In this document: positions 1 through 64,000 of the stretch, one piece after another
How positions within the stretch are numbered: position 1 is the stretch's first letter
Layout of the letters: each line of letters opens with the position of its first letter
NCBI RefSeq assembly: GCF_001907675.1
Contig: NZ_MPNT01000004.1
Location: 62,001-126,000 of the forward strand
Origin: Mycobacterium paraffinicum
GTDB lineage: Bacteria > Actinomycetota > Actinomycetes > Mycobacteriales > Mycobacteriaceae
Length of the DNA: 64,000 nucleotides
Reading direction: 5' to 3'
Made by a program: the position numbers and the translations under genes
The notes under the pieces: generated by a model
The model's database searches: none
Seen by the model: only the letters and a program-made list of their open reading frames with translations
Told to the model about the DNA's origin: nothing

Positions 1-1
1 C

Positions 2-1396
2 GACCTGGTGGTCCAGGCCGACATGTTGGCCGAGCAGATCAAGCACATGAAGCGGATGTACGAGCTGCAAAAGCAGATGACCGCCCTGACTCATGACTCG
101 ATTGCCAAGACGCACGAGATGTTTGAGGTAATTAGTGACCTTCGGGACGACCTGTCGAATTTCGAGGATTTCTTCCGCCCGATCAGGAGCTACTTCTACT
201 GGGAACGGCATTGCTACGACATTCCCATCTGCTTCTCGCTCCGCAGCATCTTCGACACGCTCGACGGTGTCGACACGCTGAGCGACAAGATGAAAGAGCT
301 GCTCGTCCATCTCGACCACATGGACGCGATCATGCCGCAGCTGCTCGAGCAGTTTCCGCCGATGATCGCGATGTCCGAGGACATGCGGCAGATGATGCTG
401 ACGAATCACAGCACCATGTCCGGAATCATCGGCCAGATGGACAGCGAGGATAAGGACACCGTCGCGATGGGCGAGGCGTTCGACGCCTCCAAGAATGACG
501 ACTCCTTCTACCTGCCCCAGGACATTTTCGAGAACGCGGATTTCAAGAAGGCGATGAGCCAGTTCCTGTCTCCGGACGGAAAAGCGGCTCGGTTCATCAT
601 CTCCCACCTGGGCGACCCCGCGACGCCCGAGGGGGTGGCGCGTATCGACAAGATCAGGACGGCCGCGGAGGAAGCGCTCAAGAACACGCCGCTGGAGAAT
701 TCCAAGATATTCATCGCCGGGACCGCGTCGACGTACAAAGACTTCCGAGACGGATCCACTTATGACCTCTTCATCGCAGGCGTCGGAGCGCTCTGCTTGA
801 TTTTCATCATCATGCTCATCCTGACGCGAAGCTTTGTGGCGGCACTGGTGATTGTGGGCACCGTCGCCCTTTCATTGGGCGCCTCGTTCGGGCTTTCGGT
901 GCTGATCTGGCAGTACATCCTTGGGATCAAATTGCACTGGATGGTGCTGCCGATGTCCGTGATCGTGCTCTTGGCGGTCGGGTCCGACTACAACCTGTTG
1001 CTGGTGTCCCGGATGAAAGAGGAACTGGCGGGCGGCATAAAGACGGGCATCATCCGCGCCATGGGCGGTACCGGCAAAGTCGTCACCAACGCCGGGCTGG
1101 TGTTCGCCTTCACCATGGCCTCCATGGTGGTCAGCGATCTGCGGATCATCGGGCAGGTCGGTACCACGATCGGCCTCGGTCTCTTGTTCGACACCTTGAT
1201 CGTGCGTTCCTTCATGACGCCCACAATCGCCACGATCCTCGGACGGTGGTTCTGGTGGCCGCAGGTGGTTCGGCCTCGGCCGGCCAGCCTGATGCTTCGC
1301 TCCGAGGGGCCGCGTCCGCTGGTGCGTTCCCTCCTGCTGCATCGAGAGTTCGGCGAGGATGCGCCAACGGCGGAAATCCCGAGGACTACCGTCTAG
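2..1396 (+). CDS. MmpL family transporter, 3' part (5' end outside window)
   Basis: This is the C-terminal 464 codons of an RND-type MmpL membrane transporter; the reading frame is open to the left edge, so the start lies outside the window. A helical soluble domain is followed, from about residue 255 of the fragment, by a cluster of hydrophobic segments that includes the motif [15 protein letters not shown], which is typical of MmpL transmembrane helices. MmpL proteins export large envelope lipids across the inner membrane. Its position just upstream of drrABC and a sugar block fits the MmpL4-type GPL exporters of the M. avium complex. That substrate is inferred from context. A gap of 128 bp separates it from drrA. 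Confidence 0.9.
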
Positions 1397-1471
1397 ATGG
1401 CGCTTCATTCACCCATTCCGCCGCGGCGGCCATGCGCTATTTGTTGCTTGCCGAAGATTTCACGGAGGAGC

Positions 1472-1528
1472 ATGGACGACCAATATGGCCAACGTGATGA
1501 CAGCACCATGAAATACTTTCTACCGTGA
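1472..1528 (+). CDS. Putative 18-aa leader peptide ahead of drrA
   Basis: A short ORF, MDDQYGQRDDSTMKYFLP, begins with ATG directly after a strong purine run (GGAGGAG at 1464-1470, a rather short spacing). Its TGA at 1526-1528 overlaps the GTG start of drrA. The drrA start itself has no visible ribosome binding site, and an in-frame stop at 1498 prevents a long upstream extension of drrA. Translation of drrA may therefore depend on ribosomes finishing this ORF. There is no evidence that the peptide itself has a function. Confidence 0.4.
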   Translation: MDDQYGQRDDSTMKYFLP

Positions 1529-2472
1529 GCCAACTGGCAATCGAGGTTGTCGACCTAGCAAAGACTTTCGGGCGCGACACACATGCCCTGCGCGGCGTGA
1601 ACTTCTCCGTTCCGGCCGGAACGGTCTGTGGTCTGCTCGGCCATAACGGTGCCGGCAAGACCACCACCATCAACATCCTGTCGACACTGATTCGCCCTAC
1701 CTCGGGTCGTGCCACCGTCGCCGGCTACGACATCACCCGCCAGCCGGCGCAAGTGCGGGCCAGCATCTCAACGACCGGGCAGAAGAGTGCGATGGATACC
1801 TTGCTCACTGGCAGGGAGAATCTCATCTTGTTCGGCAGGCTGCGAGGCCTACGTCGCCGACAGGCCAAGGCTCGCGCCGACGAGCTGATCGAGCAGTTCG
1901 ACCTGGGCGCGGTCGCCGATCGGCTGATCTCCACCTATTCCGGAGGCATGTGGCGGCGCACTGACGTCGCGTGCGCGCTGATGGTACGGCCGAAAGTGCT
2001 CTTTCTCGACGAACCGACCACCGGGCTCGACCCACGCAGCCGGCGTGACGTGTGGTCCCTCGTGAGCTCGTTGGCCGGCCAAGGAGTGACCGTACTGCTG
2101 ACCACTCAGTACCTGGAAGAAGCCGACCAGCTGAGCGACTCGATCGTCGTCATCGACCACGGACAGGTGATCGCGAGCGGCACCGCCGAGGACCTCAAGC
2201 GCCGGGTAGGTTCCAGCTATTGCCAGGTGAGCCCGGCCGATCCCGCCGACCTGCCGCGCGTCGCGACGACGTTGGCCGGGTTCGAAGGGTTGGACGTCGA
2301 CAGCGACACCAACTCGGTTTCGGTGTTCGCCCCCGACGGGGTGGCGACACTGGCCGATGTGTTCCGGCGGGTCGATGCGCTGGGTATCGAACTCGCCGAC
2401 ATCTCGCTGCGCAAGCCCTCACTGGATGAGGCTTTCCTGCATCTCACCGAACGGACCGTGGCTCGGCCATGA
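1525..2472 (+). CDS. drrA: Daunorubicin-resistance-type ABC transporter ATPase DrrA
   Basis: This 315-aa ATPase powers a lipid exporter together with DrrB and DrrC. The nucleotide-binding domain shows Walker A GHNGAGKTT at residues 39-47, a signature YSGGMWRR at 138-145 and Walker B LFLDEPTTGLD near 159. A C-terminal extension of about 90 residues follows, as in DrrA proteins. The signature loop carries Trp143 where I would expect Arg in most DrrA sequences. GTG at 1525 is the only usable start, since an in-frame stop lies at 1498. The gene overlaps drrB by four bases (ATGA), so the three subunits are probably co-translated. In the M. avium complex drrABC borders the serovar-specific GPL region, which fits here. 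Confidence 0.92.
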   Translation: MSQLAIEVVDLAKTFGRDTHALRGVNFSVPAGTVCGLLGHNGAGKTTTINILSTLIRPTSGRATVAGYDITRQPAQVRASISTTGQKSAMDTLLTGRENLILFGRLRGLRRRQAKARADELIEQFDLGAVADRLISTYSGGMWRRTDVACALMVRPKVLFLDEPTTGLDPRSRRDVWSLVSSLAGQGVTVLLTTQYLEEADQLSDSIVVIDHGQVIASGTAEDLKRRVGSSYCQVSPADPADLPRVATTLAGFEGLDVDSDTNSVSVFAPDGVATLADVFRRVDALGIELADISLRKPSLDEAFLHLTERTVARP

Positions 2473-3212
2473 GCGGCCTCGCTGCCCTCACCGAGCGTTC
2501 GCTGATGTCCTCAGCACGCGACGGCGGCCTGATCTTCGAACTGGTGTCACCGGTCGTGTACTTGGCCGGCTTCACTGTGGCGCTGCACGGCCTGGTCGAC
2601 ACCGGCCACGTCAGCTACGCGCAATACCTGCTGCCCGCCGTGGTCGTCCAGTCGATGATCTTCGTCGCGCTGATGACCGCCGACCGCGCCGCACGTGACC
2701 ACTTGTCGTCATTCGGCGAGCGGTTGCGGACGCTGCCGATCGCCGCGGCAACGCCCGTGAGCGCCCGCGTGGCAGCCACCATGATGCGCGGCATCCTGGC
2801 CCTCTCGGTGTCGATGGCGGCCGGCTACGCGTTCGGATTCCGGATGACGGGCGGGATCAGCTCCGCCGTCGCCTTCATGCTCATCGCATTGCTGCTTTGC
2901 CTGGCAGTCGCGTTGGGCGCCGACGCACTGGGTTCGCGCTCTAAGAGCCTGCAGGGCGCAAGCTATCTGCTCTTCGTCCCCCAGCTGCTGTTGTTCATGC
3001 TGTCCACCGGAATTGCCCCCGAGAAGGCATTTCCCGGCTACTTGCGGCCCTACGTCCGCAATCAACCGGTGTCACAGGTCGCCGAGACGCTGCGCGGGCT
3101 GGGCGCCGGGCACCTGTCAGCCAGCAACTTGGCGGCCAGCCTTGCCTGGTGTATCGGCATGATCGTTATCTTCGGAGGCATCGCACTACGAATGCAACGG
3201 CGAGCCGGATGA
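2469..3212 (+). CDS. drrB: ABC-2 type membrane permease DrrB
   Basis: This 247-aa integral membrane protein has six hydrophobic segments typical of ABC-2 permeases. It would form the membrane channel for the DrrA ATPase together with DrrC, most likely exporting a GPL or related envelope lipid. The start ATG overlaps the drrA stop and the stop overlaps the drrC start, both as ATGA, so the operon is tightly coupled. Hydrophobic residues cover most of the chain, including the run VAFMLIALLLCLAVALGA. Substrate assignment rests on gene context only. Confidence 0.9.
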   Translation: MSGLAALTERSLMSSARDGGLIFELVSPVVYLAGFTVALHGLVDTGHVSYAQYLLPAVVVQSMIFVALMTADRAARDHLSSFGERLRTLPIAAATPVSARVAATMMRGILALSVSMAAGYAFGFRMTGGISSAVAFMLIALLLCLAVALGADALGSRSKSLQGASYLLFVPQLLLFMLSTGIAPEKAFPGYLRPYVRNQPVSQVAETLRGLGAGHLSASNLAASLAWCIGMIVIFGGIALRMQRRAG

Positions 3213-4000
3213 CAGCGGGAACAGGGGTGCAGGGCTCGCTGGTGGCCCAGAGCTGGGTACAAGCCGGTCGGCTGCTTACCAGGTGGCGGCGGGACCGAGC
3301 CGTGCTGATGGGGTCGCTGCTCTTGCCTATCGGGCTTCTGCTGCTCTATCAAGCGGTGTTGGGCGACCAGGTGCGTCGGATTACCGGCGTCGAGAGTATC
3401 TACGGGCTGGTTCCGACATGTGCGGTGCTGTCTGCGCTGTTCGGCGGCTTGGCCAATTCCGTTGGGATTACAGATGACCGCCAGACGGGGTTGATCAGCA
3501 GAATGTGGATGCTGCCGGTACACCGCGCCAGTGCGCTCACCGGGCGGCTCACGGCGGAGGCCACGCGGGTGCTCATCGGCACGATCCTCATCACCGCGCT
3601 CGGAATCGCCATGGGGCTGCGCTTCTCACATGGGTGGGTCTCGGCGTTGTTGTACGTACTGATCCCGTCGGTCGTGGTTGTCGAATTCGCAACGCTCGCA
3701 ATGGCGCTCGTCATTCGCACCAACGGCCGCGCCATGACCACTTGGTTGGCGGGCGGCACCGTCGCGCTCGCCTTTCTGAACCCTGGCACCACCCCGGTCG
3801 GTCAGTATCCGAGTTGGCTTCAAGCGTTCGTCCGTCTACAACCCATCTCCCCTCCCATCGAGGCGATGAGATCACTAGCCCACGGCGGCCCGATCCTGTG
3901 GCCCGTTGCCATGACTCTGATGTGGGCGGTCGCATTCCTCGCCGTCTTCTTTCCTCTGGCCGTCCGCGGGTACCGGATCGCTGCGGAGTCCAACGCGTAA
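3209..4000 (+). CDS. drrC: ABC-2 type membrane permease DrrC
   Basis: This 263-aa permease pairs with DrrB. I place the start at ATG 3209, inside the ATGA overlap with the drrB stop. The open frame extends 20 codons further upstream, but that part lies inside drrB and looks non-coding. The N-terminus is followed by six hydrophobic segments and includes SLLLPIGLLLLYQAVLG. In M. avium complex genomes drrC marks one edge of the serovar-specific GPL gene block, and here the sugar genes begin immediately after it on the opposite strand. Confidence 0.9.
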   Translation: MTAGTGVQGSLVAQSWVQAGRLLTRWRRDRAVLMGSLLLPIGLLLLYQAVLGDQVRRITGVESIYGLVPTCAVLSALFGGLANSVGITDDRQTGLISRMWMLPVHRASALTGRLTAEATRVLIGTILITALGIAMGLRFSHGWVSALLYVLIPSVVVVEFATLAMALVIRTNGRAMTTWLAGGTVALAFLNPGTTPVGQYPSWLQAFVRLQPISPPIEAMRSLAHGGPILWPVAMTLMWAVAFLAVFFPLAVRGYRIAAESNA

Positions 4001-4071
4001 GACGCTGCCGCTCTCCGAGATGCTGGGCAGGGCGAGTGGCCCGGCTGTACTCATGGGATCGCGGACGTCCC

Positions 4072-4094
4072 GCCTCCGCCTTTGGGGCGGAGGC
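4072..4094. terminator. Hairpin between convergent drrC and acyltransferase genes
   Basis: A perfect 9-bp inverted repeat (GCCTCCGCC and GGCGGAGGC) with a 5-nt loop lies 71 bp after the drrC stop and 12 bp after the stop of the converging acyltransferase gene. It could act as a two-way terminator. There is no long U-tract, as is common in mycobacteria. Confidence 0.55.
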
Positions 4095-4106
4095 ATCGAA
4101 GTGCAA

Positions 4107-5303
4107 CTACACCGCTGGTTCCGGACTCGCCGAGGGCGGTTCCGGGGCGTCCTCGTCGGTTGGGAGATTGCTTGTGCGCGTTCCGGTCTCGCCGCGAGCC
4201 GAATAGCGGCTCGGGTCTGACTCCAGTTCGACAAGCTGATCGGATGCCGGCCCTTGGCGAGCGGCGCGCCCCCTCAGCCGGCGCTTCAGGGACAACGCGG
4301 GTTTCTCGATCAGGAACCAGCTCATCGCTGCGGTTGGCACAGTCACTGCAATGGATATGAAGCAGAACAAGATTGAATTGAGGCGAAGAAGTCCTCCGAG
4401 CACCAGCGACTGTTGGATCGCAAACGCGTAAATGTACACGCCGTAGGACAGGTCGGTGGGAAACCTCATCCGCCTGTTTTTGATGAGGGAACCCGAGACG
4501 ATGATGGCGTAGGCCATGGGAAGCGCGGCGATCAGTCGATAGTTGGGCAATACAGCCGATGACGCGAGGACGACGACGGAGCACACCGCGACGAGCGACC
4601 ACTTAGCGGGAATTGCGTTTCTTAGCTGATGCAAAAGAGCCCCGGCCAAGAACATGAGGGCGAATCGCGCTGCGTTGGAGGCGATCGCGTGCACCCCACC
4701 CCACCCCGGCAGCACCACCGACCAGGCCAGAGCCACCGTCAACGCCAAAGGGATGGCCCATTTTCGGCCAAGTAACCCGGTGACGCCGAATACCGCAACA
4801 CCGATGTAGCACAGCACCTCCCAGCCCAAAGTCCAGAGGGAACCGTTCCACATTCCCGAAACCGGAATACCGCTAGGCGTGCCGCCGATATCGAACTGGA
4901 ACATCCACACCGCGCTGTTCTTCAACACATATTCGACCGGCGCTCGGGACAGCAATAGCTTTGCCGCCGAACCACCCTGAAGTGCCACGCCGACCGGAGC
5001 GATGACGAAGGCGGTGACGGCAAGGCACACCCATAACCCAGGCAGGATGCGCAGCGATCGAGCGATGAAGTACTGGCCAAGCTGCGGATTCCGGAGCCAG
5101 CTCGAGACGATGAGGTAACCGGAGATCGCGAAAAAGCCGTCAACACATCCAAGGCCGAGAAGCTGGACGAAAGGCGCGAACGGCATGCGTCCCGTGAGCG
5201 GGAAGGAATGCCACAGGATCACACCGGTCGCCAACGCCAAGCGCCACGCATTGAGGGCATTCTTGCGTGGGTCGAAGACTTCCCCGAGCGTCATACGCGC
5301 CAT
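4107..5303 (-). CDS. Membrane acyltransferase 3 family protein (sugar O-acyltransferase)
   Basis: This 398-aa polytopic protein belongs to the OafA/acyltransferase-3 family, which moves acetyl or other acyl groups onto sugar hydroxyls at the membrane. The N-terminal helix contains the family-type His in LATGVILWHSFPL, followed by about ten hydrophobic segments and FFAISGYLIVSSW. A Gly/Ser-rich hydrophilic tail ends the protein. The start at 5303 is preceded by GGGAGGGGGAG; a second in-frame ATG at 5294 corresponds to the start of the paralogue. A close paralogue at 24959-26068 is broken by a stop codon, so this is the only intact copy in the window. Its likely role is O-acylation of the GPL oligosaccharide. 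Confidence 0.85.
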   Translation of the reverse strand: MARMTLGEVFDPRKNALNAWRLALATGVILWHSFPLTGRMPFAPFVQLLGLGCVDGFFAISGYLIVSSWLRNPQLGQYFIARSLRILPGLWVCLAVTAFVIAPVGVALQGGSAAKLLLSRAPVEYVLKNSAVWMFQFDIGGTPSGIPVSGMWNGSLWTLGWEVLCYIGVAVFGVTGLLGRKWAIPLALTVALAWSVVLPGWGGVHAIASNAARFALMFLAGALLHQLRNAIPAKWSLVAVCSVVVLASSAVLPNYRLIAALPMAYAIIVSGSLIKNRRMRFPTDLSYGVYIYAFAIQQSLVLGGLLRLNSILFCFISIAVTVPTAAMSWFLIEKPALSLKRRLRGRAARQGPASDQLVELESDPSRYSARGETGTRTSNLPTDEDAPEPPSASPEPAV

Positions 5304-5336
5304 CTCCCCCTCCCGACGAGCAAGGTTTGTCCCGAC

Positions 5337-6161
5337 TCACTCACCGGTGACTCCAGATGCTTGTCGAGCATTGGATGCCGCCCGGTACCTGATCAGGCGC
5401 GAGCGGACCGCCAGTTTGCGATTTTCCTTGTCCTTCAAGAAAGCCAGCATTCTGCTGCAGGTCTCCCACGCCGCCACCCAGAAGTACATGGGGAGCCGTT
5501 TTCTGAACTCCCTGTCGACCCCCTCCCGCATGCTGAGGCCCGTCAAATCGTTGTAGCGTGCGACGACGATATCCATGTACCGGGTGACCAGCGCGGGATT
5601 GGAGAAGCATCGGATGTTGAAGTCCCAGTCGGCCCACACCGGGTAGCGCAGGTTGTACGGGCCGATCCCGTCGAAAAGCTTGCGGCGGTAAAAGATCGAT
5701 TGATGGCACAGATTGGTTTCGAACAGCAGGCGGTCGAGGTCGAAGGCGCCGGCGTGGCGCGTCTCGGTCGAGCGCATGATGACGTCGCCATACACGAGAT
5801 CACTGGGTTCGTGGCCGCGAATGAAGGCTGCCACGCGGGCCAGGGTGTCCGACTCGTAAAGAGTGTCGTCGGCCCCCAGGAAAAGTAGCCACTCTCCCCT
5901 GGCGATCTCGACACCTCGGTTCATGGCGTCATAAGGGCCGTCGTCGGGGCCACTGTGAATGACCAGACGGGCGCCGAGTTCCGGGCCGAAGCCGCGCGCG
6001 ACGTCAAGAGTTTGGTCCGTCGATCCGCCGTCGACGAGAACCAGTTCGAATTCGTCGCAGCTCTGGTGGACGACACTGTCCAGACAGGCTCGAACTGTCG
6101 CCGCTGCGTTGAAGGTGGGCACGATGATCGAGAACAGTGGCGCGGTCATGGCCCCTGTCAC
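5337..6161 (-). CDS. Glycosyltransferase family 2
   Basis: This 274-aa GT-A fold transferase starts with the family signature FSIIVPTFNAA, followed by LVDGGSTDQT (nucleotide-sugar binding) and FLGADDTLYES, which holds the metal-binding acidic residues. It probably adds one sugar to the growing glycolipid on the cytoplasmic face. A second in-frame ATG at 6149 (MTAPLFS) is an alternative start. It resembles M. tuberculosis Rv1514c, which also sits in a block with gmdA and epiA; that comparison is from memory. The donor sugar cannot be read from the sequence, though the neighbouring GDP-fucose genes make fucose plausible. Confidence 0.85.
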   Translation of the reverse strand: MTGAMTAPLFSIIVPTFNAAATVRACLDSVVHQSCDEFELVLVDGGSTDQTLDVARGFGPELGARLVIHSGPDDGPYDAMNRGVEIARGEWLLFLGADDTLYESDTLARVAAFIRGHEPSDLVYGDVIMRSTETRHAGAFDLDRLLFETNLCHQSIFYRRKLFDGIGPYNLRYPVWADWDFNIRCFSNPALVTRYMDIVVARYNDLTGLSMREGVDREFRKRLPMYFWVAAWETCSRMLAFLKDKENRKLAVRSRLIRYRAASNARQASGVTGE

Positions 6162-6274
6162 GTTAGCAGCGGACCGCCTGGTGTTCGCCTTCTTCCGAAC
6201 AATCTCCGCCCCGGGGATCCGCCCGCCTGGTCACGCGTGCCATTGCGTCACGGAGTGACGGTCGCGCGGCGCGG

Positions 6275-6997
6275 TCAATCGTCGCCACGGAAGAAAATGC
6301 CGTCGGCCTGCAGCATCCGCCCGTTGCGCGGATCGGTGAATCCCGGCAGCAAGCCCGTGAGTATGAAGCCCAACGAATACACACGTTCGAGCGATTCGTG
6401 AATGAGCATGTCTCCCTGGTACAACGGCAGGAAGGACAGCTCGAGTTGCATGCCGACGCAGCGGTCGTTCACCGTTTGTTTCGCGCCCGCGAGCACCTGC
6501 TTCTCGAACCCCTGGACGTCGATCTTGAGAAACATCACGTCGTCGGGTTTCAAAAATTCTGGCGCCAGGGAGTCCAGCCTATGTATCGGCACTTCTTCCG
6601 TGCCGATGTAATTCGCAGGTGGAAAAGCATCCTGGTGACTCTTGAGCATGGGCAAGACGGAACTGCTTGCGCCTGCGTTCCCCGCGACGTTGATCGTAAT
6701 TGTCTGTTCGGCGTCACCCAGCGCGCATTGCCTGCACTCCCATAATGGATCGTTAGCGGCCTTGCGTTGCAATTGAGAAAAGGGCTCCGGCAGAGGCTCG
6801 AACGAGACAATGCGACCCTTGTATCCCGCCCGCCGCAATGACGTACCGAATTGCCCCGAGTTGGCGCCGACGTCAATAACAACATTTACCTTGAGCGCCT
6901 CGAGTTGATTGATTAGCAGGCGTTTGCGATCGAAGTGACGCAGCGTCTCCATACTGACGTTGCGAGCGATCAAGCGAACATTGCGAAAGAATTCCAC
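6275..6997 (-). CDS. FkbM family SAM-dependent methyltransferase
   Basis: This 240-aa methyltransferase has the SAM-binding motif IDVGANSGQFG at residues 41-51, then IVSFEPLPE and the FkbM-type segment MFLKIDVQGFEKQVLAGAK. FkbM enzymes are O-methyltransferases, and several mycobacterial members methylate hydroxyls of GPL or other glycolipid sugars. It lies in the minus-strand group between a GT2 gene and the fucose genes. O-methylation of a deoxyhexose is the natural inference. The acceptor position cannot be determined from sequence. Confidence 0.87.
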   Translation of the reverse strand: MEFFRNVRLIARNVSMETLRHFDRKRLLINQLEALKVNVVIDVGANSGQFGTSLRRAGYKGRIVSFEPLPEPFSQLQRKAANDPLWECRQCALGDAEQTITINVAGNAGASSSVLPMLKSHQDAFPPANYIGTEEVPIHRLDSLAPEFLKPDDVMFLKIDVQGFEKQVLAGAKQTVNDRCVGMQLELSFLPLYQGDMLIHESLERVYSLGFILTGLLPGFTDPRNGRMLQADGIFFRGDD

Positions 6998-7128
6998 CGC
7001 GCCACATTAGCACGCGAATATGCGCCGAGGAGACGCTTGGCCGTGGTGAATCTGCGTGCGATGCGGGATGTGGATGTGCCAGCCGCTCGCAGTCGGAGCG
7101 ATGCGTCAAGGCGCAGGACGTTGCGCGT

Positions 7129-8091
7129 TCACTGCCTCACCGCATCCGCGTTCGCGCGGTACCAGGACACCGTTGCCTCGATTCCGCTCTGCAGCCTGAT
7201 GCTAGGCAGCCATCCCATCCCCCGCAAGAGTGAGACATCAAGCAGCTTGCGCGGGGTGCCATCCGGTTTCGTTGTATCCCAGCGGGTTTCGCCGGTATAC
7301 CCCACCGCCGCGGCGACCATCTCGGCTATCTCGTTGATGGAATGGTCGATGCCGGTGCCCACGTTGACGTGGCTGGGACCATCAAAGTGTTCCAAGAGGT
7401 ATAGGCACGCGCTGGCCAGATCGTCAACGTGCAGCAGTTCACGCCGCGGCGTACCAGTCCCCCAGTTCGTCACCTCGGGCGCGCCACTGGCTTTAGCCTC
7501 TTCATACCTGCGGATGAGCGCCGGGAGTAGATGAGAGCCGGCGGGAGAGAAGTTGTCGCCCGGCCCGTAAAGGTTTGTCGGCATCGCCGAAATCCACGCC
7601 AGGCCGTATTGGCGTCTGACCGCCTGGACCTGAAGAATGCCGGCAATCTTGGCGATCGCGTACGCGTCGTTGGTGGGTTCCAGAGGGCCGGTCAACAACG
7701 CATTTTCGGGAATAGGCTGCGGAGCGTACTTCGGATAGATGCACGATGACCCCAGAAATAGCAGCCGGGGTACCCGAGCGGCGACGGCGGCATCGAGCAG
7801 ATTGACCTGAATCTGCAGGTTCTCGGAAAGAAAATCGGCCGGGTAGGTGTTATTGGCCATAATGCCGCCGACCCGGGCCGCGGCATCGACGATGAGCTGC
7901 GGCCTCGATTCCAGAACGAACTCAAAGGTTGCGGAGCGATCTGTGAGGTCAAGTTCGGAGTGTGACCGGGTGAGAAGATTCGTGAATCCCTCGGCTCGAA
8001 ACCTTCGTATTAGTGCGGACCCGACCAGTCCACGGTGCCCGGCGATATATACAGGCGATGCGCGGTCGGGCAGCCCGATCGGTGTGTTCAT
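7129..8091 (-). CDS. epiA: GDP-L-fucose synthase (epimerase/reductase)
   Basis: This 320-aa extended SDR enzyme converts GDP-4-keto-6-deoxy-D-mannose to GDP-L-fucose by 3,5-epimerisation and NADPH reduction. The Rossmann motif GHRGLVGSALIR lies near the N-terminus, GSSCIYPK supplies the catalytic Ser, and YAIAK the Tyr/Lys pair. I use ATG 8091, which lies 5 bp after the gmdA stop and gives MNTPIGLPDR. The open frame continues upstream into gmdA. Together with gmdA it forms a two-gene GDP-fucose pathway, matching the Rv1511-Rv1512 pair of M. tuberculosis. Confidence 0.93.
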   Translation of the reverse strand: MNTPIGLPDRASPVYIAGHRGLVGSALIRRFRAEGFTNLLTRSHSELDLTDRSATFEFVLESRPQLIVDAAARVGGIMANNTYPADFLSENLQIQVNLLDAAVAARVPRLLFLGSSCIYPKYAPQPIPENALLTGPLEPTNDAYAIAKIAGILQVQAVRRQYGLAWISAMPTNLYGPGDNFSPAGSHLLPALIRRYEEAKASGAPEVTNWGTGTPRRELLHVDDLASACLYLLEHFDGPSHVNVGTGIDHSINEIAEMVAAAVGYTGETRWDTTKPDGTPRKLLDVSLLRGMGWLPSIRLQSGIEATVSWYRANADAVRQ

Positions 8092-8096
8092 CGCCG

Positions 8097-9119
8097 TCAG
8101 ATCCAGCCGGGCAGGGTTGGCTTGTCGATCCACGGCCTGCCGTCGCACTCCAGCGCGGCGATATCGGCATCGACCATGATCCGTGCCAGTTCGCCGGTGT
8201 GCACCGACGCCTTCCACCCGAGTGACTGAGCGGCCTTGGTCGAGTCGCCGATCAGCGAATCCACTTCGGTGGGCCGCAGATAGCGGTCGTCGAACTTCAC
8301 GTACTTCTGCCAGTCGAGTCCGGCATGATCGAATGCGGTCTGCACGAACTCGCGCACGGTGTAGCCGCGTCCCGTCGCCAGAACGAAGTCGTCTGCCTCA
8401 GGCGACTGCAGCATGCGCCACATCCCTTCGACGTATTCTGGCGCGTATCCCCAATCGCGCACCGCGTCGAGATTGCCGAGGTAGAGGTCCGACTGGACAC
8501 CGGCCTTTATCGGCGCCACGGCTCTCGTGATCTTTCGAGTAACGAAAGTCTCACCACGCCTTGGTGATTCGTGATTGAACAAGATGCCGTTCACCGCGAA
8601 TAGGCCGTAGGCCTCTCGATAGTTCCGCGTCGCCCAATAGGAGTAAACCTTCGCCGCGCCGTACGGAGACCGCGGATAGAATGGCGTCTCCTCGTTCTGC
8701 GGTGGTGGCGAAGCGCCAAACATCTCCGACGAAGACGCTTGGTAAAAACGACAATTCACGCGCGAAAGGCGGACGGCTTCAAGCAGTCGGATCGACCCCA
8801 TGCCCGTGGTGTCGCCGGTGTGCACCGGCTCGTCGAAGCTGACGCGCACATGTGACTGCGCCGCAAGGTTATAGACCTCATCGGGGTCAATGGTGCTGAG
8901 CAAGGTGACCAGGCGGGTGCCGTCCGTCAGGTCGCCGTAGTGCAGGAACAGCCGTGCGCCCGGTTGGTGTGGATCTACGTAGAGATGATCGATCCGCGAA
9001 GTGTTGAACGTCGAGGCTCGACGGATCAGCCCATGGACCTCGTACCCTTTGCTCAGCAAAAGTTCGGTGAGATATGACCCGTCCTGTCCGGTGATTCCGG
9101 TTATGACTGCTCTCTTCAC
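8097..9119 (-). CDS. gmdA: GDP-mannose 4,6-dehydratase
   Basis: This 340-aa SDR enzyme catalyses GDP-D-mannose to GDP-4-keto-6-deoxy-D-mannose. Visible motifs are the N-terminal [14 protein letters not shown], the substrate-site segment [17 protein letters not shown], the catalytic YGAAK (YxxxK) and [18 protein letters not shown], all typical of Gmd. Its product is used by epiA five bases downstream. The same 4-keto intermediate could also feed rhamnose, 6-deoxytalose or C-methyl sugar branches, so this gene may supply more than fucose. Confidence 0.95.
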
Positions 9120-9362
9120 CGGATCCCGGCTCTCGTCGGTGCGTGCTGATCACCGCAGGTCCGGCATCGCATCATCTGGCGGTTCACTCCTCGTGGTACT
9201 GCAGGGCGGGGTGTAGTCGCAAGAGCCACGCTGCGCGTGGCGCAAAAACCGCCTCGCTGCCGCGTATCAAGGTACAGGACACGCTCGCCCGACGAGGTCA
9301 TCTCGCCGACTTCCCGTCGCGATTGCACGTCGTGACGAGCGGGCGCAAAAGGCGGCTACTTC

Positions 9363-9388
9363 CTGGCCAGTGAACCAGCCCTGGCCAG
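9363..9388 (-). terminator. Hairpin from two CTGGCCAG palindromes downstream of the GT2 gene
   Basis: Two copies of the self-palindromic octamer CTGGCCAG, 18 bp apart, can pair as an 8-bp stem with a 10-nt loop. The hairpin lies 16 bp after the stop of the minus-strand gene ending at 9405. It is a plausible intrinsic terminator but has no U-tract. Confidence 0.4.
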
Positions 9389-9404
9389 AGCACCGACATG
9401 CCAT

Positions 9405-10277
9405 TCACCCGGCTTGGACGACACTCGTCTCACTCTGCGTGGAGGTCGCCCCCGCCCGCCTCCGGTTGGCCAACTTCCCGCGCAGCGCCTTCACGGCGTT
9501 GAACGCGGCAAGATCCGCCCTAATCGCATATTCCTTCACGCGTAGGTAAGCCCACGATCTGCGCCGTCCCCCCAGAGGGTAGTAGCCGTACATGTCCCAC
9601 ATGCGGCGAAGAGTTCGGTAGTGCTCGCGGATGGGTTGCGTCGAACCCGGTCCTGTCATGTCGAAATCGCAGACCACCCGGTCGATCGTAACCGGGGCTC
9701 GCAGCATCGCGGCTCGGTAGATGAACAATTGGTCGGCCTCGAGTCCAAAGTCGAGGTCGTAGCCACCCAACTTTTCCACCAGCGCCGCCCCGAAAAACGT
9801 CGCCTGGTGCGCAACGGTCGCTCCCAGCAGGAATTTCCGAATTTTGAAGGGCATATAGCCATATGGGCGCGGGAAGAGAACGCTGCCGTCGGGGCCAACC
9901 AGGTTGTTTTTGCCGTAGCCCCACACGTCGCGCACCGATCCTTGGCCCGAGATCGCCTCGATGACCGAGGCCACCGCGTCCGGATCGGAAAAGCAGTCGG
10001 TGGAATGCATGAACCACAACAAGTCGCCAGAGGCGTGGGCGATGCCCTGGTTCATAGCGTCATATCTGCCCTTGTCGGGCTGAGACTGCCAGTATGCAAA
10101 CCCAGGCTCACACCCGGACAGATATTCGACCACCGCGTCGCCGGACCCACCGTCGATAATGATGTGCTCGATCTGTCCCCGGTAGCGCTGTGACCGCACA
10201 CTTTCCACAGTGCGTTTCAGCCCGTCGAGGTCGTTGAACGAAATAGTTATCACCGAAACGGTCGGAGCAGATGCCAC
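9405..10277 (-). CDS. Glycosyltransferase family 2
   Basis: This 290-aa GT-A type transferase shows VSVITISFNDLDGLKRTVESV at the N-terminus, IIDGGSGDAVVEYL and the DAMNQGIAHASGDLLWFMHSTD segment that contains acidic donor-binding residues. It is related in architecture to the GT2 enzyme at 5337 but clearly divergent. It is the last gene of the minus-strand glycan group and is separated by about 285 bp from gmdA. It is divergent from the UDP-glucose dehydrogenase gene, with a 294-bp intergenic region between them that probably holds both promoters. The sugar it transfers is unknown. Confidence 0.85.
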   Translation of the reverse strand: MASAPTVSVITISFNDLDGLKRTVESVRSQRYRGQIEHIIIDGGSGDAVVEYLSGCEPGFAYWQSQPDKGRYDAMNQGIAHASGDLLWFMHSTDCFSDPDAVASVIEAISGQGSVRDVWGYGKNNLVGPDGSVLFPRPYGYMPFKIRKFLLGATVAHQATFFGAALVEKLGGYDLDFGLEADQLFIYRAAMLRAPVTIDRVVCDFDMTGPGSTQPIREHYRTLRRMWDMYGYYPLGGRRRSWAYLRVKEYAIRADLAAFNAVKALRGKLANRRRAGATSTQSETSVVQAG

Positions 10278-10571
10278 CGTTGTCGTCCTTCCGCTAGTGA
10301 CCGCTCTCGCTGATGTGTGGTCATCGTCGCACGGAACCTGTGGTCGACCAACGCTACAACGCCCCTGGCTCGGGCGGAGGGCGATCGATTAAGGCTGGCC
10401 GGCTCCCCCGCTCCCCATTCCCGCCCATCGCGCGATAACGGGCCCAGCCGGCACCACCTCAGAACGAGCTCCACGCTCGCGGTCGGCAGACGCGACATAC
10501 GAATCGGTGCATGAACCGGCCGCGCGTGAGGCAATATGGGCGGCGATCAGTCAGGCGGTAAAGGGGTTGCC

Positions 10572-11888
10572 TTGAAAATTTCGGTTATCGGATCCGGCTA
10601 CGTCGGCCTGGTCACCGGCGCCTGCCTGGCGGACAGCGGCAACGACGTCGTCTGCGTGGACATCGACCGAGCGAAGATAGACCGGCTGCTGGCCGGGGAG
10701 GTTCCCATCTTCGAGCCGGGCCTGGCGGAGCTGCTCGCGAGGAGCCGGGAGAGCGGACTGATCGACTTCACGACCGACGCCCGACGTGGGATCGAGCACG
10801 GGGACGTCATCTTCATCGCCGTGCCGACACCGATGGGCGAGAGCGGGGCGGCCGATCTCACTCATGTCTACTCCGCCGCCGAAGCCATCGGCTCGCACAT
10901 CAACGGGTACAAAGTCATCGTCGACAAGTCCACCGTTCCCATCGGCACCGCTGACGAGGTTCGAGAGATCATCCGCAAGAAGACCGATCATGATTTCGAC
11001 GTTGTCTCGAATCCCGAATTCCTGAAGCAGGGCAAGGCAATTGCGGATTTCATGCAGCCCGACCGCGTGGTGATCGGCACCGATTCGGAGCGCGCCCTCA
11101 ACATCATGCGCGAGCTTTACGAGCCGTTCCTGCGCACCTTCCACCCCCTGCTTGCCATCGACGTCAGGAGCGCGGAGATGGCTAAGTATGCGGCGAACTG
11201 CTTCCTGGCCACCAAGATTTCGTTCATCAACGAAATGTCCAACTTATGCGAAAAGGCCGGCGCCGACATTTCGGCGGTCCGGGAGGCTATCGGAGCGGAC
11301 AAGCGCATCGGCTATGAATTCCTGTTTCCTGGAATAGGATACGGTGGTTCGTGCTTGCCGAAAGACGTTCGGGCACTGCTGCACACGGCCGACTGCGTCG
11401 GCTCTGATATGCACCTGTTGCGCGCCGTCGAGCATGTCAACGATGAGCAGAAGGCCGCCCTCGTGGCAAAAATCTTCGCCCGCTTCGGCGGCGAGTCACC
11501 GCAGAGGAACTTGCAAGGCTTGCGCATCGGGCTCTGGGGGCTCAGTTTCAAGCCGCAGACGGACGATGTACGCGCCGCCCCTTCGCTGGTCATCGCGAAA
11601 AAGCTGGTGGAGTCCGGAGCGGCAGTACGGGTCTTCGACCCCGAGGCCACAGCGCAGGCGAAAGAGACACTGGGAGATTCGGTCGAGTACGCCGGAAATA
11701 TGTACGAGGCTGTCGAGGGGGCCGACGCGTTGCTCTTGCTCACCGAATGGAAACAGTTTCAGCGGCCGTCGTGGCAACGCGTCAAGTCGGCTATGCGGGG
11801 CAATGTCGTTTTCGATGGCCGCAACATCTACGAACCTGAAAGCATGCGAGCCGAGGGGTTCGAGTATTACGGCATGGGCCGGCATTAG
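10572..11888 (+). CDS. ugd: UDP-glucose 6-dehydrogenase
   Basis: This 438-aa NAD-dependent enzyme oxidises UDP-glucose to UDP-glucuronic acid in two steps. Evidence: Rossmann motif ISVIGSGYVGLVTGACLA, VPTPMGESG, NPEFLKQGKAI and the catalytic-Cys motif GGSCLPKDV with Cys261. I chose TTG 10572 because AAGGGG lies five bases upstream and the protein then begins MKISVIGSGYVG; an ATG at 10536 would add 12 unlikely residues. Glucuronic acid is a component of several M. avium complex GPL serovars, so this gene points to a GlcA-containing oligosaccharide. GDP-mannose dehydrogenase is the main alternative family member. Confidence 0.92.
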   Translation: MKISVIGSGYVGLVTGACLADSGNDVVCVDIDRAKIDRLLAGEVPIFEPGLAELLARSRESGLIDFTTDARRGIEHGDVIFIAVPTPMGESGAADLTHVYSAAEAIGSHINGYKVIVDKSTVPIGTADEVREIIRKKTDHDFDVVSNPEFLKQGKAIADFMQPDRVVIGTDSERALNIMRELYEPFLRTFHPLLAIDVRSAEMAKYAANCFLATKISFINEMSNLCEKAGADISAVREAIGADKRIGYEFLFPGIGYGGSCLPKDVRALLHTADCVGSDMHLLRAVEHVNDEQKAALVAKIFARFGGESPQRNLQGLRIGLWGLSFKPQTDDVRAAPSLVIAKKLVESGAAVRVFDPEATAQAKETLGDSVEYAGNMYEAVEGADALLLLTEWKQFQRPSWQRVKSAMRGNVVFDGRNIYEPESMRAEGFEYYGMGRH

Positions 11889-12021
11889 CGGAAAGGGGGC
11901 GGAACGCGGCTTGACGGCTCCGCAACGATTTCTATAGGGTCAGAACGCATTTCGTGGGCGAAGTCTTCTCGGACAGACCATACGATCCGCCTCACCTCCG
12001 AGTGGTCGCAAGGATGGAACT

Positions 12022-12978
12022 GTGACAACGACACCACCGGTGATTCTCATGATTTTCAACCGGCCGGACACCACCCGACAGGTTTTCGAGACCATCCGCG
12101 CCGCGAAGCCGGGGAAGCTGCTGGTGATCGCTGACGGCCCCCGCCCGAACAAGCCTGGCGAAGCTGAGAAGTGCGCGGCGGCGCGCGCGATCATCGACGA
12201 AGTCGACTGGGACTGTGACGTCCAGAAGAATTTCTCGGAAACCAACATGGGCACCTGCCCGCGTGTCTCCTCGGGCATTAGCTGGGCGTTCGAACTGGTC
12301 GAGAAAGCGATAATATTAGAGGACGACTGCGTCGCCTCTCCTTCGTTTTACCAATATTGCGAAGAACTTCTTGACCGCTATGAGAACGACGAGCGCGTCA
12401 TGATGATTTCCGGCGGGAACCACTTGTTCGGCCACGCCGAGACGACTGACAGCTATTACTTCTCCAGGTATCCCCATATTTGGGGATGGGCCACGTGGAG
12501 GCGAGCCTGGGCGCATTACGACGTCGAAATGACGCGCTGGCCGGAAATCAGAGACAGGAGATTGTTCGACCAGTACTTCCCGAAGGTGACCGAGCGCTAC
12601 CACTGGGAGGGCATCTTCGAATACATCGTGTACCGGGGCAGGGTCGATACCTGGGCATGGCGGTGGTTCTACAGCATATGGGCCAACGCGGGCCTTTGCG
12701 CCACCCCGGCTCGCAACTTGGTGCGAAATGTCGGCTTCGACGCTGACGCGACGCATACGCACGCGAAATGGGACAGGATTTATGCGGCACTGGCGGCAGA
12801 AGAACTGGACCTGCCGCTAATTCACCCTGCGGCCGTCATCGCGAGCTCGGACCTGGACGAGCTCGAGGCAAGACTCAGGGCCACCTATCATTCGAAAGGC
12901 CTACTGTGGGTGACCAACAAATTGCTGGAGTTGAGGGTGCTGGGCGCGCGGACGATCAGGTCCGTCAAGAACCGCTAG
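12022..12978 (+). CDS. GNT-I-like / family 2 glycosyltransferase
   Basis: This 318-aa protein has the GT-A start VILMIFNRPDTTRQVFETI and a metal-binding acidic motif in AIILEDDCVASPSFYQYC. An aromatic-rich middle region (YFSRYPHIWGWATWRRAW) is typical of the bacterial family that resembles N-acetylglucosaminyltransferase I and is often found in capsule or glycolipid loci. GTG at 12022 follows AAGGATGGAACT. It sits 133 bp after ugd on the same strand, so transfer of glucuronic acid is an attractive but unproven role. Confidence 0.75.
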   Translation: MTTTPPVILMIFNRPDTTRQVFETIRAAKPGKLLVIADGPRPNKPGEAEKCAAARAIIDEVDWDCDVQKNFSETNMGTCPRVSSGISWAFELVEKAIILEDDCVASPSFYQYCEELLDRYENDERVMMISGGNHLFGHAETTDSYYFSRYPHIWGWATWRRAWAHYDVEMTRWPEIRDRRLFDQYFPKVTERYHWEGIFEYIVYRGRVDTWAWRWFYSIWANAGLCATPARNLVRNVGFDADATHTHAKWDRIYAALAAEELDLPLIHPAAVIASSDLDELEARLRATYHSKGLLWVTNKLLELRVLGARTIRSVKNR

Positions 12979-12994
12979 CAATCACGGGCGGCGG

Positions 12995-13648
12995 TTAACC
13001 ACTTTCGGGGGTTTCGACGACGATCGAGTCGAGGCCAGCCCGAATGATCGCGTCGGGGAAAGCCGTTCGCGCGGCTGAGGTGATTGCGTCAAGCTGCGGA
13101 AAACCCGAAAGCCCAGAACCGAAGAGTCGCAGATCGTCGATCACGATCGTCGTGCCCGCAGGTGTCACGTCCGCGAGCCGGGAAAGCGTGGATTCCGCGG
13201 GCTCCATCTCCTGACCTTCGGCAGTGCCCTCGCCGGAGAAGTGTCCGTCGAGAAACACCAGGGGCGGAGACGAACAATTCGCGACGATCTTAGGTATCTC
13301 GATGAGCGAGTCGCCGTGAACGAGAGTGACTTTGGGCTCGCGCGCGAACCGTCGCTCGGCCGCAGCGAAAAGACCATCGTGCAGCTCGACCGAGATCACT
13401 TGGTCCACATAGGGCACGAAGAAAGCGGTCGTTTCCCCCTTGTACGTGCCGGCCTCGACAAAGATGCGGTGCTTACGCGACTGCAACGTGTGAAGCAGGT
13501 GCCGCTGTTTTGAGATCGCGGGCGGCGAGACGAGATGTTCGCCGTTGAACCAGCCGTATGCGGCGGCTAGGCGCGAAGGCTCTAGGGACTTCCTGTTACG
13601 AACTGAGTTCAGCGCAATGCCGACCAGGCCGCGCGTGATCCTCGACAT
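12995..13648 (-). CDS. Class I SAM-dependent methyltransferase-like protein
   Basis: This 217-aa protein carries a SAM-type motif FVEAGTYKGETTAFF at about residues 63-77, an acidic strand end ISVELHDGLF, HGDSLIEIP and PLVFLDGHFSG plus TTIVIDDLRLFG. These match the fold of class I methyltransferases seen in cell-wall sugar loci. I chose ATG 13648; the open frame extends to 13744 with another ATG at 13705. The gene is convergent with the plus-strand glycosyltransferase, 16 bp away, and is isolated between plus-strand genes, which suggests independent insertion. The substrate is unknown. Confidence 0.65.
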   Translation of the reverse strand: MSRITRGLVGIALNSVRNRKSLEPSRLAAAYGWFNGEHLVSPPAISKQRHLLHTLQSRKHRIFVEAGTYKGETTAFFVPYVDQVISVELHDGLFAAAERRFAREPKVTLVHGDSLIEIPKIVANCSSPPLVFLDGHFSGEGTAEGQEMEPAESTLSRLADVTPAGTTIVIDDLRLFGSGLSGFPQLDAITSAARTAFPDAIIRAGLDSIVVETPESG

Positions 13649-13938
13649 ACCGCAGAACCCTAACGGGTCGCTCGTTGTGATTCCAGCAGAACGGCACAGT
13701 TTCATTCCGGGCCGCCCGATGCATCTGGCCGGATCACCAGCCATCGCGACAGGAGGGCGGCGCGACGCGAGCGCCTCCGACCGAGTGCTGCGTACCGTAG
13801 ACGTCGGAGAAGATAGGTTGAATCAGAACCAACACCCCACGGCGCCAACGCGAAACGGCAGCCCGCAGTCGAAGAACCAGGGACAATGACCGAGACCCCG
13901 CAAGTCGGTGAAGCACCGCAACACGGCGAGGATTCGCG

Positions 13939-15222
13939 ATGAGATTTGCCCTGGCCAGCTACGGAACTCGCGGCGACGTCGAGCCCTCCGTCGCTGTCGG
14001 GCGGGAACTGCTGCGCCGGGGCCACGAGATCCAGATGGCCGTGCCACCCGAGCTCGTGAGCTTCGCCGAGTCGGCCGGGCTGGCGGCGGTGCCCTATGGG
14101 CCGCAGGTGCAGGACTTCCTGAACGAGGAATTTCTTCGCAACATGTGGCGAGATTTCTTTCGCAGCGCCTGGACGATCCGCGGCCCGGTCAAGGTGGTCC
14201 GCAGGGTGTGGGAGCCGATCATCCGCTACTGGAACGACGTGAGCAAGACGCTCAGGTCGGTGGCCGATGGAGCGGACCTGCTGTCCACCGGCTTGAATTT
14301 CGAGCAAGCCGCCGCCAACGTGGCGGAGTATTACGACATTCCGCTGGCCACGCTGCATCATTTTCCGATGCGGGCCAACGGCCAGCTCGTCCCGAGCGCC
14401 CCCGCCCCGGTCGTCCGCACGACGATGACGGCCGTCGAGTGGCTGTTCTGGCGCTCGACGAAGAAGACGGAGAACGCGCAGCGCCGGGAACTGCAGCTGC
14501 CCAAGGCCAAGCGTCGATCGCCGCGGCGGATCGGCCAGCGCGGTTCGCTGGAAATCCAGGCGTACGACGAGGCGTGCTTTCCCGGCCTGGCGGCCGAGTG
14601 GGCGAAATGGGGTGATAGGCGGCCCTTTGTCGGTGCGTTGACGATGGAGCTGACGACCGACGCCGATGAGGATGTCGCCTCGTGGATCGCGGCGGGTCCA
14701 CCGCCGATCTGCTTCGGCTCGGGCAGCATACCGGTCGAGTCGCCGACCGAGACGGTCGAAATGATCGCGAAGGCATGCGCACAACTGGGCGAGCGGGCAT
14801 TAATCTGTTTCGGCGGAACCGATTTCAGCGATGTCCCCCAGTTCGACCACGTCAAGGTGGTGGGCGTCGTCAACTACGCTTCGGTCTTCCCTGCCTGTCG
14901 CGCCGTCGTCCACCACGGTGGCTCGGGAACCACAGCGGCAAGCATGCGCGCCGGCGTCCCGACGTTGATCTTGTGGAGCTCGGCCGACCAGCCGTACTGG
15001 GGGAACCAAGTGAAACAACTCAAAGTCGGTACCGCTCGCCAATTTTCACTCACCACCCCGGAGTCGCTGGTAGCGGACTTACGCCAGATCCTTGCCCCCG
15101 AATACGCGGTTCGGGCCCGCGAGCTCGCCGCGCGGATGACCGAACCCGCCGCCAGCGTCGCCAAAGCCGCCGACCTGCTGGAAGGTGCCGCTCGCCGGGA
15201 AGTCAATCGATCCGGCGCTTAA
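13939..15222 (+). CDS. GPL-type UDP/dTDP-glycosyltransferase (Gtf family, GT1), copy 1
   Basis: This 427-aa GT-B enzyme belongs to the mycobacterial Gtf/Rtf family that attaches deoxyhexoses to GPL or to its oligosaccharide. It begins MRFALASYGTRGDVEP, carries the conserved segment SLEIQAYDEACFPGLAAEW mid-protein and the donor-binding motif AVVHHGGSGTTAASMRAGVP near residue 325. It is one of three paralogues here (others at 19422 and 26121) that share these motifs. Candidates by family are GtfA (6-deoxytalose), RtfA (rhamnose) or GtfB; sequence alone does not decide which. Confidence 0.88.
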   Translation: MRFALASYGTRGDVEPSVAVGRELLRRGHEIQMAVPPELVSFAESAGLAAVPYGPQVQDFLNEEFLRNMWRDFFRSAWTIRGPVKVVRRVWEPIIRYWNDVSKTLRSVADGADLLSTGLNFEQAAANVAEYYDIPLATLHHFPMRANGQLVPSAPAPVVRTTMTAVEWLFWRSTKKTENAQRRELQLPKAKRRSPRRIGQRGSLEIQAYDEACFPGLAAEWAKWGDRRPFVGALTMELTTDADEDVASWIAAGPPPICFGSGSIPVESPTETVEMIAKACAQLGERALICFGGTDFSDVPQFDHVKVVGVVNYASVFPACRAVVHHGGSGTTAASMRAGVPTLILWSSADQPYWGNQVKQLKVGTARQFSLTTPESLVADLRQILAPEYAVRARELAARMTEPAASVAKAADLLEGAARREVNRSGA

Positions 15223-15704
15223 TTGCGCCTCGAATGGCGACACGGGCGGTTTTATGCGAGTTGCGGGCCCAACCCAGGCTCTCGCCGCCAGCGCATCGGC
15301 GTCCTGATGCATTCATTGGCGGCCATAACTGATTGCACATTCCGCCTGCTGACCTCAATTTGAATCCATATCCCGCGGTCATCGGGTCGTTCTAATGAAG
15401 GCCACGCCGGTGCTATCAATTGCAGCCATTCCATCGTGACCATTTCTTGTAGTGGTGGCGCGACGCCGCAGGGATGCCGCTGGCCAAGACGTCGCCGACC
15501 CGCGGCGCCGCAATGACCAGCCCGGAGCGGCCGGACCTGCGCAGACGCATCGGATGGGCTTGCCTGCTGCTGAAAGCCGCCTACGACGGGACTCCGCCGA
15601 ATTAATGTTCGAGAAACTCAGGAGCCTATTGACGGCGTCCGTTCCGGTCTATGCTCATCACACGGTGGTCGCGATGTGAGATAGATGTGAGATAGGGGGC
15701 GGTA
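15223..15704. other. 482-bp gap with mixed GC content; contains a possible gene remnant
   Basis: No standard-sized gene is visible. The first 230 bp are AT-richer than neighbouring genes. A GC3-rich ORF of 43 codons lies at 15474-15605 (separate entry). The last 100 bp, ending in GATAGGGGGCGG, supply the ribosome binding site of the next gene. The mixture looks like a junction left by insertion or deletion. Confidence 0.5.
15474..15605 (+). pseudogene. 43-codon ORF with coding-like codon use, possible gene remnant
   Basis: ATG 15474 to TAA 15605 encodes 43 residues ending RRIGWACLLLKAAYDGTPPN. More than 80% of third codon positions are G or C, as in genuine genes here, while the surrounding sequence is AT-richer. 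The open frame continues seven codons upstream of the ATG (WWRDAAG) to a TAG at 15450, and no proper ribosome binding site is visible. I do not recognise the family. A fragment of a deleted gene is the simplest reading; a small protein gene is the alternative. Confidence 0.3.
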
Positions 15705-16928
15705 TTGTCCGAGCGCAGTTGCCGTGTGTGCGGCGGTGATCTTCGGCAGGTCCTTGACCTCGGGCGTCAGCCCGTCTCAAATGCCTTCGTCAAGCCCGAA
15801 GAGAGCGGCAAAGTGCCCTTTTTCCAACTCGCGGTCGGACTCTGCACGTCTTGCACAATGGTGCAACAGCTCGACGAGGTGCCACCGAACGAAATGTATC
15901 GCGCCGACTACCCCTACCGCGCGTCCGGATCCGCGCTCATCCGCAGACACGGCGAGGAAGTGGCCCGGCACATCATGCGAGCCTGTCCCGGTCATGGGGA
16001 CAGGTTTGTCGTCGAGATCGGCAGTAACGACGGGGTGATGCTGAAGACCCTGAGCCAGGCGGGAATACGGCACTTGGGGGTGGATCCGGCCGCCGGGGCC
16101 GGCGAGGTGGCCCGGCAACAAGGCATCAACGTGCGCACCGATTTCTTCAACGCGCCGACGGCCGGCGAGATTCGCGAAGAGCACGGACCCGCCCACCTGA
16201 TCTATTCGGCGAACACGATCAGCCACATCTCCTATCTGGACTCGATCTTCCAAGGTGCCGACACCCTGCTTTCGCCGGACGGCCTATTCGTATTCGAGGA
16301 CCGGTATCTCGGCGACATACTGAAGCAGGTCTACTTCGACCAGATCTACGACGAGCACATCTATCTTTTCTCGGTCCGCTCGGTGCAGGCGACGGCCGCC
16401 CGGTTCGGCTTTGAACTGGTCGACGTCGAACACCTCCCGCTGCACGGTGGTTCGATCCGTTACACCGTCGCTCGGCCGGGCACTTCGGCGCCGACCGCGA
16501 CCGTCGCGGAGTTCCTGGCGCGTGAGGAAGCCGAAGGGGTCGCCGAGGAAGAGACTTTCGTTCGGTTCGCCGCCAACATCGATCGCATCCGGGCGGACCT
16601 GGTCAAACTCCTGCGCGACTTGCGTTCCGACGGCCGACGTGTCGTCGGGTACGGGGCCACCTCGCGGAGCGCGACGGTGATGAACTATTGCGATATCGGC
16701 CCGGATCTGCTTCCTATGGTGTGTGATTCGACCCCCGAGAAGCAGGGGCGTCTCACGCCGGGCTCCCAGATTCCGGTGTACCCGCCGGAGGTCTTCTCCC
16801 ACCCCTATCCCGACTACGCGCTGCTGTTCGCGTGGAACCACGCCGACGAGATCATGGCCAAAGAACGTGCCTTCCAAGAGCACGGTGGGCGGTGGATCCT
16901 CTACGCGCCGGACGTCCACCTCGTTTGA
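15705..16928 (+). CDS. Sugar C-methyltransferase (zinc-motif, TylCIII/NovU type)
   Basis: This 407-aa protein has the three-part layout of nucleotide-sugar C-methyltransferases. The N-terminal zinc-binding domain has Cys6, Cys9, Cys47 and Cys50 (CRVC and CTSC). A SAM-binding domain follows with VVEIGSNDGVML at about 103-113. The C-terminal domain contains GYGATSRSATVMNYC and LFAWNHADEI. Such enzymes methylate carbon 3 of 4-keto-6-deoxy sugars. TTG at 15705 follows GATAGGGGGCGG. The gene implies a branched C-methyl sugar in the glycan, possibly made from the Gmd 4-keto intermediate. O-methyltransfer by a related enzyme cannot be excluded. Confidence 0.82.
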   Translation: MSERSCRVCGGDLRQVLDLGRQPVSNAFVKPEESGKVPFFQLAVGLCTSCTMVQQLDEVPPNEMYRADYPYRASGSALIRRHGEEVARHIMRACPGHGDRFVVEIGSNDGVMLKTLSQAGIRHLGVDPAAGAGEVARQQGINVRTDFFNAPTAGEIREEHGPAHLIYSANTISHISYLDSIFQGADTLLSPDGLFVFEDRYLGDILKQVYFDQIYDEHIYLFSVRSVQATAARFGFELVDVEHLPLHGGSIRYTVARPGTSAPTATVAEFLAREEAEGVAEEETFVRFAANIDRIRADLVKLLRDLRSDGRRVVGYGATSRSATVMNYCDIGPDLLPMVCDSTPEKQGRLTPGSQIPVYPPEVFSHPYPDYALLFAWNHADEIMAKERAFQEHGGRWILYAPDVHLV

Positions 16929-17068
16929 CGGGTCCCGGCGACGGGTCGTCGAGCTATCTCCTTCAACTGGGCCGACGGTAGGTCGTTCACCGATATGATC
17001 AACCGCGGGCCGCACCCGCAAAGGCGTCTCGGTTAGATTTTCTGCGCTCGAACGGGAGGGATCGGCTC

Positions 17069-18199
17069 TTGTCAACATCCGTGCTCATCACCGGTGGAGC
17101 AGGATTCATTGGGTGCCGGCTGTCACGCCGACTCATCGAAGCCGGGCACGACGTGGCTGTCATGGATGTACTGCTGCCTCAGGTCCACGGTCAACGCGCA
17201 ACGGTTGACCTGCCGCCAGCCGTGCGGTTCTTCACCGGTGACGTCACCCACTCCCCCGACTGGGACGCTGTGCTCCGGCTGTTTCGCCCTACTCAGGTCG
17301 TTCATCTGGCGGCCGAGACGGGAACAGCGCAGTCGCTGTCCGAGGCGACGCGACATGGCGCCGTGAACGTGGTGGGCACCACCCAGCTTCTCGACGCCCT
17401 GACGCGCGCGGGCATCGTTCCCGAGCAGCTGGTGGTGGCGTCGTCCAGGGCCGTCTACGGCGAGGGCCCTTGGCGCGCTGGCACACAAATCTTCTACCCG
17501 GGGCCCCGCAGCCACGCGCAGCTGGCCGCGGGTAACTGGGATCCGCAAGGGCCCAACGGCGAACGCGCCGTGCCGCTTCCCAGCCGCGCGGGGCTCACAG
17601 AGCCCCGCCCCACCAACATCTACGGCGCGACGAAGCTCGCCCAGGAACATTTGTTGGCCGCCTGGGCGGCCGCGCACGACACCAACCTCAGCGTGCTGCG
17701 TTTGCAGAACGCCTATGGGCCAGGTCAGTCGCTGACCAATCCATACACCGGAGTGGTTCCTTTCTTCGCACGCCTGTCGCGCGAACAGCAACCGTCCGAG
17801 GTCTACGAGGATGGGCGGATCCTCCGCGATCTCGTCTACATCGATGACGTCATTGATGCGGTGTTCGCGACGGTGCAGCAACCCGCCGACGGATCACGCT
17901 GCCTCGACATCGGGTCGGGCGTCGCGACCAGCATTCATGAGCTTGCCCAAAAGATCGCCGCCGTCTTCGACGCCCCCGAACCGATCGTCGTACCGAAATT
18001 TCGCGACGGTGACATCCGCGCGGCCAGCTGCGATATTGAGCCCGCGAAAAAGGACCTCGACTGGCAACCCAAATGGGCGCTCGACGAGGGACTGCATGCG
18101 CTACTGCAATGGATTGACGAGCAATCCGAGGAGCCCCGCCAGCAAAGCGACCGCGCCGGCGCGTCGGGGCATCACGCGGAACACGCTGGGCGCAACTAA
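17069..18199 (+). CDS. NAD-dependent sugar epimerase/dehydratase
   Basis: This 376-aa extended SDR enzyme has the Rossmann motif LITGGAGFIGCRLSRRL, the catalytic Ser region VVASSRAVYGEG and the Tyr/Lys motif NIYGATK. The substrate end shows RDLVYIDDVIDAV, common in nucleotide-sugar epimerases. TTG at 17069 lies downstream of GGGAGGG. The last 25 or so residues are hydrophilic and poorly conserved in appearance. It follows the C-methyltransferase by 140 bp, so it may act on the same nucleotide sugar as a reductase or epimerase. Exact chemistry is unknown. Confidence 0.83.
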   Translation: MSTSVLITGGAGFIGCRLSRRLIEAGHDVAVMDVLLPQVHGQRATVDLPPAVRFFTGDVTHSPDWDAVLRLFRPTQVVHLAAETGTAQSLSEATRHGAVNVVGTTQLLDALTRAGIVPEQLVVASSRAVYGEGPWRAGTQIFYPGPRSHAQLAAGNWDPQGPNGERAVPLPSRAGLTEPRPTNIYGATKLAQEHLLAAWAAAHDTNLSVLRLQNAYGPGQSLTNPYTGVVPFFARLSREQQPSEVYEDGRILRDLVYIDDVIDAVFATVQQPADGSRCLDIGSGVATSIHELAQKIAAVFDAPEPIVVPKFRDGDIRAASCDIEPAKKDLDWQPKWALDEGLHALLQWIDEQSEEPRQQSDRAGASGHHAEHAGRN

Positions 18200-18437
18200 C
18201 GGGCGCGTGGGCACTCGAACCTCAAGCGGCCGAAACTCATTCATGCCTAATCCGGGCAATCCCCGAAGACTCAGGGAGTGCGTGCGATCCGCCTCCTCAT
18301 CGCCATCGGATAGCGAGGGTGGATAATCTACCCCTGGCAACCAGATTCTAGAAAAATCCAAACGCGCAATGAGGCGCCGATTGGGCGTCTAGGCTCACCA
18401 CCGGCAGTACTGGCATCCGAGACACAGGGGGACGGTT

Positions 18438-19277
18438 TTGACCGTGACCGAAAGCGACGTCCGATCACTCTATCTGGACCAGATCCGGCGTGATCTCACC
18501 AGGTATGGCATGGACCAGCTAGTGCCTGTGGGCTGGCCGCTGCAAATGCGGGCCAGCGTCGGGTGGTTGACGTGGCTTCCCCTCCTCAAGAACCGCAACT
18601 TGATGCTGGTCCGCAAACGCCCGTTCGACAAGCACGCCCGCGACTTCGGCATGGACTGGCCGGCCGACGCGGAGACGATGATCGGGATGCAGCGACTTAC
18701 GAGTCTGCAGCACTGCGTCGAGACGGTGCTGCAGGAGGACATCCCGGGTGATCTGGTCGAATGCGGCGTGTGGCGCGGCGGGGCCTCCATCCTGATGCGC
18801 GCGGTCCTGGCCGCATACGGCGACAAGACTCGAAACGTGTGGCTGGCCGACTCGTTCGAGGGCGTCCCGCCCCCGGACACCGCGAACTACAAAGAGGACA
18901 AGCTGCCCCGGTTCACGCTGGGTTTGCATCATGCTGCGCCGGTCCTGGCGGTGTCGCAAGAAGAGGTCAAAGCGAACTTCGAGCGCTACGGGCTGTTGGA
19001 CGACCAGGTTCGCTTCCTTCCAGGCTGGTTCAAGGACACGCTGCACAAGGCTCCCATCGATCAGATCTCGGTATTGAGGCTCGATGGCGACCTCTACGAA
19101 TCGACGATCCAAGCGCTCGACGGGCTGTACCCGAAATTGTCACCGGGCGGCTTCTGCATCATCGACGACTACAACCTCGAGGGATGCCGCAAAGCCGTCG
19201 CCGACTACCGGGCCAAGCACAACATATCCGCGGAGATCGTCACGATCGACCAATGCGGTGTCCTGTGGCGAAAGTAG
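18438..19277 (+). CDS. TylF/MycF-type sugar O-methyltransferase
   Basis: This 279-aa enzyme belongs to the macrocin O-methyltransferase (TylF) family, which methylates sugar hydroxyls in antibiotics and mycobacterial glycolipids. The SAM motif LVECGVWRGGASILM spans about 106-120, followed by VWLADSFEGVPPP, LRLDGDLYEST and FCIIDDYNLEG, whose Asp pair forms the Mg site in the family. TTG 18438 has a purine-rich stretch (CAGGGGGA) upstream; GTG 18444 is an equal alternative. It lies between the epimerase and a Gtf gene on the same strand, which fits late methylation of the GPL oligosaccharide. Confidence 0.88.
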   Translation: MTVTESDVRSLYLDQIRRDLTRYGMDQLVPVGWPLQMRASVGWLTWLPLLKNRNLMLVRKRPFDKHARDFGMDWPADAETMIGMQRLTSLQHCVETVLQEDIPGDLVECGVWRGGASILMRAVLAAYGDKTRNVWLADSFEGVPPPDTANYKEDKLPRFTLGLHHAAPVLAVSQEEVKANFERYGLLDDQVRFLPGWFKDTLHKAPIDQISVLRLDGDLYESTIQALDGLYPKLSPGGFCIIDDYNLEGCRKAVADYRAKHNISAEIVTIDQCGVLWRK

Positions 19278-19421
19278 TGACGGCCTGCACGACGTTCGTC
19301 ATCGCCCGCGCCTTGGCTATCATCGGCGCCGGTATTCCAACACGGTGGACGTGACGTCGGCACAAGTCCTCTGCACACGATCACCGCGCCATTACGCCCC
19401 ACTCGAAGGCTAGAACCCTAG

Positions 19422-20690
19422 ATGAAGTTTGTGCTGGCAAGCTATGGAACGCGAGGCGATATCGAGCCTTCGCTCGTAGTCGGCCGTGAACTGATGCACC
19501 GGGGGCACGAGGTGCACATGGCGGTCCCGCCCGACCTGGTCGGCTTCACCGAGGCTGCGGGCCTCCCGACGGCCGCCTTCGGGTTGAACACGCAGACCTG
19601 GCTCGACGTGTACCGCAACTTCTGGACGTCGTTCTTCGGGGGCTTCTGGAAGCTGCGCGAGATGCGGGAGCTCTGGCGCGAGATGTGGGACCTCAGCGAC
19701 CAGTGCTGGACTCAGATGAGCAAGACCTTGACATCGCTGGCCGAGGGGGCAGACCTGCTGCTCACGGGCCAGAGTTACCAAGAGGCCGTGGTCAACGTCG
19801 CCGAATATCTGAACGTCCCATTGGCCACGTTGCACCATGTTCCGGTGCGGGCCAACGGCCACCTCGTTCCGCTGCTGCCGCCTCCCCTGGCGCGCGCGTC
19901 GATGACCGCGTTCGATTGGTTCGGCTGGCGCCTCAACAAGAAGGTGGAGGACGCGCAGCGTCGGGAATTGGGGCTGCCGAAGGTCCGGGGCGCATCGGCG
20001 CGGCGCATCGCCGAAAGTGGATCACTGGAAATCCAGGCCTACGACGAGGTCTGCTTCCCCGGCCTGGCGGCGGAATGGCGGAAGTGGGACGGTCAGCGGC
20101 CCTTCGTCGGTGCACTGACGATGGCATTGACCACCGAGGCCGATGACGACGTGGCGTCGTGGATCGCGGCCGGAACTCCGCCGATTTGTTTCGGCTTCGG
20201 CAGTATGCCGGTGGAATCGCCGGTCGACGCCATCGAGATGATCAGCGCCGCCTGCGCCGAGTTGGGCGAGCGCGCGTTGATTTGCGCCGGTTGGAGCGAC
20301 TTCAGCGAGGTCTCCCCCGCCGACCACGTCAAGGTGGTGGGTGGTGTGAATTATGCGGCCGTCTTCCCCGCATGCCGGGCCGTCGTCCACCACGGCGGTT
20401 CGGGCACCACAGCCGCAAGCATGCGTGCCGGGGTTCCCACCCTGATCCTCTCGATGGATGTGAATCAGACGCTGTGGGGGGCCCGGGTGAAACGACTGAA
20501 GGTGGGCACCACCCGCCGCTTCTCGAAGACCACCCGCCAATCTCTGGTCAAGGACCTGCGGCGAATCCTCGACCCCGAATATGCCGCCAGAGCCCGCGAG
20601 CTGGCCACCAGGATGACAACGCCTGCTGAAAGCGTCAAGAAAGCCGCAGATTTGGTGGAGAGCTTCGCCCGGTCAAGGCAGTCAGCTTGA
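19422..20690 (+). CDS. GPL-type glycosyltransferase (Gtf family, GT1), copy 2
   Basis: This 422-aa GT-B enzyme is paralogous to those at 13939 and 26121. It shares the N-terminus MKFVLASYGTRGDIEPS, the central SLEIQAYDEVCFPGLAAEW, the segment PPICFGFGSMPVESP and the donor-site motif AVVHHGGSGTTAASMRAGVP. Differences concentrate in the acceptor-binding N-terminal half, around residues 45-95, as expected for paralogues with different acceptors. It starts at ATG 19422, preceded by CTAGAACCCTAG rather than a clear ribosome binding site. The family includes RtfA and GtfA of M. avium; which sugar is moved here is unknown. Confidence 0.88.
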   Translation: MKFVLASYGTRGDIEPSLVVGRELMHRGHEVHMAVPPDLVGFTEAAGLPTAAFGLNTQTWLDVYRNFWTSFFGGFWKLREMRELWREMWDLSDQCWTQMSKTLTSLAEGADLLLTGQSYQEAVVNVAEYLNVPLATLHHVPVRANGHLVPLLPPPLARASMTAFDWFGWRLNKKVEDAQRRELGLPKVRGASARRIAESGSLEIQAYDEVCFPGLAAEWRKWDGQRPFVGALTMALTTEADDDVASWIAAGTPPICFGFGSMPVESPVDAIEMISAACAELGERALICAGWSDFSEVSPADHVKVVGGVNYAAVFPACRAVVHHGGSGTTAASMRAGVPTLILSMDVNQTLWGARVKRLKVGTTRRFSKTTRQSLVKDLRRILDPEYAARARELATRMTTPAESVKKAADLVESFARSRQSA

Positions 20691-20912
20691 CGGCGGTGCG
20701 CGTGACCAGTGTTTTGCCAGGTGCGCGGGACGGCGCCTGCGTCGGTGAGGGCTAATGGGCCGGGCCAAACCGCCCCGCCCCCTGAGCGGCTGCTGTTAGT
20801 ATCCAACGACCGCGCTCTACGAGCTCGCCGAACCTTCCGGGGGGTTAGCTGCTCGTTTCGAGCCCTGAAACAAGCCTGCATCGGCCTTTCCAGCAACAAG
20901 ACCAAGGGAAAC

Positions 20913-21815
20913 ATGACCAGCCAGACGACCGAACCGAAGTTTCGTTGGACCGCCCGAACCCTCACATTTCTGTTTTTCTGGTGGATCGGGGGAATGCGTC
21001 CGGGTGTGGTCTGGCACTACCTGACAGACGCCATTCACTACCGCCTGGTAAACCTGGGCGTTCTATCCGGCACGGCAAAACACCTGGCCGAAGTTCGCGC
21101 GGCTTTCGAAGAGCAGGCGGCGAAGGGCCAATTCCAAGAGCGATGGTTCGACATGAACATCGTGCCGTGGTCGGTCACCTTCCCGAAAGTCTTCAAGCGT
21201 GCCGACCCGATACGCATTCTTGAAATCGGATCCTGGGAGGGGCGCTCGACGCTCTTTTTCCTGACGTACTTCACGCAAGGGCACATGACCGCCGTGGATA
21301 CCTGGGCGGGCAGCGACGAATGGCACTACCACGCCACGTCGGACTTGCGAGACCTCGAGGCACGCTTCGATCACAACGTGTCCTCGGCCGCCGGTCGGGT
21401 AATAAAGCGGAAGGGCTCATCACTGTCCGTTTTGCCGCAGCTCATCGATGAAAAGCAGGAATTCGATCTGATTTACGTCGACGGGTCACACTTCGCCGAT
21501 GACGCGATAGTTGATTCACTCCACTCGTGGCGCCTGTTGAAGCAGGGCGGAATGATGATTTTCGACGATGTTATGTGGCCGGCCTACCCGCGGCCACGGG
21601 CAAACACCGCATGGGCGGTCCACCAATTCCTGAAATACCACGCCGGAGAATACAAAGTTCTGCACGCCCAGTATCAGATCATTCTGCAGAAGAAAGCGGC
21701 ATTCGACGATAGCCTCGCAGACTGGACCAACCACCCCGCCGCCGCTGTGGCGGTCACGCAATCGGCAACTAATTCCCACGAGCCGGAGCAGACGCATCAG
21801 CACTCGGTTGGCTAG
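20913..21815 (+). CDS. Class I SAM-dependent methyltransferase
   Basis: This 300-aa protein shows the SAM-binding motif ILEIGSWEGRSTLFF at about residues 102-116, then MTAVDTWAG, LIYVDGSHFADDAIVDS and MMIFDDVMWP, the pattern of Methyltransf_24-type enzymes. A short hydrophobic stretch (LTFLFFWWIGG) near the N-terminus could associate it with the membrane. I chose ATG 20913, preceded by AAGGGA. The open frame extends 68 codons upstream with poor codon bias and is rejected. It probably O-methylates a sugar of the same glycan. Confidence 0.78.
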   Translation: MTSQTTEPKFRWTARTLTFLFFWWIGGMRPGVVWHYLTDAIHYRLVNLGVLSGTAKHLAEVRAAFEEQAAKGQFQERWFDMNIVPWSVTFPKVFKRADPIRILEIGSWEGRSTLFFLTYFTQGHMTAVDTWAGSDEWHYHATSDLRDLEARFDHNVSSAAGRVIKRKGSSLSVLPQLIDEKQEFDLIYVDGSHFADDAIVDSLHSWRLLKQGGMMIFDDVMWPAYPRPRANTAWAVHQFLKYHAGEYKVLHAQYQIILQKKAAFDDSLADWTNHPAAAVAVTQSATNSHEPEQTHQHSVG

Positions 21816-22040
21816 GTGAGGCGCGCCTCGTGCAACCACAACCATCGGGTGTGCTTGCGTTCGAATGACATTGGGCCATCGATGGGTCGCCGGCGCGGCT
21901 CGCCCTCATCGTGCTCGCACGGTGGGCGTGCGTCGCGGCCCGATGGGGCGAACGGCCCTCTGTCCGCCACAGGGATGATACTGTCGTGATTCGCCCACAC
22001 GGGGGCAAAATTTGGGCAATTACGCACTGAGGACTCAATT

Positions 22041-23681
22041 TTGGCCGACGGCGAGCTAGACGCGCGCGAGGCGGAACGCGTCGAGTGGGACGCGATCATC
22101 GTTGGGACCGGCATGGGCGGCGGTACCCTGGGCTACTCGCTCGCCCGTGCGGGTCGGAAGGTGCTATTCGTCGAGAAGGGGCGCTCGACCCTTCCGGGGG
22201 CATCCGGGACGGTCCGCTCATCGATGCCCGAAGTGTCCCATCCGCAGGAGTGCCGCTCCGCGGAAACCTACTTTGACGTGTTGACCAGATCCGGACGCTC
22301 AACCGACGAGATCGAGGACATCAGCGGGCGCTCCCCACAACGATTCGTCCCCTTTCTGGGCGCCGGCACGGGTGGCTCGTCGGCCCTCTACGGCATGGTG
22401 TGTGAGCGGTTTTTCGCTCAGGATTTCACCCCTAGACAGCACTTCCGAAGCCCTGGCGATTCGACCGTGCCCGAAGCCTGGCCGATCACATACGACGAGA
22501 TGCGTCCGTGGTACTCGGCGGCCGAGCGGTTGTTCGGTGTTCGGGGCCAGCCCGATCCCCTGCGGCCGGGTGCCGCCGACCCTGATCTGCCTGCGGCGCC
22601 GCCATTTTCGGCGGACAACCAGCCGCTTGTCGACTACCTCACGAGCCGTGGCCTGCACCCGTATCACCTGCCGATGGCCTGTGACTACACCTCCGATTGC
22701 GCGACGTGCCAAAGCTATCTGTGTAACCAGTCATGCAAGAACGACAGCGCACGCAATTGCGTCTTGCCGGCCGTCTCCGAGCACGGAGCGAAGCTCCTAC
22801 CGGAATGTCGGGTGTTGCGTCTCGACGCGGACCGCACGCAAGTCCGGCGAGTGATCTGCGAGCATCGCTCCGGCACGGTGTCCCTGAAGGCCAAACTGGT
22901 GGTGCTCGCCGCCGGCGCCCTGGTTACCCCGGTGCTGTTACTCAATTCCCGTTCTGCCGATTGGCCGCGCGGCCTGGCCAACGGCTCGGACTGGGTGGGC
23001 CGCAACCTGATGCGTCACCTCGTTGACTTGGTCGAGATCTGGCCGCAGCGCGGTTCCAGGACCACAGCCGCGAACAAGGAAATCGGGCTGAACGACTTCT
23101 ACTTCTGGGAGGGGCAAAAGTACGGCACCGTGCAATCTTTCGGTTCCATGGCGCCCATGGAGGTTTTGACCAATGTTCCCGGATGGCGGCCGGCGGCACT
23201 TCGGCTCATGAAACCGGCAGTGCGTCAAGTCTACGAGCGGTTTTTCAATGGCGGGCTGGTCCTCGCAACGATCATGGAGGACCTCCCGTATCTGGACAAC
23301 CGTGTCGTGCCCCACGACGGACCCACCGCCGACGGGCGTCAGCGACTGAAACTCCAGTACCGCCTTCACGAGAACGAACTCGAGCGCCGCGCCATCTTTT
23401 TGGAACAGTTGAAAGGCGTGTTGGAACCCTTCCGCAAGATCACGTTGCGAGGCGCCGAGGACAACAAAGCCGTGGCCCACGTTTGCGGCACGTGCCGCTT
23501 CGGTGCCGATCCCAAGACGAGCGTGCTGGATCCGTACAACCGGGCGCACGAAGTCGAAAACCTATACGTGGTCGATAGCTCGTTTTTCCCCAGCAGCGCC
23601 GGTCTGAATCCCAGCTTGACCATCGCCGCCAACGCCCTGCGGGTGGCCGAACACCTGAATCAGGCGCACTTCGCCAGCTGA
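22041..23681 (+). CDS. GMC-type FAD oxidoreductase with Cys-rich insert
   Basis: This 546-aa flavoenzyme has the FAD-binding motif AIIVGTGMGGGTLGYSLARAG at about 19-39 and a C-terminal GMC domain with AHVCGTCRFGADP and VVDSSFFPSSAGLNPSLTIAANALR. Residues 214-240 contain six Cys (214, 220, 223, 228, 232, 240). Such Cys groups occur in GMC dehydrogenases that carry an Fe-S cluster, so electron transfer rather than O2 use is possible. TTG 22041 is the likely start. In a sugar locus it may oxidise a sugar hydroxyl to a ketone. It converges with the Gfo/Idh oxidoreductase gene. Confidence 0.85.
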   Translation: MADGELDAREAERVEWDAIIVGTGMGGGTLGYSLARAGRKVLFVEKGRSTLPGASGTVRSSMPEVSHPQECRSAETYFDVLTRSGRSTDEIEDISGRSPQRFVPFLGAGTGGSSALYGMVCERFFAQDFTPRQHFRSPGDSTVPEAWPITYDEMRPWYSAAERLFGVRGQPDPLRPGAADPDLPAAPPFSADNQPLVDYLTSRGLHPYHLPMACDYTSDCATCQSYLCNQSCKNDSARNCVLPAVSEHGAKLLPECRVLRLDADRTQVRRVICEHRSGTVSLKAKLVVLAAGALVTPVLLLNSRSADWPRGLANGSDWVGRNLMRHLVDLVEIWPQRGSRTTAANKEIGLNDFYFWEGQKYGTVQSFGSMAPMEVLTNVPGWRPAALRLMKPAVRQVYERFFNGGLVLATIMEDLPYLDNRVVPHDGPTADGRQRLKLQYRLHENELERRAIFLEQLKGVLEPFRKITLRGAEDNKAVAHVCGTCRFGADPKTSVLDPYNRAHEVENLYVVDSSFFPSSAGLNPSLTIAANALRVAEHLNQAHFAS

Positions 23682-23727
23682 GTGCAGAGGTGTTTCTTGC
23701 CCGGCTCCACCGGATGGGCGGTTGAGC

Positions 23728-24726
23728 TCAGGCGGGCTCGCGGAGCGGGAGGCCGGCGGCGCGATAGATCGCGTCGATGACGCTCATGTTCTCGACCGCG
23801 CCTTGCGGTGTCGTCTTGATGGGCTCCCCGCGCAGCGCCGCCGCGGCAAACGCGTCGAGTTGATACGCATATGAGGGACGGCGCGAGAAGCGTTCCACTC
23901 GTTTGCCATCCGCCGATTTGACCGAGAGCCGATGGAAAGCCTGCGGCATTACGGGATTGAGCACGCGCACTTCCCCGCGATCGCCAACGACCTTGGCGCT
24001 CAACTGAAACAGATCCCACGACCACATCGAGCAACGGATTCGCCCCTCGATCCCGTTTGGAAAGCGAAGCCGGGCGGTCATGGCGCGGTCCACCCGGGGG
24101 TCGCGCAGTTTCGCCTGTGCCGAAACAACTTCCGGTGTCGCACCACCGAACGTGCGGATGATGTCGACCGCATAGCATCCGGCGTCCATCGTCGCGCCAC
24201 CGGCAAGGGAGTAGTTGTAGCGGATATCGGAAAACTTCGGCAACGGGAAGCATATGGCCGCCTCTACCCGCCTCAGCTGTCCCAGTTCCCCGGAAGCGAT
24301 TATCTCCTCAACGCGCAGCGTCAAAGGATGGTAGCGATAGTGAAAGGCCTCCATCACGACTCGGTCTGACTGAGCGGCCAGTTCGGCGACTTCGCGTGCC
24401 TCAGCGGCGTTGGCGCTGAACGGTTTCTCGCACAGCACATGCTTGCCCGCGGCAATCGCGGCTCGGGTCCACCTGCCGTGCAACCCATTTGGGAGTGGGT
24501 TGTAGACGGCGTCCAGATCCGGGTCGGCGACCAGCGCTTCATAGCTGTCGTGCACTCGGGAAATGCCGTGTTCGGCGGCAAAGTCTTGGGCGCGAGATGT
24601 CTCGCGAGCGGCCACCGCCGCGACCACGACCTCGTCGTTTTCCCGTGCCGGATTGATAAGCGCCAGTGGCGCGATGCGGGCTGCACCGAGGACACCGATT
24701 CGCAGCCGTGCACCATCTTCAGACAC
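23728..24726 (-). CDS. Gfo/Idh/MocA family NAD(P)-dependent oxidoreductase
   Basis: This 332-aa enzyme has an N-terminal Rossmann domain (RIGVLGAARIAPLAL), the family hallmark HVLCEKPFSANAAEA and a C-terminal alpha/beta domain with GGATMDAGCYAVDIIR. Family members oxidise or reduce sugars and cyclitols, including keto-sugar intermediates. I use GTG 24726, which puts the Rossmann motif near the N-terminus; the open frame reaches 24807. It converges with the GMC oxidoreductase gene 46 bp away, so the two may act on one sugar in sequence, but that is inference. Confidence 0.83.
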   Translation of the reverse strand: MSEDGARLRIGVLGAARIAPLALINPARENDEVVVAAVAARETSRAQDFAAEHGISRVHDSYEALVADPDLDAVYNPLPNGLHGRWTRAAIAAGKHVLCEKPFSANAAEAREVAELAAQSDRVVMEAFHYRYHPLTLRVEEIIASGELGQLRRVEAAICFPLPKFSDIRYNYSLAGGATMDAGCYAVDIIRTFGGATPEVVSAQAKLRDPRVDRAMTARLRFPNGIEGRIRCSMWSWDLFQLSAKVVGDRGEVRVLNPVMPQAFHRLSVKSADGKRVERFSRRPSYAYQLDAFAAAALRGEPIKTTPQGAVENMSVIDAIYRAAGLPLREPA

Positions 24727-24958
24727 GACCGGGATGCTAGCACCTCCGTTCTCGACCCGGAGCGTCGAACGCCGCCGCGCCCGCCCCGTTGCGAGCGGCC
24801 CGGTCAAGCCCTAGTTCGCCAGTCAAGCGAGCATGCCCGCTGCCGTGTCGCATCTTCGCCCGACCGACTCGCCAAGAGCGCTCAAAGCAGCGGTGATCAA
24901 CACCGTCGCGATATACGATGGCGCCGACAACGCGCACGGGGACGATGGACGGAGTCAC

Positions 24959-26068
24959 ATGAAGCTGGGGGAAGTGTTCAGCCCGCGAAATAACGCGCTG
25001 AACGCGTTCCGGCTAGCCCTGGCAACCGAAGTGATGTTGTTCCACTCATGGCCTATCACCGGCCACATGCCGCCGGCGGCGGCCAATAAGCTGCTTTTCG
25101 CGGTGGGTGTTGACGGGTTCTTCGCAATCTCAGGATTCCTCATCTCCCGAAGCTGGCTGAACGACCCTCAACTTCGTGACTACCTCTTGGCCCGGGCTCT
25201 GCGTATCCTTCCCGGTTTCTACGTCTGCCTGATCGTCACGGCATACCTGTTCGCACCACTGAGCCTGGCGATCCAGGGCGGTTCGGCCGGGAGGCTGCTG
25301 GCCTCCCGCGATCCGATCGATTACGTCGTGCAAAACGCCGCGTTGGCATACCTGCACCCGAACGTCGGCCCGACGCCGCACGGAACGCCGGGCGGAGCAA
25401 ATTGGAACGCCTCGCTGTGGTCCCTCATCTGGGAAGTGATGTGCTACCTGGCGGTTGCGTTCATCGGCGTCATCGGCCTCGCCAATCGCAGGTGGGTTTC
25501 CCCGGTTCTGCTGGCACTTGCCGTGGTCGGGGCGGTGTTGTTGCCACCTTTGACCTTCCCCGGCGTGTGGACCATCCCGCAGCTGCTTTGCCGCTCGGCC
25601 ATCATGTTCGCCTCCGGAGCGCTCCTTTACCAGTGGCGAGACGTGATCCCCGCTCGCTGATCACTCGTCGCGGTCTGCGTGGTCATCGTCCTCGCGTCCA
25701 GCCAGCTGCCCGACTATCGGGTGGTGGCCGGCCTTCCGCTGGCCTACGCCGTCGTCGTCTCTGGGGCGCTGCTTCAGCACAAGCGACTCCAACTACGCAC
25801 GGACCTGTCCTATGGCATGTACATCTATGCGTTCCCGATGCAGCAGTTGCTGGCGGTATGCGGCCTCGCGCGGCTGCATCCGATGGTCTTTTTCGTGGTC
25901 GCGATGGCCGCCACCCTGCCGGTGGCCGCGCTGAGTTGGTTCCTGGTGGAAAAGCGCGCGCTATCGCTCAAATCCCGCTTCAAGCGGCAGAACACCCCTG
26001 CCACGACGGACTCGACCACCCAGGTCGAGGTCAGCTCGGACGACGGCAGAGACGCGTCCGGCCGATAG
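24959..26068 (+). pseudogene. Acyltransferase 3 family gene interrupted by an in-frame TGA
   Basis: The frame begins MKLGEVFSPRNNALNAFR, closely matching the intact paralogue at 4107-5303 (MTLGEVFDPRKNALNAWR). It runs 233 codons to a TGA at 25658-25660, then stays open in the same frame to 26068. Around the stop it reads IPAR-stop-SLVAVC, where the paralogue reads IPAKWSLVAVC. A single TGG to TGA change therefore explains the break, with no frameshift. The first part would lack the last membrane segments. The product was a sugar O-acyltransferase by family. Sequencing error is the main alternative to a true null allele. Confidence 0.85.
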
Positions 26069-26120
26069 CCTTCCCATCCGGAACGCTGCGGCGCCGAGCA
26101 TCCGAGCACGCCGCAAAAGG

Positions 26121-27395
26121 TCAGACCAACCGCCTTGCGCTGGCGAACTTTTCGAGCACATCGACGGCTTTGGCAACGCTTTCCGCTGGGTCTGTCATCC
26201 GGGCCGCGAGGTCGCGGGCTCGCACCGCATAGTCGGGTTCCAGGATCTGACGCAGGTCGGTGACCAACGTTTCGGTGGTCGTGGTCGAAAAGCGCCGGGT
26301 GGTGCCGGTTTTCAACCGTTTGAGCTGGGCCCCCCAATGCGGTTGGTCGCCGGCCGTCCAAAGGATCATCGACGGAACGCCCGCGCGCAGAGCCGCAGCC
26401 GTGGTGCCCGAACCGCCGTGGTGGACCACCGCGCGGCACTTAGGGAAGGTTGCTGCGTAATTCACCGCGCTGACCACCTTCACGTGCTCGAAATCGGGCA
26501 CGTCACTGAAATCGGCCCACCCGGCGCAAACCAATGCCCGCTCGCCCAATTCCGCGCAGGCGGCGCCGATCATTTTCACGGTGTCGGCCGGGGACGCGGC
26601 CACCGGCATACTGCCAAAACCAAAGCAAATCGGTGGTGTTCCCGCGGCAATCCACGAGGCCACCTCTTCGTCGGCATCGGTCGTCAATCCCATTGTGAGC
26701 GCCCCGACGAAAGGTCGTCGGTCACCCCATTTTTGCCATTCGTCGGCCAGGCCGGGGAAGCACGCTTCGTCGTACGCCTGAATCTCCAACGCGGTGCGTT
26801 CGATTCGACGTGGCGAGGGAGACGTCGCGGGGGGCAGACCCAGTTCACGGCGTTGCGCGTCCTCCGCGTTCTTGCTCATGCGCCAGCACAACCAGTCGTA
26901 GACGGTCATCCCGGTACGGACTAAAGGCGCCGGCGCAACGGGATAAAGCTGGCCGTTGGGGCGTATCGGGAAATAATGCAGCGTCCCGAACGGGATGTCG
27001 TACGCCTCGGCGATGCTTGCGGCGAGTTCCTGGTAAACCAGTCCGCTGAACAGCACGTCGGCGCCGGCGGCCAGCGATGCCAGCGTGCGGCTCATTTCCG
27101 CCCAGTGCGTGAGGCATGGCTGCCACAGCTCACGCAACAACCTGATCGGCTCTTTGATCGTCCAGAAGCTGCGGCGGAAGTTCGTCCAGAAGTCACGGAG
27201 GAAGTCATCGCTCAGGAAGTCGTGCATGTCCGGCCCGTAGGCGGCCGCCGGAAGCCCCGCCGCCTCGGCGAAGGCCGTCAGGTTGCATGGGACGGCCATG
27301 AGCACGTCGTGTCCTCTGCGCTGCAGTTCTCGACCCATAGCCACGGTCGGCTCGACATCGCCCCGAGTTCCATAGCTCGCCAGCACAAATTTCAC
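26121..27395 (-). CDS. GPL-type glycosyltransferase (Gtf family, GT1), copy 3
   Basis: This 424-aa GT-B enzyme is the third Gtf paralogue, here on the minus strand. It starts MKFVLASYGTRGDVEPT and contains ALEIQAYDEACFPGLADEW, PPICFGFGSMPVAASP and AVVHHGGSGTTAAALRAGVP. In M. intracellulare the serovar-specific region is described as lying between gtfB and drrC. This gene closes the block opposite drrC, about 22 kb away, so it is the best positional candidate for gtfB. The product would transfer a deoxyhexose to the GPL core; substrate identity needs biochemical data. Confidence 0.87.
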   Translation of the reverse strand: MKFVLASYGTRGDVEPTVAMGRELQRRGHDVLMAVPCNLTAFAEAAGLPAAAYGPDMHDFLSDDFLRDFWTNFRRSFWTIKEPIRLLRELWQPCLTHWAEMSRTLASLAAGADVLFSGLVYQELAASIAEAYDIPFGTLHYFPIRPNGQLYPVAPAPLVRTGMTVYDWLCWRMSKNAEDAQRRELGLPPATSPSPRRIERTALEIQAYDEACFPGLADEWQKWGDRRPFVGALTMGLTTDADEEVASWIAAGTPPICFGFGSMPVAASPADTVKMIGAACAELGERALVCAGWADFSDVPDFEHVKVVSAVNYAATFPKCRAVVHHGGSGTTAAALRAGVPSMILWTAGDQPHWGAQLKRLKTGTTRRFSTTTTETLVTDLRQILEPDYAVRARDLAARMTDPAESVAKAVDVLEKFASARRLV

Positions 27396-27878
27396 GACGG
27401 ATCATAGCCTTTCAGTTCTGTTGGGCTAGGTGATGTCTGGGGCATCGGTTATTGTCTCCGATTCCTCGACTCGGCGGCAACTTCTGCGGCAATCAGACGA
27501 TTCGGGAATATCCCCCTAACTGTCTATTCGAAGGGCCCGCATGGATTGCTCGTGACGCAATGGCACGGACCGCGCGCCAAGCAATTGAGTTGTGGATCTG
27601 TGAAACTCACCGGCGAGCCTCATGAGGACGATGAAATCATCGGGAGTAGTCTGCCGCGGGCCAAGGCCAACTCCCCCTCTCCCGCGTGTCAGTACCGCCG
27701 GAAGTGAGTCTAGACGGCTGTCGTTGCCCTCACCCCCTTTTTGCGTTTCTCGAGCCAGATCGTTACGACCACCGGTCATACACGAAGGTGGTTTGGCTCT
27801 TCGACCCAACCGGGCGACCCCCTAGTGCCGCTACTACCCAGCCGGCCGGGCCAATCAAACGCTGAAGTGTGAAGTTTT

Positions 27879-27894
27879 TGTGATGCGCCTCACT
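27879..27894. promoter_or_regulatory. CRP-like site TGTGA-N6-TCACT
   Basis: The sequence TGTGATGCGCCTCACT matches the TGTGA-N6-TCACA pattern bound by the mycobacterial cAMP receptor protein (Rv3676 type) in nine of ten fixed positions. It lies about 480 bp upstream of the minus-strand Gtf gene. It partly overlaps the palindrome at 27892-27905. Confidence 0.4.
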
Positions 27895-27905
27895 TCCCGG
27901 GAAGT
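27892..27905. promoter_or_regulatory. Perfect 14-bp palindrome ACTTCCCGGGAAGT
   Basis: This perfect dyad has no spacer and lies in an otherwise gene-free kilobase. It shares its left end with the CRP-like site, so two regulators could compete there. No function is established. Confidence 0.4.
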
Positions 27906-28324
27906 CGTGTAGCTTTCGCTGACGTATCGCTGCGGCAACGCCCGGCGTTACACGCCGAAGCCCTTACGCCCGCGGCGCAACCGGATTTTGGTCCCGGTCC
28001 GGGGTCTCGCGCGGGTACCGTTCGGTGAAATGGCCTGCCTGAGCGAATCCGGTTGGCGTTTGTCCGCATCGCAGACCGCTCGAAACGGCTGTCACCCCGA
28101 GCGCGTCGACGATCGACACCGGCGTGAAGATTGCGTCTTCGCGGCCGTAGGGATGGCTGCGTTGATGTCGATTAAAACGGGCCCAGCTTGCGCGGGTTTC
28201 ATTACCGGATTAACGGCTCTGCACTTTGCGCATCGGTCCGTTGACCAACACGGGATCACCATTAGATGACGGCGCGTTTCGCGAGGCGATGCCGACCGGC
28301 GAATTCCGGCGTCCAAACGAAGGA

Positions 28325-28343
28325 GCGCTTTACGGCAAAGCGC
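28325..28343 (-). terminator. Short hairpin downstream of lipL
   Basis: GCGCTTT and AAAGCGC form a 7-bp stem with a 5-nt loop, 66 bp beyond the lipL stop. It may end lipL transcription; the evidence is weak. Confidence 0.3.
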
Positions 28344-28408
28344 CCGCAGGAAATCGCTTCGACATATCGGTCGTCAGCTTGCTGGCAATTGTTTCGCGCG
28401 TCTTTTCC

Positions 28409-29695
28409 TCAGCCCGCGACGGCTCCGGGCTCGAAGAATGGTGCGCCGTATTCGGTCACCGGCGTGAATCCGCGTTTGCGGGCCTTCTCGGCGGCCTTGC
28501 GAATCAGCGCATAAATGCCGACGAACGCGGCGTGGTCGGTCGCCACGAACGGGGTCAGCAGCCGGTTGTGCACCAGCGAGAAGGCCACGCCGCTCGACGG
28601 GTCGGTCCAGCCGAGCGAGCCGCCCAGTCCGACGTGGCCGAAGCCGGGCATCACGTTCCCGATGGGCAGGCTGTGGTAGCCCAGGTGGAAGGCCAGCGGC
28701 ACGAACAGGTTTCGGTCCGGGCGCAGGCTCCGCCGACCGGTCAGGCCGGCGACCATCTCGCGGGACAGGAACCGGATGCCGTCGACCTCGCCGCCGTTGG
28801 CGATGGCGCCGTACATCCGTGCCAGCCCGCGGGCCGTCGCCACGCCGTTGGCCGCGGGGATCTCCGCGTCCAGCAAGGGGGTATCGCCCTGGACCGCGGC
28901 GACCATACCCGGGAAGTACATGGACCGGAACCCGCCGGACAGCTCGTTGGCGACCTTGCGCGTCACAAAGCTGAGGACCGGGTTCCTCACCATGTTCTGC
29001 GGCGCGATGATCTCGGCCACTCGCGTCGGCGCCCCGGCCGGCGGGCGACCGAGGTACAGCCCGTCGGTGCCCAGCGGCTCGGCGAGCTCCTCGCGGATCA
29101 ACGCGCGCATGCCTTTTCCGGTCACACCGCGGGCGAGGCCGGACATCAGCCAGCCGAAGGTCAGCGCGTGGTACGCCGACTTGCCCAGCAGCCGGCCCGG
29201 CGACGCCGCGGCCAGCCGCTCTTCCATCACGACGTGGTCCAGCAAGTCTTCGCTGCTGGCGCCGCGCAGACCCGACAGGCCGGCGGCGTGCCTCATCACG
29301 TCGCGCACGGTGAGGTCGGCCTTGCCGTTGGCCCCGAACTCGGGCCAGTACTCGGCAACGGGCGCCTCGTAGTCGATCAGCCGGCGGTCGGCGAGCCGGT
29401 GAATGACCGTGGCGGCCATGCCTTTGGTCGCCGAGAACACCATCGGTGCGCTGTCGGCCGACCATGGCCGGTGGCCGGCGCGGTCGGACCAGCCCGACCA
29501 CACGTCGACGACCGGTTGGCCGTCGAGATACACGGCCAGCGCACCGCCGCCGAACCGGCGGGCGGGAAACATCGTGGAAAAGCTGCGAACGACGCATCCG
29601 AAGTGTGAGTCCGCCGCGCCGGACACACGGTGACCTGCGTCAAGGTCATCGTGGACAGGGACCGCGCGGCGATCGACTCGGGTTTCCACCGTCAC
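28409..29695 (-). CDS. lipL: Serine beta-lactamase-like esterase LipL
   Basis: This 428-aa protein belongs to the class C beta-lactamase/esterase family. The catalytic SxxK motif is SATK at residues 88-91, after a short N-terminal region and the segment GGALAVYLDGQPVVDVWSG. The size equals M. tuberculosis LipL (Rv1497), and the next gene matches Rv1496, so orthology is likely. Such enzymes hydrolyse lipid or acyl esters and may act at the envelope. GTG at 29695 is used. It has its own transcription unit, 63 bp downstream of meaB on the same strand. Confidence 0.88.
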   Translation of the reverse strand: MTVETRVDRRAVPVHDDLDAGHRVSGAADSHFGCVVRSFSTMFPARRFGGGALAVYLDGQPVVDVWSGWSDRAGHRPWSADSAPMVFSATKGMAATVIHRLADRRLIDYEAPVAEYWPEFGANGKADLTVRDVMRHAAGLSGLRGASSEDLLDHVVMEERLAAASPGRLLGKSAYHALTFGWLMSGLARGVTGKGMRALIREELAEPLGTDGLYLGRPPAGAPTRVAEIIAPQNMVRNPVLSFVTRKVANELSGGFRSMYFPGMVAAVQGDTPLLDAEIPAANGVATARGLARMYGAIANGGEVDGIRFLSREMVAGLTGRRSLRPDRNLFVPLAFHLGYHSLPIGNVMPGFGHVGLGGSLGWTDPSSGVAFSLVHNRLLTPFVATDHAAFVGIYALIRKAAEKARKRGFTPVTEYGAPFFEPGAVAG

Positions 29696-29758
29696 AGTCT
29701 CAAATTTACTTGGATTTCACACCTTCCCGGAGCGAAATCTAGATTGTTTACCTATCCG

Positions 29759-30748
29759 TTAGTCTGACGCAGCCGTCAATATTTGCTGAGCGGCCAGCGC
29801 GGGGGTCAGCTCCCCCGCCTTGACCTGGCGCTCGACGTCGGCGCGCATCTTGCGCACTTTGGGGTTGGCCAGCACCCGGTCCAAGACGGCGTCGCGCACC
29901 ATCTGCCACGTCCAATCGACTTGCTGGGCCCGCCGGCGCGCCTCGAACTCGCCGGCCTCGGTGAGCACCTGCCGATGGCGTTCGATGGTCTCCCGCAACT
30001 CCTTCAGACCGGTCCCCTCCATCGCGCTCATGGTGAGAACGGGCGGCCGCCACAGCGTTTCACGCGGGTGTATCAGCCTGATGGCCGAGGACAGTTCTCG
30101 GGCGGCCACCCGTGCCTCGGCGAGGTGTTCGCCGTCGGCCTTGTTCACCACCACGATGTCGGCCAGCTCCAGGACGCCCTTCTTGATGCCTTGCAACTGA
30201 TCGCCACCGCGCGCCAGCGTCAGCAGGACGAACGTGTCGACCATGTTGGCCACCGTCACCTCGGACTGACCGACGCCGACGGTCTCGATGATGATGACGT
30301 CGAAACCGGCGGCCTCCAACAGCACCACCGTCTCGCGCGTGGCCTTTGCTACGCCGCCCAATGTGCCCGAGGTCGGCGACGGGCGGATGTACGCATCCGG
30401 GTGCACCGCCAGGCGCGCCATCCGGGTCTTGTCGCCGAGGATCGATCCGCCGCTGCGAGTCGACGACGGGTCGACGGCCAACACCGCCACCCGGTGGCCG
30501 TCTTCGATCAGGTGCATCCCGAGGGCCTCGATGGTGGTCGACTTCCCCACCCCGGGCGTCCCGGTGATGCCGACGCGATGGGCGCTGCCCGCGTCGGGCG
30601 TCAGCTCGAGCAGCAGCCGCTGCGCCTTCTCGTGATGGTCGGCGCGGGTCGACTCCAGCAGCGTGATCGCCCGCGGCAGCGCCGCCCGGTCGCCGCGGCG
30701 AACGGCGTCGGCCAACTCCTCGACGGAATCGCTCTTCGGGCCGGCCAT
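29759..30748 (-). CDS. meaB: Methylmalonyl-CoA mutase chaperone GTPase MeaB
   Basis: This 329-aa G3E-family GTPase loads and protects adenosylcobalamin on methylmalonyl-CoA mutase. It shows Walker A GTPGVGKST at 63-71, the switch segment LAVDPSSTRSGGSILGDKTRM, IIIETVGVGQSE and the guanine-specificity motif NKAD. ATG 30748 directly follows the mutB stop (30749-30751) with no spacer. It is therefore the third gene of a mutA-mutB-meaB operon. In M. tuberculosis the toxin-antitoxin genes mazE4-mazF4 separate the two; here they are absent. Confidence 0.95.
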   Translation of the reverse strand: MAGPKSDSVEELADAVRRGDRAALPRAITLLESTRADHHEKAQRLLLELTPDAGSAHRVGITGTPGVGKSTTIEALGMHLIEDGHRVAVLAVDPSSTRSGGSILGDKTRMARLAVHPDAYIRPSPTSGTLGGVAKATRETVVLLEAAGFDVIIIETVGVGQSEVTVANMVDTFVLLTLARGGDQLQGIKKGVLELADIVVVNKADGEHLAEARVAARELSSAIRLIHPRETLWRPPVLTMSAMEGTGLKELRETIERHRQVLTEAGEFEARRRAQQVDWTWQMVRDAVLDRVLANPKVRKMRADVERQVKAGELTPALAAQQILTAASD

Positions 30749-33001
30749 CTAGTCGAGCGTGTAACCCAGCCGCTCGGCCAGCTTGTGCAGCAAGCCGATC
30801 GCGGCGTCGGCGATCACCGTCCCGGGCGGGAAGATGGCGGCGGCCCCGGCCCCGTACAGCTCGTCGAAGTCGCCGGGCGGGATGACCCCGCCGACCACGA
30901 TCATGATGTCGGGCCGTCCCACCTCGGCGAGCGCGTCCCGCAACGCCGGCACCAGCGTCAGGTGGCCGGCGGCCAGCGAGGAGACGCCGACGACGTGCAC
31001 ATCGTTGTCGGCGGCCTGCCGGGCCACTTCGTCGGGCGTGGAGAACAGCGAGCCGACGTCGACGTCGAAGCCCAGGTCGGCGAAGGCGGTTGCGATCACC
31101 TTCTGGCCCCGGTCGTGACCGTCCTGACCCATCTTCGCCACCAGAATTCTCGGCCGTCGGCCGTCGGCCTCGGCGAACTTCTCGACCAGTTCCGTGGCGG
31201 TTGCGATGTTGGCGGCCTTTCCGGCTTCGTCGCGGTACACGCCGGCGATCGTGCGGATCTCCGCCTGGTGCCGGCCGTATACCTTTTCCAGCGCGTCGGA
31301 GATCTCGCCGACCGTCGCCTTGGCCCGGGCGGCGTTGATCGCCAGCGCCAGCAGATTATTACCCAGCCCGTCCTCGCCGGCGCGGCCGTGTGCCGCCGCC
31401 GCTCGGGACAGGTCAGCCAGGGCGGCCTCGACGGCGGACTGGTCGCGGCTGGCCCGCAGCTCTTTGAGTTTGGCCAGCTGTTCGGCGCGCACGCGGCTGT
31501 TCTCGACCTTGAGGACCTCGACCTCTTGATCCTCCTCGACCTGATACTTGTTGACGCCGATCACCGGCTGCATCCCGGAGTCGATGCGGGCCTGGGTGCG
31601 CGCGGCCGCCTCCTCGATGCGCAGCTTGGGAATGCCGTCGCTGATGGCCTGAGCCATGCCGCCGTGTTCGGCGACCTCGGCGATGTGGGCGCGGGCCTTC
31701 TGCGCGAGCTGATGGGTCAGCCACTCCACGTAATACGAACCGCCCCAGGGGTCGATGGGCCGCGTGGTGCCCGACTCCTGCTGTAGCAGCAGCTGGGTGT
31801 TACGCGCGATCCGCGCCGAGAAGTCGGTGGGCAGCGCCAGCGCCTCGTCGAGGGCGTTGGTGTGCAGGGACTGGGTGTGTCCCTGGGTGGCGGCCATCGC
31901 CTCGATGCAGGTGCGCGCCACGTTGTTGAACGCGTCCTGCGCGGTCAGCGACCAACCCGAGGTCTGCGAATGGGTACGCAGCGAAAGCGATTTCGAGCTT
32001 TTCGGGTTGAACTGTGCAACCAGCTCGCTCCACAGCAACCGGCCCGCGCGCAGCTTGGCGATCTCCATGAAGAAGTTCATGCCGATGCCCCAGAAGAACG
32101 ACAGGCGCGGTGCGAACTTGTCGATGTCCAGGTCGGCGTCCAGGCCCGCCTTGATGTAGTCGACGCCGTCGGCCAGGGTGTACGCGAGTTCCAAATCGGC
32201 TGTGGCGCCGGCCTCTTGGATGTGATAGCCGGAGATCGAGATGGAGTTGAACTTCGGCATCTTGGCGCTGGTGTAACCGAAGATGTCGGAGATGATGCGC
32301 ATCGACGGCTTGGGCGGGTAGATGTAGGTGTTGCGCACCATGAATTCTTTGAGAATATCGTTCTGAATGGTGCCGGCCAGCTTCTCCGGGGGCACGCCCT
32401 GCTCCTCGGCGGCCACCACATACAGCGCCAGAATCGGCAGCACGGCACCGTTCATCGTCATCGACACCGAGACCGTCGACAGGTCGATGCCGTCGAACAG
32501 CTGCCGCATGTCGAGAATGGAATCGATTGCCACGCCTGCCATTCCGACGTCGCCCTGGACGCGGGGGTGGTCGGAGTCGTATCCGCGGTGGGTGGCCAGA
32601 TCGAACGCCACCGACAGGCCCTTCTGACCGGCCGCCAGGTTGCGACGGTAGAACGCGTTCGACTCCGCCGCGGTGGAGAACCCCGCGTACTGGCGGATGG
32701 TCCACGGCTGGTTGACGTACATCGTGGGGTACGGGCCGCGCAGGAACGGCGGTTCGCCCGGGAAGCTGTTCAGCGGGTAACCGGCCGCGACGGCGGCGGC
32801 CCGGTCGGCGCCGATGTACACCGGTTTGACGGCGATGTCCTCGGGCGTATGCCATTCGAGCTGATCGGGCGTGTACCAGTGCGCCGCCGCCGCGGCGGCG
32901 ACGTGCTTTTGCACGGCTGCCTCGGTGGGCGGCGGCAGCGGCCGGTCGCCGTCCAGCGGGACCTCGGCGAAGTTACCGATCACAGGTGCGGTTGTGGTCA
33001 T
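30749..33001 (-). CDS. mutB: Methylmalonyl-CoA mutase, large (alpha) subunit
   Basis: This 750-aa subunit carries the active site that isomerises methylmalonyl-CoA and succinyl-CoA, in propionate and odd-chain or cholesterol breakdown. The TIM barrel occupies the N-terminal two thirds, with [18 protein letters not shown] and MTMNGAVLP. The C-terminal cobalamin domain holds DGHDRG, with the axial His at about residue 629, then [10 protein letters not shown] and [11 protein letters not shown]. The subunit length is normal for the family. It starts 5 bp after the mutA stop and abuts meaB. Activity depends on vitamin B12, but no B12 riboswitch is visible upstream of the operon. Confidence 0.96.
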
Positions 33002-33006
33002 TGCGG

Positions 33007-34884
33007 CTACGCTCCCAGTCGAGTGAGCAGGTTCGAAAGGGCTTCGACCGCATTGATTTTCGCGGTCAGGAACTCGTCGGGCCGATGCTCGGCGTCGCCC
33101 AGGGCCTTCTCCGGCCCGGCCAGGTATACCCGCGCCACCCCGGCGGCCCGGGCCGCCTCGACGATCGCCGCGGCCTCCTCCCCGTAGCGCTTGTCGGTGC
33201 CGCAGATGACCGCCGCGCCGGGCGACCCGGCGTCGGCGACGGCCCTCGCGACGCCCGCGGCGTCGACGGTGCCGGGGTTGACGGCTTCGATGCCCCCAGA
33301 CGCCAGCAGGTTGGCGGCGAAGGTGGCCCGGATGTTGTGCTCGGCCAGCGGTCCCAGCGGTAGCAGCAGCGCTTGGGGTCGCGCACCGGTTTTGACCAGG
33401 AAAGCGTCGGAGCGATCGCGTAGCGCCTCGAACGCCGCGGCATAGCGCTGCAGGTGGCCCGCGGGCAGCGGCGAACCTGACGAATCATCCTGCGGCAGAG
33501 CCGGTTCCGTCAGGTTCGGGAACTCGTTGACACCGGTGATCGCGGTGCGCCGATGCGCGATGTCGTCGGCGCGTCGCGCGGCCACTTCGGCGATCTGGCC
33601 GGCGACGTAGTCGCGCGCCTCGCTGAAACCGCCGCGGGCCTCGATGGCCTGGAAGTGTGCCCAGGCCTGCTCGGCGAGCCGCGTGGTGAGGTCCTCGACG
33701 AACCATGACCCGCCGGCCGGGTCCAGCACCCGGCCGACGTGCGACTCCTCCAGGAGCAGCAACTGGGTGTTGCGGGCGATCCGGCGCGCGAAGCTTCTGG
33801 CGGTGCCCGGGAAGCCGCCCGGGATCGCCACGTCGAACGGCAGCACCAGCACGGTGTCGGCGCCGCCGACGCCCGCACCGAACGCGGCCAGGGTGCAGCG
33901 CAGCATGTTCACCCATGGGTCGCGTTGGGTCATCATCGGCAGCGACGTCTCGGCGTGCACGGTGACGGCGCCGCCGTCCGGGTCGCCGACGACCTCGGCG
34001 ACCCGCGCCCACAGGCGGCGCACGGCCCGCATCTTGGCGAGGGTCACGAATTGGTCGTCGTCGGCGGCGAGCCGGAAACTGATCTGCCGCAACGCCTTCC
34101 CGACCGGCACATCCGATGCGGTGAGACGCCGCAGATAATCCACTCCGGCGGCCACCGTGCCGGCCAGCTCCCAAGTCGCGTTGGCGCCCAGGTTGTGGAA
34201 CGCCGGCCCGTCGACGGTGATCGCACGCACGCCGCGTTCACGGGCCGCGCGCTTGGCGACCGTGACCACCTCGTCGAGCGCCGGCGCGGGACGGCCACTG
34301 AGCGCCGCGGTGAGCGGGTCACCGCCCAGGTCGATCGACAGGAGTTCGCGCTGATCCGCCTCCACACCCGCCGCCATCGCCAGCATCACGTCGGCGGCCG
34401 TGGAGTAGTCGGCACCCGCATCGATGATGACCGGCGCCATGCTCAGGTACACCCCGGCCAGGCTTTCCTCGAGCTGATCGGCGGTCACGCCGGACTGGCC
34501 GACCCGCAGTAGCAGCGCGTTCGCCCCGTTGCCGAGCGCCTCGAGGACCGCCGCGTTCACGTCCTTGGCCGTCACCCCGGCGACGCGGTCGGCCGGGAAC
34601 GCTTCGGCCACCTTCCAGCCGGACTTGACGTCGCGCAGCGCGTCGGCGCCCCGCACGTACGGCCAGTCGCCCGGCAGCGGCGGTTCCGGCAGCTCGTCCA
34701 GCGCGGTGTACAGCGCCCGGATGGCGATGCCGTCATAGGTAGGGGTCTCCAGCAGCCGCTCGGGCTGGTCCCCGAGTTCCTCGGGGTCTTTCCGGGTGCT
34801 TTTCGACAGCACGCCGGCGACCGCACTGCGCCAACGCCCGCGAACCTGTTCCAGTTCGGCGAGCTCGGGTACATCAATGGACAC
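33007..34884 (-). CDS. mutA: Methylmalonyl-CoA mutase, small (beta) subunit
   Basis: This 625-aa subunit pairs with MutB and is catalytically silent in characterised enzymes. It keeps the TIM-barrel fold and the shared segment [25 protein letters not shown]. Its C-terminal domain lacks the DxHxxG cobalamin motif, as expected for the beta subunit. I chose GTG 34884 because GAAAAGGGAG precedes it with good spacing; the open frame runs up to 34989 without support. It is the first gene of the mutA-mutB-meaB operon, divergent from the TVP38-type gene at 35052 with 167 bp between. Confidence 0.93.
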
Positions 34885-35051
34885 CGATTGCTCCCTTTTC
34901 CCAGCAAATGGGGCCTGCGACTTACTAATGAGGCTAATTGATCGGGCCTGTCGGCAGAAAACCGCGAGGCGCGGCGAGCGCGGCGGCACGGCGATGAAAC
35001 GCCAGCCTGGGGATACGAGTTATTCACCTGCGCCCCGTAACCTTTACAGGC

Positions 35052-35819
35052 GTGACGGCTTCCGCCACCTGCAGAATCGACCGGGCGCTGCGCGAGCTCG
35101 GCGGCGCGCTGGGCGCGACCGCGCGTCTGCTGTCGCGGCCCCGGGCGATCGCCACAGTGGTCGGGATCACACTCCTGATCGCCGCCGCGTCGTGGCTTCC
35201 CCTGCCCACGCCCGTGCAGATGCGGGACTGGGCCGAGTCGGTTGGCCCCTGGTTCCCGCTGGCGTTCCTGGCCGCGCACATCGTGGCGACCGTGGTCCCG
35301 GTCCCGCGCACGGCGTTCACCCTGGCCGCCGGCCTGCTGTTCGGCCCGCTGCTCGGCGTGGCGCTCGCCGTCGGTGCCAGCACCGCGAGCGCGGTGATCG
35401 CGATGCTGCTGGTGCGGGCGGCCGGGTGGCGACTGAAGCGTCTGGTGCGCCACCGGTCGATCGACACGGTCGACGAGCGCCTGCGCCAGCGGGGCTGGCT
35501 GGCCATCCTGTCGCTGCGGCTGATTCCCGCCGTGCCGTTCTCGGCGATCAACTACGCCGCCGGTGCGTCGACGGTGCGTCTGCTGCCGTACACGCTGGCG
35601 ACGCTGGGCGGCCTGCTGCCCGGCACCGCCGCCGTGGTGATCCTCGGCGACGCCCTCGCCGGTCACCCTAACTCGCTGCTCTACCTGGTGTCGCTGTGCA
35701 CGGCCGCGGTGGGTTTGACGGGCTTGGTCATCGAGATCCGCCACTTCCGCCGGCACCACCGCCTCGCACATAGCCCCGTCGACGACGAGCCCTCCCCGGA
35801 GCCGGCCACCATCCGCTAG
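35052..35819 (+). CDS. TVP38/TMEM64 (DedA-like, VTT domain) membrane protein
   Basis: This 255-aa protein has five or six hydrophobic segments and the VTT-domain pattern, including AHIVATVVPVPRTAFTLAAGLLFGPLLGV and the RLIPAVPFSAINYAAGASTV segment with its conserved Arg and Pro. It matches M. tuberculosis Rv1491c in family, size and position opposite mutA. Members act in membrane lipid homeostasis, and some homologues are lipid scramblases. GTG at 35052 is the start. The function in mycobacteria is unknown. Confidence 0.85.
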   Translation: MTASATCRIDRALRELGGALGATARLLSRPRAIATVVGITLLIAAASWLPLPTPVQMRDWAESVGPWFPLAFLAAHIVATVVPVPRTAFTLAAGLLFGPLLGVALAVGASTASAVIAMLLVRAAGWRLKRLVRHRSIDTVDERLRQRGWLAILSLRLIPAVPFSAINYAAGASTVRLLPYTLATLGGLLPGTAAVVILGDALAGHPNSLLYLVSLCTAAVGLTGLVIEIRHFRRHHRLAHSPVDDEPSPEPATIR

Positions 35820-35840
35820 AAAATCTCGCCAATCACGACG

Positions 35841-35869
35841 GCTGGCAGGGCGAAAGCTGGCAAGCTGGC
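35841..35869 (+). repeat. Three GCTGGC(A) copies upstream of the protease gene
   Basis: GCTGGCA occurs at 35841 and 35856, and GCTGGC at 35864, about 40-65 bp before the start of the S1 protease gene. The unequal spacing (15 and 8 bp) weakens the case for an operator. Confidence 0.3.
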
Positions 35870-35906
35870 GCTAAGAGATCTACCGGCATCGCGCGCTCAA
35901 GGGGGG

Positions 35907-36743
35907 GTGTTGGCCGGAACCCACGTGCAGTACCCGCTGCCACAACGCTCCAGGATGCATTCCGCGTTGCTGGCGATCGCGGCGTTGTTGTGCGCCATGG
36001 CCTTCGTCGCCGCGGTCTCCCAGCTGTCGAGGAACGATTCGGCCCGCGAACTCACCCCACCGCCGGCTCTGGCGCCGATCGACCTGCCCGCATCGAGCGC
36101 CATCGGCCCCGGCGCCGGCATCTTCGTCGAGTACGCCGACGGCTCGGGCGGAATGGGTTGCACCGCAGGCTTTTTGGTGCACACCGCCACGGGCGAGCCC
36201 GGAGTCCTCACCGCCGGCCACTGCAACCGCCCGGGTGGGCCCGGCAAGGTGACGATGAACCTGGGCGGCGTCCTCCCCTACGCGACGGTCGGCACGTTCA
36301 GCCAGACGGTCAGCGAGGGTGTCCACAACGAACAGCACGACATCGGCCTAATCGTGCTGGGCGGCGACGACATCCCGCGGAGTGCGGCGGTCGGGGCCTC
36401 CCTGCCGGTCTCGGGCGTCGCCACCAACCTGCAGATCGGCCAGGAACTCTGCAAATTCGGCATGGGCTCCGGCGAGGCCACCTGCGGCACGATCACGGAA
36501 ATCACCAAGAGCAAGGTCGTGTTCTTGGCGCCCGGCCAGTGCGGCGACTCCGGCGGCCCGGTGTATCTCAATGAAGGCGACGGCACCGTTCGCGCCGTCG
36601 GCATCCTCATCCGCGGGGGTATCCCCAACACCCCCAAGCCGGGATGCTCGGCCCCGGCGAGATTCTCGGTGGCCGAGCTCATCCAACCCTGGCTGGACAA
36701 GTGGCGGCTGACCACCGTGACCGCGGGGTCCCCGGTCGGCTGA
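35907..36743 (+). CDS. Secreted/membrane-anchored trypsin-like (S1) serine protease
   Basis: This 278-aa protein has an N-terminal hydrophobic segment (about 18-38) that acts as signal peptide or anchor, a proline-rich linker and an S1 protease domain. The triad is visible: His105 in LTAGHC, Asp145 in EQHDIGL and Ser215 in QCGDSGGP. Paired Cys (85/106, 182/193, 212 and others) suggest disulphides and an extracytoplasmic site. GTG 35907 follows CAAGGGGGG; later in-frame starts at 35925 or 35955 are possible. It lies next to a two-component system and Pro-rich envelope proteins, but no TTCAGG box precedes it, so shared control is uncertain. Confidence 0.87.
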   Translation: MLAGTHVQYPLPQRSRMHSALLAIAALLCAMAFVAAVSQLSRNDSARELTPPPALAPIDLPASSAIGPGAGIFVEYADGSGGMGCTAGFLVHTATGEPGVLTAGHCNRPGGPGKVTMNLGGVLPYATVGTFSQTVSEGVHNEQHDIGLIVLGGDDIPRSAAVGASLPVSGVATNLQIGQELCKFGMGSGEATCGTITEITKSKVVFLAPGQCGDSGGPVYLNEGDGTVRAVGILIRGGIPNTPKPGCSAPARFSVAELIQPWLDKWRLTTVTAGSPVG

Positions 36744-36765
36744 ACCTTCTTGCCTCACAAGCTTC

Positions 36766-36797
36766 TTCAGGTCGGCTTCAGGCTCACTTCCTACTGT
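36766..36797 (+). promoter_or_regulatory. Promoter with TTCAGG-N5-TTCAGG direct repeat (response-regulator box 1)
   Basis: TTCAGG occurs at 36766-36771 and again at 36777-36782, an 11-bp period typical of OmpR/PhoB-family binding. A TANNNT -10 element, TACTGT, lies at 36792-36797, so the repeat covers the -35 region as expected for activation. The same arrangement, with the second hexamer 15 bp ahead of the -10, occurs at 39461-39492. It drives the Pro-rich secreted protein gene at 36872. Confidence 0.65.
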
Positions 36798-36871
36798 CGC
36801 TGCCGTTGCGGTGCGTCGCGTGGCACACCCAACGGGTGATTGATTGCCGACTGAGAGGAGAGCTGGGCCGA

Positions 36872-37120
36872 GTGAAGATCAAACAACTCATCGCCGGTTC
36901 GTTGCTTGCGGGTGCCCTTGGGGCGGCCGTGGCCGGCTTCGGTGCCGCGGCGGCCAGTGCCGATCCGCCCCCGCCCCAACCGCCGGGACAACCCTGGGGG
37001 CCGGGTCCGGGTGGGCCCGGTGGACCGGGTGGACCGCCGCCACCGCCGGGGGGACCGGGTGGACCGCCGCCGCCTGGGGCCCCGGGGGGTCCGTTCCGCC
37101 CGCCGCCGCCGGGGTTCTGA
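36872..37120 (+). CDS. Small secreted Gly/Pro-rich protein
   Basis: This 82-aa protein has a clear signal peptide, MKIKQLIAGSLLAGALG and onward, with a likely cleavage after AAASA near residue 30. The mature part consists almost only of Pro and Gly runs and ends GGPFRPPPPGF. GTG 36872 follows GAGAGGAGAGCTGGGCC. It is preceded by a TTCAGG direct-repeat promoter shared with the Pro-rich gene at 39501, which links it to the adjacent two-component system. The low-complexity chain could span or bind the cell wall. No enzymatic domain is present and no function is known. Confidence 0.75.
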   Translation: MKIKQLIAGSLLAGALGAAVAGFGAAAASADPPPPQPPGQPWGPGPGGPGGPGGPPPPPGGPGGPPPPGAPGGPFRPPPPGF

Positions 37121-37171
37121 CGCCGGCTGTGCGCTAGCCCTACCGAGCGGTGGCCGCCTCAGCTGGGGCGG

Positions 37172-38704
37172 TCACCGCTCACCCTCGGCGACCGGCAGGG
37201 TGAGCCGGAACGCGGCACCGCCGTCGTGCGGCACACACACCAGCTCCCCGCCGTGGGCCCGCGCCAGCGCCCGGGCGATCGGCAGGCCCAAACCGGCGCC
37301 GCCGTGGTCGCGGCCGCGCCCCGCGTCGAGGCGCACCAGGCGCTCGAAGATCCGCTCACGCTCGTCGTCGGGAATCCCGGGGCCGCTGTCGGTGACGGTC
37401 ACCTCGGCGGCACCATCGTGCCGCCGGACGTCGATCCCGATGGTGCCTCCGGTCGGCGTGTAGCGGCGGGCGTTGTCGAGGAGATTGGACAGGACCTGCG
37501 CGAGCCGTGTGGGGTCCGCGTTGACCTTGAGATCTGCCGCGCCCGTGCGACTGACGGTGAGTTGCGGCGCGAGCATGGCGGCCCGGTCGGCTTCGACGTC
37601 CGCGACCGCGGCCAGGTCGACGTCGCGGGTCTCCAACGGCAGCCCGGCATCGATGCGACTCAGATCCAGCATGTCCGAGACGAGCCGCCCGGCGCGGCGG
37701 GCGTCGGACAACAACAGGTTGGCCCGGCGATATTGGCCCTGCGCCACGTCATCGCCCCGATCCGGGGTGGCGTTGTTGGCGAGCTGCTCGGCGGCGACCT
37801 GAATCCCGGCGATCGGGGTGCGCAGCTCGTGGGCGGCGTCGACGAGGAAGCGCCGGGTGGCGGTCTCGGCGCGCTGGGCGGCATCCGCCGCCCGCTGGGC
37901 CCGTCGCTCGGACGCCTCCAACGCGTCCAACATCCCGTCGAAAGCGCTTGCGGCACGGCCAAGCTCGGTGTTGGCCCGGTCCGGGCGCAGCCGTCGACCG
38001 CGATCGCCCGTCCGGATGTCGTTGGCCAGCGCCGTCAGCCGGTCCAACGGGCGCAACGCCACCCGGCTGACTGCCACCAACAACAGGGCGGCGGTGAGGA
38101 GGGTCACCGCGCCGGCCCCGAGCATCAGCAGGCGCAGCTGGTGCGTCACCTGCGTGGTTTGCGTCGTGTCGGCGACCAGGATCACCCGGGAGCCATCCGG
38201 CAGCGGACGCACCACGGCCGTCGCGGTGGCGTCCGGCGGCGGGGGCGGCCAGGGCGGAATGCCGGGCGGCGGGGGCGGCGGCGGCCAGGGCGGAACGCCG
38301 GGCGGCGCAAAGTTCGGGTCGGGCGCCCACGGTGGCGGCGGCGCGAAGGGCGGCGGGGGCGGCAAGGGCGGAAAGGGCGGCGGGGCAACGGGACCGGCAA
38401 CGGTGTCGGGACTGATGCCGCGGTCGCCGTACGTTGCGCCGTCGGCGGTGACCAGCAGTGCCCGCACACCGCCGCCGTTGAGTTCGGCGGCCAGCAGATC
38501 GGGCGAGGTGTGTGCCGCGTCCAGCGCCTCGGCCCGCGACGCGGCCGCGAGCAGCCGGTCGTGCAGGTTTCGGCGAGCCAGAACGCCCAGGCTGACGTCG
38601 ACGGTGACGCCGAGCACCACCAACAGCAGGGCGAGCAACGCCACCACCACCAGCGTCACCCGGCGCTGCAGGGACGGGGTTCGAGTCGTGGGCGCGGCCG
38701 TCAT
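37172..38704 (-). CDS. Sensor histidine kinase with polyproline extracytoplasmic loop
   Basis: This 510-aa membrane kinase has TM1 at about 16-39, an extracytoplasmic loop, TM2 at about 191-213 and a HAMP region. The dimerisation domain holds His292 in FLVDAAHELRTP, and the ATPase domain has NLLDNARRYTP, DSGPGIP and GGAGLGLPIA. Residues 104-158 of the loop are dominated by polyproline, including a repeat of G(V/I)PPWPPPPP. ATG 38704 overlaps the stop of the response-regulator gene (ATGA), so the two are co-translated. It probably senses an envelope signal and phosphorylates the regulator. It has no counterpart between Rv1488 and Rv1491c in M. tuberculosis. Confidence 0.92.
   Translation of the reverse strand: MTAAPTTRTPSLQRRVTLVVVALLALLLVVLGVTVDVSLGVLARRNLHDRLLAAASRAEALDAAHTSPDLLAAELNGGGVRALLVTADGATYGDRGISPDTVAGPVAPPPFPPLPPPPPFAPPPPWAPDPNFAPPGVPPWPPPPPPPGIPPWPPPPPDATATAVVRPLPDGSRVILVADTTQTTQVTHQLRLLMLGAGAVTLLTAALLLVAVSRVALRPLDRLTALANDIRTGDRGRRLRPDRANTELGRAASAFDGMLDALEASERRAQRAADAAQRAETATRRFLVDAAHELRTPIAGIQVAAEQLANNATPDRGDDVAQGQYRRANLLLSDARRAGRLVSDMLDLSRIDAGLPLETRDVDLAAVADVEADRAAMLAPQLTVSRTGAADLKVNADPTRLAQVLSNLLDNARRYTPTGGTIGIDVRRHDGAAEVTVTDSGPGIPDDERERIFERLVRLDAGRGRDHGGAGLGLPIARALARAHGGELVCVPHDGGAAFRLTLPVAEGER
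38231..38395 (-). repeat. Proline-codon repeat region inside the sensor kinase gene
   Basis: This GC-rich tract encodes the Pro-rich part of the sensor loop. It contains near-identical units encoding G(V/I)PPWPPPPP. Such tracts can expand or shrink by slippage in steps of three bases without breaking the frame, so length variation between strains is likely. Confidence 0.6.
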
Positions 38705-39414
38705 GATCGCCGGGGCTGCAGCCGGTAGCCGATGCCGCGGACGGTGTGCAGTATCCGCGGCCCGTGGGCTTCGAGCTTGCGCCGCAAGCCGCTGATGTGC
38801 ACCTGGACCAGGTTGGGGTCGTAGGCGTCGTACCCCCACACCGCGTTCAGGATCTGGCCGGCGCTGACGATGCGGCCGCGCTGCTCCACCAGAAAGGCCA
38901 GCAGCCGCAGCTCGGTTGCCGTCAGATCGAGGCGACTACCGCCGCGCGCGGCCACGCCGGCGTCGGCGTCCAGCATCAGGTCGCCGACCTGGACCACCTG
39001 CGGCAGCCGTCCGCGTCGGCGCAACACCGCCCCGACCCGCGACACCAATTCGGCCAGCTCGAACGGCTTGATCACGTAGTCGTCCGCGCCACCGTCCAAG
39101 CCCCGCAGCCGATCCTGCAGGCCGTCGCGCGCCGTAATCAAGACGATCCCGACGTCGCCCCAGTCGCGGATGACATCGATGAGGTCGAAGCCGTCGCGTC
39201 CCGGCAGCATGACGTCGAGCACCACCAGGTCTGGGCGCAGCCCGTCGAGCACTTCCTCCAACCCGTCGCCGTCACAACGGCCGACGGTGTGATAGCCGAC
39301 GTCGGTGAGCGCCTCGCCCACCATTTCGCGAATCGTCTCGGAGTCTTCGACCACCAGAACCCGCGGCGTGCCGACGCTGAAGCGGCCGGCCGCCACACGC
39401 GGGCAGTTCGTCAT
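38701..39414 (-). CDS. OmpR/PhoB-family response regulator
   Basis: This 237-aa regulator has a receiver domain with the acidic pocket VVEDSE near 21-26, phospho-acceptor Asp67 in VVLDVMLPG and Lys116 in YVIKPFE. A winged-helix DNA-binding domain follows, with LTATELRLLAFLVEQRG and VHISGLRRKLE. ATG 39414 gives the standard length; the open frame runs to 39558 but crosses the promoter. The regulator is encoded directly upstream of its kinase. TTCAGG-type repeats ahead of its own gene and two Pro-rich genes are the likely binding sites, which would make it autoregulated. Confidence 0.92.
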   Translation of the reverse strand: MTNCPRVAAGRFSVGTPRVLVVEDSETIREMVGEALTDVGYHTVGRCDGDGLEEVLDGLRPDLVVLDVMLPGRDGFDLIDVIRDWGDVGIVLITARDGLQDRLRGLDGGADDYVIKPFELAELVSRVGAVLRRRGRLPQVVQVGDLMLDADAGVAARGGSRLDLTATELRLLAFLVEQRGRIVSAGQILNAVWGYDAYDPNLVQVHISGLRRKLEAHGPRILHTVRGIGYRLQPRRS

Positions 39415-39420
39415 GACTCC

Positions 39421-39451
39421 ATTGTCGCGCCGGTCCTGAAACGAACCTGAA
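39421..39451 (-). promoter_or_regulatory. Response-regulator box 2, facing the regulator gene
   Basis: Read on the minus strand, TTCAGG occurs at 39451-39446 and again at 39440-39435, an 11-bp period. A -10-like GACAAT follows at 39426-39421, six bases before the ATG at 39414, so the mRNA is probably leaderless or nearly so. The box is the mirror image of box 3 across a 9-bp gap, giving four half-sites in the divergent promoter. Confidence 0.6.
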
Positions 39452-39460
39452 GCCCGCATC

Positions 39461-39492
39461 TTCAGGTCCACCTCAGTTCCGGCTCCTACCGT
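39461..39492 (+). promoter_or_regulatory. Response-regulator box 3, facing the Pro-rich membrane protein gene
   Basis: TTCAGG at 39461-39466 is followed after 5 bp by the imperfect copy CTCAGT at 39472-39477. The -10 TACCGT lies at 39487-39492, with the same 15-bp offset as in box 1. Eight bases separate the -10 from the ATG at 39501, which predicts a leaderless transcript. Confidence 0.62.
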
Positions 39493-39500
39493 CCGGTGCC

Positions 39501-39869
39501 ATGACCACAAACGACGAAATCGACACCAGTTCCCCGCCACCGGCGGGCCATCAACCACCTCAGCCCCGCCGCCACTCCACCGGCGTCGTGGTCGGCGCCG
39601 GGGTGGCGGGCGCGCTCATCGGCGCCGTCGGCACCATCGCGGCGATCGCCTTCGCCTGGATCATCAGCGCGGGCTCGCCCGGTCTGCCGCCGCTGCCGGG
39701 TCCGCCGCCGATGATGGCACTGCATCCGGGCCCACCGCCCCCGCCGATGGGTGGTCCCATGCCCGGAGGCTTCGGGTTCGCGCCGCCGCCCGGGCCGCCG
39801 CGGGGCTACGTCCCGCCGCCGCCCGGCGAGGCATTGCAGCCGCCGCCCTCCCCCGCGCCGCACAGCTGA
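39501..39869 (+). CDS. Small membrane protein with Pro-rich extracytoplasmic tail
   Basis: This 122-aa protein has a short hydrophilic Pro-containing N-terminus, one membrane helix (about 29-56, VVVGAGVAGALIGAVGTIAA) and a tail of Pro, Gly and Met runs ending PPPSPAPHS. ATG 39501 lies eight bases after a -10 element, so translation is probably leaderless. It shares its membrane-helix region (RR..TGV..AG.AG..IGA) with the protein at 39969 and is probably a paralogue. It is divergent from the response-regulator gene and shares the box cluster with it. The function is unknown. Confidence 0.72.
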   Translation: MTTNDEIDTSSPPPAGHQPPQPRRHSTGVVVGAGVAGALIGAVGTIAAIAFAWIISAGSPGLPPLPGPPPMMALHPGPPPPPMGGPMPGGFGFAPPPGPPRGYVPPPPGEALQPPPSPAPHS

Positions 39870-39870
39870 C

Positions 39871-39917
39871 CGGCCCGCCGCCGTCACGATCCGCCGAATC
39901 GTGACGGCGGCGGGCCG
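39871..39917 (+). terminator. Strong 20-bp stem hairpin terminator
   Basis: A perfect 20-bp inverted repeat (39871-39890 and 39898-39917) with a 7-nt loop begins two bases after the stop of the Pro-rich gene. It has no U-tract, as in I-shaped mycobacterial terminators. It would isolate the 39501 transcript from the following gene. Confidence 0.8.
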
Positions 39918-39968
39918 TCTCGCCAGTAGCGTCTGAAGTCAACGACATCCGACCACCGGGAGAGCCGC

Positions 39969-40241
39969 ATGACCTCGGACAACATCGGAACCCGCCGCTT
40001 CCCCACCGGCGTCGCCATCGTCGCCGGTCTGGCCGGCCTGATACTCGGCGCGTTGGCCACCTTCGCGATCACGGGGCTGGTGTGGACGGTCCGCGTTCAA
40101 CTCCCCCCGCCGCCATACCCGCCGCCGCTGTCCTCGCAGCCGGTGGGCGGGGGCGGCTGCATTTACACCGCGCCGCCCGCACCGACGTCCGCGCCGGGCG
40201 TCGTGCCCGCGCCACCGTTGCCGCCGGCGCCGCACGCGTAA
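39969..40241 (+). CDS. Small Pro-rich membrane protein, paralogue of the 39501 product
   Basis: This 90-aa protein has one membrane helix (about 13-40) and a Pro-rich tail with a Gly/Cys patch (VGGGGCIY). The helix region resembles that of the 39501 protein (RRFPTGVAIVAGLAGLILGAL against RRHSTGVVVGAGVAGALIGAV, with short gaps). ATG 39969 follows CCGGGAGAGCCGC. A TANNNT element, TAGCGT, lies at 39927-39932, but no TTCAGG box is seen, so control differs from its paralogue. Its stop lies two bases before the start of the next gene, suggesting co-transcription. Confidence 0.7.
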   Translation: MTSDNIGTRRFPTGVAIVAGLAGLILGALATFAITGLVWTVRVQLPPPPYPPPLSSQPVGGGGCIYTAPPAPTSAPGVVPAPPLPPAPHA

Positions 40242-40243
40242 CG

Positions 40244-40711
40244 GTGTCGTCTCTCCCCGAGCTCGCCGGACGATTGCTCCGGTCGCGCCGACTCATGCGC
40301 GCGCCGATCTGGCTCTTCAAGGCCCGCGCGGGCGCGCTGTTCGGATCGCGCATGCTGATGCTCGAGCACACCGGTCGCAACTCGGGCGCGCGGCGCCATG
40401 CCGTCCTCGAGGTGGTCGACCACCCCGACCCGGCCACCTACGTCGTGGCCTCCGGCTTCGGCCGCAAAGCCCAGTGGTTCCGCAACATTGAGGCCGACCC
40501 GCGGGTGCGCGTCGACGCGGGCAGCCGTGCGCCCCGACGAGCCACGGCGCGGGTGATGACACAAGATGAGGCGGATCGCGTCCTGGCCGCCTATCGCAGC
40601 CGTCACCCGAAGGCGTGGGAGCGGATGCGGCCCGTGTTGGAGGGCACGCTCGGCGCTTCGATCACCGCCACCGGCGCCCCGCTGCCGTTGGTCGAGCTGC
40701 GCCTCGACTAG
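40244..40711 (+). CDS. Deazaflavin (F420)-dependent nitroreductase-family protein
   Basis: This 155-aa protein is of the DUF385/Ddn-like split-barrel family, which uses cofactor F420 to reduce quinones or other substrates in mycobacteria. The typical core LEHTGRNSGARRHAVLEVVDH, followed by YVVASGFGRKAQWFRNIEADP, is clear. GTG 40244 is two bases after the stop of the previous gene; the open frame extends upstream only through that gene. It is convergent with the DoxX gene, overlapping by four bases. The natural substrate is unknown. Confidence 0.82.
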   Translation: MSSLPELAGRLLRSRRLMRAPIWLFKARAGALFGSRMLMLEHTGRNSGARRHAVLEVVDHPDPATYVVASGFGRKAQWFRNIEADPRVRVDAGSRAPRRATARVMTQDEADRVLAAYRSRHPKAWERMRPVLEGTLGASITATGAPLPLVELRLD

Positions 40712-41064
40712 GTGCGGTCGGGACCCTTGGCCGTCATAACGGCGAAGGTCGCCAGGAACATGGCCGCCGGGAGGGCGTTGGCGACCTTGTCCCGCACCCG
40801 GATGTGCGCACCGAGCGCCAAGACGAAATAGAGCGTCAGCATCGCCGTCGTCAGCCTCGCCAGGGCGGGGAAGCGGGTCACCGACAGCAAGCCCACCGCC
40901 GCGGCCGCCTTCACCACCGGCAGCACGGGCCGGACGTTTTCCGGCAGGCCGACGTCATCCAGAACCTTCTTGATGGGAGCCACCTGCACGCCGCACAGCA
41001 CCGCGTCCACGGCATGGAACGCGCCGAGCGCGACGTAGGTCTTCGGCGAAGTGAAAACGCTCAT
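40708..41064 (-). CDS. DoxX-like membrane protein
   Basis: This 118-aa protein has four hydrophobic segments and the DoxX_2-type pattern (GLPENVRPVLPVVKAAAAVGLL and LYFVLALGAHIRVRD). DoxX-like proteins are small membrane proteins linked to redox defence in some mycobacteria. The ATG at 41064 lies 9 bp after the SPFH gene stop, so it is probably the last gene of the NfeD-SPFH operon. The stop overlaps the converging F420-type gene by four bases. Confidence 0.78.
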   Translation of the reverse strand: MSVFTSPKTYVALGAFHAVDAVLCGVQVAPIKKVLDDVGLPENVRPVLPVVKAAAAVGLLSVTRFPALARLTTAMLTLYFVLALGAHIRVRDKVANALPAAMFLATFAVMTAKGPDRT

Positions 41065-41073
41065 GGAGCAATC

Positions 41074-42219
41074 CTATTGAGCCAACTGCGGCGGCGCCCC
41101 GGGCGGCGTGCCATCCAGCGGCTGGCGGGCGCTCGCCTCGGCCTTGGCCACCGCCTGCGCGATCGCGGGATCGGTCTCGGTGGAGAACCAGTCGGCGATC
41201 TCCGCGTCGTCGTCGGCGCTGTGCTTGGGTGCGTCCTCGACCGGTGACGGTTGGAACCTGAACACGCCGTCCTCGCCGGGAGTGCCCAGCAGTTTGGTGA
41301 ATCCCTGCAACGCCGCGCCGAAGTCGCTGGGCACCACCCAGACCTTGTTGGCGTCACCGCGGGCCATTTCGGGCAGCGTCTGCAGGTACTGGTAGGCCAG
41401 CATCTCCGGGGTGGGCCTGCCGGCCTTGATCGCGGCGAAGGTCTTCTCGATGGCCTTGGCCTGCCCCTGCGCCCGCAGGTAGGCGGCGGCGCGCTCACCC
41501 TGGGCGCGCAGCATCCGGGACTGCCGGTCGGCCTCGGCGGCCAGGATGGCGGCCTGCTTGGCGCCCTCGGCGGCCAGGATCTGCGCCTGCTTGGCGCCCT
41601 CGGCCTGTGTGATCGCGGCCTGCCGGTTCCCTTCGGCGGTCAGGATCATCGCCCGCTTCTCACGGTCGGCCTTCATCTGCTTTTCCATCGAGGCCTGAAT
41701 CGACGGCGGCGGGTCGATGCTGCGCAGCTCGACCCGCGCGACCCGTAGGCCCCAGCGGCCGGTCGCCTCGTCGAGGACGCCGCGCAGCTGCCCGTTGATC
41801 ATGTCGCGGGAGGTCAGGGTTTGCTCGAGCGTCATTCCGCCGACCACGTTGCGCAGGGTGGTGGTGGTGAGCTGCTCGACGCCGACGATGTAGTTGCTGA
41901 TCTCGTAGACGGCGGCCTGCGGGACGGTGACCTGGAAGTAGACCACGGTGTCGATGTTCAGCGTCAGGTTGTCCTCGGTGATCACCGGCTGCGGCGGGAA
42001 CGACACCACCCGCTCACGCAGGTCCACCCGGGCGCGCACCCGGTCGATGAACGGCACCAACAACGTCAGCTGACCACTGACCGTCCGGCTATACCGCCCC
42101 AGCCGCTCGATCACCGCGGCCTCGGCCTGCGGTATCAGGGCGACCGACTTGGCCACCACGACTATGGCGAATATCACCAGGACGGCCAACAACACCAAAC
42201 CAGCAACCGCACCTTGCAC
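41074..42219 (-). CDS. SPFH/band 7 membrane scaffold protein (QmcA-like)
   Basis: This 381-aa stomatin/prohibitin-type protein has an N-terminal membrane helix (LVLLAVLVIFAIVVVAKSVAL), an SPFH domain with IERLGRYSRTVSGQLTLLVPFIDRV and a long Ala/Gln/Glu-rich coiled coil around residues 180-265. It matches M. tuberculosis Rv1488 in family and neighbourhood. SPFH proteins form large rings that organise membrane domains and regulate proteases. GTG 42219 is used. The NfeD partner lies 36 bp upstream in the same operon, the usual pairing. Confidence 0.9.
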   Translation of the reverse strand: MQGAVAGLVLLAVLVIFAIVVVAKSVALIPQAEAAVIERLGRYSRTVSGQLTLLVPFIDRVRARVDLRERVVSFPPQPVITEDNLTLNIDTVVYFQVTVPQAAVYEISNYIVGVEQLTTTTLRNVVGGMTLEQTLTSRDMINGQLRGVLDEATGRWGLRVARVELRSIDPPPSIQASMEKQMKADREKRAMILTAEGNRQAAITQAEGAKQAQILAAEGAKQAAILAAEADRQSRMLRAQGERAAAYLRAQGQAKAIEKTFAAIKAGRPTPEMLAYQYLQTLPEMARGDANKVWVVPSDFGAALQGFTKLLGTPGEDGVFRFQPSPVEDAPKHSADDDAEIADWFSTETDPAIAQAVAKAEASARQPLDGTPPGAPPQLAQ

Positions 42220-42255
42220 GGGAGTTCCTCTCTCTCACAGCGTCTCTCGCATCCG

Positions 42256-42693
42256 TTATGGACTGCTCTTGAAGACCACCGCCGTGGCGCCGTCGATCTG
42301 CAAGACGGTGACCGACTCCCCCGGTTCGTAGACATCGCCCTCGTTGAGCGGACGCGCCGTCCACACCTCGCCGTCGAGCTTCACCTGGCCCTCGTCGCGG
42401 CCAATCCGCTCGAGCACCAGCGCCTTCTTGCCTTCCAACGCCTCGATACCCAGTCGCGGCGCGTGCGCGGGCGTCAGTCGCCGCCGCAGCGCCGGGCGAA
42501 CCAGCACCAAGAGCAGCACGGAGACGATGAGGAACACCGTCCCGTCCGCCCAGCCTGGCCAGTCCGTCAGCCAGCTGGTGATTGCCGCCGCCAGCGCCCC
42601 GCCGCCGAGCATCACCAAAAACAGATGGCCGGTGAGCGCCTCCGCACCGGCAAGCACCAGCGCGAATATTAGCCAAAGCACCGCAGCGTGCAT
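42256..42693 (-). CDS. NfeD-like membrane protein
   Basis: This 145-aa protein has three hydrophobic segments and a C-terminal OB-fold domain ([24 protein letters not shown] and [14 protein letters not shown]), the layout of short NfeD proteins. It matches Rv1487. NfeD works with SPFH proteins in membrane microdomains. ATG 42693 gives [20 protein letters not shown]; an upstream open frame to 42735 is ignored. It is divergent from the leaderless gene at 42751. Confidence 0.88.
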
Positions 42694-42736
42694 GCGGTCA
42701 GAATACGCGTGATCGGCCTTTGCCGGGCAAAACAAC

Positions 42737-42742
42737 TACACT
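42737..42742 (+). promoter_or_regulatory. -10 element for a leaderless transcript
   Basis: TACACT (TANNNT) ends eight bases before GTG 42751. No ribosome binding site precedes that GTG, and the downstream protein begins [11 protein letters not shown]. The spacing predicts that transcription starts at the initiation codon. Confidence 0.55.
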
Positions 42743-42750
42743 GCGGAATC

Positions 42751-43677
42751 GTGTGGTGTCCCAGTGTCTCGCTGTCCCTGTGGGCCAATGCCTGGCTCGC
42801 GGGCAAGGCCGCGCCCGACGACGTCTTGGACGCGTTATCGGTATGGGCTGCAAAGCAATCGGTCACCGCGTATGATGCGGTCGCCGCAGGCCACACCGGG
42901 CTGCCGTGGCCGGATGTGAACGACGCCGGGACCGTGACGCTGCTGCAGACGCTGCGCGCCGCGGTCGGCCGGTCGGCGCCCACCGCGAACGGTCCGGGGC
43001 CGCTGCTCGGAACCATCAATGTGCTTTTGCCCGTGCCCGGGGATGTGCGCGGGCTGGCCCCGGGGACGCAGTTCGAGCACGACGCCCTGGCCGCGGGCGA
43101 GGCGATCATCATCGCCAACCCGAACGATCCAAGCGCCGCCGTCGGCCTGGTCCCCGAGTTCTCCTACGACGAAGAGGCGGCGGACTTCCCGGAATTGTGC
43201 GCGCTGTCCTGGACGGTGTACTCCCTGCCGGGCGCGCCGGTGCTCGACCACTACGAGCTCGGGGACGCCGAATACACGCTGCGGTCCGCGGTCCGGTCGG
43301 CCGCCGACGCGCTCGGCGCCGTGGGCCTGGGATCGGCCGCGGCCGACGTCGAGGATCCGCGCGGACTCGTCGAGCAGTTACTGGAATCCGCACGGCAGCA
43401 CAGGATTCCGGATCATGCGCCGTCCCGCGCGCTGCGCGTGCTGGAGAACGCCGCGCACGTCGACGCGATCATCGCGGTCAGCGCCGGACTCAGCCGCTCC
43501 CCCGACTCGCCGGATCGCTTCACCGCGCCCGTCGTTGCCGTTCCGGAACCGTTCGGCACGCAATCTTCTTCGGAGGCACGCATCGCCAGCGACGCGTTGC
43601 GGCCGCTGACCGCCGTCGTGCGTTCGGCGCGGATGGCCGCCGTCACCGCGATCCTGCACTCGGCGTGGGCTGACTAA
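42751..43677 (+). CDS. Conserved mycobacterial protein of unknown function (Rv1486c-like)
   Basis: This 308-aa soluble protein has no domain I can name. It starts [29 protein letters not shown] and matches my recollection of M. tuberculosis Rv1486c in opening sequence and position. It is rich in Ala, Pro and acidic residues and has no signal or membrane segment. GTG 42751 is chosen from that similarity and from the leaderless -10 element; an ATG at 42688 overlaps the divergent NfeD gene. It is convergent with the ferrochelatase gene, overlapping by four bases. Confidence 0.85.
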
Positions 43678-44711
43678 CGCTTTTCGGCCGCAACACAGTG
43701 CGGCGGGCGGCACGGCTCGCCGTCGACGCTCGCGAGACAACCGGGCACCGGATCCGGGCCGGCCACCCGCTGGGCCGGGTAGCCGTACCGCAGTTCGTCG
43801 ATCAGGTCCGCCGCCATTTGCGCGAAACGCGGGTGAGCGTTGGGCGTGGCGGCGCGCACCAGCGCCACGCCTGCCGACTCCGCCAGTGATCGGAGTTCTT
43901 CGTCGAGATCCCAGACCACCTCGATGTGGTCGGCCACGAATCCGATGGGGCAGACGATCACGGCCTTGGTGCCGGCCGCCGCCAGGGCCGCCAGCCGGTC
44001 GGCGATGTCGGGCTCCAGCCACGCAACCTGGGGCGGCCCGGACCGCGACTGCCACGCCAGGTCGTATTCGGCGTATCCGGCTGCTGCCGCGACCAGGCTT
44101 GCAGCGTAGGCGACTTGGCGGCTGTACAGCCGCGGGCCCAACCGCTCGTCGGCGGCGACGGGAATCGAATGCGCGGTGAACACCAGCCTGGCGTCGGCCT
44201 GCTGCTCGGCGGTCAAGGCACCCGCGGCCGCTCCGATCGTGTCGGCGAAAATCTGCACGAATCGCGGATGGTCGAAATAAGGCCTGATCTTTACCAATTG
44301 GGGCGCCTCGGGGCCGGCTGCCCGACGGGCGCGGGCGATGTCTTCGACGTATTGCGTGCAGCTGGAGTAGCCACTCCATGCCGACGTAGTGAATACCGCG
44401 GCGCGGCGAACCCCGTTGTCCCGCATGGTCGAAACGATGTTTTCGACGTAAGGTTCCCAGTTGCGGTTGCCGAAATACACCGGCAGGTTCAGTCCGCGAT
44501 TATGCAACTCGGCTTCCAGCTGCGCGACCAGGGCGCGGTTGATCCTGTTGATCGGTGACACCCCGCCGAAATGCAGGTAGTGCTCGGCGACGTCGTCCAG
44601 GCGTTCGGGCGGCACGTTGCGCCCCCGGGTGACGTTCTCCAGGAACGGCCGCACCTGCTCGGGCCCCTCCGGGCCGCCGAAGGACAGCAGCAGGACGGCG
44701 TCGAATTCCAT
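43674..44711 (-). CDS. hemZ: Coproporphyrin/protoporphyrin ferrochelatase
   Basis: This 345-aa enzyme inserts iron into a porphyrin in haem synthesis. In actinobacteria the substrate is probably coproporphyrin III. It begins [20 protein letters not shown] and contains LVFTAHSIP with the metal-inserting His, followed by [17 protein letters not shown]-terminal Cys residues ([17 protein letters not shown]) fit the [2Fe-2S] site described for the M. tuberculosis enzyme. ATG 44711 gives the family length of about 344. It lies 23 bp after inhA and may be the last gene of the fabG1-inhA-hemZ operon. Confidence 0.95.
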
Positions 44712-44734
44712 TATGGGCTGGAGCAATTCCGCTT

Positions 44735-46356
<1,622 letters not shown>

Positions 46357-46474
46357 CCTCGGTTTGGTCGCCCCGAAATCGCCCCGGGCCGCGCCGAGTG
46401 TGGGCCCTAAGTACGAGATCGGGCCGCAAAACGTCCGTATCCCCCACGCTCGACGGAGCGGGCCAAGACCCAAG

Positions 46475-47482
46475 CTACGTCGGCAGGCGGCGGTTGATGA
46501 GCAGCGCCGCGAGCGCGGCGAGCGCCAACACCAACGCCCCGAGCCGAACCCAGCCCACGCTGGCGTCGCCCTTGATGGTCTCGTAGCCGATCTGCTGCTG
46601 CAGCGTCGCGTAGACCGCCTTCAGCTCGGCGAGGCTCGCGGCGTTGTACCAACTCCCGCCGGAGAGCTCGGCGACCTTCTTCATCGTCGTGTCGTCGACG
46701 GGCACCGGCTGGCGCTGGTCGTTGATCTCGACGAAGCCGTACGGGGTGCCGAACGAGATGGTCGAGATGGGCACGCCCTGGTCCTTGGCGGTGCGCGCGG
46801 CGGTGAAGGCGCCCTTCGGATTGTCCGGATTGGTCGGCATCGTCTCCTTGCCGTCGGAGAACAGCACGATGCGCGCCGGCGGCGGCTTGTCCCCGCCGCC
46901 GATCACCGCGCCGACCGTCGCGATCGCCTGCAGCGCGGTGAAGATGCCCTCTCCGGTGGCGGTCCGGTCGGCGAACTGCAGCCTGTCCAGCGCGTTCTTG
47001 GTCGCGTCGCGGTTCGTCGTCGGCGACACCAGCACCGTGGCCGTGCCCGCATACTCGATCAGCCCCAGGTTGATGCCCGGGGTCAGCTCGTCGGCGAACT
47101 GCTTGGCCGCCTCCTGCGCGGCCGCCATCCGGTTCGGCTGCACGTCGGTGGCGCGCATCGACTGCGACACGTCGATCACCAGCATCACCACCGCCCGGTT
47201 GCGGGGAATGCGGACGTCGTTGGTCGGCCCGGCCATCGCGATGGTGAACAGCACCAGCGACGCGACCAGCAGGATCGCCGGCACGTGGCGCCAACGCGAA
47301 GGCCGTTGGGGCGCAACGCTTTCCAGCAGCTCCATGTTGGCGAAGCGCAGCATCCGCCGCTGCCGGGCCAGCTGCATGAGGATGTACATCGCGGCCAGCG
47401 CGAACACGACCAGGAGGAAAAGGAAGAACCAGGAGTGTTCGAACCCGGACAGCGAGATCGCGCCGAGCAATGGCAATGTCAT
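46475..47482 (-). CDS. VWA-domain membrane protein (Rv1481-like)
   Basis: This 335-aa protein has N-terminal membrane segments (about 17-37 and 67-85), a von Willebrand A domain with the metal site DVSQS at residues 104-108, and a C-terminal membrane helix ([18 protein letters not shown]). It matches M. tuberculosis Rv1481. With the DUF58 and MoxR1 genes just upstream it forms a MoxR-VWA module of the kind that acts as a chaperone or assembly system for envelope or metal-containing proteins. The next gene downstream is fabG1, 133 bp away. Confidence 0.92.
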
Positions 47483-47528
47483 AACGAAACCGTCTTGGTG
47501 TGTCTGTGCGCCTCGGTCAAAATGGCCG

Positions 47529-48482
47529 TCACTGCCGTCCCGCCATTGCCCCGCGCCGGCGGGACTCGACGAAACGGACGATGTCGGCGATCCAATCGCG
47601 GTCGGTGCGCAGCGTCAGTATCGGCGCCCCGCAGCTGCGCACGGTGCGCGCCACCTCGGCGCGGTGCGCGGCGGCCGCCTTGGCGAAATCGTCGCGCAGC
47701 TGGGCGTCGATGGTGAACTCGCGGGTCACCCCGGATTCGGCGTCCTGCAGCACGACGTCGCCGATGTCGGGCAGCTCGACGTCGCGGGGGTCGAGCACCT
47801 CGACGGCCAGCACCTCATGGCGGGCCGCGATGGCCCGCAGCGGACGCATCCAGTTGATCGGACCCAGGAAGTCGCTGATGATCACCGCCATCCCGCGGCG
47901 GCGTTCCGGCCGGCGCAGAGCGTCGATGGTCGTCGCCAGATCCCCCCGGACCCCGAGCGGCGCCCTCGGGGTGGTGGCGATGGTGCGCAGCAGCGTCTGC
48001 TCGTGCTGCCGCCCGGAGCGCGCCGGAACCCGGATCGTCGTCTGGCCGTTGGAGATCAGGGCGCCGAGCCGGTTACCGCCGCCGCTGTTGAGGAACGTGA
48101 TCGCGGCCGCGGCCGCCACCGCCAGGTCCCGCTTCTCGCACCCCACGGTGCCGAAATCCAGGCTGGCCGACATGTCGACCACCAGCCACGTCTCGAGCTC
48201 GCGGTCGGCGATCATCTGCCGGACGTGGGGGTGTGTGGTGCGCGCGGTAACCGCCCAGTCCATCCGCCGGACGTCGTCACCGGGCTGGTACTCGCGCGAT
48301 TCGCCCGGCTCGGAGCCCGGTCCCGGGATCAGCCCGAGATGGTCGCCGTGCAGGACCCCGTCGAGCTTGCGCTTGACCGTCAGCTCGAGTTGCCGCAGCG
48401 CCGCCGCCAGCTTCGGGTCGACGATCTGCCCGCGCTGCATCGAGGGCGGGTGTGGCACCGCCGGCTGCTTGGGGTCGGTCAC
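47529..48482 (-). CDS. DUF58 protein of the MoxR module (Rv1480-like)
   Basis: This 317-aa soluble protein has the DUF58 hallmark [22 protein letters not shown], followed by a degenerate VWA-like fold starting [13 protein letters not shown]. It matches Rv1480 in M. tuberculosis. DUF58 proteins accompany MoxR ATPases and VWA proteins and probably link them physically. Its start overlaps the moxR1 stop by four bases, so the genes are co-translated. Another 46 bp separates it from the VWA gene downstream. Confidence 0.92.
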
Positions 48483-49615
48483 CGACCGCTAGCCGCGCCG
48501 GCGGGCTGCATCACCGGGGGCACCGACTGCCCCTGCTGCGGAACGGCGTTGACCTGCGGCAGGGCGACCGTCTGCAGGATCCGGTTGATGACGATCTCCG
48601 ACGAGATCTCGTCGGCGAGCGCGTCGTAGGTGAGCACCAGGCGGTGCCGCAGCACGTCGGGAATGACGTCGACGACATCCTGCGGAATCACGTAGTCGCG
48701 GCCCCGCACCAGCGCCAGCGAGCGGGACGCGGCGATGATGCCCAGCGAGGCGCGCGGGGACGCGCCGAACGAGATCCACGTCTTGACGTCGTTCATGCCG
48801 AGCTGCTCGGGATGGCGGGTGGCGGTCACGACGCGCACCACGTAGTCGACCAGCGCGTGGTGCACGAAGCCGTTGGCCGCGATGTCCTGCAGCCGCAACA
48901 GGTCGCCGGTGTTGAGGATCTGCTTGGGCTCGGGCGGCCGCACACCCATCCGGTAGATGATCTCCCGCTCTTCTTCGGGCGACGGGTAGCCGACGTTGAT
49001 CTTGAACAGGAAGCGGTCCCGCTGGGCCTCGGGGAGCGGGTACACACCCTCGTGCTCGATCGGGTTCTGGGTGGCCATCACCAGGAACGGGTTGGGCAGC
49101 GGGAACCGCTTGCCGCCGATCGACACTTGGCGTTCCTGCATGACTTCCAGCAACGCCGACTGCACCTTGGCAGGTGCACGGTTGATCTCGTCGGCGAGCA
49201 GGAAGTTCACCACCACGGGACCGAGCTCGGTGTCGAACTCTTCCTTGCCCTGCCGGTAGATGCGGGTACCGATGATGTCGGTGGGTACCAGGTCGGGCGT
49301 GAACTGGATGCGGGCGAACGTTCCGCCCACCACCTTGGCGAAGGTCTCGACGGCCAGCGTCTTGGCCACGCCGGGGACACCTTCGAGCAACACGTGGCCC
49401 TTGGAGAGCAGGCCGACCAGCATCCGCTCCACGAGCTGGTCCTGGCCGACGATGATCCGCTTAACCTCGAAGATGGCCCGCTCCAGGGTGTGCACCTCGG
49501 CGGCCAGGCCATTACCGCCGCCGGACGGCGCCTCGTGGGCCGGCGAGCCGGAAGGACCACCCGGGCCGGAGTAACCGCTGGCGCCCTGGGGCGGCCCACC
49601 TGCTGCTGTCATCAA
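48479..49615 (-). CDS. moxR1: MoxR-type AAA+ ATPase
   Basis: This 378-aa ATPase has a Gly/Pro-rich N-terminal tail of about 35 residues, Walker A GVPGVAKT at 79-86, Walker B LLADEINRAPAK, sensor 1 MATQNP and a C-terminal helical lid. MoxR proteins act as chaperones with VWA-domain partners, encoded just downstream here. It matches M. tuberculosis MoxR1 (Rv1479). ATG 49615 and 49612 are adjacent alternatives. It follows ripB by 160 bp on the same strand, so wall hydrolases and the MoxR module may be co-expressed. Confidence 0.95.
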   Translation of the reverse strand: MMTAAGGPPQGASGYSGPGGPSGSPAHEAPSGGGNGLAAEVHTLERAIFEVKRIIVGQDQLVERMLVGLLSKGHVLLEGVPGVAKTLAVETFAKVVGGTFARIQFTPDLVPTDIIGTRIYRQGKEEFDTELGPVVVNFLLADEINRAPAKVQSALLEVMQERQVSIGGKRFPLPNPFLVMATQNPIEHEGVYPLPEAQRDRFLFKINVGYPSPEEEREIIYRMGVRPPEPKQILNTGDLLRLQDIAANGFVHHALVDYVVRVVTATRHPEQLGMNDVKTWISFGASPRASLGIIAASRSLALVRGRDYVIPQDVVDVIPDVLRHRLVLTYDALADEISSEIVINRILQTVALPQVNAVPQQGQSVPPVMQPAGAASGR

Positions 49616-49775
49616 TTACCCTCCACAGCTCATTCGGACACGACTGCTTGCACCACCACTGTCGTGGGGCCGCGACGTGCCCGCGTCCAACTATTCCAGG
49701 CCCGCCGGATTCCGTCGACGCTGGTGGTTCGCCCCCGGCATCCGGCCGAACGACCCGCCCAGCAACGAACCTGGA

Positions 49776-50531
49776 TCAGTACTCGATGATCCTAGTCAGG
49801 AACGGCGTCATGCCGGGCGTGCGAACCGGGCTGACGGTCACGTGACCGGCGAGGCTGGACGCCTCCAGCATCTGGCCGTTGCCCAGATACATCGTCACGT
49901 GCTGGCCGCCGTTCGGACCGTAGAAAATCAGGTCGCCGCGCCGGGCCTGGTCCGGCGGGATGTGCCGGCCGGCGTTGTACTGGTCACCGGAGAACCGCGG
50001 AATCAGGACGCCGACGCCGGCGAAGCCGTACCGCATCAGGCCCGAGCAGTCGAAGCCGGTGATGTTCGCGCCGTCGCCGACGCCCTTGCTGGGGCCGTCC
50101 AGCGAGCCACCGCCCCACGAGTAGGGCACGCCCATCTGCGACCCCATCCGCTTGATCACGTACTCGATGGCCTGCCGGCCGTAGACCCGCGGGATCTTGC
50201 CGCCCGGGTTCGTTGGGCTGGCAGCGGTGGGAGCGGGATCCCCCAGGATGTTGATTCCGAGGCCGCCCAGGAACTGCCTGCCCAGGTCCATCGTCGTCTG
50301 GGTGGCCTGCGCGGTGGCCTGCAGCGATGCGTTGGCGACGGCAAGCGGATCACCCGGGGCGCCGGCGCTGATCGTCGCCGGCAGGGTGGGGTCCCACCCG
50401 CCGGGGTCGGCCACGGCGACGGGCGTCGGGGCGGCCACAGACAACAACAGCCCGGCCACCACGGTGGTGATCCAGGCGAAGTTGATCAGGCGAATCCGCT
50501 TGCGGCGCATGGTTCCCCGTTCGATTCTCAT
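49776..50531 (-). CDS. ripB: NlpC/P60 peptidoglycan endopeptidase RipB
   Basis: This 251-aa secreted hydrolase cuts D-glutamyl-meso-DAP bonds in peptidoglycan. It has a signal peptide (INFAWITTVVAGLLLSVAAP), a short linker and an NlpC/P60 domain with Cys162 in FDCSGL, His211 in GQHVTMY and a Glu in GQMLEA. It lacks the coiled-coil domain of RipA. ATG 50531 lies 4 bp after the ripA stop; an internal ATG at 50510 (MRRKRIRLI) fits the M. tuberculosis start better by similarity. The ripA-ripB pair forms an operon for cell separation. Confidence 0.94.
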   Translation of the reverse strand: MRIERGTMRRKRIRLINFAWITTVVAGLLLSVAAPTPVAVADPGGWDPTLPATISAGAPGDPLAVANASLQATAQATQTTMDLGRQFLGGLGINILGDPAPTAASPTNPGGKIPRVYGRQAIEYVIKRMGSQMGVPYSWGGGSLDGPSKGVGDGANITGFDCSGLMRYGFAGVGVLIPRFSGDQYNAGRHIPPDQARRGDLIFYGPNGGQHVTMYLGNGQMLEASSLAGHVTVSPVRTPGMTPFLTRIIEY

Positions 50532-50535
50532 TCGT

Positions 50536-51972
50536 TCACCACTCGATGTAGCGGACCACGTAGGGCGTCATACCGCTGGTGCGCACCGGCGCCACCCGGA
50601 CCTTCAGCCCGATGTCGGGGGCCTCGAGCATCTGCCCGTCACCGAGGTAGATCGTCACGTGCTGGCTGCCGCCGGGGCCGTAGAAGATGACGTCGCCGCG
50701 GCGCATCTGCGAGGACGGGATCTTGCGGCCCAGGTTGTACTGCGAGCCCGAGTAGTGCGGCAGCTTGATGCCGACCCCGGCGAACGAGTACAGGACCAGG
50801 CCCGAGCAGTCGAAGCCGGTGATGCCGGCGCCGGAGTCGATGCCCTTGCTGGGCCCGGCGGCGTTGCCTCCGCCCCAGGAGTACGGCACCCCGATCTGCG
50901 ACATGCCGCGCCGGATCACGTATTCGGTGGCCTGCCGGCCGTACACCCGCGGGATCCGCCCGGAAGTCCCGCCGGGGCTCGCGTTGGTGATGCCGGTGTC
51001 ATCGGGCTTGAGGATGCCGAGCTGCTGCAGGAAGTTGCGGCCCAGCCCGGCGGTGACCTGCGTCGAGGTCGCCGAGATGCCCAGCACCTGGTTGATGACC
51101 GCGATCGGGTCACCGGGGACGTTGGCGCTCGGGATCATCGGCAGGGTGGGGTCCCAGGCGCCGTCCCAGCGGCGGGCCCCGGCCTGCGGCGCCGGCGCGC
51201 CCGGCGAGCCGGTCTCCCACCGGTCGCCCGATGCCGGGGCGGCGGGCCCGCCCGGGCCGGCCGACCACTGCCGTTGGGCGGCTTCGAGCTTCGCCTGCGC
51301 CTCGTCGCGTTCGGCGGCCAGCCGGGTGACCTGTTCGCGCTGTTCGTCGAACTTGCGCTTGGAATCGGTCAGCGCCGCCACCGCGGCGTCCTGGCTGCCC
51401 TTGGCGTCGGCGGCGGCCTTGTCGGCCTTCTGCTTGGCCAGCCGCGCCGCCGACTCCTTGTTCACCTGTTCGGTCCGCGCCCGCTGCAGCTTGGCCATCA
51501 CCGTTTGCGAGCTCGCGGACAGGGTCTTGGCGGCGGCCTCGGTGGCGATGATGTCCTCGGGGCTGCTGGCGGTCAGGTAACTGCTCGACGGGCCGTTCAT
51601 ATAGGTGGCCGCGGCGAACGTGTCGAACCGTTGTTGCGCCGCGGCGATCGCGGCGTTGGCGTCCTTGACCGCCTGCTGGCTGGCCTCAAGGTCGTGTTCG
51701 GCCGCGACGGCGTTGTCGCGGCTGGTCTCGACGTCGACCAGGGCCTTGTTGACGCTCTCCTGTTCCGTCTGGATTTCGGCGCTCAGATTCTCCAGGCGCT
51801 GGTTGGCCTTGGCGACGTTGGCGATCAGACCGGCCAGGCTGTCGGCGGAGGGGTCACCCTGCGCAAGCCCCGGCGTACAAAGCAGCAGCGCGATGCTCAC
51901 GACTGATGGCACGAGCGGCCGGACCAGCCTCGCGACCGGCTGCGCAGCGGAGCCCCGGCGTGTGCGTCTCAT
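50536..51972 (-). CDS. ripA: Peptidoglycan endopeptidase RipA
   Basis: This 478-aa septal hydrolase is needed for daughter-cell separation and is known in mycobacteria to interact with RpfB. The signal peptide is VRPLVPSVVSIALLLCTPG, followed by long coiled-coil helices (about 45-240) that can block the active site, a Pro/Ala-rich linker and the NlpC/P60 domain with Cys389, His438 and Glu450. These correspond to Cys383, His432 and Glu444 of M. tuberculosis RipA. The coiled coil is rich in Ala, Gln, Lys and Glu. ATG 51972 is used. A 239-bp promoter region separates it from the Rv1476-like gene upstream. Confidence 0.96.
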   Translation of the reverse strand: MRRTRRGSAAQPVARLVRPLVPSVVSIALLLCTPGLAQGDPSADSLAGLIANVAKANQRLENLSAEIQTEQESVNKALVDVETSRDNAVAAEHDLEASQQAVKDANAAIAAAQQRFDTFAAATYMNGPSSSYLTASSPEDIIATEAAAKTLSASSQTVMAKLQRARTEQVNKESAARLAKQKADKAAADAKGSQDAAVAALTDSKRKFDEQREQVTRLAAERDEAQAKLEAAQRQWSAGPGGPAAPASGDRWETGSPGAPAPQAGARRWDGAWDPTLPMIPSANVPGDPIAVINQVLGISATSTQVTAGLGRNFLQQLGILKPDDTGITNASPGGTSGRIPRVYGRQATEYVIRRGMSQIGVPYSWGGGNAAGPSKGIDSGAGITGFDCSGLVLYSFAGVGIKLPHYSGSQYNLGRKIPSSQMRRGDVIFYGPGGSQHVTIYLGDGQMLEAPDIGLKVRVAPVRTSGMTPYVVRYIEW

Positions 51973-52211
51973 TCGACTCAGGTCTCCTACGGCTCAACGC
52001 GACGGGCGGCGCCGGCCACGGGGCTCTCAAGAGGCGCCAAAGACAACACCAGCATCATTTGCACCGTACGTCACACTCTTGGGCGCGCAAACGCTCCACA
52101 GAAATCGCACTCTCTACGTGCGTTTAATGTGACCGAACGGTGACCTGCCGGGTTTGCCGGGACGGCCGATGTGCGAACGCCGGGCGGGATACGCCGCGCC
52201 GGAAAGCGTGG

Positions 52212-52760
52212 CTAGGCCGTATTCGTCGGCGTCACTTCCTGAGCCCCGGCCGAATCGGACGGAGTTGCTGACCGTCTGGCCCGCAGCTGCAGGAGGCGGG
52301 TACCGACGGCGGCCGCGAGGACCGCGATCAGCAGGAAAATGGTGAGCCCCGTCCACGGGAATTCGTGGCCCTCCAGCTCGCCCACGAAATGCTGCGCCGA
52401 GACCACCGGGTTGCCGGTCTTGGCGATGTCCTCGCCGGCCTCCAGCGTGACGCGCGGGAATTGCGTGCTGTAGCTGCCGACGTAGCTCGGGCTGAGCGTC
52501 AGGACGGTCGAGTCGTGGTAGTCGGCGCCGACCACGGTGGAGATGTCGCGCAGCGGGGTGTCGTTGGGGGGGTTGTGATCGAGGAGCACGATCTTGAGGT
52601 TGATGCCGTGCGCGCGCGCCTGGTTCACCACGTCGAGCAGCTCGGGCAGGGCCGCGGGCGGCGCGCTGACGCCGTCGGCGGCGACCTGCGCCTTGATCGC
52701 GGCCATGTCCACGTCTTGGGGTATGTAGAGCGGCAGGACGAAGGAGTCGTGCCCGGTCAT
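52212..52760 (-). CDS. Single-pass membrane protein, Rv1476-like
   Basis: This 182-aa protein has an N-terminal soluble domain of about 135 residues and one C-terminal membrane helix (WTGLTIFLLIAVLAAAVGTRLL), followed by an Arg-rich cytoplasmic tail. No named domain is recognised. It matches M. tuberculosis Rv1476 by size and place between acn and ripA. ATG 52760 follows GGGAGGCGAA, a strong ribosome binding site; the longer open frame to 52904 covers the repeats and is rejected. Its role is unknown, but proximity to ripA suggests a cell-wall function. Confidence 0.85.
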   Translation of the reverse strand: MTGHDSFVLPLYIPQDVDMAAIKAQVAADGVSAPPAALPELLDVVNQARAHGINLKIVLLDHNPPNDTPLRDISTVVGADYHDSTVLTLSPSYVGSYSTQFPRVTLEAGEDIAKTGNPVVSAQHFVGELEGHEFPWTGLTIFLLIAVLAAAVGTRLLQLRARRSATPSDSAGAQEVTPTNTA

Positions 52761-52798
52761 TTCGCCTCCCTGACTAGTGCTACAGGCACCGTACGCGA

Positions 52799-52862
52799 GG
52801 CGGGCTCGCGATGGGCCGCGCGGCGGGCGAGCCGCGAGCCGCCCGGCGGGCTCGCGATGGGC
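52799..52862. repeat. 18-bp direct repeat upstream of the Rv1476-like gene
   Basis: GGCGGGCTCGCGATGGGC occurs at 52799-52816 and 52845-52862, a 46-bp period. The spacer between contains inverted versions of the GGCTCGC core. The repeats sit 39 bp upstream of the Rv1476-like start, in the divergent acn region. Confidence 0.6.
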
Positions 52863-52885
52863 TTTGCCCTTGCCCTCACGACACG

Positions 52886-52928
52886 TAAACCTCGCACACG
52901 ACACGCCGACGCGGGTATGCGAGGTTTA
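52886..52928. promoter_or_regulatory. 11-bp inverted repeat TAAACCTCGCA / TGCGAGGTTTA
   Basis: The arms at 52886-52896 and 52918-52928 are perfect, with a 21-bp spacer. The element lies in the divergent region between the Rv1476-like gene and acn. It could be a regulator site or an RNA hairpin; nothing known matches it. Confidence 0.45.
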
Positions 52929-53060
52929 TGGCTCGAGAGCGTGCCCCCGGCGCCACGCCCGAGCACCCGGACGATGCGCTCCCGAGAGAGTGCACTCCGG
53001 GGGGTTTAAACCACCGCGGAACGCGACAAGACTGGACAGTACGAGTGCCCCGCCAGAATG

Positions 53061-53076
53061 CAGGACAAGCGTACTG
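53061..53076. promoter_or_regulatory. AcnR-type operator in the acn promoter
   Basis: CAGGACAAGCGTACTG matches at every fixed position the consensus CAGNACNNNCGTACTG described for the aconitase repressor AcnR of Corynebacterium glutamicum. It overlaps a -10-like TACTGT at 53072-53077 and lies 62 bp before the acn start. An extra half-site, CAGTAC, occurs at 53037-53042. The TetR gene after acn is the likely repressor. Confidence 0.75.
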
Positions 53077-53137
53077 TTAAAGTGGCACCGCCGCCGACAC
53101 GGCCCGTCGGCGGGAGAACTTAATTCAGGGAGCTGAT

Positions 53138-55954
53138 GTGACTAGCAAGGATTCGGTGAACTCGTTCGGAGCACGCGACACCCTCAAGGTCGGCGACAAC
53201 AGTTACCAGATCTATCGTCTCGACGCCGTACCCAACACCGAGAAACTCCCCTACAGCCTCAAGGTCCTCGCCGAGAATCTGCTGCGCAACGAGGACGGCG
53301 CCAACATCACCAAAGACCACATCGAGGCCATCGCGAACTGGGATCCCAAGGCCGACCCCAGCATTGAGATCCAGTACACGCCCGCCCGCGTCGTGATGCA
53401 GGACTTCACCGGCGTGCCCTGCATCGTCGACCTGGCCACCATGCGCGAGGCGATCGGCGACCTCGGCGGCAAGGCGGAGAAGGTAAACCCGCTGGCCCCG
53501 GCCGACCTGGTGATCGACCACTCGGTGATCGCCGACCTGTTCGGCACCGCCGACGCGTTCGAGCGCAACGTCGAGATCGAGTATCAGCGCAACGGGGAGC
53601 GGTACCAGTTCTTGCGTTGGGGCCAGGGCGCTTTCCGCGACTTCAAGGTGGTGCCGCCGGGCACCGGCATCGTGCACCAGGTCAACATCGAGTACCTGGC
53701 CAGCGTGGTGATGGAACGCGACGGGGTCGCCTACCCCGACACCTGCGTGGGCACCGACTCGCACACCACGATGGTCAACGGCCTCGGCGTGCTCGGCTGG
53801 GGCGTGGGCGGCATCGAGGCCGAGGCCGCGATGCTCGGTCAGCCGGTGTCGATGCTGATCCCGCGGGTCGTCGGCTTCAAGCTGACCGGCGAGATCCAGG
53901 CCGGCGTCACCGCCACCGACGTGGTGCTGACCGTCACCGAGATGCTGCGCAAGCACGGCGTCGTCGGCAAGTTCGTCGAGTTCTACGGCGAGGGCGTGGC
54001 CGAGGTGCCGCTGGCCAACCGCGCCACGCTGGGCAACATGAGCCCCGAATTCGGTTCCACCGCAGCGATTTTCCCGATCGACGAGGAGACCATCTCCTAC
54101 CTGCGGTTCACTGGGCGCTCCGACGAACAGCTCGCGCTGGTCGAGGCGTACGCCAAAGAGCAAGGCATGTGGCACGACCCCAAGCACGAACCGGCCTTCT
54201 CGGAATACCTCGAACTCAACCTGTCGGACGTGGTGCCGTCGATCGCCGGGCCGAAGCGCCCACAGGACCGAATCGCGTTGTCCGACGCGAAGTCAACGTT
54301 CCGCGCTCAGATCGGGGACTACGTCGGCGACGACCCCGACAAGAAGGAGTACTCCAAGCTCGACGAGGCGGTGGACGAGTCCTTCCCGGCCAGCGACCCC
54401 GGGGCGCTGGAGAACGGCCACGCCGACGACGCCCCGAAGTTCGAATCCGCCGCGGCACATGCCAAAGGCCGGGTGAGCAACCCGGTGCGGGTGCGCTCTG
54501 AGGACCGTGGCGAGTTCGAGCTCGACCACGGCGCGGTGGTGATCGCGGCCATCACGTCGTGCACCAACACCTCGAATCCTGAGGTGATGCTGGGCGCGGC
54601 GCTGCTCGCGCGCAACGCCGTCGAGAAGGGGCTGACGTCCAAGCCGTGGGTGAAAACTACGATGGCGCCGGGCTCGCAGGTGGTCCACGACTACTACGAC
54701 AAGGCCGGCCTCTGGCCGTATTTGGAGAAGCTCGGCTTCTACCTGGTCGGCTACGGCTGCACGACCTGTATCGGGAACTCCGGCCCGCTGCCCGACGAGA
54801 TCTCCAAGGCGATCAACGACAACGACCTTTCGGTGTCCGCGGTGCTGTCCGGCAACCGCAACTTCGAGGGCCGCATCAACCCCGACGTGAAGATGAACTA
54901 CCTGGCCTCCCCGCCGTTGGTGGTCGCCTACGCGTTGGCCGGGACCATGGACTTCGACTTCGACAACGAGCCGCTCGGTCAGGACAACGACGGCAACGAC
55001 GTCTTCCTCAAAGACATCTGGCCGTCGCAGAAGGACGTCTCGGACACCATCGCCTCGGCGATCAGCCAGGAGATGTTCACCAAGAACTACGCCGACGTGT
55101 TCAAGGGCGACGAGCGGTGGCGCAACCTGCCCACCCCGAGCGGCAATACCTTTGAGTGGAACCAGGATTCGACCTATGTGCGCAAGCCCCCGTACTTCGA
55201 GGGGATGGCGGCGGAGCCCGAGCCGGTCGGTGACATCACGGGCGCGCGGGTGCTGGCGCTGCTGGGCGACTCGGTGACCACCGACCACATCTCCCCCGCG
55301 GGCGCGATCAAACCGGGCACCCCGGCCGCACAGTACCTCGACGAGCACGGCGTCGAACGCAAGGACTACAACTCCTTCGGGTCCCGGCGCGGTAACCACG
55401 AGGTGATGATCCGCGGCACCTTCGCCAACATCCGGCTGCGCAACCAGTTGCTCGACGACGTCTCGGGTGGCTACACCCGCGACTTCACCCAGGATGGCGG
55501 TCCGCAGGCGTTCATCTACGACGCTGCGCAAAACTATGCGGCGCAGAACATTCCGCTGGTGGTGCTGGGCGGCAAGGAGTACGGCTCCGGTTCGTCGCGC
55601 GACTGGGCCGCCAAGGGCACGCTGCTGCTGGGCGTGCGGGCGGTGATCACCGAGTCGTTCGAGCGCATCCACCGCTCCAACCTGATCGGCATGGGCGTGA
55701 TTCCGCTGCAGTTCCCCGAAGGCAAGTCCGCCAAGGAATTGGGGCTGGACGGCACCGAGGTCTTCGACATCACCGGCATCGAGGCGCTCAACGACGGTAA
55801 GACGCCAAAGACGGTGCACGTCAAGGCCACCAAGGACGGTGGGGACGCCGTCGAGTTCGACGCGGTGGTGCGCATCGACACCCCCGGGGAGGCGGACTAC
55901 TACCGCAACGGCGGCATCCTGCAGTACGTGCTACGCAACATGCTGAAGTCATAG
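53138..55954 (+). CDS. acn: Aconitate hydratase A
   Basis: This 938-aa [4Fe-4S] enzyme isomerises citrate to isocitrate in the TCA cycle. The cluster ligands are visible as Cys475 in TSCTNTSNP and Cys541/Cys544 in [14 protein letters not shown] mobile C-terminal swivel domain carries [19 protein letters not shown]. It matches M. tuberculosis Acn (Rv1475c), which can also bind RNA when iron is low. GTG 53138 follows AGGGAGCTGAT. The tetR-type gene 9 bp downstream and the AcnR-like operator upstream suggest repression as in corynebacteria. Confidence 0.97.
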
Positions 55955-55963
55955 CCGTCGCCT

Positions 55964-56545
55964 GTGCCCAAAGTCAGCGAGGACCATCTGGCGGCTCGCC
56001 GCCGCCAGATCCTCGACGGTGCCCGCCACTGCTTCGCCGAATACGGCTACGACAAGGCCACGGTGCGGCGGCTGGAGACGGCCATCGGGATGTCGCGTGG
56101 CGCGATCTTCCACCACTTCCGCGACAAGGACGCGCTGTTCTTCGCGCTCGCGCACGAGGATGCCGAGCGGATGGCCGACGTGGCGTCGCGCGAGGGGCTC
56201 ATCCAGGTGATGCGCGACATGCTCGCCGCGCCCGACCAGTTCGACTGGCTGGCCACCCGATTGGAGATCGCACGCAAGCTGCGCAACGACCCCGAGTTCA
56301 GCCGCGGCTGGGCGGAGCGGTCCGCGGAACTGGCGGCGGCGACGACCGATCGGTTGCGCAGGCAGAAGGAGGCGCACCGGGTGCGCGACGACGTTCCCGG
56401 CGACGTGTTGCAGTGCTATCTGGAGTTGGTGCTCGACGGCCTGGTGGCGCGGCTGGCGTCAGGAGAAGATCCGCGGCGGTTGTCCGCGGTGCTCGACCTA
56501 GTGGAAAAGTCCGTGCGCCGCAACGACTCTGGGCCACAGGAGTAG
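55964..56545 (+). CDS. TetR-family regulator, AcnR-like
   Basis: This 193-aa repressor has an N-terminal helix-turn-helix (GARHCFAEYGYDKATVRRLETAIGMSRGAIFHHFRDKDALFF) and an all-helical ligand domain. It sits 9 bp after acn on the same strand, the arrangement of acn-acnR in corynebacteria, and corresponds to Rv1474c. A perfect match to the AcnR consensus in the acn promoter makes autoregulation of the pair likely. GTG 55964 is used. In C. glutamicum AcnR responds to citrate; whether this one does is unknown. Confidence 0.9.
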   Translation: MPKVSEDHLAARRRQILDGARHCFAEYGYDKATVRRLETAIGMSRGAIFHHFRDKDALFFALAHEDAERMADVASREGLIQVMRDMLAAPDQFDWLATRLEIARKLRNDPEFSRGWAERSAELAAATTDRLRRQKEAHRVRDDVPGDVLQCYLELVLDGLVARLASGEDPRRLSAVLDLVEKSVRRNDSGPQE

Positions 56546-56553
56546 CCGCGCGG

Positions 56554-56763
56554 CTACACCCGCGCGGATCGCGCGGTGCGGTTCGGGCCGCCGCGGCTGC
56601 GCATCGTGGCGCCCGCTTGCAGCAGCAGGCTGTGTATCGATCCGTACGACCTGCCGGTGGAGGCGACCAGCGTGCGGATGCTGGCCCCGCCCTCGTAGGC
56701 GTGACGCAGCTCGGACAACAACTCCTCGCGGGTCTTCTTCGACCTTTGCAGTGCCCTTTTCAT
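56554..56763 (-). CDS. Small helix-turn-helix protein, Rv1473A-like
   Basis: This 69-aa basic protein, MKRALQRSKKTREELLSEL and onward, contains a predicted helix-turn-helix in GGASIRTLVASTGRSYGSIHSLL and an Arg-rich tail. ATG 56763 follows GCGGAGGACATCC, a strong ribosome binding site. It corresponds to the annotated small regulator Rv1473A of M. tuberculosis. It lies 92 bp downstream of the ABC-F gene and converges with the TetR gene, 8 bp away. The target is unknown. Confidence 0.8.
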   Translation of the reverse strand: MKRALQRSKKTREELLSELRHAYEGGASIRTLVASTGRSYGSIHSLLLQAGATMRSRGGPNRTARSARV

Positions 56764-56855
56764 GGATGTCCTCCGCGGCTGAACACGATCGCAAGCACCT
56801 AGAGTAGGAACCCGCCGTCGGCCGCGGGCCGATTTGGACGAAAAGCATCCAGAAG

Positions 56856-58484
56856 TCAGGCGAGTTCGATGAGGTCCCGATATTCGTCGGACCAGAAGTC
56901 CTCGGTGCCGTCGGGCAGCAGCACGACCCGCTGCGGGTCGAGCGCCTCGGCCGCGCCGGGATCGTGCGTCACCAGCACCACCGCGCCCTGATAACTGCGC
57001 AGCGCGTCGAGCACCTGTTCGCGCGAGGCGGGATCGAGGTTGTTCGTCGGTTCGTCGAGCAGCAGGACGTTCGCCGTCGACGCCACCAGCCCGGCCAGCG
57101 CGAGCCGCGTCTTCTCCCCACCCGACAGGGTGCCCGCCGGTTGGTCGAGTTGGGGTCCGCTGAACATGAACGCGCCCAGCAGGCCCCGCAGATCCTGCTC
57201 GCCGGTGTCGGGCGCGGCGTGCCGGATGTTCTCCCACACGCTGGCGTCGTTGTCGAGGGTGTCGTGCTCCTGCGCGAAATAGCCCATGCGCAAGCCGTGT
57301 CCGGGTTCCAGGCCGCCGGTGTCCGGCTCCTCGGTGCCGGCCAGCAGCCGCAGCAGCGTGGTCTTGCCGGCGCCGTTCAGCCCCAGGACCACCACCCGCG
57401 AGCCGCGGTCGATGGCCAGGTCCACGCCGGTGAACACCTCCAGCGACCCGTATGACTTGCTCAGTCCCTTGGCCACCAGCGGGGTGCGCCCGCACGGGGC
57501 CGGGGTGGGGAACTTGATGCGGGCGACTTTGTCGGCGACCCGTTCGTCGTCGAGCGCGGCCATCATCCGGTCGGCGCGGCGCAACATATTCTGGGCGGCA
57601 ACGGCTTTCGTGGCTTTGGCGCCCAGCTTCGCGGCCTGCGTGCGCAGCGCGGCGGCCTTGCGTTCGGCGTTGGCGCGCTCACGGCGACGCCGTTGCTCGT
57701 CGGTGGCCCGGGCATCCAGGTACTTCTGCCAGCCCATGTTGTAGACGTCGACCTCGCCGCGCACGGCGTCGAGAAACCACACCCGGTTGACGACGTCGGC
57801 CAGCAACTCGACGTTGTGGCTGATGATCACCAGCCCGCCGGTGTGGGCGCGCAAGAAATCGCGCAGCCAGCCAACCGAATCCGCGTCCAGGTGGTTGGTG
57901 GGCTCGTCGAGCAGCAGGGTGGTTGACGAGCCGGCACCGGTGTCGGACGCGGCGAACAGGATCCGCGCCAACTCCACTCGGCGGCGTTGTCCCCCGGACA
58001 GCGTGCGCAGCTTCTGCGTCAGCACCCGGTCCGGCAATCCGAGGCTCGCGCAGATGCGGCTGGCCTCGCTCTCGGCGCCGTAGCCACCCAACGCGACGAA
58101 CCGCTCCTCCAGCTGCCCGTACCGGCGAATGGCGCGGTCGCGGGCATCGTCGTCGGCGACCTCCGCCATCAGCGCCTGCTGCTTCTCCAGATCGGTGAGC
58201 AGAACGTCCAGGCCGCGCGCGGACAACACCCGGTCGCGGGCCAGCACGTCGAGGTCACCCTCTTTGGGATCCTGTGGCAGATAACCGATTTCGCCCGCGC
58301 GGATCACAGCCCCGGCGTACGGTTCGGTCTCCCCCGCCAAGATGCGCAGGGTGGTCGTCTTGCCGGCACCGTTGCGCCCGACCAGCCCGATGCGATCGCC
58401 GGGCTGCACGCGCAGGTCCGGCCCATCGGGTGAGAGCAGGATGCGCGCACCAGCGCGGACCTCGAGGTCCGTGGCCGTGATCAC
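56856..58484 (-). CDS. ABC-F family ATPase (ribosome-associated)
   Basis: This 542-aa protein has two ABC ATPase domains without membrane segments: GRNGAGKTT with LSGGQRRRVELAR, and GLNGAGKTT with LSGGEKTRLALAG. A charged Arg/Lys-rich linker (about residues 260-310) joins them, the layout of ABC-F translation factors. It corresponds to M. tuberculosis Rv1473, which has been linked to macrolide tolerance. GTG 58484 is used, 21 bp after the echA12 stop. Ribosome protection is an inference from the family. Confidence 0.9.
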   Translation of the reverse strand: MITATDLEVRAGARILLSPDGPDLRVQPGDRIGLVGRNGAGKTTTLRILAGETEPYAGAVIRAGEIGYLPQDPKEGDLDVLARDRVLSARGLDVLLTDLEKQQALMAEVADDDARDRAIRRYGQLEERFVALGGYGAESEASRICASLGLPDRVLTQKLRTLSGGQRRRVELARILFAASDTGAGSSTTLLLDEPTNHLDADSVGWLRDFLRAHTGGLVIISHNVELLADVVNRVWFLDAVRGEVDVYNMGWQKYLDARATDEQRRRRERANAERKAAALRTQAAKLGAKATKAVAAQNMLRRADRMMAALDDERVADKVARIKFPTPAPCGRTPLVAKGLSKSYGSLEVFTGVDLAIDRGSRVVVLGLNGAGKTTLLRLLAGTEEPDTGGLEPGHGLRMGYFAQEHDTLDNDASVWENIRHAAPDTGEQDLRGLLGAFMFSGPQLDQPAGTLSGGEKTRLALAGLVASTANVLLLDEPTNNLDPASREQVLDALRSYQGAVVLVTHDPGAAEALDPQRVVLLPDGTEDFWSDEYRDLIELA

Positions 58485-58505
58485 ATCTACTCCCTTATGT
58501 CGTGG

Positions 58506-59315
58506 CTACTTGTCGTCGGTGAAAACCGCGGGGCGTCGCTCCGCGCGCGCGGCAACCGCTTCTTCGAAGTTGGCGGTGAGCAGACGGACGAACAGCTGAC
58601 CCAAGCCTTCGGCTTGCATGTGCCCCTCCAGGCTACCGGCGTCCAGTCCACTCCACAGTGTGCGCTTGGTCAATTCGACTCCCGGCCGCGAGAACGCCGC
58701 TATCCGGGCGGCGATGGCGTAGCAGGTGTCCAGCAGCTGCTCGTCGGGCACCTGGCAGGACACCAGCCCGATCCGCTCGGCCTCCTCGGCGGTCACATCG
58801 CGGCCGGTCAACATGATGTCGAACGCCCGCGACGATCCGATGGCCCTGGGCAGCAGGTAACTCAGTCCCAGCTCGCTGGCGGTCAGGCCGTTGTTGATGC
58901 CGGCCGCGCGAAAATATGCGCCGGTCGCGGCGACCCGGATGTCGGCGGCCAGCGCCAGACACAGCCCCCCGCCGATGGCCGGGCCGTTGACCGCGGCGAT
59001 GACGGGCTGATGCAGGCGGCGCAGCCCCAGGATGACCTCGTCGAGGACCTCCATGGAGCGCAGCGCGTACGTGGGGCGGGTCAGGCCCTCGACGTGGGGC
59101 ACCGAGCCCGCGGACTTGTGGTCCGCACCCGAGGAGAATCCCCGGCCCGCCCCGGTCAGCACGACCACGCGCACGGAATTGTCGTACCTGACCCGTTCCA
59201 GGGCCTCTTTCAGCGGGACCATGACGTCGAACGCCATGGAATTCATTCGCTCGGGCCGATTGAGGGTTATCAGCGCGACGCCGGGGCGCGGTTGCTCTAC
59301 CAGTACCAGACTCAC
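58506..59315 (-). CDS. echA12: Enoyl-CoA hydratase/isomerase family protein EchA12
   Basis: This 269-aa crotonase-fold enzyme has the oxyanion-hole segments GAGRGFSSGADHKS and AAVNGPAIGGGLCLALAADI. It lacks an evident Glu pair in the usual hydratase spacing, so isomerase or other crotonase chemistry is possible. Position and size match M. tuberculosis EchA12 (Rv1472). GTG 59315 is the start. It lies between the thioredoxin and ABC-F genes on the same strand and may share their transcript. Confidence 0.9.
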   Translation of the reverse strand: MSLVLVEQPRPGVALITLNRPERMNSMAFDVMVPLKEALERVRYDNSVRVVVLTGAGRGFSSGADHKSAGSVPHVEGLTRPTYALRSMEVLDEVILGLRRLHQPVIAAVNGPAIGGGLCLALAADIRVAATGAYFRAAGINNGLTASELGLSYLLPRAIGSSRAFDIMLTGRDVTAEEAERIGLVSCQVPDEQLLDTCYAIAARIAAFSRPGVELTKRTLWSGLDAGSLEGHMQAEGLGQLFVRLLTANFEEAVAARAERRPAVFTDDK

Positions 59316-59370
59316 CCAAGCAACCTAGCGCGTAGCGGGGTTCAATCCCGTGTGCGCCGCGATGTAGCGG

Positions 59371-59724
59371 TTATTCGGCCTGGCCGGCCTGGGCCGCGTC
59401 CACGTCGAAGGCCTTGATCTGCTGAACGAGGTCTTCCAGCGCCGCCGGCGGCAGCGCACCGGGCTGGTTGAACAGCAGTTTGCCCTTCTTGAACGCCATC
59501 AGGGTCGGGATGGACCGGATCTGGGCGGCCGCGGCCAGTTGCTGTTCGGCCTCGGTGTCCACCTTGGCGTGCACGATGTCGGGGTGCTTCTCCGCGGACG
59601 CCTGGAAAGTGGGCCCGAACTGGCGGCATGGCCCGCACCAGGACGCCCAGAAATCGACGAGCACGATGTCGTTGCCCTCGATGGTTTCGTTGAACTTGTC
59701 AGCGGTGAGGTCGAGTGTTGTCAC
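59371..59724 (-). CDS. trxB1: Thioredoxin (TrxB1-type)
   Basis: This 117-aa thioredoxin has the active site WASWCGPC with Cys30 and Cys33 and the cis-Pro segment RSIPTLMAFKKGKLLF. It aligns with M. tuberculosis TrxB1 (Rv1471), beginning MTTLDLTADKFNETI. GTG 59724 is chosen by that comparison; the open frame extends upstream without likely coding. It reduces cytoplasmic disulphides. It is divergent from fadE15, whereas M. tuberculosis has trxA, ctpD and PE_PGRS29 between these two genes. Confidence 0.92.
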   Translation of the reverse strand: MTTLDLTADKFNETIEGNDIVLVDFWASWCGPCRQFGPTFQASAEKHPDIVHAKVDTEAEQQLAAAAQIRSIPTLMAFKKGKLLFNQPGALPPAALEDLVQQIKAFDVDAAQAGQAE

Positions 59725-59933
59725 ATTTGCCGTAACGCGGGGGCCAGACGTGGTGTTCCCGGGGTGAGGAAGCCGGCCGAGTTTGCCCCGCGCGCCGCGG
59801 CCGCCGTTTCCCCAATGCAACCGGCGCGTAACCCGTCGGGGGCCGGTCGTAGGTTACGGTTGCGTACGTTTTCCCACGTCGGAGACACTGGGCGGACGAT
59901 CCGCCGCGTCAAGGGACCAGTGAGGGAATCGCG

Positions 59934-61760
59934 TTGGGCCACTACATCGCTAACGTCCGTGATCTCGAGTTCAACCTGTTCGAAGTGCTCGACCTCGGCG
60001 CCGTGCTAGGCACTGGACGCTACAGCGACCTCGATGCCGAGACGGTGCGGACGATCCTCGAGGAAGCCGCCCGCCTTGCCGAAGGCCCGGTGGCCGAGTC
60101 CTTCGCCTTCGCCGACCGCAACCCGCCGGTCTTCGACCCGGCCACCCACACGATCAGCGTGGCGCCCGAACTGGCCAAAACGGTGCAGGCGATCAAAGAG
60201 GCCGGTTGGTGGCGACTGATGCTGGACGAAGAGATCGGCGGCATGGCCGCGCCGCCGCCGCTGGCGTGGGGCGTCAACGAAATGATCATCTGCGCCAACC
60301 CGTCCGCGAACTTTTTCAGCCTCGGACCGCTGATGGCCCAAGCCCTCTACGTCGAGGGCAACGAAGAGCAGCGGCGCTGGGCGGCGGAGGGCGTGGAGCG
60401 GGGCTGGGCCGCCACCATGGTCCTCACCGAGCCCGACGCGGGCTCCGATGTCGGCGCCGGCCGCGCCAAGGCCATCGCACAACCCGACGGCACCTGGCAC
60501 ATCGAGGGCGTCAAGCGGTTCATCTCGGGCGGCGACGTGGGCAACACCGCCGACAACATCTTCCACCTCGTGCTCGCCCGCCCCGAGGGCGCCGGCCCGG
60601 GCACCAAGGGCCTGAGCCTGTTCTACGTGCCGGAGTACCTTTTCGACCCCGAAACGTTCGAACTCGGGCCCCGCAACGGGGTTTTCGTCACCGGCGTGGA
60701 GCACAAGATGGGAATCAAATCCTCCCCCACGTGCGAATTGACTTTCGGCGCAACCGACCTGCCGGCGGTCGGCTACCTCGTCGGCGACGTGCACAACGGC
60801 ATCGCGCAGATGTTCACCGTGATCGAGCACGCGCGCATGACGATCGGCGTCAAGGCGGCCGGCACGTTGTCCACGGGCTACCTGAACGCGCTGGCGTTCG
60901 CCAAAGAGCGGGTGCAGGGCGCCGACCTCACGCAGATGTCCGACAAGACGGCCCCGCGGGTCACGATCATCCACCACCCCGACGTGCGTCGCAGCCTGAT
61001 GACGCAGAAGGCCTACGCCGAGGGGCTACGGGCGTTGTACATGTACGCCGCCGCTCATCAGGATGACGCTGTGGCCCAACACGTTTCGGGTGCCGACCAC
61101 GAGATGGCGCACCGGGTCGACGACCTGCTGCTGCCGATCGTGAAAGGCGTGAGCTCGGAGCGGGCCTACGAGATCTTGACTGAGTCTCTGCAGACGCTGG
61201 GCGGTTCGGGCTTCCTGCAGGACTACCCGCTGGAGCAGTACATCCGGGATTCCAAGATCGATTCCCTCTACGAGGGCACCACCGCCATCCAGGCGCTGGA
61301 CTTCTTCTTCCGCAAGATCGTCCGCGACCGCGGCCAGGCCCTGCAGTTCGTGACCGCGCAGATCACCGCGACGATCGATGCGTGCGACGACGCGCTCAAA
61401 CCGCAGGCCGAGCTGCTGCAGTCCGCGCTCGACGAGGTCACGGCGATGACGGGCGCCTTGACCGCATACCTGATGTCCGCCGCGCAACATCCGACCGAAA
61501 TCTACAAGGTGGGGCTCGGATCGGTGCGGTACCTGCTCGCGGTCGGCGACCTGCTCATCGGCTGGAGGCTGCTGGTGCAGGCCGGGGTCGCGAACGCCGC
61601 GCTGGCGAACGCGGACGGGAACGACACGGCCTTCTATCGGGGCAAGGTGGCCACATCGGCGTTCTTCGCCAAGAACATGCTGCCCAAGCTCACGTCCCTG
61701 CGCAAAGTCATCGAGTCGATCGACGACGAGGTCATGCGCGTCCCCGAACAGGCGTTCTGA
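59934..61760 (+). CDS. fadE15: Acyl-CoA dehydrogenase FadE15
   Basis: This 608-aa flavoenzyme desaturates acyl-CoA in beta-oxidation. It is of the long ACAD subtype with an extra C-terminal helical domain. The FAD/substrate segment [16 protein letters not shown] and the catalytic Glu region [18 protein letters not shown] are visible. It matches M. tuberculosis FadE15 (Rv1467c, about 609 aa). TTG 59934 follows GTGAGGGAATCGCG. Its own promoter must lie in the 209 bp shared with trxB1. Confidence 0.93.
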
Positions 61761-61846
61761 CCCAACCGCATTACACACAGGTTAGCTACAGCTCCAACTG
61801 GTAATACCCATTGGTGTTGGGTCCCACCATGATTGGAGAAACCTCG

Positions 61847-62623
61847 ATGCCTGCTAGCTGTCCAACGCCACGGTCCACCCGGTGGGCGGTCCTCACCGTC
61901 GCAGGGGTCACCGCGCTGTCCGTCGCCGCGTGCGGTTCGTCCAACAAGGCAAGCCCGACGACGTCGACATCGACGTCCACCTCGGTGGTGACCTCCACGA
62001 CCACGTCGCCCGCTCCAGCCAAGGGTGAAGCCCGGCTCAGCGGCCTGATCGCGTCGGTGGCGGGCAACTCCATCCAGGTCACCAAGGAAGACAACTCCAC
62101 CGCCGCGGTGAACTTCACCTCGACCACCAAGGTCACCGAGACCACCCCGGCCTCGCTTCCCGATGTCACCTCCGGCAGCTGCGTCACCGTGCGGCCCGCC
62201 AAGGAGGCCCGGGGCGGCCAGCCCGTCACGGCGGCGTCGGTGAAGGTCAGTCCTTCCGTCAACGGCGCCTGCCCGGCCAAGCCGGCGGGTCAGGGCCCCG
62301 GCCAGGGTTCCTCCACCCCGCCGCCCCCGGGGTCGCCGGCCCCGGCACCGGTGCGCGGCTCGGTGGCGTCCGTGTCGGGTAACACCATCAACATCACCGG
62401 CACCGACCCCAGCGGCAACACCACCCAAACCGCGGTGACGGTCGACGAGAGGACCAAATACAGCAAGCAGGCCTCCGCGACCACCGACGCGATTGCGCAG
62501 GGTAAGTGCCTGTGGGCCCGCGGAACCATGGACAACGGCACGCTGCAGGCGACCAGCATCAACGTGCGGCAGGCCAACGACGGCAAGTGCGGCAAACCCA
62601 AGCAGTCCGGGCAGGGCGGCTGA
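61847..62623 (+). CDS. Secreted lipoprotein with two DUF5666-like repeats
   Basis: This 258-aa lipoprotein has a lipobox LSVAAC (acylated Cys near residue 29), a Ser/Thr-rich linker and two related beta-rich repeats beginning SGLIASVAGNSIQVTKED and GSVASVSGNTINITGTD. These resemble DUF5666 domains of other mycobacterial lipoproteins. A Pro/Gly-rich linker joins them. ATG 61847 follows GGAGAAACCTCG. It would sit on the outer face of the inner membrane. It has no counterpart next to fadE15 in M. tuberculosis. No function is known. Confidence 0.8.
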   Translation: MPASCPTPRSTRWAVLTVAGVTALSVAACGSSNKASPTTSTSTSTSVVTSTTTSPAPAKGEARLSGLIASVAGNSIQVTKEDNSTAAVNFTSTTKVTETTPASLPDVTSGSCVTVRPAKEARGGQPVTAASVKVSPSVNGACPAKPAGQGPGQGSSTPPPPGSPAPAPVRGSVASVSGNTINITGTDPSGNTTQTAVTVDERTKYSKQASATTDAIAQGKCLWARGTMDNGTLQATSINVRQANDGKCGKPKQSGQGG

Positions 62624-62798
62624 CGGAGTCCATGAGATAACTGTCACAACGGGCGGGTGCGGTTGTGATAACCGCGCCCCGAGTTGGGCATGCACACGTG
62701 ACGGCTGTGCGCGCGGTCGGAGATGTGTCGATGGCGCTTCGATTCGTAGGTCGGGCCAAGCACCCACCGGCGCGGCTGAATGCCTAGTGCTCGAGGAG

Positions 62799-63209
62799 TC
62801 AGCCCGTGACCCGCAGGTGTTTTCTCGCCGCGAGCTCCGCTTCGGTGACCCATTCGCGCATCGGTCGTCCGGGCGCGCACAGCAGCGTGAGAACGAAGCT
62901 ACAAGGAATGTCGGTGCGGTTGTTGGCGTCCCGATAGTGGATCAGGTCGTCGCCGGGCCCCCAGAAGGCGTCTCCTGCGCGGAGGACGCGTGGCGCTTCA
63001 CCCTCGAGCTCGAACAACATCTCACCGTCGATCATGTAACCGAATCCCGGGCCCCCGGGAAGACGGTGTGGCGGGTACCCGGGGGCGCCCGGCGGATGGT
63101 TGATGAGAACGGTCAGCACATGGGCATCGTCAGGAATGGACGGTGATCGCACTTCCTGAAGCACCTGGACTGTTGACTCGTGTTCGGAGTCGCTCGTTTC
63201 GAACGACAT
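62799..63209 (-). CDS. Cupin domain protein
   Basis: This 136-aa single-domain cupin has the metal-site motifs PGYPPHRLPGGPGFGYMIDGEM and GDAFWGPGDDLIHYRD, with His and Glu/Asp ligands. Small cupins bind metal and act as sugar-binding or dioxygenase-like enzymes. It lies 3 bp after the reductase gene on the same strand, so the two form an operon. The substrate is unknown. Confidence 0.8.
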   Translation of the reverse strand: MSFETSDSEHESTVQVLQEVRSPSIPDDAHVLTVLINHPPGAPGYPPHRLPGGPGFGYMIDGEMLFELEGEAPRVLRAGDAFWGPGDDLIHYRDANNRTDIPCSFVLTLLCAPGRPMREWVTEAELAARKHLRVTG

Positions 63210-63212
63210 TCG

Positions 63213-63971
63213 TCATCCGATCCTGGTGGAGCGTGCCTCGATCCAGTCGGAGTATCGAGTGGTAAAGATGGTGGCGTTCTCGTCGGGCGCGAGGCTGTGA
63301 TCGTCGATCACCGCACCGAAATATGGAGCCTCGGGGTCGGTCACGACTCGGCGGCGATCACCGTTTGCGGCAAGGCCCGCGCGGACGAAGTCGTCCATTC
63401 CCATTGCTTCGGGCCCCGCGATCTCCATGACGCCGTTGATGGGAGCTCCCACCGCCGCGCGAGCCACGGCGGTGGCGACATCGTCGGCGGCGATGGGGCG
63501 GAACGATGCATGTGGCAATCTGACAATCTCGCCGTCTGTCGCGGAATCGGCCAAGCCAATCGCGAACTCGTAGAACGGCGTTGCGCGCACAATCGAATAC
63601 TGCCGGCCCGAAACCTTGATCAGCTCCTCCTGAGCTGCTTTCGCGGTGTTGTAGCCGCTGTCTGGCATGCTTTGCGAACCCACGACGGACAACGCGACAT
63701 GGTGTTCGACTCCCGCTTCCCGCTCGGCAGAGAGAAGATTCTTGGTCGTGGTCGTGAAGAAGTGCATCACAGGTTCATCGTCGAACACTGGTGAATCAGC
63801 GACGTCGACGAGGACATCCGCGCCGGTGACGGCGTCTGCTAGGCCTTCGCCGGTAAGCGAATCGACACCGGATCGGCGTGAAGCGGCGATCACGTCGTGT
63901 CCCTGCGCGCCAAGCTTGGCCACTACTTTCGAGCCAATGAGGCCACGACCGCCAATGACTACGATCTTCAT
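63213..63971 (-). CDS. NAD(P)-binding reductase, atypical SDR (NmrA-like)
   Basis: This 252-aa protein has the nucleotide-binding motif MKIVVIGGRGLIGSKV, DVLVDVADSPVF and ALSVVGSQSMPDSGYNTAKAAQE with the Tyr/Lys of atypical SDRs. NmrA-like proteins sense redox state or act as quinone or isoflavone-type reductases. ATG 63971 is used. It forms an operon with the cupin gene. A role in detoxification is plausible but unproven. Confidence 0.82.
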   Translation of the reverse strand: MKIVVIGGRGLIGSKVVAKLGAQGHDVIAASRRSGVDSLTGEGLADAVTGADVLVDVADSPVFDDEPVMHFFTTTTKNLLSAEREAGVEHHVALSVVGSQSMPDSGYNTAKAAQEELIKVSGRQYSIVRATPFYEFAIGLADSATDGEIVRLPHASFRPIAADDVATAVARAAVGAPINGVMEIAGPEAMGMDDFVRAGLAANGDRRRVVTDPEAPYFGAVIDDHSLAPDENATIFTTRYSDWIEARSTRIG

Positions 63972-64000
63972 GATGAACCTTTCAGCGTTGTAGTCCGACC

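Follow-up and report, generated by a model that had tools for sequence, protein, structure and literature searches.

Direct control of small proline-rich proteins by a two-component system has a precedent in Mycobacterium tuberculosis. The accessible part of the report on TcrX/TcrY (Rv3765c/Rv3764c) describes an autoregulated system with two small Pro-rich proteins, Rv3706c and Rv3705A, under its direct control, and gives a TcrX regulon of 70 genes with a 7-bp mirror repeat at the system's own promoter; that text reports no motif at the Pro-rich targets and states that the mechanism of the small Pro-rich proteins is unknown also in M. tuberculosis (PMC10883919). As far as this text goes, TcrXY is the nearest precedent of the system analyzed here. 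The likeness consists in a mycobacterial two-component system, small Pro-rich proteins and autoregulation, both the control and the autoregulation being predicted from the motif in the present case. The difference lies in the motif and in the small, local predicted regulon: the present system has direct repeats at its targets, and at the regulator in part of the loci, and its predicted targets are mostly adjacent. This separation is based on the description of the two systems.

Other known systems show partial likeness. PhoB, of the OmpR family, binds its pho boxes in the position of the -35 element and recruits the main sigma-factor polymerase. Pho boxes share with the sites described below the direct repetition at an 11-bp period and the half-site that replaces the -35 element. 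The available text on the OmpR-family regulator PhoP of M. tuberculosis also gives direct repeats of 11-bp period (PMC4832192). The present system differs from both in its TTCAGG half-site, in its handful of mostly local predicted targets and in a regulator that scores below the NCBIfam cut-offs of MtrA and PhoB. CutRS of Streptomyces is likewise an actinobacterial two-component system with envelope-related targets, but the accessible parts of the two reports give the motif TAWATAAA and targets that include HtrA-family proteins and a putative amidase; for S. venezuelae they list 10 ChIP peaks, for S. coelicolor 85 sites (PMC12802291, PMC10433416). The preliminary description of this DNA had presented the arrangement as undescribed. 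According to the available text on TcrXY, direct control of small Pro-rich proteins by a mycobacterial two-component system is already on record (PMC10883919). The present system and its motif were described in none of the literature matches listed, judged by title and start of abstract.

Architecture of the locus

The window, that is, the whole stretch of 64,000 nt of Mycobacterium paraffinicum DNA that was analyzed (NZ_MPNT01000004.1, positions 62,001-126,000), contains a kinase and a regulator gene amid genes for Pro-rich proteins (Table 1). The regulator gene and the kinase start share a 4-bp overlap (38701-38704). The secreted Pro-rich gene converges on the kinase gene, and the first membrane Pro-rich gene is divergent from the regulator gene. 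Both the Pfam domains of the regulator and the kinase and the presence of direct repeats with a period of about 11 bp upstream of the -10 boxes assign the pair to the OmpR/PhoB type.

Table 1. Features of the two-component locus in the M. paraffinicum window
Feature	Coordinates	Strand	Remarks
Site 1, TTCAGGTCGGCTTCAGG	36766..36782	+	Exact TTCAGG-N5-TTCAGG; upstream of Pro-rich ORF 36872-37120
-10-like TACTGT	36792..36797	+	Starts 15 bp past start of second hexamer of site 1
Secreted small Pro-rich protein	36872..37120	+	82 aa, 33% Pro; N-terminus signal-peptide-like by eye
Sensor histidine kinase	37172..38704	-	510 aa; HAMP, HisKA, HATPase_c (Pfam); polyproline extracellular loop
OmpR/PhoB-type response regulator	38701..39414	-	237 aa; Response_reg and Trans_reg_C, winged-helix (Pfam); ATG at 39414
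-10-like GACAAT, putative regulator promoter	39421..39426	-	14 bp after start of second hexamer of site 3; 6 nt before ATG
Site 3, TTCAGGTTCGTTTCAGG	39435..39451	-	TTCAGG-N5-TTCAGG; faces regulator; putative autoregulatory site
Site 2, TTCAGGTCCACCTCAGT	39461..39477	+	TTCAGG-N5-CTCAGT; two mismatches of 12; divergent, upstream of Pro-rich ORF 39501-39869
-10-like TACCGT	39487..39492	+	15 bp after start of second hexamer of site 2; 8 nt before ATG of 39501 gene
Membrane small Pro-rich protein	39501..39869	+	122 aa, 29% Pro; one hydrophobic segment by eye, Pro-rich C-terminal tail
Second membrane Pro-rich protein	39969..40241	+	90 aa, 21% Pro; regulon membership uncertain

Against NCBIfam, the cut-off was reached by none of the best 25 of 81 families for the kinase and by none of the best 25 of 88 families for the regulator. 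The pair stays below the equivalog thresholds of MtrAB and PhoBR, with 188.4 of 300 bits for MtrA, 175.6 of 296.2 bits for PhoB and 160 of 450 bits for MtrB. A protein search with the regulator returned no specific gene name among the best 120 of 5265 matches, and the three Pro-rich proteins of the window had no match in Pfam, NCBIfam or PHROGs. The Rfam search over positions 35500-41500 gave zero matches, and the plasmid search with the kinase-regulator DNA two records with a query coverage of 2% each.

According to the preliminary description, TTCAGG-N5-TTCAGG or a close variant precedes the genes at 36872 and 39501 with a 15-bp offset to a TANNNT box, an oppositely oriented pair faces the regulator, the kinase has a polyproline sensor loop, and regulator, sites and targets fall within 4 kb. 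All these elements were recovered: the repeat is exact at site 1 and carries two mismatches at site 2; the 15-bp offset, measured start to start, applies to both (a gap of 9 bp); the pair facing the regulator is site 3, with an offset of 14 and not 15 bp; the kinase loop contains 39 Pro in a segment of 129 residues; and the sites, both regulatory genes and both target genes are comprised in about 3.1 kb (36766-39869). The additional gene at 39969-40241 showed no TTCAGG site of its own.

The exact repeat was found twice in the 64-kb window, both times at this locus (36766, plus strand, and 39435, minus strand), and never in 100 dinucleotide-preserving shuffles. When up to two mismatches were allowed, there were six matches in the window against 3.06 expected, and because 7 of the 100 shuffles reached six matches, site 2 is not significant there by itself; it is credible nonetheless because it is conserved in relatives, in which a site like site 1 is also located ahead of the equivalent secreted gene. 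Leaderless starts follow a spacing rule between the -10 box and the ATG. As the initiation codons of the regulator gene (39414) and of the 39501 gene come 6 and 8 nt after their -10 boxes, respectively, leaderless mRNAs are predicted for both. A consensus promoter scan of positions 36700-39600 found none, and it is uninformative because the shuffles likewise gave 0.0.

Conservation and genomic distribution of the sites

A genome scan revealed 145 loci with a relative of the regulator. The best 80 of the 145, with 74-97% identity, were joined with the window into a set of 81 loci; among their 80 records, 79 bear the name Mycobacterium, Mycolicibacter or Mycolicibacterium. Allowing up to two mismatches of 11, a site in the divergent direction was identified upstream of the regulator in 68 of the 81 loci and a site directed towards the regulator in 43, against a background, for the same criterion, of 3.2% of 2868 segments on one strand. 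Of 69 divergent sites, taken from a slightly longer segment, 53 carry a TANNNT box at offset 27, which corresponds to 15 bp counted from where the second hexamer begins, and one carries it at another offset. Concerning the 43 regulator-facing sites, an ACAAT-type -10 box was found at offset 27 in 18, at 26 in three and at 28 in five, counts in which a locus may appear twice. Autoregulation through the facing site is not general, since 38 of the 81 loci do not have it, including those of Mycolicibacter and four of the five M. asiaticum loci in which the divergent site is retained. Judged from these sites, autoregulation is probable in the window and in roughly half of its relatives.

We also scanned the relatives' genomes for the motif with the 15-bp offset to the -10 box, as the preliminary description had proposed, using the reversed pattern as control. 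The first pattern, TTCAGG-N5-TTCAG-N10-TANNNTC with up to one mismatch, matched 19 of 25 system-bearing genomes (control, 1/25), and in the genomes of four loci the only two matches of each genome fall at the locus itself. In a sample of 198 genomes from the genus, the pattern was present in 67, with 89 matches in total (control, 6/198). The regulator, at an identity of at least 70%, was present in 71 of these genomes, three genomes with more distant relatives being scored as without it; the first pattern occurred in 50 of the 71 genomes with the regulator and in 17 of the 127 without. A refined pattern of 33 bp with up to three mismatches gave 66 matches in 56 of the 198 genomes and none in the control (0/198), figures that are descriptive because the pattern was derived from the sites of this family and not independent because the genomes are related. 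It was present in 52 of the 71 regulator-bearing genomes, leaving 19 without it, vs 4 of the 127 regulator-less ones. Most refined matches (51/66) lie at most 6 kb from the regulator; three are farther away on the same contig, eight on other contigs, all of them at most 1.6 kb from a contig end, and four in genomes without the regulator. The exact half-site pair alone (TTCAGGTTNNYTTCAG) yielded 33 matches in 28 genomes against six control matches. Since 25 of the 33 are at most 6 kb from the regulator, a large hidden regulon is not apparent for this strict form of the site.

Genes behind the sites and the kinase loop

Based on inspection by eye and on Pro content, the genes that follow the 66 refined matches were sorted into 43 membrane Pro-rich genes, 9 secreted Pro-rich genes, 7 PPE genes, 5 other genes and 2 unreadable contexts (a contig end and an N stretch). 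A Pro-rich or PPE gene is thus downstream of 59 of the 66 matches and a Pro-rich gene of 52. Among the membrane Pro-rich genes, two are cut short and three, in draft assemblies, continue into kinase sequence; of the secreted ones, one enters N and another has its frame broken. The PPE genes were assigned by their PPE-like start, with one verified by Pfam, and the clade with PPE targets is Mycolicibacter. The five other genes encode AhpC/TSA, MFS and MIP proteins (Pfam), a Lys/Ala/Pro-repeat protein whose gene is 335 bp downstream and one unclear product; all five matches belong to the weakest class, with three mismatches, as do some matches at Pro-rich and PPE genes. Three loci of Mycolicibacterium type possess an extra matching site ahead of a Lys/Ala/Pro-repeat protein whose C-terminus contains HPD and was identified by Pfam, in one of the three, as a DnaJ domain.

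These results suggest a very small, mostly local predicted regulon that comprises mainly Pro-rich envelope proteins and the system itself. The regulon reading of the preliminary description is supported by the conservation of the sites, their co-occurrence with the regulator and the kinds of genes that follow the whole-genome matches, within the limits set by sequence evidence, by the loci without a facing site and by the PPE target in Mycolicibacter. Its term self-contained suits most genomes and fails in some: a membrane Pro-rich target is 802 kb distant in one genome, and a secreted Pro-rich gene 15 kb distant in another.

The kinase loop was readable in 61 of the 81 loci and unreadable in 20, and most relatives with a readable loop show it as polyproline. 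At least 15 Pro in 40 residues were counted in 42 of the 61 loci, of which 36 have a Pro-rich target, none has a PPE target and in six no target was found. The remaining 19 loci, with fewer than 15 Pro in 40 residues, include 14 with a PPE target, three with a Pro-rich target and two with none; all 14 PPE-target loci have the shorter, Pro-poor loop. Because the PPE cases all come from one clade, Mycolicibacter, the association between loop and target represents one or few evolutionary events.

Proposed mechanism and alternative explanations

The locus very probably encodes an uncharacterized OmpR/PhoB-type system of non-tuberculous mycobacteria, whose kinase would use its Pro-rich extracellular loop to sense a condition of the envelope. 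By analogy with PhoB, the phosphorylated regulator would occupy both half-sites head to tail, as a dimer in the position of the -35 element, and bring in the main sigma-factor polymerase. From the geometry of the sites, it is predicted to activate the Pro-rich genes and, in the window, its own operon, and the induced proteins may remodel or protect the envelope. Counted against this explanation are the four genomes in which the refined pattern occurs without a regulator that reaches 70% identity, the regulator-less genomes that match the looser first pattern and the five refined matches that precede other kinds of genes. The analysis yields a precise candidate recognition motif, together with a small predicted regulon, of an as yet unnamed signalling system that 71 of 198 genomes of the genus possess. 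It connects small Pro-rich envelope proteins with two-component control, and a system as minimal as this one, with two or three predicted targets, lends itself to the study of the role of Pro-rich proteins.

It is quite unlikely that the repeats are operators through which the same regulator represses its targets. The sites lie near their -10 boxes, and 9 bp separate the two divergent sites of the window, a geometry that taken alone is compatible with repression; however, the second half-site stops 9 bp short of the -10 box, at the place of the -35 element, which would fit an activator. We give still less credence to the explanation that the sites are owned by a widely conserved mycobacterial regulator (e.g. 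RegX3, MtrA, PhoP or MprA) and that the adjacent two-component system is incidental. The Mycolicibacter sites also hold GTTCAC-like repeats, which we take to resemble pho-box units, and 11-bp-spaced direct repeats are used by other OmpR-type regulators, as in M. tuberculosis PhoP, for which the accessible text gives 7-bp repeats with a 4-bp spacer (PMC4832192). Yet a universal regulator would have sites in genomes devoid of the system and at other genes, and the co-occurrence counts of the refined pattern (4/127 vs 52/71) disfavour such owners, as does the position of 51 of the 66 matches near the regulator. CutR was discarded as motif owner because its motif, as given in the available text, differs (TAWATAAA; PMC12802291). 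That the repeats arose by chance in an intergenic region rich in GC has a negligible probability, for although site 2 alone would allow it, conservation, spacing, the shuffles and the reversed-pattern genome controls speak strongly against it.

A possible, if rather doubtful, function of the loop is mimicry, in which the polyproline segment of the kinase would imitate the Pro-rich tails of the proteins under its predicted control. Both might bind a common envelope partner; the kinase would then read the free partner, and the Pro-rich proteins would be induced until it is occupied, a feedback through shared low-complexity sequence. The 36 of 42 loci that combine a Pro-rich loop with a Pro-rich target, the lack of PPE targets among the 42, and the shorter, Pro-poor loop of all 14 PPE-target loci support this mimicry, whereas the three Pro-poor loops with a Pro-rich target and the restriction of the PPE cases to one clade count against it.

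Two further observations concern the kinase gene. Kinase halves lying on the opposite strand were seen in four loci, and fused ORFs of membrane Pro-rich protein and kinase in three of the 66 match contexts, two of which stand on contigs equal in length to those of two of the four loci. A real inversion between polyproline tracts was considered first; misassembly was judged more likely because the kinase alignment ends in the sensor part, at most 15 bases from a contig end, in eight loci. Finally, in support of the proposed explanation, M. nebraskense carries a second regulator (79% identical) and a second kinase (57%), whose sensor loop is again rich in Pro, and a divergent site of the same kind accompanies them.

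Interruption and possible inversion of the kinase gene

In the draft contigs of several relatives the gene of the sensor kinase was not continuous. The contig ended within the sensor part of the kinase in loci L002, L003, L006, L007, L008, L026, L052 and L078, and the C-terminal half of the kinase lay on the opposite strand in L010, L015, L019 and L056, with the N-terminus of a membrane Pro-rich protein fused to this opposite-strand half in L010 and L056. These breaks and displaced halves would represent either misassembly at the polyproline-coding repeats or a real inversion between oppositely oriented tracts.

TTCAGG-type sites elsewhere

In M. nebraskense the system is present twice; the sensor loop of the additional copy (L103) is likewise Pro-rich, and this copy has a TTCAGG-type site of its own. 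A matching site also precedes the gene of a Lys/Ala/Pro-repeat protein, whose C-terminus contains HPD, in L071, L073 and L074.

Surroundings of the Pro-rich genes

Features beside the Pro-rich genes
Feature	Window position	Characteristics	Location
Trypsin-like protease	35907-36743	Pfam PF00089	Immediately upstream of the secreted Pro-rich gene
Inverted repeat	39871-39917	Near-perfect; arms 23 nt, 1 nt spacing	Between the two membrane Pro-rich genes

The inverted repeat is possibly a terminator. The protease matched the Rv1815 family weakly (45 of 175 bits). A protease match was found in 15 of the 80 relatives' loci compared (the best of 145), many of these loci being cut short, and in L110 it adjoins the relocated secreted Pro-rich gene. 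On a larger scale, the G+C content is 61-64% in positions 1-28000 of the window versus 66-72% in 28001-64000, and this difference may reflect a different origin of the former part.
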